DNA from: a virus
Virus record (IMG/VR): IMGVR_UViG_3300034272_003646
Coordinates: 1-21,724 of that record
Direction: 5' to 3' (one strand)
Length of the DNA: 21,724 nt
The notes under the pieces are model-generated. The model saw only the letters and a program-made list of their open reading frames with translations, was not told the origin of the DNA and ran no database searches. Below are positions 1 to 21,724 of this stretch, one piece after another (position 1 is the first letter of the stretch; each line of letters opens with the position of its first letter). Made by a program: the position numbers and the translations under genes.

Positions 1-438
1 CTTTCATTTAGACAAAAACAATATTTGGAGTTCTACGAAATCAAAATTAAAAAATTACAGGGTATGTTGAAAGACGAATCTGACCCTGAAAAAATTGATA
101 AGTTGATGTCAGATATTCAAGCAACTGAAAAAAAAATCGAGCATATCTATGAGAACCCTGAGGGTGAGGAAGTCGATGAGGATAAAATTGATGAAATTAT
201 TGAAAGACTTTACAATCTTGCTAAGAATGACCCTTTGGACTATTTGAGAGAATTCGGTGGGTTTAGTGAAAAAGAAATGTTGGAGTTTTTGGTTAATCAA
301 GATATGATTGATATGGATTCCCTTGTTAGAGATGTTGTGGATACTGATGGATATGGACACACATTGAATACCTATGATGGTTCGGAAAATGAAATTATGT
401 TCGGAGATACCTTGTATTACATATTAAACAATCAATAA
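1..438 (+). CDS. Unknown acidic phage protein, 5' end outside window
   Basis: The reading frame is open from base 1, so the gene probably starts upstream; a TTG at 25 is the first possible start inside the window but nothing favours it. The visible part has about 145 residues. Its first half is charged and heptad-like (many K, E, D, I, L), suggesting a coiled coil. The C-terminal part holds DTDGYGHTLNTYDG and ends near TLYYILNNQ. This D-G-x-G-H-x-L...YDG-x-E-x-E...YYI arrangement recalls, from memory, the end of several small hypothetical phage proteins, so it may be a conserved phage module. No catalytic motif is seen and no function is assigned. It ends 41 bases before the next gene with no terminator between them. 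Confidence 0.75.
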   Translation, partial: LSFRQKQYLEFYEIKIKKLQGMLKDESDPEKIDKLMSDIQATEKKIEHIYENPEGEEVDEDKIDEIIERLYNLAKNDPLDYLREFGGFSEKEMLEFLVNQDMIDMDSLVRDVVDTDGYGHTLNTYDGSENEIMFGDTLYYILNNQ

Positions 439-479
439 AATTAACTACATAAATCCATGAACATCTTTATCTTTTGTTT

Positions 480-1208
480 ATGGAAAAAAAATCTACAAAA
501 TTTATTCTTAATAGCGATTGGTTTTTACAAAGACCAATTGATATGGAACACAAAGAATACATTTTAAGTTCTTTTTTATCCAAAGTGGAAGAAGCTTTGG
601 GTCGTGGAGAAATTTATCCCTATTTTACGGAGTTATCCTTACATATGGCTTCCATCGGAAATTATCTAAAAAATGGAAAATATATTGTGTTGAAAAAAGA
701 GTTTTCAGAAATCGATGATGAAATCATGTTATATGATTTGAAAAGTAAGTTGTGTAGAAAAAAATTCACTGAGTCTGAAAAAAATGAGTTGAATAATATA
801 TTGAAAGAATCTCATGAAAAATTATTACAGTATTTTTCCGTCTGTAAAGGGATGTGGGACTTTTCATTTGAAGCGACTTCCATCAAGTTACGTAAAAATC
901 GAAAAAATTTATCGTTAAACAAATCATATGTTGTTTATCACGACACTTTCGGTGAGATGTATTATATTTGGGAAGTTGATTATATCAAAGATTATGAAAC
1001 CAAGAATGGTAGTAAAATCGAGAGTAAACTTCTATACCAAGGTAATGATAAAACTTTTACCGAGGTCATTAAAAAGTTTTCAACAACTAAAAGTATGGAT
1101 ATACCAATCTTTGAGGTTTACTCAAGTCATAACCTTCCATTGGAAAGTAATTTATTACCTTTATTCAAAAGAAAGATTCATAGTTATTTTACCCAAACAT
1201 TACCGTGA
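480..1208 (+). CDS. Conserved hypothetical phage protein, 242 aa
   Basis: I chose ATG 480; a TTG two codons upstream is possible but less likely. The product begins MEKKSTKF and carries DWFLQRPIDMEHKEY followed by a helical stretch with EIYPYFTELSLHMASI. The order W-F..P-I-D-x-E-H-K-x-Y..L-Y-P-x-x-x-E-L-x-L-H resembles a hypothetical family I recall from T4-like phages, but I cannot name it. The rest is mixed helix and strand, rich in Lys and Phe, with no signal peptide, membrane segment or catalytic signature. The stop TGA at 1206 overlaps the GTG start of the next gene (GTGA), so the two are probably co-translated. Function unknown. Confidence 0.85.
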   Translation: MEKKSTKFILNSDWFLQRPIDMEHKEYILSSFLSKVEEALGRGEIYPYFTELSLHMASIGNYLKNGKYIVLKKEFSEIDDEIMLYDLKSKLCRKKFTESEKNELNNILKESHEKLLQYFSVCKGMWDFSFEATSIKLRKNRKNLSLNKSYVVYHDTFGEMYYIWEVDYIKDYETKNGSKIESKLLYQGNDKTFTEVIKKFSTTKSMDIPIFEVYSSHNLPLESNLLPLFKRKIHSYFTQTLP

Positions 1209-1606
1209 GTACCCCGTCACATAACGAAAAGGTTGGAACCAAATTTAATCTCCTTCCATTTGGAAGTCATGTTGGTGCTCCCAAAATAATTAAACCAGAT
1301 ACCTCAGCCTTCCTTCAAAGTTCCACTTCTAAATTCAATAGTCTAATAAAACAAAAATTTGAGGAGTTGAAAAAAGAAATGGAAGAGTTGGTATTATCCT
1401 ATAATCTTAATGAAGTTGTTTATAGTTCTGAAATAAGATTTGAACCGATTGTGGGAGATACATATTTTTTATATAAAAGAGAAGAAAATAAATATTTTTT
1501 ATCCATGATAGCTCCAACTGAATGGAAAATGGATTATATTTGTACAATACAATTAAATACCGACGGACAATGGGTTTTACTAAACGGTTCATATCCAAAG
1601 AAATGA
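1205..1606 (+). CDS. DUF2452-like protein
   Basis: The start is GTG at 1205, overlapping the previous stop (GTGA); no ATG in this frame would keep the conserved N terminus. The 133-residue product shows the DUF2452 pattern in order: GAPKIIKPD near residues 24-32, a helical segment with QKFEELKKEMEEL, then FEPIVGDTYFLYKRE, LSMIAPTEW and a final DGQWVLLNG. In that family (PF10504, with bacterial members and animal C1orf50 relatives) these blocks are the conserved ones; its function is not known. The family assignment is from recalled motif order, not a search. It overlaps the following gene by ATGA at 1603. Confidence 0.75.
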   Translation: MSTPSHNEKVGTKFNLLPFGSHVGAPKIIKPDTSAFLQSSTSKFNSLIKQKFEELKKEMEELVLSYNLNEVVYSSEIRFEPIVGDTYFLYKREENKYFLSMIAPTEWKMDYICTIQLNTDGQWVLLNGSYPKK

Positions 1607-1770
1607 TTATCAACCATCTTAACTTTCATAAGTCAATACAGGACTTATTCAAAGTTGAGTCTTTAATCTTTACTGATAATTTTTCGTTCCAAGTGTTTGA
1701 ACTTTTCAACATGGGATTAGATGGTAAACAACTCCAAGAAAAAATCCTTGAACTTGAAACAGACCAATAA
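1603..1770 (+). CDS. Small unknown protein, 55 aa
   Basis: Start ATG 1603 overlaps the upstream stop as ATGA. The frame is open from 1522, but that part lies inside the DUF2452 gene and is an extension only. The product begins MIINHLNFHKSIQDL, contains FTDNFSFQVFELFNMG and ends KILELETDQ. It is probably a small soluble alpha/beta protein. No motif is recognised. Its place in a chain of overlapping genes is the main support that it is real. Confidence 0.65.
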   Translation: MIINHLNFHKSIQDLFKVESLIFTDNFSFQVFELFNMGLDGKQLQEKILELETDQ

Positions 1771-1800
1771 TTACATTATATTATTATAAATTCAAAAACC

Positions 1801-2037
1801 ATGAAGACACTCAAAAATAAACAAACCGGTGATATCCGTCGTGAGGATAATAAAACTGCAGATGTTTTGGCTGGATTTGCAACATCTCTATGGAAATTCA
1901 TTTCCAAAAGTGAATGGAAACAATCACGTTCGACCAATAAACCTGTTGAAGTAGTCGTGTCCGACAAACCAACAACTAAAGCATCTAAGAAAAATGCTGA
2001 AAAGAAAGGTAGAAATAAGCGAGAAGGAAATTCTTGA
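1801..2037 (+). CDS. Small basic phage protein, 78 aa
   Basis: Starts at ATG 1801 after a 30-base AT-rich gap containing TATAAATTC. The N-terminal half, MKTLKNKQTGDIRRED...WKFISKSEWK, follows a pattern I recall from small hypothetical phage proteins (K-T-L-K-N-x-x-T-G-x-I-x-R ... W-K-x-x-x-K-S-E-W-K). The C-terminal third is a low-complexity Lys/Ala/Arg/Asn tail, suggesting nucleic-acid binding or disorder. No enzymatic motif. Its 3' end overlaps the next short gene by 44 bases in another frame. Confidence 0.75.
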   Translation: MKTLKNKQTGDIRREDNKTADVLAGFATSLWKFISKSEWKQSRSTNKPVEVVVSDKPTTKASKKNAEKKGRNKREGNS

Positions 2038-2146
2038 GAACTCAAATGATTTTGAATTAGGTAAAATAGTCCGTAGAAAGTATTACCAATTAAAAGAATC
2101 CAAATCGTGGATGCAAAAACTCAAGAGTTTGTTCTCAAAAATCTAA
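1994..2146 (+). CDS. Short overlapping ORF, 50 aa
   Basis: ATG 1994 opens a frame running to TAA 2146 that bridges the gap between its neighbours, overlapping the upstream gene by 44 bases and the downstream one by 40. The product begins MLKRKVEISEKE, contains SNDFELGKIVRRKYYQLKE and ends KLKSLFSKI; the charged, helix-forming composition looks coding. N-D-x-E-L-G-K-x-V-R-x-x-Y is a pattern I associate with small phage proteins. The start is uncertain because it lies inside another gene; ATG 2111 in the same frame is too late to keep the conserved-looking part. Without it, 2038-2106 would be an unusual gap. Confidence 0.55.
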   Translation: MLKRKVEISEKEILENSNDFELGKIVRRKYYQLKESKSWMQKLKSLFSKI

Positions 2147-2298
2147 AAAGACCAACTCACATTACATACATCAAGGATAGAATTATAAAGAAAGATATGG
2201 AATCTACCATGATGATTATTGAACAACTTTGTGAATCCAATTTGATTGAAGAATCTTCGTTGGCTAAAAATTATTACGTTATAAAAGAAAATGTATAA
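2107..2298 (+). CDS. Small helical protein, possibly winged-helix-like, 63 aa
   Basis: The only start near the 5' end is GTG 2107; the next in-frame ATG (2197) would remove half the protein. The product begins MDAKTQEFVLKNLKRP and continues with HITYIKDRIIKKD, MIIEQLCESNLIEES and YYVIKENV. A run of short helices ending in a beta-like Y-Y-V-I-K is compatible with a small winged helix-turn-helix, a guess from pattern only. Its stop overlaps the next ATG by 8 bases (2291-2298), typical of this operon. Confidence 0.6.
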   Translation: MDAKTQEFVLKNLKRPTHITYIKDRIIKKDMESTMMIIEQLCESNLIEESSLAKNYYVIKENV

Positions 2299-2920
2299 AC
2301 CTTACGTTGACCGTTCTCTAACCTATACTGACGACGGTAGATTGTTGGATGAAAATGGTGCTGCAATCATGATGGATTGGGAAGAACCCATCATGGAGAA
2401 ATCTGCAGAAATCATTTGTAGGAATGGTGGAAGGGTGTTGAATGTTGGATTTGGAATGGGTTTCATCGATACCCATATTGAAAAACAAATTGTTACTGAA
2501 CATTGGATTATTGAAGCCCACCTTGATGTCTATACCAAAATGTTACAAGATGGTTGGCATCTAAAACCTCACGTTACAATTCTTTATGGTGATTGGAGAT
2601 GGTACCTTCAGTTTTTACCAAAATTTGATGGGATTTATATAGACACTTGGGATGAAGATTTCTTGGATTTCCACAGATATATACCAAACATTCTCCAACC
2701 CGATGGGATATATTCTTTCTTCAACAACCCAAGGGAGGATGAAAATGGTTTACATATTACCCAAGAGGAATTTGATATTCTCGATAAGTTTTGTACTATT
2801 GAGTTCGAGGAAATGGGGTTGACCCATGTTGATGAAATTGATACCCAAAGCACAACTGGTGAGTATTATTGGCACCCAACATGGAAAACCTATTATTGTC
2901 CAATACTTAAGCTTAAATAA
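2291..2920 (+). CDS. SAM-dependent methyltransferase, GAMT/RMT2-like
   Basis: The 209-residue product has the class I methyltransferase core as it appears in guanidinoacetate N-methyltransferase and the yeast arginine methyltransferase Rmt2: GGRVLNVGFGMGFIDTHI (about 46-63, SAM-binding loop), HWIIEAH (71-77, acidic end of strand 2), HVTILYGDW (94-102), FDGIYIDTWDED (112-123, motif IV region) and PDGIYSFFNNP (137-147). Those relatives methylate a guanidino nitrogen on a small molecule or on arginine; the substrate here is unknown. It is soluble, with no N-terminal extension like the ankyrin part of Rmt2. It starts 8 bases inside the preceding gene and is followed immediately by a DUF3310 gene. 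An unusual family for a phage, but the motif set is clear. Confidence 0.82.
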   Translation: MYKPYVDRSLTYTDDGRLLDENGAAIMMDWEEPIMEKSAEIICRNGGRVLNVGFGMGFIDTHIEKQIVTEHWIIEAHLDVYTKMLQDGWHLKPHVTILYGDWRWYLQFLPKFDGIYIDTWDEDFLDFHRYIPNILQPDGIYSFFNNPREDENGLHITQEEFDILDKFCTIEFEEMGLTHVDEIDTQSTTGEYYWHPTWKTYYCPILKLK

Positions 2921-2921
2921 A

Positions 2922-3158
2922 ATGTCAGAACATTCAACATCTTACGAATACGTATCACATCCCGAACATTATGGAGGTGAGAATAATCCCTATGAGGCAA
3001 TCAAGGTTATCGAAGCTTGGGATTTGGATTTCCACTTGGGAAACACAGTGAAGTATATCTCAAGAGCAGGTAAAAAAGGTACCGATAAAGAATTACAGGA
3101 TTTGAAAAAGGCTCTGTGGTATTTACAGCGAAAGATTGAAAATTTAGAAAATAAATAA
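2922..3158 (+). CDS. DUF3310 family protein
   Basis: I placed the start at ATG 2922, one base after the previous stop; the open frame upstream lies inside the methyltransferase gene. The 78-residue product is a compact DUF3310 domain: VSHPEHYGG (11-19), EAIKVIEAW (25-33), GNTVKYISRAGKKG (40-53) and DLKKALWYLQRKI (60-72). This family is common in phages, often next to nucleotide-metabolism genes, and is sometimes annotated as nucleotide-kinase-like; its biochemical role is not settled. The stop overlaps the next ATG (TAATG). Confidence 0.9.
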   Translation: MSEHSTSYEYVSHPEHYGGENNPYEAIKVIEAWDLDFHLGNTVKYISRAGKKGTDKELQDLKKALWYLQRKIENLENK

Positions 3159-3322
3159 TGTTGATTTATCTATTGTGCGGTATGTTTCTCACTGGAACAA
3201 TAGAAGTATTAGCACTATATAATGCAATGGCTCGAATGAGTTGGCCCCAAAGAATTTTTATGATTCTACTTTGGCCAATCATTTTGATTTTTTTCTTACA
3301 TGAATTAACAAAAGATGAATAA
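3158..3322 (+). CDS. Tiny membrane protein, 54 aa, two TM segments
   Basis: ATG 3158 overlaps the DUF3310 stop (TAATG), and the stop TAA 3320 overlaps the methyltransferase start by 8 bases. The product begins MLIYLLCGMFLTGTIEVLAL (first hydrophobic segment), has a short polar loop AMARMSWPQR, then a second hydrophobic segment with FMILLWPIILIFFL, and ends HELTKDE. The basic loop between the two helices suggests it faces the cytoplasm, with both ends outside. It fills an otherwise empty 160-base gap between two firm genes. No family recognised. Confidence 0.72.
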   Translation: MLIYLLCGMFLTGTIEVLALYNAMARMSWPQRIFMILLWPIILIFFLHELTKDE

Positions 3323-4175
3323 AATTAAAACAATAATTAACGGTGACTGTATTGAGGTCATGAAAACCCTGGACGAAGGTTCAGTGGATTTGATAGTGAC
3401 ATCTCCACCTTACGGGGTTGGGATTGATTACGATGTTCACGATGATGATATGATATGGGAGCAATATGTAAAATTTACATATTCCTGGATGGAACAGGCT
3501 TACCGAGTTCTTAAAGACGACGGTAGGATTGCTTTGAACATTCCATATGAGATTAATCGTCAGGATAAAGGTGGTAGAATCTTTATGGTCAGTGAAGTAT
3601 GGCAGATTATGAAACAGATTGGTTACAAGTTCTTCGGAGTTGTTGACCTTGAAGAAGAATCTCCACACAGAAGTCGTACCACAGCTTGGGGGTCTTGGAT
3701 GAGTCCCTCAGCACCATACATCTACAATCCAAAGGAATGTGTCATTTTGGCCTACAAAAAGAACCACATCAAAAAGGTCAAAGGTGAACCTGAATGGGTT
3801 GGTGAACTTGGAGAAAGAGAAGATAAGAACGGTGTGATGAAACCCAAAACTTTCTACACCGAAGCTCAGAAAAGAGAGTTTATCGATTTGGTATTTGGAC
3901 AATGGAATTACTTTGCCGACACTCGAAGTTTAACCAAAGCCACATTCTCGATGGACATACCCACAAAGGCAATCAAAATTCTTACCTATAAGAATGATGT
4001 TGTTCTTGACCCGTTTGCCGGTTCAGGTACTTCTTTGGTGGCTGCAGAGGTTTTAGATAGACAATGGATTGGTATTGAGTTGAGTCCACAATATGCCGAG
4101 GTTGCTCGAAAAAGAGTGAATACCTTTGTTGAAGAAAAACGACAACAAGTATTGGAATTCAATAAAGAGAATTAA
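3315..4175 (+). CDS. DNA methyltransferase, N6/N4 beta class
   Basis: 286 residues with the DNA_methylase N6/N4 (PF01555) layout: GDCIEVMKTL (10-19), VDLIVTSPPYGVG (24-36, catalytic motif IV, TSPPY), DDGRIALNIP (68-77) and, near the C terminus, VLDPFAGSGTSLVAA (230-244, SAM-binding motif I) then WIGIELSP. Catalytic motif before SAM motif defines the beta class. Such enzymes methylate exocyclic amino groups of A or C at a short target; the sequence does not tell which base or site. In a phage it would protect virion DNA from restriction or regulate expression. It is the last gene of the overlapping run, and a strong terminator follows 6 bases after the stop. Confidence 0.93.
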   Translation: MNKIKTIINGDCIEVMKTLDEGSVDLIVTSPPYGVGIDYDVHDDDMIWEQYVKFTYSWMEQAYRVLKDDGRIALNIPYEINRQDKGGRIFMVSEVWQIMKQIGYKFFGVVDLEEESPHRSRTTAWGSWMSPSAPYIYNPKECVILAYKKNHIKKVKGEPEWVGELGEREDKNGVMKPKTFYTEAQKREFIDLVFGQWNYFADTRSLTKATFSMDIPTKAIKILTYKNDVVLDPFAGSGTSLVAAEVLDRQWIGIELSPQYAEVARKRVNTFVEEKRQQVLEFNKEN

Positions 4176-4180
4176 ATCAG

Positions 4181-4210
4181 ACCCTCACCAATGGTGGGGG
4201 TTTTCTTTTT
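4181..4210 (+). terminator. Rho-independent terminator
   Basis: ACCCTCACC (4181-4189) pairs with GGTGGGGGT (4193-4201) across a 3-nt loop, giving 9 pairs with one G-U, followed by TTTTCTTTTTT. Three other terminators in the window have the same ACCCTCA / TGGGGGT stem. It ends the 1-4175 transcription unit. Confidence 0.88.
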
Positions 4211-4220
4211 TGGTGATGAT

Positions 4221-4230
4221 GGTATTTATA
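4221..4230 (+). promoter_or_regulatory. TATTTAT-type promoter-like element
   Basis: GGTATTTATA lies 17 bases before the ATG at 4247, right after a terminator, where a promoter is needed. Closely similar elements precede ATGs at 9232, 14868 and 16727, and ATACTTAT precedes 17362. It contains no TAnnTTTG, so a phage-specific (middle/late) promoter is an inference. Confidence 0.35.
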
Positions 4231-4246
4231 GTAATATAATTGTATT

Positions 4247-5269
4247 ATGCAAGTAATTTTTACCGAGTCACAACTTAAGCAAATTCAACAGATTTTGAAA
4301 GAGTCGGAACAAATCAATGAGGCTCATTGGTTGAACTATGTTGCTGATGTTGCTGGTATCTTTGACCCAACAGGAGTCATAGATATCGGAAATGGTTTAT
4401 CCTACCTATATCAAGGGGATACTTTTTTTGGGATGTTGTCTTTAATATCGGCAATCCCTTACTTGGGAGATTTAGCCGCTAAACCTCTCATGTTAGCAGG
4501 AAGAGGTTCAAAAGTAATCAGACTAACAAATGATGCCATGAAAGTTGCAAAAACCAATCCAGCTAAGGCGACACGAATGATGGAACAAATTGGTAAACAA
4601 AATACTATGGTGGGAAAACTCATGGACCAAGTGAGAGTATGGGCACCAAAATTAAGAAAAATGGTTGATAGTATCCCAACAGGTAAAATGGGACAACCAT
4701 TAAAAAACACCATTAACGATGCAATCATGTTTTTCGAAAAAGTTGGTGCCGGTTCACGAAAAGCTTCAAAAATTGCTAAAAACTTTTCTAAAAAAACCAT
4801 GTCATCAGAGGAAGCCACTTCTGTTCTGAAACAAATAAGAAGTGCTGCTGAACAAGATGCTCAACTATTTAGATTATTTGGAGGAAGTGCCGCTCGAGGT
4901 ATCAAAGGTTTTGAAAAATATAAAGCTAGTGGAATGCCAAGATTGTTTGGTAACAAAGCAACAAGGAGTCTTATGAGAAGAACCAAATTTTGGGCGGGAT
5001 TCTTAGATTACTTAGGTTTGGGGAATTTTGTAGGACCCGATGAACTATCTAAACAAATGGGTAATCAAGAGTTCAACAGTAAGATGAATGAATATTCACA
5101 GACCCAAGAAGCTAAACAAAATTGGGAAACCGAATTTGGAGGAGTTTCACAAGAAGAACCAACACAACAGACTCAAACACAAACAAGTTCGAGTGAAACA
5201 TCATCAGACCCAACGAGGGACTTTTTTACTAATTTAATATTTGGTCCATTAACAGGAAAAGCAATTTAA
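4247..5269 (+). CDS. Virion-like protein with putative cleavable leader
   Basis: 340 residues. It begins MQVIFTESQLKQIQQILKES and then has INEAHW; LKE before S20 and INE before A26 both fit the (L/I)-x-E then A/G/S pattern cut by T4-type prohead proteases. The leader resembles those of the genes at 16727, 5645 and 6016. After it come a hydrophobic, glycine-rich region (about 35-85, with FFGMLSLISAIPYLG), a long Lys/Ala/Met-rich helical middle (Lys-rich FSKKTMSSEEA near 180), a basic region with ATRSLMRRTKFW, and a disordered Gln/Thr/Ser tail (EEPTQQTQTQTSSSETSS) before a short C-terminal helix. The composition suits an internal head or ejected protein. No enzymatic motif; function inferred only from context. 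Confidence 0.85.
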   Translation: MQVIFTESQLKQIQQILKESEQINEAHWLNYVADVAGIFDPTGVIDIGNGLSYLYQGDTFFGMLSLISAIPYLGDLAAKPLMLAGRGSKVIRLTNDAMKVAKTNPAKATRMMEQIGKQNTMVGKLMDQVRVWAPKLRKMVDSIPTGKMGQPLKNTINDAIMFFEKVGAGSRKASKIAKNFSKKTMSSEEATSVLKQIRSAAEQDAQLFRLFGGSAARGIKGFEKYKASGMPRLFGNKATRSLMRRTKFWAGFLDYLGLGNFVGPDELSKQMGNQEFNSKMNEYSQTQEAKQNWETEFGGVSQEEPTQQTQTQTSSSETSSDPTRDFFTNLIFGPLTGKAI

Positions 5270-5274
5270 TCAAA

Positions 5275-5643
5275 ATGACAAATACAGTTATAATAAATTT
5301 ATTAATGGCTCAGAACCAAATGAAAATTTTTCATTGGCAAACAGAGTCTTATGCTCAACATAAAGCTTTTGGAAAGGTATATGACAATCTAAGTGGATTG
5401 ATTGATGACTTTGTTGAAGTTTGTATGGGTAAACATGGTAGACCCAGTTTCCAAGGAGAGTTCAACATTCCATTATTCGATTTCAATACTGTGAGTGTTG
5501 ATGACTATGTAAATTCAGTCGTTTTGTTTTTATTATCCTTTTCACAACTATATAACCCTGAAACGGATAGTGATTTGTTAAACATCCGTGACGAAATGTT
5601 GGCTGAGATGAACAGACTAAAATACCTACTAACACTAAGTTAA
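5275..5643 (+). CDS. Dps/ferritin-like phage protein
   Basis: 122 residues, all helical in appearance. MAQNQMKIFHWQTESYAQHKA (11-31) is followed by YDNLSGLIDDFVEVCMGKHGR (36-56). The order F-H-W-Q-T...H-x-A...L-x-x-x-x-D-x-F-x-E matches the first two helices of Dps-like four-helix-bundle proteins, where His, Asp and Glu bind iron at the dimer interface; phage relatives are sometimes listed under DUF5856 (from memory). The C-terminal half (VDDYVNSVVLFLLSFSQLY, then EMLAEMNRLKYLL) would supply the remaining helices. DNA protection or iron/peroxide handling would be the family expectation, not shown here. It has no leader like its neighbours. It starts 5 bases after the previous stop and ends 1 base before the next ATG. 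Confidence 0.72.
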   Translation: MTNTVIINLLMAQNQMKIFHWQTESYAQHKAFGKVYDNLSGLIDDFVEVCMGKHGRPSFQGEFNIPLFDFNTVSVDDYVNSVVLFLLSFSQLYNPETDSDLLNIRDEMLAEMNRLKYLLTLS

Positions 5644-5644
5644 A

Positions 5645-6019
5645 ATGAAAAAATTTATTATTACAGAAGAAGAAAAAAATTCAATCTTAAATCAACATAT
5701 CCAAGCGACAAAAAGACAATATTTGTCAGAGAATAATATCTTAATGGAACAACCATATTTTTTGGAACCTTCCGAGGTCTTTGAAATTCAAAGTGGTTTG
5801 AATGATTATTTCAAAAGTAAGGGTGTGAAAATTGTAATTGTACCTGATGGTGCATGGGGACCTAAAACTATTGAAGCTCTAAAAAAGTTCCAACAAATGG
5901 AAGGATTAGATGTTGATGGAAAAATGGGACCAAAAACTATGTCCAAATTACAATCACTTGGAATTAATCAAAATATAATCAGTAAAATTGGTTCTGCTAT
6001 TGCGAGCTTATTCAAATGA
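5645..6019 (+). CDS. Peptidoglycan-binding protein with leader
   Basis: 124 residues. The N terminus MKKFIITEEEKNSILNQHI resembles the leaders of the genes at 4247 and 16727; candidate processing sites LSE (27-29) and LME (33-35) lack A/G/S after the Glu, so cleavage is less well supported here. Residues 41-106 form a PG_binding_1 domain (PF01471): EIQSGLNDYF, then DGAWGPKTIEALKKFQ (68-83) and GLDVDGKMGPKTMSKLQSLG (87-106), with the duplicated D-G-x-x-G-P-K-T signature. The domain binds cell-wall peptide; no hydrolase domain is attached, so it may anchor another virion component or help cell-wall passage. It ends in a hydrophobic helix (ISKIGSAIASLFK). Overlaps the next gene by ATGA. Confidence 0.85.
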   Translation: MKKFIITEEEKNSILNQHIQATKRQYLSENNILMEQPYFLEPSEVFEIQSGLNDYFKSKGVKIVIVPDGAWGPKTIEALKKFQQMEGLDVDGKMGPKTMSKLQSLGINQNIISKIGSAIASLFK

Positions 6020-7422
6020 AAAAAATAATCAATGAGTCGGGTTTAAGAGATATTAAAGCCTTAGCGGAGAGATACCCTAAGGCTAAAATTTATTTTCACC
6101 AAGACCTTGATGGGGTGACTACAGCACTTGCCATGAAAAACTATTTGGAGAACAATGGAATTAAAGTTGTTGATTCTGAAGTTATTCAATATGGTGATAA
6201 AGAATTTGCAGTCAAGAAAACTGATGCCAATGGAGATGTAATGCCTGTTTTGGTAGATTTTGCTCACGGAAAACCAATGTTTGTGATTCATACAGACCAC
6301 CATGATAGACAAGCTGGTGCTGAAGAAACTGGTGCAAAATCTTTTAGACCTTCCCGCTCCAACGTTGAGACAATATCTCAAATTGTTTCTCCAAAAGATA
6401 TTTTCCCTGAGACAGACCTTAGATTAATTTCTACGATAGACTCTGCTGACTTTGCAAAATATGATATCACTCCTGAACAAGTAATGAATTACATATTCAG
6501 AATCGATAAGGATAAGAGTCTATTACAGAACAAGTTTGCAATGGGAATGGTTCTTAATAAATTGTTATTGGCCTTCAAGAACAAACCAAAGTTTTTAGAA
6601 AACTTGGTAATGAATTCAGGTCCTTCTTTATATTCAATCCTGAACCAAATTAAAAAAGAAATGGGTGAAAGAAAATTACCCAAGCCTGAAGATTTGGTTT
6701 CAAACCAAGCATCATACATCAAACAAATGAAGGATTCACGAAGTGTGAATGTTATGGATAATATCATCGTTCAATACGGAGGTGGTAACATGATGAAACC
6801 AGGTTCATATGATAGATACACACCATTCAAAAATAATCCTGAGACGGACTTTTTGGTTATCGCTTGGCCATTAGGATTGTTACAAGCCTCATGTAATCCC
6901 TTTAAGAAAGATAGAGAACTAAAAGGCGTGAACTTAGGTGATATTGCTCAAGAGGTTTTATCTAAGTGGGAATCACAATTGAAATCCAAAAGAGTACCTC
7001 TGTCAACTATTAAGTACGTTTCCGAAAGTTCAATAGGTCCTATGTCCGTTGGATTTACCTTCAAAGATTTCAAAGCACTTTACGGGGACAAATTTGAAGA
7101 ATTGGAAAATGGTGAGTTGTTGATGAAACAAATTCAATATGTTATGTCTCTGCCTTACAAAGAATTGACTGAAAAACAATTCGAAATGTTAGATAAGATA
7201 GGAGTATCTGCTTGGGATTTGATTCAGGCCAATTCAGGAGGTCACAAGTGTATCACGAATATTTCGGGTTTGAACTATCTCGGAAGAGCTCCAAGACCAA
7301 ACGACGACCCATACCGTTACAATCAAGAATCCGAGGACGCTCCGTATATCAAATTTGTAAGAATGTTACAGAAAGAATTTGTAACTAAACTACAAGAAAA
7401 GATTGAAGCTTCTAAGGCTTAA
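6016..7422 (+). CDS. DHH-family phosphoesterase-like enzyme with leader
   Basis: 468 residues. After the short N terminus MKKIINESGLRDIKAL (INE before S8 fits a prohead-protease site) comes a DHH domain as in RecJ and NrnA/oligoribonucleases: IYFHQDLDGVTTALAM (25-40, motif I, D30 and D32), LVDFAHG (79-85) and the signature HTDHHDR (92-98), with STIDSADFAK (139-148) as a later metal-ligand region. Near the C terminus NSGGHKCITNISGL (406-419) matches the DHHA1-type GGH substrate-binding loop. Such enzymes use Mn2+ to hydrolyse single-stranded DNA, nano-RNA or cyclic dinucleotides; the substrate is not evident. Longer than NrnA (about 320) with an inserted middle region. Its 3' end overlaps the convergent transglycosylase gene by 11 bases. 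Confidence 0.85.
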   Translation: MKKIINESGLRDIKALAERYPKAKIYFHQDLDGVTTALAMKNYLENNGIKVVDSEVIQYGDKEFAVKKTDANGDVMPVLVDFAHGKPMFVIHTDHHDRQAGAEETGAKSFRPSRSNVETISQIVSPKDIFPETDLRLISTIDSADFAKYDITPEQVMNYIFRIDKDKSLLQNKFAMGMVLNKLLLAFKNKPKFLENLVMNSGPSLYSILNQIKKEMGERKLPKPEDLVSNQASYIKQMKDSRSVNVMDNIIVQYGGGNMMKPGSYDRYTPFKNNPETDFLVIAWPLGLLQASCNPFKKDRELKGVNLGDIAQEVLSKWESQLKSKRVPLSTIKYVSESSIGPMSVGFTFKDFKALYGDKFEELENGELLMKQIQYVMSLPYKELTEKQFEMLDKIGVSAWDLIQANSGGHKCITNISGLNYLGRAPRPNDDPYRYNQESEDAPYIKFVRMLQKEFVTKLQEKIEASKA

Positions 7423-7963
7423 CCCATTTATTCTTATAATTTTTATTTGAAACACAATAACTTGCGTAAGAGTTCACTTGTGGATATCCGGTATTATAGA
7501 AACCACAAGCCAAGGACCAAGAACCATATCTATTTTTCAACCTACGGAGATAATACATCGAGGTTTCAACATTAAGTTCCAAGTCTGTCCTGAGTTCCTG
7601 TCGGGAAATCTTTCGTTTTAATAACCCACGAGCTGTTGAGGGCATGATTTGCATCGGTCCTTCTGCACCGGCATAAGAAGTTCTGTATGGATTGTAGGAC
7701 CAATGGAATGGACCACGATAACCCGTTTCTTTATATGCAAGATTATAAGCAATGTAAGCGGGTACGTCGTATTCCTTTCGATATTTTTCTATAATATTAT
7801 ACATGTGGAGACAGGTTGGGGAGTTGGAATAAGAACCCAACTCCACCAAGAAGTCCTCTTCAACGTCTTTTTGTATCTCCTTGATGCTCAACAACACCAT
7901 TCCCAATCCACCAAAGATAACAATAAGCCAGAGGACAAACCCTGTCCGAAAATCCACATTCAT
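7412..7963 (-). CDS. Membrane-anchored lytic transglycosylase (SLT domain)
   Basis: 183 residues. A single N-terminal membrane segment (FVLWLIVIFGGLGMVLLSI, 9-27) precedes an SLT fold (PF01464): AYKETGY (76-82, catalytic Glu79), GAEGPMQIMPSTARGL (99-114, the classic G-x-M-Q-x-M-P-x-T-A motif) and ACGFYNTGYPQV (152-163, the Y-N-x-G block). Transglycosylases cleave between MurNAc and GlcNAc with 1,6-anhydro product. The anchor facing the periplasm suggests a role in lysis or local wall opening rather than a free endolysin. It is last in a minus-strand run; its start overlaps the stop of the upstream gene (TAATG). Confidence 0.9.
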   Translation of the reverse strand: MNVDFRTGFVLWLIVIFGGLGMVLLSIKEIQKDVEEDFLVELGSYSNSPTCLHMYNIIEKYRKEYDVPAYIAYNLAYKETGYRGPFHWSYNPYRTSYAGAEGPMQIMPSTARGLLKRKISRQELRTDLELNVETSMYYLRRLKNRYGSWSLACGFYNTGYPQVNSYASYCVSNKNYKNKWVKP

Positions 7964-8298
7964 TATTGGGCCGAATTATTGTGTTGACCCCAAATGTTAC
8001 GTGCGTAAAGTGTGAAAATTGATTTACCAATTTCCTTTTCATAGATGGTGTAATTACCTGTCGACTTTTCAATTACCATCAAACGAGAGTTTTCATCAAC
8101 CGCCAAAATGATTGATTCCCTTTCAACAATATGCATTTTCGAGGGCATTTCCACGGTTTTAATTTGTTTGTAGTAGAAACCTACACCAAACCCAACACCC
8201 AATCCAATAAGGACCAAGACAACCCAAAATACATGACTGAAGAACTTTCGGAGTCCCTCCGAAATCTTGTTCCAATAAAGTTTTAATTTGTTTTCCAT
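7963..8298 (-). CDS. Unknown one-TM protein, 111 aa
   Basis: The product starts MENKLKLYWNKI with a positively charged amphipathic segment, then one strong membrane helix (VFWVVLVLIGLGVGFGVGFYY, roughly 23-43). A C-terminal domain of about 65 residues follows, with ESIILAVDENSRLMVIEKST and YTIYEKEIGKSIFTLYAR, rich in short beta strands. Positive-inside topology puts that domain in the periplasm. Lying directly before the transglycosylase, a spanin-like or lysis-accessory role is possible but no spanin feature (coiled coil, lipobox) is seen. Function unknown. Confidence 0.78.
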   Translation of the reverse strand: MENKLKLYWNKISEGLRKFFSHVFWVVLVLIGLGVGFGVGFYYKQIKTVEMPSKMHIVERESIILAVDENSRLMVIEKSTGNYTIYEKEIGKSIFTLYARNIWGQHNNSAQ

Positions 8299-8319
8299 GT
8301 GTCAAAGTTATAAACTTTT

Positions 8320-8664
8320 TCACATAAAATCAACCCGGTCTCCAATTTTAATTTTCTTTTCACGACAAGTTCCGGCTGGTAACTCCAATACAAAACCTCC
8401 TTTACCTTTATAACTTGGACACGGGACCTCGCTACAAACAGGACAATTTGGTGAAATATCCTCCACATAACCATGACTGATGAACACAATATCTAATGGA
8501 ACAATACAATCTTTCATCCAAAAACTTTGTTCTTCGTCTTTTGGCATGATAAATAACATGGAGTCAAATCCATCAAAAGTCTTTCCTTGCATACCTGTGC
8601 GAAGTCTGTCAGGTAAAGAAATCACCTGTGGATTGAAATCATTTTTTCCTATTGATAAAACCAT
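8320..8664 (-). CDS. DUF192 family protein
   Basis: I chose the ATG at 8664 (MVLSIGKND); the frame stays open upstream through the divergent Nudix gene, but that extension has no family match. The 114-residue product has the DUF192 (PF02643) pattern: RLRTGMQGKTF, GFDSMLFIMP, QSFWMKDCIVPLDIVFIS, then CPVCSEVPCP and GFVLELPAGTCREKKIKIGD. The family is small, beta-barrel-like and of unknown function, often secreted; this copy has no signal peptide. The extra cysteine cluster C-P-V-C...C-P could bind metal. Its ATG lies 21 bases from the divergent Nudix ATG. Confidence 0.88.
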   Translation of the reverse strand: MVLSIGKNDFNPQVISLPDRLRTGMQGKTFDGFDSMLFIMPKDEEQSFWMKDCIVPLDIVFISHGYVEDISPNCPVCSEVPCPSYKGKGGFVLELPAGTCREKKIKIGDRVDFM

Positions 8665-8685
8665 ACTTATAGATAAATATATAAT
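8665..8685. promoter_or_regulatory. Divergent AT-only intergenic element
   Basis: Only 21 bases separate the two divergent ATGs, and all but one (G8672) are A or T. On the minus strand the spacer reads ATATTTATCTATAAGT before ATGG; on the plus strand ATACTTAT (from 8663) and ATAAATAT precede ATG 8686. Both resemble the TATTTAT/TACTTAT elements seen before other genes here. Any transcript from either strand would start at or inside the coding region, implying leaderless messages. Confidence 0.35.
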
Positions 8686-9096
8686 ATGAAGAAAGCGTCG
8701 GGAGTAATTGTTAAACACGGTGACAAATGTCTTCTGTGTAAAAGAAATTCCAAGAATTCCTTGGGAGGTGAATGGAGCGTACCCGCAGGAAAACTCGAGG
8801 AAGGTGAAGAACCTGTTGACGCGGCTCACAGAGAATTCTACGAAGAGACCCACAAGCGAATTAAAACCCCTTTATTCTTCCAAGGGGTCCTGAAAAGATT
8901 CGATAGGACTGGAGAAAAACAAATTGGTATGATGTATGTCTTCGCAACTGAAGTAGATGAACCAATCATTCCAAACTTGTCCAAAGCCAAAGATGGTGAC
9001 GAACACACCGAGTGTGGGTATTTTAATTTGGAAAATTTACCAACACCGATGAACAACCCATTCAAAAATTTTGTAACTTCGTTCCTCAATTCATAA
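8686..9096 (+). CDS. Nudix hydrolase
   Basis: 136 residues with a Nudix fold: KKASGVIVKHGDKCLLCKR as the first strands, GEWSVPAGKLEEGEEP leading into the Nudix box. The box (35-57) has G35, E41, R49, E50, E53 and E54 in the right spacing (G-x5-E-x7-R-E-x-x-E-E), so metal binding is intact; the last Gly of the consensus is His56. Nudix enzymes hydrolyse nucleoside diphosphates linked to another group, here possibly damaged nucleotides, NAD or an RNA cap; nothing fixes the substrate. The C-terminal half ends FNLENLPTPMNNPFKNF, a usual Nudix tail. First gene of the plus-strand unit divergent from DUF192. Confidence 0.92.
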   Translation: MKKASGVIVKHGDKCLLCKRNSKNSLGGEWSVPAGKLEEGEEPVDAAHREFYEETHKRIKTPLFFQGVLKRFDRTGEKQIGMMYVFATEVDEPIIPNLSKAKDGDEHTECGYFNLENLPTPMNNPFKNFVTSFLNS

Positions 9097-9099
9097 CAT

Positions 9100-9207
9100 A
9101 TGTCAGACAACTCTTATCGATTCATTTACTGGGACGATGTCGAAGATGATTCTCCCGTGTCCAAACCAAACAATCAAAACTTTTCCGACGCTTTGGAGGA
9201 TGAATAA
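9100..9207 (+). CDS. Very small acidic protein, 35 aa
   Basis: ATG 9100 lies 4 bases after the Nudix stop and the frame closes at TAA 9207. The peptide MSDNSYRFIYWDDVEDDSPV continues through SKPNNQNFSDALEDE; it is strongly acidic with an aromatic core (YRFIYW). The spacing suits this phage's packing, and without it 9097-9231 would be the longest gap in the unit. No family recognised; could be a small inhibitor or DNA mimic, which is speculation. Confidence 0.5.
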   Translation: MSDNSYRFIYWDDVEDDSPVSKPNNQNFSDALEDE

Positions 9208-9231
9208 ACAACTTCAGGGTATTTATTGATT

Positions 9232-10149
9232 ATGAAATTAGTAAACCTATTACGGGAGGCTCTTATTAACGAGATTGAAAAAAAACCAAACCCATGTGAT
9301 TCATTGGGTGAAGGTAATAAGTTCTGTAAAGGTTTGCAAAATATATTATCCACAGGTACTGGTGGTAAAGGAGCTGAACTCCTTAAGAAAAAATCTTTTG
9401 ATATGTTCAAAGATTTAAGGGATGGAGATTACATCTCGATGGGGGACAAGATAGTATTACAACCAGGTAACAAACAATTTGAGGATAGAATTTCAGATAT
9501 GGTTTTGCTTACCAAAATCCTGAAAAAACACAATTCATGTTCTGCAATTGTCACAGCGGTGGAACAGGATATGAAAAAGTTGGCAACCAAAGGATTGACC
9601 ATGTTGGTTGATGATGAACAGAAATATTCATTGTTCAATAGAATCAACACACACTCGACAAACCAATCCTATATCATCACCTTGTTAGCCCTTGAGGAGA
9701 ATAAGAAAAAAGATTTCAAGTTTTATAAGATAGATACTTTTGACAATCGTCAAATCATCGAAGAGGTTACTGAATTATTGAATGACCCTTCAACTATGAG
9801 TAGGTTGGACACGTTGATATCAAACTTAATTAACAATCCCGACACTCAACAACAAATCTTGGATGCGTTTAATTATTCGAGAAATGTCGGTTACGCCGTT
9901 GAAGATGCTGGTTACAATGCTCTAAAATCAATAGGTTATGAAGTTTATCCCTTCTCAGATGACTTCGGTTTCATCGATTACTTCGGTATTGATATGATAG
10001 CCGTCGATGATAAGGGAGCTCATCCAGTTCAAGTATCATCCAAAATGAAATCAAATCCCAAAATATTTGATTGGGAAGCACCTGATTGTAAAGTATTTGC
10101 ATTGGCGAAGTCAGGAGACAAGTTCTTAAAATATTCACCACTCGCTTGA
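9232..10149 (+). CDS. Leader-bearing protein with possible PD-(D/E)xK-like C-terminal domain
   Basis: I chose ATG 9232; a TTG at 9226 would add two residues. Of 305 residues, the first 18 (MKLVNLLREALINEIEKK) form a short helix in which LRE before A10 fits the T4-type prohead cleavage rule. The middle is helical and polar, with CDSLGEGNKFCKG near 20-35. The C-terminal 70 residues, GYNALKSIGYEVYPF, FIDYFGIDMIAV and HPVQVSSKMKSNPK, resemble restriction-endonuclease-like folds, where D254 and the Q-V-S-S-K segment (Gln267, Lys271) would stand for the D...(E/Q)-x-K site, with irregular spacing. That reading is weak. If right, the phage would package a nuclease. A weak hairpin follows the stop. 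Confidence 0.8.
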   Translation: MKLVNLLREALINEIEKKPNPCDSLGEGNKFCKGLQNILSTGTGGKGAELLKKKSFDMFKDLRDGDYISMGDKIVLQPGNKQFEDRISDMVLLTKILKKHNSCSAIVTAVEQDMKKLATKGLTMLVDDEQKYSLFNRINTHSTNQSYIITLLALEENKKKDFKFYKIDTFDNRQIIEEVTELLNDPSTMSRLDTLISNLINNPDTQQQILDAFNYSRNVGYAVEDAGYNALKSIGYEVYPFSDDFGFIDYFGIDMIAVDDKGAHPVQVSSKMKSNPKIFDWEAPDCKVFALAKSGDKFLKYSPLA

Positions 10150-10159
10150 CGAAAACAAA

Positions 10160-10184
10160 AAAGTGATTATAGTTATATCACTTT
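10160..10184 (+). terminator. Weak hairpin, possible terminator
   Basis: AAAGTGAT (10160-10167) pairs with ATCACTTT (10177-10184) around a 9-nt loop, 11 bases after the stop of the preceding gene. The stem is A/T-rich and only three T follow the core, so termination would be leaky. The A tract in front of it makes it partly symmetrical. Confidence 0.45.
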
Positions 10185-10232
10185 GGTCGTTTTGGGGATA
10201 TTTATTAAAACCAAAAAAACTTTAGGAAAAGA

Positions 10233-10263
10233 TTTGACAGATTGAAAATTTGTTGTATCTTTG
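10233..10263 (+). promoter_or_regulatory. Bacteroidota-type promoter for the large RNA
   Basis: TTTG (10233-10236) and TATCTTTG (10256-10263) are separated by exactly 19 nt, matching the Bacteroidota primary-sigma consensus TTTG-N19-TAnnTTTG. Transcription would begin about 7 bases later, near 10270, just before the first RNA hairpin. It is the best promoter in the window together with the one at 19442. Confidence 0.82.
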
Positions 10264-10269
10264 TATAAC

Positions 10270-11117
10270 AAAACGGGGGTAACACCCCGAACGTTCTTTA
10301 TAAAGCCAATTTACCCCCCTAAAGTGAATTGGTACCGAATGGGCGGTTTAGCGTCCTTAGATAACCCCGGCAACGGGACTAAAGGGGACAAAAGGGTTTA
10401 GCGACCCAAGTAGTTCCGCAGGTCATTGACCTGACAACTAAACAAAGTACCTACGGTGAAGACCCTGACGGCAAGTGCTGAGGGGAGGACACCACTCCGA
10501 TTTTGTAGAGAATCGGGGTTGAGATGGAGACATCAATAGGAAAAGGTACAGGTGACGGTTTGAGACATCCCGCCGGGTGTTGTAAAGCTGAGTACCAGTC
10601 TGAGGGGTTACCACGGGGTCAAACCTACCGTAGTCCTGATTGACCGTCAACTGGCGGGTTGACAGAGAGGTGTGAAGCATTTCGTTCCCAAAAGGAATGG
10701 ACCTTCTCCCGAAGCACATCTTTCATTATTCTACAAATAGCTACATATCAATGTGAATGATATTCTCAGATACAAGCGAAAGTCTTCGGGCGTTGATACT
10801 GAAAGGTGTCTAATCCTTCAGGTCATCGGACCAATGAAGGCATCAATCGGACCGCAAGTCCTTTGGTGTTGATTGTGAAAGTACTCGTGGGACTGCAATC
10901 CCTTAGTGAGCCCCGAAGGTTCAAGAGATATAACTAACAGTTGAGTTGGTGTCAACGAAAAGAGTGGTAGACTCAAATTACCGACACTGGTTGGTTACGA
11001 TAGGCAACTGTTGTGGACCGAGTGGGGAAAGGATAATCCCACCAAAGACTGACCACCTAAGCTCGTAGTCTCAGAGCATAGCCAGACCCTCATCGGATTT
11101 TTTCGGTGGGGGTTTTT
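10270..11117 (+). ncRNA. Large structured non-coding RNA, about 850 nt
   Basis: The stretch has its own host-type promoter, a terminator, no sensible ORF on either strand, and clearly higher G+C than its neighbours (31 of 60 in 10321-10380). It holds a dense set of helices: CGGGG/CCCCG at 10274-10289; a GCAA-capped hairpin 10366-10377; 10419-10433; long-range CTACGGT/ACCGTAG (10451-10457 with 10627-10633) enclosing GACCC/GGGTC (10461-10465 with 10616-10620); CCGATT/AATCGG at 10497-10516; a GAGA-capped hairpin 10523-10534; GGTAC/GTACC (10545-10549 with 10592-10596); GTCAAC/GTTGAC 10646-10663; 10668-10674 with 10715-10721; 10745-10763; 10815-10840; 10844-10875; and AACAGTTG/CAACTGTT (10936-10943 with 11005-11012) enclosing GTGTC/GACAC and GAGT/ACTC. 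Length, multidomain folding and phage context recall GOLLD/ROOL RNAs; class not proven. No tRNA, tmRNA or RNase P signature. Confidence 0.85.
11086..11117 (+). terminator. Terminator of the large RNA
   Basis: ACCCTCATCG (11086-11095) pairs with CGGTGGGGGT (11104-11113) over 10 pairs (two G-U), with an 8-nt T-rich loop, then TTTTT. Same stem family as the terminators at 4181, 16149 and 16677. Confidence 0.88.
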
Positions 11118-11179
11118 ATTTACAAGGGTTTACCAAGACAAGTTGTTCGATTAAATTCTTTTTATTAATCTAAAACTTA

Positions 11180-12130
11180 ATGAAAGATTTAATTTTAATT
11201 ACGGCTTATACACCAACTCCTAAATATGAGGATATTTTAGAACGAACAATTTTGTCTGTTAAAGATTTGGGTTTTGACATTTTGCTTATCAGCCATAGTC
11301 ACACACCACTCAAAATTCAAAAACTTTGTCAATATTATTTCTATGACCACCTAAATGATGTGAGTCAAGACCCTAACTTATTAGGATTCGAGTGGTTTAT
11401 TTTGGACGACTATGAAATTTGGTCAAAGTATAGAAACAAAAACTTTTATGGATTTGCTATTTACCGCATGTTTTCTATGGCGGCCAAAATAGCAAAAAAT
11501 TTCGGATACGATAGATTACATCATCTCGAATATGATACTCAAGTTTTAGACCTAAAAATATTCGAAGAACACAATCAACATCTTGAGAATCATGATGCAG
11601 TTTTTTATACATTCAATGGTAAAACTGAAGGTTTTTTGGTGGGATGCTTCAAATCATTTAATCTTTCCAATTTACCCCAAACTTTCGAAAATTATGACAA
11701 AGAACATATGAGTAATACGATGATAAATCTACCTTGTGTTCCTTTGGAAAATTACACTAAACATATTTTCAAAAATCTGAATGTAAAATTTTTAGCTAGT
11801 GAAACTATCAAGAACAGAATATTCGTTGAAAACATACCTGATAGAAAAAAACACTTTACTATGTTTTACAATCCCTTCAAACAAAAAGTTGATTTTTTTA
11901 TCAAAAACTCTTGGACTGAAAATCAAAAACTGATGGTTATCACCAATGAGAACCAAATTCAAAAAATTAATGTACCACCATACCATTGGATTATTAGAAC
12001 ATTATGTGATATAAATGATTTCAAAAGTTTAATGATTTTCCAAGACAATTCCTTAATTTACGAATTTAGGATTAACAATTCCGACGAGCTCGAAATTTTC
12101 AAATTAAATGCGTTTAGCAAAATGAAATGA
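11180..12130 (+). CDS. Glycosyltransferase-like protein (GT-A type, tentative)
   Basis: 316 residues. It opens MKDLILITAYTPTPKYEDIL, then LERTILSVKDLGFDILLISHS, the Rossmann-like nucleotide-binding start of GT2-like glycosyltransferases. YDRLHHLEYDTQVLD (110-124) has an E-Y-D in the place of the metal-binding D-x-D. The second half is less conserved and rich in Asn, Lys and Phe. It would transfer a sugar from a nucleotide donor; the acceptor is unknown. It heads a cassette with a NeuD-like acyltransferase and a DegT-like aminotransferase, supporting a role in surface-glycan or modified-sugar synthesis. Overlaps the next gene as ATGA (12127-12130). It lies 62 bases after the RNA terminator; no consensus promoter is visible in the gap. 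Confidence 0.65.
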   Translation: MKDLILITAYTPTPKYEDILERTILSVKDLGFDILLISHSHTPLKIQKLCQYYFYDHLNDVSQDPNLLGFEWFILDDYEIWSKYRNKNFYGFAIYRMFSMAAKIAKNFGYDRLHHLEYDTQVLDLKIFEEHNQHLENHDAVFYTFNGKTEGFLVGCFKSFNLSNLPQTFENYDKEHMSNTMINLPCVPLENYTKHIFKNLNVKFLASETIKNRIFVENIPDRKKHFTMFYNPFKQKVDFFIKNSWTENQKLMVITNENQIQKINVPPYHWIIRTLCDINDFKSLMIFQDNSLIYEFRINNSDELEIFKLNAFSKMK

Positions 12131-12960
12131 AAAAAATTATTAACTTTACTCCTACAGGTACTCAAACTAATAGACAAAATTCTTTTGCACCTTTAACTCC
12201 AAATGAAATTATAGAGGAGGTCCACATGGCTGAGGAATTGGGGATTTCAATAGTGCATTTGCATGCGCGAGATGAAATAACATTAGAAAATACATATAAA
12301 AAAGAAGTTTATCAAAAAATTATGGAAGGGATAAAAAAATATTGTCCCGATTTGTTGATTTGTGTTTCACTAACAGGTAGAAACTTTCCTGAGTTAGAAA
12401 AAAGGTCTGAAGTTTTACAATTACATCCAGACATGGGTTCACTGACTATGTCGTCACTGAATTTTCCCACGGGTGCGTCAATTAATCAACCTGAAATGAT
12501 TCTGTCGTTGATTAACGAAATGGACAAATATGGTGTTCAACCAGAAATAGAGTGTTTTGACTCAGGAATGCTGAATTACACAAACTATCTTATTTCAAAA
12601 AACATACTAAAACCTCCACATCATATTAATGTTATTTTGGGAAATATTTATAATTCGCAATGCGATTTGAATACTTTGGCAACTATCAAGAATAATCTAC
12701 CAACAAATTCATTTACTTGCTTGGGAGGAATAGGTTCCCAACAATTAAAAAGCACCACACATGGTTTGTTGGACTTCGATGGAATTAGGATAGGTTTAGA
12801 GGATAATCTCTACTTCAAAAATAAAGAAAAGACCACAAACGTAGAACTACTTAAACGTGTTCATAGGATAATGAACGAATTAAATTTGGTTCAATACACA
12901 TCTGTTGAGTTAAAAGAAAAAGGGTATGGAAACAAAATTACTGGTTTTAGGAAAGGGTGA
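12127..12960 (+). CDS. BKACE family (DUF849) beta-keto acid cleavage enzyme-like
   Basis: 277 residues, close to the family's usual length. FAPLTPNEIIEEVHMAEELG (20-39), SIVHLHARDE (41-50, with the H-x-H that binds zinc), a strand-loop with SLTGRNFP, and near the C terminus DGIRIGLEDNLYF, the equivalent of the family's R-V-G-L-E-D-N block whose Glu is, from memory, the third zinc ligand in the lysine-fermentation enzyme Kce. The TIM-barrel order is intact. Members condense a beta-keto acid with acetyl-CoA and split it to acetoacetate and a CoA ester; the G-G-H before R in most members is replaced by F-D-G, so specificity probably differs. Very unusual in a phage and, by its 4-base and 35-base overlaps, locked into the sugar cassette. 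Confidence 0.85.
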   Translation: MKKIINFTPTGTQTNRQNSFAPLTPNEIIEEVHMAEELGISIVHLHARDEITLENTYKKEVYQKIMEGIKKYCPDLLICVSLTGRNFPELEKRSEVLQLHPDMGSLTMSSLNFPTGASINQPEMILSLINEMDKYGVQPEIECFDSGMLNYTNYLISKNILKPPHHINVILGNIYNSQCDLNTLATIKNNLPTNSFTCLGGIGSQQLKSTTHGLLDFDGIRIGLEDNLYFKNKEKTTNVELLKRVHRIMNELNLVQYTSVELKEKGYGNKITGFRKG

Positions 12961-13567
12961 TAATGTTATCACCATGATTTTGGATAATCTGTATTCAACG
13001 AATCGGATAAATCCAAAAATACACATCTACAACAATTTGGATTTACCATTGATTAATACTTTTCACCACGATGCGTTCGAAATAAAAGTACTTAACAATT
13101 TGAATATACATGATTATGAAAAAATTGTTTTGGGTGTCTATCAACCGTCACACAAGAAAAAAATTATTGAGATTCTTGGTCCTGATATAAATAAGTTTGT
13201 CAATATCATTCATATTGGTTTGGACCTTTCTTACACCAGCACACTTGGTCGGGGTATACTAATTAACTCTAAGGTTTCAATCGCAGCCCACACAACTTTA
13301 GGAGACTTTGTTTCAATCAATAGAAACGTTTCTATAGGTCATCACACGATTATCAATGATTATTGTTCGATTAATCCGGGTGTAAACATTGCGGGGAACG
13401 TAACCGTGGGAGAAGGAACGACCATAGGAATGGGTACAAATGTATTACATGAGGTAAAAATTGGTAAGAATGTAATCATTGGGGCGGGTTCTGTTGTAAA
13501 TAAAGACATTCCTGATAATGTTGTTGCTTACGGTTCACCATGTAAAATTGTTAGAGAAAATGGCTAA
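12926..13567 (+). CDS. NeuD/PglD-like sugar O- or N-acyltransferase
   Basis: 213 residues. The N terminus (METKLLVLGKGDNVITMIL) is the small Rossmann-like domain of NeuD/PglD proteins. From about residue 95 a left-handed beta helix of hexapeptide repeats follows: STLGRGILINSKVSIAAH, TLGDFVSINRNVSIGHH, TIINDYCSINPGVNIAGN, VTVGEGTTIGMGTNVLHE, VKIGKNVIIGAGSVVNKDIP and the closing VVAYGSPCKIVREN. The H-H after VSIG is where the catalytic His sits in this family. Such trimers transfer an acetyl group from acetyl-CoA to an amino or hydroxyl group of a sugar nucleotide or sialic acid. It overlaps the upstream gene by 35 bases and the next by 8, so the three are likely co-translated. Confidence 0.9.
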   Translation: METKLLVLGKGDNVITMILDNLYSTNRINPKIHIYNNLDLPLINTFHHDAFEIKVLNNLNIHDYEKIVLGVYQPSHKKKIIEILGPDINKFVNIIHIGLDLSYTSTLGRGILINSKVSIAAHTTLGDFVSINRNVSIGHHTIINDYCSINPGVNIAGNVTVGEGTTIGMGTNVLHEVKIGKNVIIGAGSVVNKDIPDNVVAYGSPCKIVRENG

Positions 13568-14189
13568 CGGGGCTTATAAAATTACTGAAGAGTTCGAACG
13601 ATTGTTGTGTGATTATACTGGAGCACCCTATGCGGTTGCTTTAGATAATCAATCAAATGCATTATTTTTATCCTTATATTATGAAAAAATTACGGGTAAA
13701 CAAATATCAATCCCCTCAAGAACTTATCCCTCCGTACCATGTGAAATAATACATGCGGGTGGTAAAGTTAATTTCGAAAAAAGTGAGGGAAATACGTTAA
13801 AAGGTGCTTATCAATTAAAACCAACAAAAGTTTGGGATAGTGCTCTGAGATTTACTTCAGACATGTATATTCCAAATACTCACATGTGTATATCATTTAC
13901 AGGACCTTATAAACATCTCAAACTATCAAAGGGTGGTGCGATATTAACAGATGACCATGACGCTTATCTTTGGTTCAAAAGGGCTCGATACAGTGGAAGA
14001 AATGAATGTTCTTATCACGAAGATAATTTTGATATGTTGGGATGGAATTTTTATATGATTCCTGAACTCGCCACAAGAGGTGTTCTAATGATGGCACAGT
14101 TTTATCACTACGATGGAAGAAAAAAATCCAATCCGGACATAGAACTCCCTTATCCTGATTTATCGAATTATCCAATTTATACATCTTAA
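13560..14189 (+). CDS. Short DegT/DnrJ/EryC1-type aminotransferase-like protein
   Basis: I placed the start at ATG 13560, overlapping the upstream gene by 8 bases; the frame is open from 13518 inside that gene. The 209-residue product carries DegT-family landmarks: TGAPYAVALDNQSNALFLSL (20-39), WDSAL (92-96, Asp for the PLP ring nitrogen), SFTGPYKHLKLSKGGAILTDD (112-132, with K118 as the likely PLP lysine) and GWNFYMIPELATRG. Full-length sugar aminotransferases have about 370 residues; here the C-terminal domain is almost absent, so it may be a natural short form or need a partner. It would aminate a keto-sugar for the adjacent acyltransferase. Last gene of the cassette. Confidence 0.82.
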   Translation: MANGAYKITEEFERLLCDYTGAPYAVALDNQSNALFLSLYYEKITGKQISIPSRTYPSVPCEIIHAGGKVNFEKSEGNTLKGAYQLKPTKVWDSALRFTSDMYIPNTHMCISFTGPYKHLKLSKGGAILTDDHDAYLWFKRARYSGRNECSYHEDNFDMLGWNFYMIPELATRGVLMMAQFYHYDGRKKSNPDIELPYPDLSNYPIYTS

Positions 14190-14190
14190 T

Positions 14191-14209
14191 TTGGAAATTT
14201 ATTTTCCAA
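14191..14209 (+). terminator. Hairpin after the sugar cassette
   Basis: TTGGAAA (14191-14197) pairs with TTTCCAA (14203-14209) around a 5-nt loop, 2 bases after the stop. The next T run, seven T, starts 10 bases later at 14220, so this is a weak or composite terminator. Confidence 0.5.
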
Positions 14210-14220
14210 GTATAGTGGGT

Positions 14221-14251
14221 TTTTTTATTCCAAAACTTTGCCGTACATTTG
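14221..14251 (+). promoter_or_regulatory. 31-nt promoter repeat, copy 1
   Basis: Six T followed by ATTCCAAAACTTTGCCG and then TACATTTG (14244-14251), a perfect TAnnTTTG -7 element. The 31 bases recur exactly at 16168-16198. The T tract sits in the -33 slot, as if a terminator tail doubles as the upstream part of the promoter. A start near 14257 would coincide with ATG 14256, so the message may be leaderless. Confidence 0.72.
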
Positions 14252-14255
14252 GACT

Positions 14256-14819
14256 ATGGAACATTTCTCTATAGATAAAGTCTCAACCGCAATAAAAGTG
14301 GGTAACATCAAGTCTTGTATTCACAAGAGTAAAAAATGGATTGTAGAGTGGAATGTGTCATTAGGTAAACAACTAACACAAAATAATGGTCGAGTTTATT
14401 TTATTGTTGTTAATGGTAATATTTACAAAATTGGTGGTTCACAAGACTCTAAAGGAATTAAAGGTACTTTCAATTGGTATCAGAATTCTGCTTTCACCGG
14501 AGGACCCTCTTTGAGGACTCATGGAATTCATGTATTAATTCATGATGAATTGGAGAAGGGAAACGTTGTAGAAATTTATATGATTGTTTCTACAAAAGTA
14601 ATCGCCGAAGTCCCAGGATTGTTTGGTGTTGAAAAAAAATTGGTCAATATCGATTTCAAGGAAATTGAGAATACTTGTAAAGAAGACTATAAAATGAAAT
14701 GCGGAAGATACCCAAAATGGAATTTCCAAGAAAATGGTGAAGAGTGGGATATTAAATTGGTAGAATCTTGGAATTTGGTAAATAATACTATGACAAAAAA
14801 AAGAAAGGAAAAAAAATAA
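14256..14819 (+). CDS. Possible GIY-YIG-like nuclease or DNA-binding protein
   Basis: I chose ATG 14256; an upstream frame extension (14238) lies inside the promoter. 187 residues. GRVYFIVVNGNIYKIGGSQ (about 45-63) looks like the start of a GIY-YIG domain (V-Y-F-I ... Y-K-I-G), followed by KGIKGTFNWYQ, GGPSLRTHGIHVLIHDEL and YMIVSTKVIAEVPGLFGVEKKL, ending with YPKWNFQENGEEW and a Lys-rich tail. Phage proteins of this shape (T5orf172/GIY-YIG relatives) are often nucleases, but the catalytic Arg/Glu pair cannot be assigned with confidence. It precedes a Dam-type methyltransferase by 48 bases, which suggests a restriction-modification-like or self-protected nuclease pair. The nuclease call is inference. 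Confidence 0.72.
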   Translation: MEHFSIDKVSTAIKVGNIKSCIHKSKKWIVEWNVSLGKQLTQNNGRVYFIVVNGNIYKIGGSQDSKGIKGTFNWYQNSAFTGGPSLRTHGIHVLIHDELEKGNVVEIYMIVSTKVIAEVPGLFGVEKKLVNIDFKEIENTCKEDYKMKCGRYPKWNFQENGEEWDIKLVESWNLVNNTMTKKRKEKK

Positions 14820-14867
14820 CAACTGGTCATAATTGATTGTGGAAAATAAGTTAATATATTTATATTG

Positions 14868-15755
14868 ATGAAAACACCAATAAGATACGCAGGAGGAAAG
14901 AGTAAGGCAATAAAAATTATTTCACCTTATTTGGATAAAGAAACAAAGATTGTTTCACCCTTCATGGGTGGAGGTTCTTTGGAAGTCAATTGGGCCTCCA
15001 AAGGTATTGAAGTCATCGGATACGATTTGTTTGATGTCTTGGTTAATTTTTGGCAGACTCTTCAAACAAATAAAACTGAATTGGTAAAAAAACTCAAGGA
15101 AATACAACCAACTTCAGAAGAATACCATAGAATTAAAGAGATTTTGATGAAATGGGATAACACCCAACAAATGTTAAAAGATTGGAAAACTGACCATTAT
15201 AAACGAGATGATGTCGTTGAATTAGACAGTGTTACTGCTGCGGCATTTTATTATTTCAATCACAATACTTCATATGGTCCTGGATATTTAGGTTGGGGTT
15301 CATCAGTATACCTGAAGAAAAACAAGTGGGATAAAATGATTCAAAATATTGAGAATTTTTCAGTAGCTACACTAAGTGTTAAACAATCTAGTTTCGAGAG
15401 TGTCTTACCTAATCACGTTCATGATTCCCTTTATTTAGACCCACCATATTACTTGGAAAAAGATAAAGACAATAAAATGTTTACAGGAATCTATCCTATG
15501 AGAAACATTCCAATTCATCATGATGGATTCAATCACGAATTACTCCGTGACCTACTTCACAAACACAAAGGTAAATTTGTGTTATCTTACAATAATTGTG
15601 AAACCATTAGAGAATATTATAAAGATTTTGAACAGGTTTTCCCCAAGTGGAACTATTCAATGGGTAATGGTGAAAAAAGGATAGGTAAAAACCGAGAAGA
15701 GGCTGGTATAACTAATAGTAAAGACTCTCATGAAATATTAATAATAAAGAGATAA
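14868..15755 (+). CDS. N6-adenine DNA methyltransferase, Dam/D12 class
   Basis: Start ATG 14868, preceded by ATATTTATA (14856-14864); a TTG just before it is less likely. 295 residues of MethyltransfD12 (PF02086) type: TPIRYAGGKSKAIKII (3-18), IVSPFMGGGSLEV (28-40, SAM-binding F-x-G-G-G), EVIGYDLFD (48-56), the central target-recognition region with AFYYFNHNTSY and SSVYLKKNKW, and SLYLDPPYYL (187-196, catalytic DPPY). SAM motif before DPPY marks the alpha class, different from the beta-class enzyme at 3315. Dam-like enzymes methylate adenine, commonly in GATC; the exact site cannot be read from the sequence. Confidence 0.92.
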   Translation: MKTPIRYAGGKSKAIKIISPYLDKETKIVSPFMGGGSLEVNWASKGIEVIGYDLFDVLVNFWQTLQTNKTELVKKLKEIQPTSEEYHRIKEILMKWDNTQQMLKDWKTDHYKRDDVVELDSVTAAAFYYFNHNTSYGPGYLGWGSSVYLKKNKWDKMIQNIENFSVATLSVKQSSFESVLPNHVHDSLYLDPPYYLEKDKDNKMFTGIYPMRNIPIHHDGFNHELLRDLLHKHKGKFVLSYNNCETIREYYKDFEQVFPKWNYSMGNGEKRIGKNREEAGITNSKDSHEILIIKR

Positions 15756-15767
15756 AAATCATTTCAT

Positions 15768-16142
15768 ATGTGGCAAGTAAACATTACAATCAACAATAAC
15801 ACAGGGTACAACTTAACCATAGATGGTGTTGGTCCTGGTAATACCACCATGGTTCCTAACTCAACATTCAGTTGGTCTTCAACTGAGGTTCATAACACCA
15901 AGAGTCTATTGTTTTGGGTTGAACAGAATGTATGGTATATGCAAGGTAACTTGTCGTTTGGACCTGAGGCGGGAGTCTATGTGGACCGTGGATGGATGGC
16001 CGACAACGACCAAACCATTGAGATGGTAGCAAATGCAAACGGTAAGGAATGGACTCAGACATCAAACGGAGGAGAAACACTTCTTCAGTGGAACGAATTT
16101 GAAAATGGTGGAAATATAACACTGACCTTCAACAAACAATAA
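15768..16142 (+). CDS. Unknown beta-rich protein, 124 aa
   Basis: ATG 15768 follows the methyltransferase stop by 12 bases. The product starts MWQVNITINNNTGYNLTIDG and has many Asn, Thr, Gly and Trp in alternating patterns (MVPNSTFSWSSTEVHNTK, WVEQNVWYMQGNLSFGPEAG, NITLTFNKQ), suggesting a beta sandwich. The first strand and NNNTGYNL recall the start of aegerolysin/actinoporin-type lysins, but no diagnostic residue is present, so I do not assign it. No signal peptide. A terminator follows 6 bases after the stop. Confidence 0.78.
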   Translation: MWQVNITINNNTGYNLTIDGVGPGNTTMVPNSTFSWSSTEVHNTKSLLFWVEQNVWYMQGNLSFGPEAGVYVDRGWMADNDQTIEMVANANGKEWTQTSNGGETLLQWNEFENGGNITLTFNKQ

Positions 16143-16148
16143 TTTACA

Positions 16149-16173
16149 CCCTCACATAAAATGGGGGTTTTTT
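16149..16173 (+). terminator. Terminator, shared stem type
   Basis: CCCTCA (16149-16154) pairs with TGGGGG (16162-16167), then six T (16168-16173). The T run is also the first part of the 31-nt promoter repeat that follows. Confidence 0.82.
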
Positions 16174-16198
16174 ATTCCAAAACTTTGCCGTACATTTG
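16168..16198 (+). promoter_or_regulatory. 31-nt promoter repeat, copy 2
   Basis: Identical over 31 bases to 14221-14251, including the -7 element TACATTTG (16191-16198). It drives the gene at 16228 with a leader of about 25 nt. The two copies lie 1.95 kb apart and both follow a gene end. Confidence 0.78.
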
Positions 16199-16227
16199 TA
16201 GTGTTAATAACCAATAACCCAACACGA

Positions 16228-16650
16228 ATGTCCAAAGTAGTTAACATCACCAACCTTCGCACGGTAAACTTCATCAAAGGTCAAAAAGGTCAGTTCCGTT
16301 TCGTAGTAAAAGTTAAAGCAGGTTTTGTTACCATCAATGAATCTCCTTCTTGGCAGAACGAACAATTCTCGGAGAATCCATCCTTGGTACTTGGTAACTA
16401 CGAGAAAGGTGCCCTTCAGACTGTGGAGTTCAAAGCCGAAGGTTCAGATTTTTGGTTGACAGTTTTTGCTCGTGTTGGAAAGAAAATCAAATTGGTTGAC
16501 TTGTCTATTTTGGAAGGTTTGAAGGTTGGAACCATCAATCAACTTTGGTTGAATACCGAACTCTACTCTCAAGAACAATACAAAGTTGTGAATGCGAAAA
16601 GTTGGGATTCCAAAGCCTACGTTATGAATGAAGTGGTCGAGATGGTTTAG
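16228..16650 (+). CDS. Unknown protein, 140 aa
   Basis: I placed the start at ATG 16228; a GTG at 16201 lies within 3 bases of the -7 element and would not be transcribed properly. The product begins MSKVVNITNLRTVNFIKGQK and alternates strand-like segments: FRFVVKVKAGFVTI, LVLGNYEKGALQTVEFKAEG, FWLTVFARVGKKIKLVDLSI. It looks like an all-beta protein ending in a short helical tail (DSKAYVMNEVVEMV). Codon use is cleaner (more C-ending codons) than that of its neighbours, consistent with high expression, as is its own promoter and terminator. No family recognised. Confidence 0.82.
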   Translation: MSKVVNITNLRTVNFIKGQKGQFRFVVKVKAGFVTINESPSWQNEQFSENPSLVLGNYEKGALQTVEFKAEGSDFWLTVFARVGKKIKLVDLSILEGLKVGTINQLWLNTELYSQEQYKVVNAKSWDSKAYVMNEVVEMV

Positions 16651-16676
16651 TGTGTTTTTTGTTTTTGTTTTTGTGG

Positions 16677-16704
16677 ACCCTCACCCAAAAGGTGGGGGTT
16701 TTTT
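16677..16704 (+). terminator. Terminator, shared stem type
   Basis: ACCCTCACC (16677-16685) pairs with GGTGGGGGT (16691-16699) over a CAAAA loop, followed by a T run. Its stem is identical to that of the terminator at 4181. It follows a T/G-rich stretch after the stop at 16650. Confidence 0.88.
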
Positions 16705-16714
16705 ATTTTTTGAT

Positions 16715-16722
16715 GTATTTAT
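16715..16722 (+). promoter_or_regulatory. TATTTAT-type promoter-like element
   Basis: GTATTTAT ends 4 bases before ATG 16727 and follows directly on a terminator, so the downstream gene needs a promoter here. Similar elements are at 4221 and 9219. Assignment as a phage promoter is inference. Confidence 0.35.
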
Positions 16723-16726
16723 CTGT

Positions 16727-17317
16727 ATGAAAATACAATTGACAGAATCACAGTACAACAAAGTAATAGACCTTATTGAGGCTGAAACCCAAGAACAAGA
16801 ATGTACGTTCAACGATATAGATGTGTTGAATACTTTCTTAGAGGGTATAGTAGAATTTGATGAGACTACGTTAGGTCCTGAAACTTCAATTGAAGAATTA
16901 AGTACCGAGATTAAAGACCCAAAGACCAAATTAATATTCAAACAATTGGACCAACGTTTGAATTCTTTATCTGCAGACCAACTCAAAGATGAATTGAAAA
17001 AAGTTCTTGCTATGAAAAATTTACAAGAACAAGGGACCCCTTATACTGAACAAACAGTCAATATTGCTGGAATGGCAGTTCCAAAAGTTGTGGTTCACGG
17101 TGCGATTGGACTAATTGCAATTGCGATTTTATCAAAATTATTTAAGTTTTTGGGAGCAATTGCTGGTGGAATGAAAAGTAGTAACAGAAGAGGTTACTCA
17201 AGATTGGCGTCAAAATCTGTGGGATGTCAAGGTGGTGCAGCAAGAGCAAGACTTGTTAGACGTAGAAGAAGACGTGAAAATTGGCGTAGTTTTCTTAGAA
17301 AAGTTGGTTTGAGGTAA
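16727..17317 (+). CDS. Leader-bearing one-TM protein with Arg-rich tail
   Basis: Start ATG 16727; a longer open frame from 16628 crosses a terminator and is rejected. 196 residues. The leader MKIQLTESQYNKVIDLIEAE has LTE before S8 and LIE before A19, both fitting T4-type prohead protease sites, and T-E-S-Q is shared with the protein at 4247. An acidic helical part (about 25-110) follows, then a membrane-like segment (PKVVVHGAIGLIAIAILSKL, 119-138) extending to AIAGG, and a very basic tail with RLVRRRRRRENWRSFLRKVG. The tail would bind DNA; with the leader this suits an internal head or ejected protein. No named family. Confidence 0.85.
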   Translation: MKIQLTESQYNKVIDLIEAETQEQECTFNDIDVLNTFLEGIVEFDETTLGPETSIEELSTEIKDPKTKLIFKQLDQRLNSLSADQLKDELKKVLAMKNLQEQGTPYTEQTVNIAGMAVPKVVVHGAIGLIAIAILSKLFKFLGAIAGGMKSSNRRGYSRLASKSVGCQGGAARARLVRRRRRRENWRSFLRKVGLR

Positions 17318-17361
17318 AATTTACTTTTATTGTTTGTAAATTTTTTCATATACTTATTGGT

Positions 17362-19428
17362 ATGAAAAAATTTATTCTTTTGATGTTTATGACTTTGATG
17401 TCTATAACATCGTTTGCTTCCCACTTAGCAGGTGGAGACATCCAATACAAATACATTGGAGATTCAACGGGAATTCCAAATCACTACAAAGTATTATTAA
17501 GGGTATACCGTGATGTTACGGGTATTGCGATGCCAACAACAGATATTGTTACAGTCAGTTCTGGTTGTTATGCAAATCAAACCATAAACATGAATTTGAT
17601 GGCTGGTTCTGGAACTGTTGCACCGACACTTTTTGATTGTGTTACTCCTGGCTCTCCATCTACAAAAACTTTGGAAATTTATCTTTATAGAGGATATGTT
17701 GTTCTACCGGGAACTTGTCCTACTTTTAAGTTTTGGTATGATAACTGCTGTAGACCAGGAAACATAACTAACATATTTACATCCAATGGTACCTTGGGGA
17801 ATGATGGTTTCTTCTTCGATGCTGACTTGGATAACACTCTTGGTAACAACTCATCACCAATATTCATATCAGAACCAGTACGTGCCTTTTGTGTAAATAA
17901 CAGCTTCAATTGGGCTCAGAAAAGTGTGGAATATGATGGTGATAGTATTCATTATCAATTAATTGCCTGTCGTGAGAATGCCTACCCAAATCAAACCAAT
18001 ATTCCATTTGACCCAGGATATAGTGTAAACCAACCTGTGACATCGCAATATTTTACGATTAACCCCAAGACTGGAACCATTTCGTTCAAACCCACACAAC
18101 AAGAAATTGATGTATTGGCAATCAAAATTAGTGAATATCGTTTCGATTCTTTATGGGGTGTTTGGTATCAGGTTGGTTCGGCATCAAGGGACATGATGAT
18201 TGGTATTTCAGCTAACTGCTCTCCCTTGGCAATGCAAGGAGTCAAATTGGACTACAACTATCCAGGTCAATACTTGGATTCAATTACGATGTTGCCTGCG
18301 GTTGATTACAATTGTGGTGATACGGCAATTGATTTACATTTTGCAATCAAATTGGATTGTGAATCTGTTGCTGATGATGGAACTGATTTTCGTTTGACAA
18401 ATCCTTTGGGGCAACCTTTACCAATAAAGAAGTTGGTACCTCAATGTGATATTAACGGTGAGAGTTCCGTTCTTACGGTGATACTTCAATATCCTCTTTT
18501 GGTGAATGGAAGATATTTCCTATATTCCAAAACTGGTAATGATGGTAATACTTTGGTTAATAAGTGTGGTATCGCCATGAATGAATTTGACACCTTGGTT
18601 ATTGTTGTTGATGATTGTTTTGAACCCGTTTGGAAATTTGAAAACGTCACGGTGGTTAATGATAATCACACAATGTTACAATGGAGTATTGACACCAATA
18701 GTTTTGATACAACCTATTTCCAAGGATATGGAATTTTCCGTTGGGATGGAACACAATATGCTTTTCGTCAATTAGTTACAGATTGGGACCGTTTGTACTA
18801 TGATGATTTGATGGCAACTAATGTTGATGGACAACCTTACGATTACAAAATAGATTTCAGATTCAATAACTTTATTTTCGGTCCGTCGGATTCTATACAT
18901 TCGATTCATTTACAATCAAATGGAGAATGTGATTCGGTTTGTTTAGTTTGGAATTCCTATAATGGATGGGCGTTTCCTTTATATGATGTTTATATCAATT
19001 ATCAGAACACATGGATTAAGTGGAATAACCAACCAATAGTTGATACCACTTATTGTATGGTCTCAGATACCTTAGAGGTAGGAAATTATGATATCAAGGT
19101 TGTTGCTGAAAATCTACCCTATTTAAGTGAAAGTAACTGGGTTAAATGTACACAACCCGCACCACCTGTGATAACAATTCCAAACGTTGTCACACCTAAT
19201 CAAGATGGTATTAATGAAAGTTTTATAATTAGAAACCTTTTACTTTATGATTATAGACCAATCGTTATTAAGAATAGATGGGGAAGAACGGTTTTTCAAA
19301 GTTCTCAATATAACAACGATTGGGATGGAAGCAATGTTCCTGATGGTGTTTATTATGGTATGGTGAGTATCATAATGAATAACCAATTGGTAAGTTATCC
19401 ATTCATGGTTACAATTCTACATCATTAA
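17362..19428 (+). CDS. Secreted T9SS type-B cargo protein with CHU_C sorting domain
   Basis: 688 residues. MKKFILLMFMTLMSITSFA is a classic signal peptide, cleaved before SHLAGG. The next part, GGDIQYKYIGDS...VLLRVYRDVTG, is the usual N-terminal domain of large Bacteroidota CHU_C proteins. The centre has repeated beta-sandwich-like strands with many Cys (e.g. WYDNCCRPGN), as in adhesins. The last 83 residues are the gliding-motility-associated C-terminal domain (PF13585/TIGR04131): IPNVVTPNQDGINESF (606-621), IKNRWGRTVF (636-645), NDWDG (652-656) and VPDGVYYG. This domain directs export by the type IX system and attachment or release at the outer surface. A phage copy would be handled by the infected cell's machinery; role unknown. 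ATACTTATT precedes the ATG. Confidence 0.9.
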   Translation: MKKFILLMFMTLMSITSFASHLAGGDIQYKYIGDSTGIPNHYKVLLRVYRDVTGIAMPTTDIVTVSSGCYANQTINMNLMAGSGTVAPTLFDCVTPGSPSTKTLEIYLYRGYVVLPGTCPTFKFWYDNCCRPGNITNIFTSNGTLGNDGFFFDADLDNTLGNNSSPIFISEPVRAFCVNNSFNWAQKSVEYDGDSIHYQLIACRENAYPNQTNIPFDPGYSVNQPVTSQYFTINPKTGTISFKPTQQEIDVLAIKISEYRFDSLWGVWYQVGSASRDMMIGISANCSPLAMQGVKLDYNYPGQYLDSITMLPAVDYNCGDTAIDLHFAIKLDCESVADDGTDFRLTNPLGQPLPIKKLVPQCDINGESSVLTVILQYPLLVNGRYFLYSKTGNDGNTLVNKCGIAMNEFDTLVIVVDDCFEPVWKFENVTVVNDNHTMLQWSIDTNSFDTTYFQGYGIFRWDGTQYAFRQLVTDWDRLYYDDLMATNVDGQPYDYKIDFRFNNFIFGPSDSIHSIHLQSNGECDSVCLVWNSYNGWAFPLYDVYINYQNTWIKWNNQPIVDTTYCMVSDTLEVGNYDIKVVAENLPYLSESNWVKCTQPAPPVITIPNVVTPNQDGINESFIIRNLLLYDYRPIVIKNRWGRTVFQSSQYNNDWDGSNVPDGVYYGMVSIIMNNQLVSYPFMVTILHH

Positions 19429-19441
19429 TTTTGAATTTGTT

Positions 19442-19472
19442 TTTGACATAACTTAAAGTTTCCGTATATTTG
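19442..19472 (+). promoter_or_regulatory. Bacteroidota-type promoter
   Basis: TTTG (19442-19445), 19 nt, TATATTTG (19465-19472): the full host consensus. The stretch before -7, AAAGTTTCCG, is close to the AAAACTTTGCCG of the 31-nt repeat, so the three may share an extra element. It drives the purA unit with a leader of about 15 nt to ATG 19494. Confidence 0.78.
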
Positions 19473-19493
19473 TGGTATCCAAACAAGAAGACG

Positions 19494-19682
19494 ATGAAAT
19501 TTGAAATGTCCGAAACACAAAGAGTTAAACTTGAAGAATGGCAAGATGCCATCAGGAAAGTTTATGGAATGCCAGGTGACTTCCAATACATATTCAAACC
19601 ACTTGGAACGGGATATTCGTTGGTTGTTTATAGTGAATTAGCAAATTTTCAACTCGATTTGACAGAACCTGAAAACTTTTAA
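19494..19682 (+). CDS. Small conserved phage protein, 62 aa
   Basis: ATG 19494 is chosen; the open frame from 19470 begins inside the promoter. The product begins MKFEMSETQRVKLEEWQDAI, has a beta-like middle (FQYIFKPLGTGYSLVVY) and ends ANFQLDLTEPENF. The order K-L-x-E-W ... F-x-P-x-G-x-G ... L-D-L-T is one I recall from small hypothetical phage proteins. Function unknown. It lies two bases before the next ATG, leading the PurA operon. Confidence 0.8.
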   Translation: MKFEMSETQRVKLEEWQDAIRKVYGMPGDFQYIFKPLGTGYSLVVYSELANFQLDLTEPENF

Positions 19683-19684
19683 TT

Positions 19685-19951
19685 ATGCCTGAATTTGAAA
19701 CTTATGTAGACGTTGACGTGGATGATTTTTTGTCCGCTCTTTCAACAAGAGAAACAGATGAACTTATTGATGCTTTAGTTGAAGATGGATGGGTGGTGAG
19801 AGTCGCCCCGAAAGGAGTTGTTCCTGAAGACCATCTACCATCAATCCCTGAACTTGAATGGAAAGAAATGTGTAACAAACTTTCTATTATTCGTTTACAA
19901 ATTTCTTCGGAAGACGAACAAACCATCCGACAAATTATTTCCAAATTCTAA
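19685..19951 (+). CDS. Small acidic phage protein, 88 aa
   Basis: The N terminus MPEFETYVDVDVDDFLSALS is followed by RETDELIDALVEDGWVV; the repeated V-D-V-D-x-D-x-F-L and E-L-I-D-x-L-x-x-x-G pattern is recalled from hypothetical phage proteins. The C-terminal half is helical (LEWKEMCNKLSIIRLQI, DEQTIRQIISKF). Its acidic, two-part layout could mediate protein contacts. It stands 3 bases before the PurA start and is probably co-translated. Confidence 0.8.
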   Translation: MPEFETYVDVDVDDFLSALSTRETDELIDALVEDGWVVRVAPKGVVPEDHLPSIPELEWKEMCNKLSIIRLQISSEDEQTIRQIISKF

Positions 19952-19954
19952 AAT

Positions 19955-20959
19955 ATGTTAAAAGCAGACATCATTGTCGACCTTCAAGCGGGAGACACAG
20001 GTAAGGGTAAAGTTGCTCACGCCTTGGCAAAAAAACCAAATTACTACACTCACGTTGTTCGTTATAACGGAGGAGGAAATGCCGGTCATACCGTATATCA
20101 TAATGGTAAAAAGTTTGTGACACATTACATTCCTGTGGGTGTATTGTATGGGATTAAATCTATCATTGGACCTGGTTGTGTTGTGGACCCCGACAAGTTG
20201 GATATCGAAATTGCTGAATTGGAAAATGCGGGATTTGTTGTCCGTGGTAACTTATTTATTGATAAGAGAGTCCACATTATTACACCTGAAAATATCTTGG
20301 AAGATTCCAAAGACACCAAGATTGGTACTACAAAAACTGGAAATGGTCCAACCTATCGTAACAAATATGACCGTAAGGGTCTAAGAGCTGAGGATTTTTA
20401 TATTGATGATTGTCTCATTGACATTTATCGTGAATTCCACCAACATCAACCAAATGCACAAATTCTATTCGAGGGGGCTCAGGGATTCGAGTTGGACATT
20501 GACTGGGGTGATTACCCCTATGTTACATCATCACATTGCACCGTTGGTAGTGCAATTATGAATGGTGTGCCTCCCCAGTCAATCAACCGAGTTTATGGAA
20601 TTGCCAAAGCATATCGAACTTATGTCGGGGCGAAAGACTTCGAGGGAAAAGACCCTATCTTTAATAAGATACGTGAGGTTGGTGAGGAGTATGGTGCAAC
20701 AACTGGTCGACCACGACAAGTAAATTGGTTGAACATTGATGATTTAATGAAAGCAACCAACATCAATGGTGTTACTGATTTAATCATCAACAAAATTGAT
20801 ATTTTGGAAAAAGTTGGAGTCTTCAAATTAATTGATGGTTATGACATTAGAGAGTTCACTAACTTGGAGGACTTCAAGGACCACATTCGAGATTTGGTTA
20901 CCATATATTGTCCAACAGTAGAACATGTAAATTTTTCGGACACCCCGTTTGACATTTAA
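19955..20959 (+). CDS. purA: Adenylosuccinate synthetase (PurA/PurZ superfamily)
   Basis: 334 residues with all main PurA blocks: VDLQAGDTGKGKVA (8-21, P-loop-like GTP site, catalytic Asp14 present), RYNGGGNAGHTV (36-47, His45), GTTKTGNGPTYRNKYDRKGLR (124-144), FEGAQGFELDIDWGDYPYVTSS (172-193), GATTGRPR (247-254) and INKIDIL (278-284). PurA joins IMP and Asp with GTP to make adenylosuccinate, on the way to AMP. Bacterial PurA has about 430 residues; archaeal PurA and phage PurZ have about 340, like this one. In PurZ, which makes the 2-aminoadenine precursor, the Asp equivalent to 14 is, from memory, replaced by Ser or Gly; here it is kept, so normal PurA activity is more likely. It would raise dATP supply for an AT-rich phage. 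Confidence 0.93.
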   Translation: MLKADIIVDLQAGDTGKGKVAHALAKKPNYYTHVVRYNGGGNAGHTVYHNGKKFVTHYIPVGVLYGIKSIIGPGCVVDPDKLDIEIAELENAGFVVRGNLFIDKRVHIITPENILEDSKDTKIGTTKTGNGPTYRNKYDRKGLRAEDFYIDDCLIDIYREFHQHQPNAQILFEGAQGFELDIDWGDYPYVTSSHCTVGSAIMNGVPPQSINRVYGIAKAYRTYVGAKDFEGKDPIFNKIREVGEEYGATTGRPRQVNWLNIDDLMKATNINGVTDLIINKIDILEKVGVFKLIDGYDIREFTNLEDFKDHIRDLVTIYCPTVEHVNFSDTPFDI

Positions 20960-21000
20960 TTTTATTTTCTATATCATTCATCAACTAAAAACCCCTTATT

Positions 21001-21285
21001 ATGACAAGTTTCGATATTATTAATATCCTCGGTTGGTCAGTATTCATCATTGCTTGGGTTGCCAAATGGTATTTCTCTCGCAAAGAAGATAAAATGTCCG
21101 AACAACTAAATCAAAAAATTCACTTGGCAAAAACCTCTGAAGAAATTTCTGAAGTGGAAAAAATGTTTGTCCAACTTCATGACAAACGTTTTGGACTTTC
21201 AGGTTCGTATGGAATTGCAATTCAAATCATGGTCTTCGGACTTGGTTTGTTCGTCTCAAACTTAATTCATTTAATCGCAAAATAA
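21001..21285 (+). CDS. Two-TM membrane protein, 94 aa
   Basis: MTSFDIINILGWSVFIIAWVAKW gives a first membrane helix, followed by a cytoplasmic charged stretch (RKEDKMSEQLNQKIHLAKTSEEISEVEKMF), probably a short coiled coil, and a second helix (GIAIQIMVFGLGLFVSNLIHLI). Hairpin topology with both ends outside. ATG 21001 follows a 41-base AT-rich gap after purA with no clear terminator. No family recognised. Confidence 0.8.
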   Translation: MTSFDIINILGWSVFIIAWVAKWYFSRKEDKMSEQLNQKIHLAKTSEEISEVEKMFVQLHDKRFGLSGSYGIAIQIMVFGLGLFVSNLIHLIAK

Positions 21286-21286
21286 C

Positions 21287-21724
21287 ATGACAATTAAACA
21301 AGCACTCAAAGAAAAAAACAAGCTTACCAAACAGATTCAATCTTTGGTGACTCGTATTCAAAAGTACAACTCGATGGAGGAAGGTTCTGTTAGAACCTAT
21401 GAGCCACGAGAAGACATGGATACTCTTACCCAAACTGTTTCTCAATTGGTTTATCTTAAAACTCAGATTCACCAAGCAAACGCAAAGGTGTATGATAAGA
21501 TTTTCCGTTTGTCGGAGTATAAAGGATTGGTAAAGTACCTACGAGTCATCGACTGCACCGAGGGTAAGACCAACGAATCTCGTAGATATGGTGAATCTGC
21601 AACTATTGTGAAAACCACCATTTTTGGACAAATCGAAATGGATAATCTAATCACTTACTACGAAAGTGAAATTGAAAAAATCCAAGAAGAGTTGGACGTT
21701 CACAACGCAACAACTCACATCTAA
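21287..21724 (+). CDS. Coiled-coil protein, DIP1984/septicolysin-like (tentative)
   Basis: 145 residues, complete, with the stop being the last codon of the window. It starts 1 base after the previous stop. MTIKQALKEKNKLTKQIQSL (1-20) leads a helical N-terminal half with SMEEGSVRTYEP, LVYLKTQIHQANAKVYDKI and FRLSEYKGLVKYL; the C terminus is another helix (MDNLITYYESEIEKIQEEL). The order A-L-K-E-K...E-E-G...L-x-x-L-K-x-x-I-x-x-A-N resembles DIP1984/septicolysin-family proteins, from memory. These are long helical proteins of uncertain function. Confidence 0.8.
   Translation: MTIKQALKEKNKLTKQIQSLVTRIQKYNSMEEGSVRTYEPREDMDTLTQTVSQLVYLKTQIHQANAKVYDKIFRLSEYKGLVKYLRVIDCTEGKTNESRRYGESATIVKTTIFGQIEMDNLITYYESEIEKIQEELDVHNATTHI

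Follow-up and report, generated by a model that had tools for sequence, protein, structure and literature searches.

A GOLLD RNA gene of a putative Bacteroidota phage with a boxA-like leader that probably recruits rRNA-type antitermination

It is, to our knowledge, an open question how phages produce an untranslated RNA of 850 nt in the amounts that 14-copy cages require. In the 21.7-kb virus record analyzed here, hereafter the window, the protein genes at 9226-10149 and 11180-12130 are separated by a gap, and the stretch in this gap is a gene of about 850 nt for a GOLLD RNA, the phage copy of a known class whose expression goes up during lysis. It probably belongs to a Bacteroidota phage and carries an rRNA-type boxA leader, which would act by antitermination, and the RNA would then assemble into a 14-copy cage. 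The first-pass annotation had described the gap as richer in G+C than its surroundings and without a usable ORF, and both descriptions hold, with a G+C fraction of 0.46-0.48 against about 0.35 outside, and with no plus-strand ORF of at least 50 amino acids in the gap, where the only ORFs are antisense ones of 93 and 52 amino acids. The promoter, terminator, and tetraloops that it had picked out are also there: TTTG (10233-10236) and TATCTTTG (10256-10263) match exactly with 19 nt between them, the terminator is a 14-pair stem with a T tail (11084-11115), and the tetraloops GCAA (10370-10373) and GAGA (10527-10530) are both loops of conserved hairpins. The RNA folds more strongly than chance, at -293.9 kcal/mol (z = -5.1, with 0 of 20 shuffles as strong). 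The elements of the gene are as follows.

10233-10263, plus strand: Bacteroidota-type promoter TTTG-N19-TATCTTTG; elements of the TAnnTTTG type lie 5' of the RNA in most relatives.
10274-10289, plus strand: leader hairpin CGGGG-GTAACA-CCCCG, seen directly, in a boxB-like position just 5' of boxA.
10293-10303, plus strand: boxA-like element GTTCTTTATAA, with GTTCTTT conserved in relatives and the same element in Bacteroidia 16S leaders.
10305-10332, plus strand: predicted hairpin of the leader, GCCAATTTA...TGAATTGG, 3' of boxA and 5' of the RNA core, from the MFE fold of the window sequence alone.
10341-10664, plus strand: GOLLD 5' domain, outside the Rfam model, with covarying helices.
10665-11077, plus strand: GOLLD 3' domain (Rfam RF02032).
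10735-10778, plus strand: variable linker, unconserved in length and sequence, placed by comparison with PMC12286853.
11084-11117, plus strand: intrinsic terminator, the stem with its T tail.

The gap had been proposed to hold a large structured phage RNA that was either a member of the GOLLD or ROOL classes or something new, and it is the GOLLD branch of that proposal that stands. The Rfam GOLLD covariance model (RF02032) matches 10665-11077 across model positions 1-416 with 295 bits against a gathering score of 150, and the ROOL, OLE, and HEARO models have no match in 10150-11200 at the gathering score, nor at E values up to 5. The GOLLD match covers the conserved 3' half alone, and the 5' half (10341-10664), which is in no Rfam model, is conserved together with the 3' half in about 100 IMG/VR contigs. 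Searching with the whole window RNA by nhmmer gave full-length homologues in IMG/VR loci, which numbered 100 after a second scan, some of them overlapping or near-identical; all 26 relatives that were scored with the GOLLD model are above its cut-off, and the 24 loci returned by a stricter 3' pattern scan were every one already in the homologue set. A signature of the 5' half is present in 107 viral stretches and in none of 84,980 bacterial and archaeal genomes, and a survey of 399 Bacilli genomes, which found no GOLLD, is uninformative because it scored only three candidates per genome. The RNA has the size and layout of the class, being longer than about 800 nt and made up of a conserved 3' domain and a distinct 5' domain that is conserved less well. 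GOLLDs are encoded by phages or prophages, often near tRNA genes; the gene described here is in a virus record, and four relatives have a tRNA-Met gene upstream. Two distant GOLLDs (L121 and L214) share the 3' half only.

Covariation supports helices in both the 5' and the 3' domains. RNAalifold on an alignment of 24 non-redundant sequences (A1) gives 190 pairs, 97 of which have two-sided changes. In the 5' domain of the same 24 sequences there are 17 helices with 82 pairs, in which 98.9% of the cells are paired, and two-sided compensatory changes are seen in 44 of these 82 pairs; none of 500 shuffles does as well. When the partner strand is slid by 1-3 columns the pairing falls to 31-46%, although this control is lenient because the structure was derived from the same alignment, and more weight falls on the number of doubly changed pairs. 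A different outcome was obtained for the long-range helices read by eye in the first pass (CTACGGT/ACCGTAG, GACCC/GGGTC, and AACAGTTG/CAACTGTT), which are perfect in this sequence but are not conserved in the 24 relatives, where they are 70.0% paired against a shuffle mean of 68.4% and contain 6 doubly changed pairs against 6.4. Most of their bases belong to other, covarying helices, and they are mostly chance complementarity within one sequence. Compensatory change, which had been proposed as the check on this RNA, is thus found in the conserved helices and fails in the long-range helices that had been listed for it.

The comparator structure for contacts beyond the helices is GOLLD env-38, which was solved by cryo-EM as a self-assembled hollow cage of 14 copies that is made of RNA only and has the variable linker inside (Kretsch et al. 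2025, PMC12286853). An APC-corrected mutual-information screen of 37 sequences, which have an effective number of about 23 and for which the scores are z-scores and not calibrated E-values, had 44 of its 60 top pairs in helices of the secondary structure and gave non-nested pairs as well. Three loop pairings of about five bases with compensatory change were read from the alignment letters after the screen, and they are given here with one further loop.

10570-10574 with 10653-10657, plus strand: loop pairing within the 5' domain (CCGCC/GGCGG, CTGTC/GACAG, CTGCA/TGCAG, CGCCA/TGGCG).
10504-10508 with about 10730-10734, plus strand: loop pairing of the 5' domain with the start of the linker (GTGGA/TCCAC, GTAGA/TCTAC, GAGGG/TCCTC).
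10707-10711 with 10786-10790, plus strand: loop pairing that forms a pseudoknot in the 3' domain (CCCGA/TCGGG, CTCGA/TCGAG, CCTGA/TCAGG).
10893-10898, plus strand: loop at the L21a position (bridge B8 in the solved cage), with a palindromic center.

Two covarying single pairs, 10961:10973 and 11018:11068, match the env-38 contacts L22-J17/22 and L27-J24/26, the latter of which is a contact of L27 with a linker; here the numbering of stems L22, L27, and L21a is inferred from the available text of PMC12286853. L21a in the solved cage kisses its own copy on another chain (PMC12286853), and the loop at this position has a central GC in 37 of 37 sequences and a four-base palindrome (GGCC, TGCA, or AGCT) in 28 of them. 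The positions that correspond to the L20-J13/15 kissing contact are nearly invariant, with a joint change in three sequences. The covarying contacts of the env-38 type, together with the palindromic L21a loops, make it likely that this RNA assembles into a cage.

The leader between the promoter and the RNA core is otherwise unconserved in the relatives, and it holds one conserved block, GTTCTTTGAAATATT, of which the window copy is GTTCTTTATAA, agreeing with the GAAATATT consensus for seven bases and then diverging from it. Those seven bases, GTTCTTT, are present in 42 of 47 leaders from loci that are mutually <95% identical, whereas 200 rounds of dinucleotide shuffling put them in 2.0 leaders on average and in 6 at most; of the other five leaders, four read GTTCTTACA and one reads ATTCTTTGAAA. 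The 47 loci are not independent, since their common gene order makes them look like a single phage lineage; when they are clustered by RNA-core identity, GTTCTTT is found in 11 of 12 clusters at 85% and in 8 of 8 at 80%. The longer GTTCTTTGAA has 34 copies in 878 kb (both strands) of these loci, which equals the number of GOLLD leaders in which it occurs, 34. A hairpin lies just 5' of the element in about half of the relatives, with stems that differ yet stay paired. The distant GOLLDs L121 and L214, which have another type of 5' half, have no boxA-type element near the RNA, and the claim made here is therefore confined to this lineage and is not one about GOLLD in general.

The same element is found in the rRNA leaders of Bacteroidota. 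The hits of a genome scan with the 16-mer GTTCTTTGAAATATTG, many of them chance matches, include several Bacteroidota contigs that stop shortly past the match, as is common where an assembly breaks at an rRNA operon, and others in which a 16S rRNA starts 72-203 nt downstream. A covariance model was used separately to find 16S genes, for the most part in genomes of the class Bacteroidia, and 27 of the 34 leaders of these genes contain GTTCTTTGA, with near variants such as GTTCATTGAAAATATTG in several of the others; a few of the genomes came via the 16-mer scan and hence are not independent of it, and the rest are independent. The element sits well downstream of the promoter in the 16S leaders. 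Its sequence also matches published boxA: a Legionella CRISPR array has GTTCTTTAAAA as its boxA, and expression of this untranslated array rises about 10-fold once boxA is added (PMC7862264). The boxA of rRNA operons is both required and enough on its own for the antitermination complex to be built, via NusB and S10 (PMC10250234). The GOLLD element thus shares its sequence with the host 16S leader and is placed between a promoter and a long untranslated RNA, and it is because it corresponds to both the 16S-leader element and a published boxA that we read the GOLLD leader as a mimic of an rRNA leader. We found no prior report of a boxA-type leader on GOLLD in the open-access literature, and this speaks only weakly for novelty.

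Three features point to a Bacteroidota host: the kind of promoter, the element in the leader, and a protein that carries a sorting domain for type IX secretion. This protein (17362-19428, plus strand) is phage-encoded and 688 amino acids long, with a CHU_C type IX sorting domain at its end (Pfam E 4.9e-16, with TIGR04131 just below its cut-off), and it may be exported by the type IX system of the host. Upstream of the RNA, the genes for a DNA methylase, a DUF3310 protein, a DHH-domain protein, and a NUDIX protein keep their order in most relatives, so GOLLD has a stable place in one phage lineage. The DHH-domain protein (6016-7422, plus strand), for which the Pfam match is weak and below cut-off, is upstream of GOLLD in 39 relatives at a median identity of 65%; it was considered as a protein partner of GOLLD and rejected, as other genes are equally conserved in fixed order and no specific evidence was found, and its position next to GOLLD probably reflects shared phage gene order. 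On the 3' side, nothing from 11180-16142 was found in the relatives, many of whose loci hold <1 kb of downstream sequence. This side includes a surface-sugar cassette just 3' of GOLLD (12127-14189, plus strand), also not found in relatives, with a BKACE-type enzyme, a NeuD-like sugar acetyltransferase, and a DegT-type aminotransferase fragment (223 amino acids against a 360-position profile) in a row. Elsewhere in the 21.7 kb, DNA methyltransferases of two families are encoded, with one gene for N6_N4_Mtase (3315-4175, plus strand) and one for MethyltransfD12 (14865-15755, plus strand), as well as an adenylosuccinate-synthetase-like protein (19955-20959, plus strand) that keeps the motif GDTGKGK, for which the PurA models are well below their cut-offs and PurZ, an enzyme of 2-aminoadenine synthesis, scores 121 bits against 300; the phage may modify its DNA bases.

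With moderate confidence, we propose that this Bacteroidota phage lineage copies the leader of the host rRNA operon, namely the promoter, often a boxB-like hairpin, and boxA, and that the host machinery for rRNA antitermination and folding makes GOLLD in the way that it makes rRNA. The nascent leader would bind host NusB and S10 at boxA, which would convert RNA polymerase to an antitermination complex of the rRNA type, and the untranslated and heavily structured 850-nt transcript could then be completed despite Rho and pausing, with the antitermination machinery perhaps also aiding co-transcriptional folding. The finished RNA would self-assemble without protein into a hollow cage of 14 copies that encloses the variable linker. 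Its cargo can only be guessed at, ribosome- or tRNA-related material being one example.

An alternative is that the GOLLD gene is an ordinary one and that GTTCTTT belongs to the promoter, or to the initially transcribed sequence of stable-RNA genes, where it would affect the choice of start site or the stability of the 5' end and have no role in antitermination. This would suit the nearly half of the leaders in which the element starts 5-7 nt past TAnnTTTG, near the expected start site, but in the remaining leaders it is about 20-70 nt 3' of the promoter, behind a hairpin, with its sequence kept, and the alternative is weakened because the distance to the promoter varies widely and the sequence does not. 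Given also the match to the published boxA and to the 16S-leader element, which is itself well 3' of the promoter, we regard this alternative as unlikely. It is much less probable still that GTTCTTT is an accident of common descent in one phage lineage with an undiverged leader, as the common upstream gene order might suggest, since the surrounding leader cannot be aligned, the length of the leader and the position of the element vary, the element is kept in all clusters at 80% core identity, and the identical sequence is found in host 16S leaders. Finally, a new class of large phage RNA that is neither GOLLD nor ROOL, which could be argued from the lack of any blastn match to the RNA in 50,697 phage records and from the absence of the 5' half from Rfam models, can be dismissed as having next to no likelihood, because the RF02032 match is full-length at about twice the cut-off and the covariation reproduces contacts seen in the solved GOLLD.

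The reading of the leader as an rRNA-leader mimic can also be set against known systems. The env-38 GOLLD is similar in length (833 nt, compared with about 850 here), in having a 3' domain of 413 nt, and in being phage-encoded with a separate 5' domain and a variable linker. It has a tRNA-Met upstream, as do some relatives here (L190:1697-1771, L209:8985-9059, L011:3292-3364, and L047:11069-11143), whereas the window itself has no tRNA gene; the RNA described here is known from sequence and has a boxA-type leader, which is not mentioned for env-38 in the available text of PMC12286853. In one of these relatives, L209, a second GTTCTTTAAAA is directly 5' of the tRNA-Met, and in L121 a tRNA lies inside the GOLLD linker (L121:6343-6408), with five further tRNAs at that locus. 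The Bacteroidota rrn leader likewise has a TAnnTTTG promoter followed by an element of the GTTCTTTGAAATATTG type before a long untranslated structured RNA, but here such a leader drives a phage RNA and the window copy is GTTCTTTATAA. In the case of the boxA that precedes CRISPR arrays (Stringer et al., cited in PMC7862264), it is also 5' of a long untranslated transcript that is not rRNA, though that transcript is a cellular array for which the function has been shown, while here a function is proposed for a phage structural RNA. ROOL is another large phage-associated RNA that forms cages, of eight copies (PMC12286853), but its sequence and fold differ, and the window has no Rfam ROOL match.

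The alignment of the 5' domain extends a family for which the Rfam model covers the 3' half only. A host rRNA-type boxA leader would be a simple and testable answer to how the RNA is supplied, and it would tie a giant phage RNA to the machinery of rRNA synthesis. The seven-base element would then be a handle on the RNA, the cage, and the infection.
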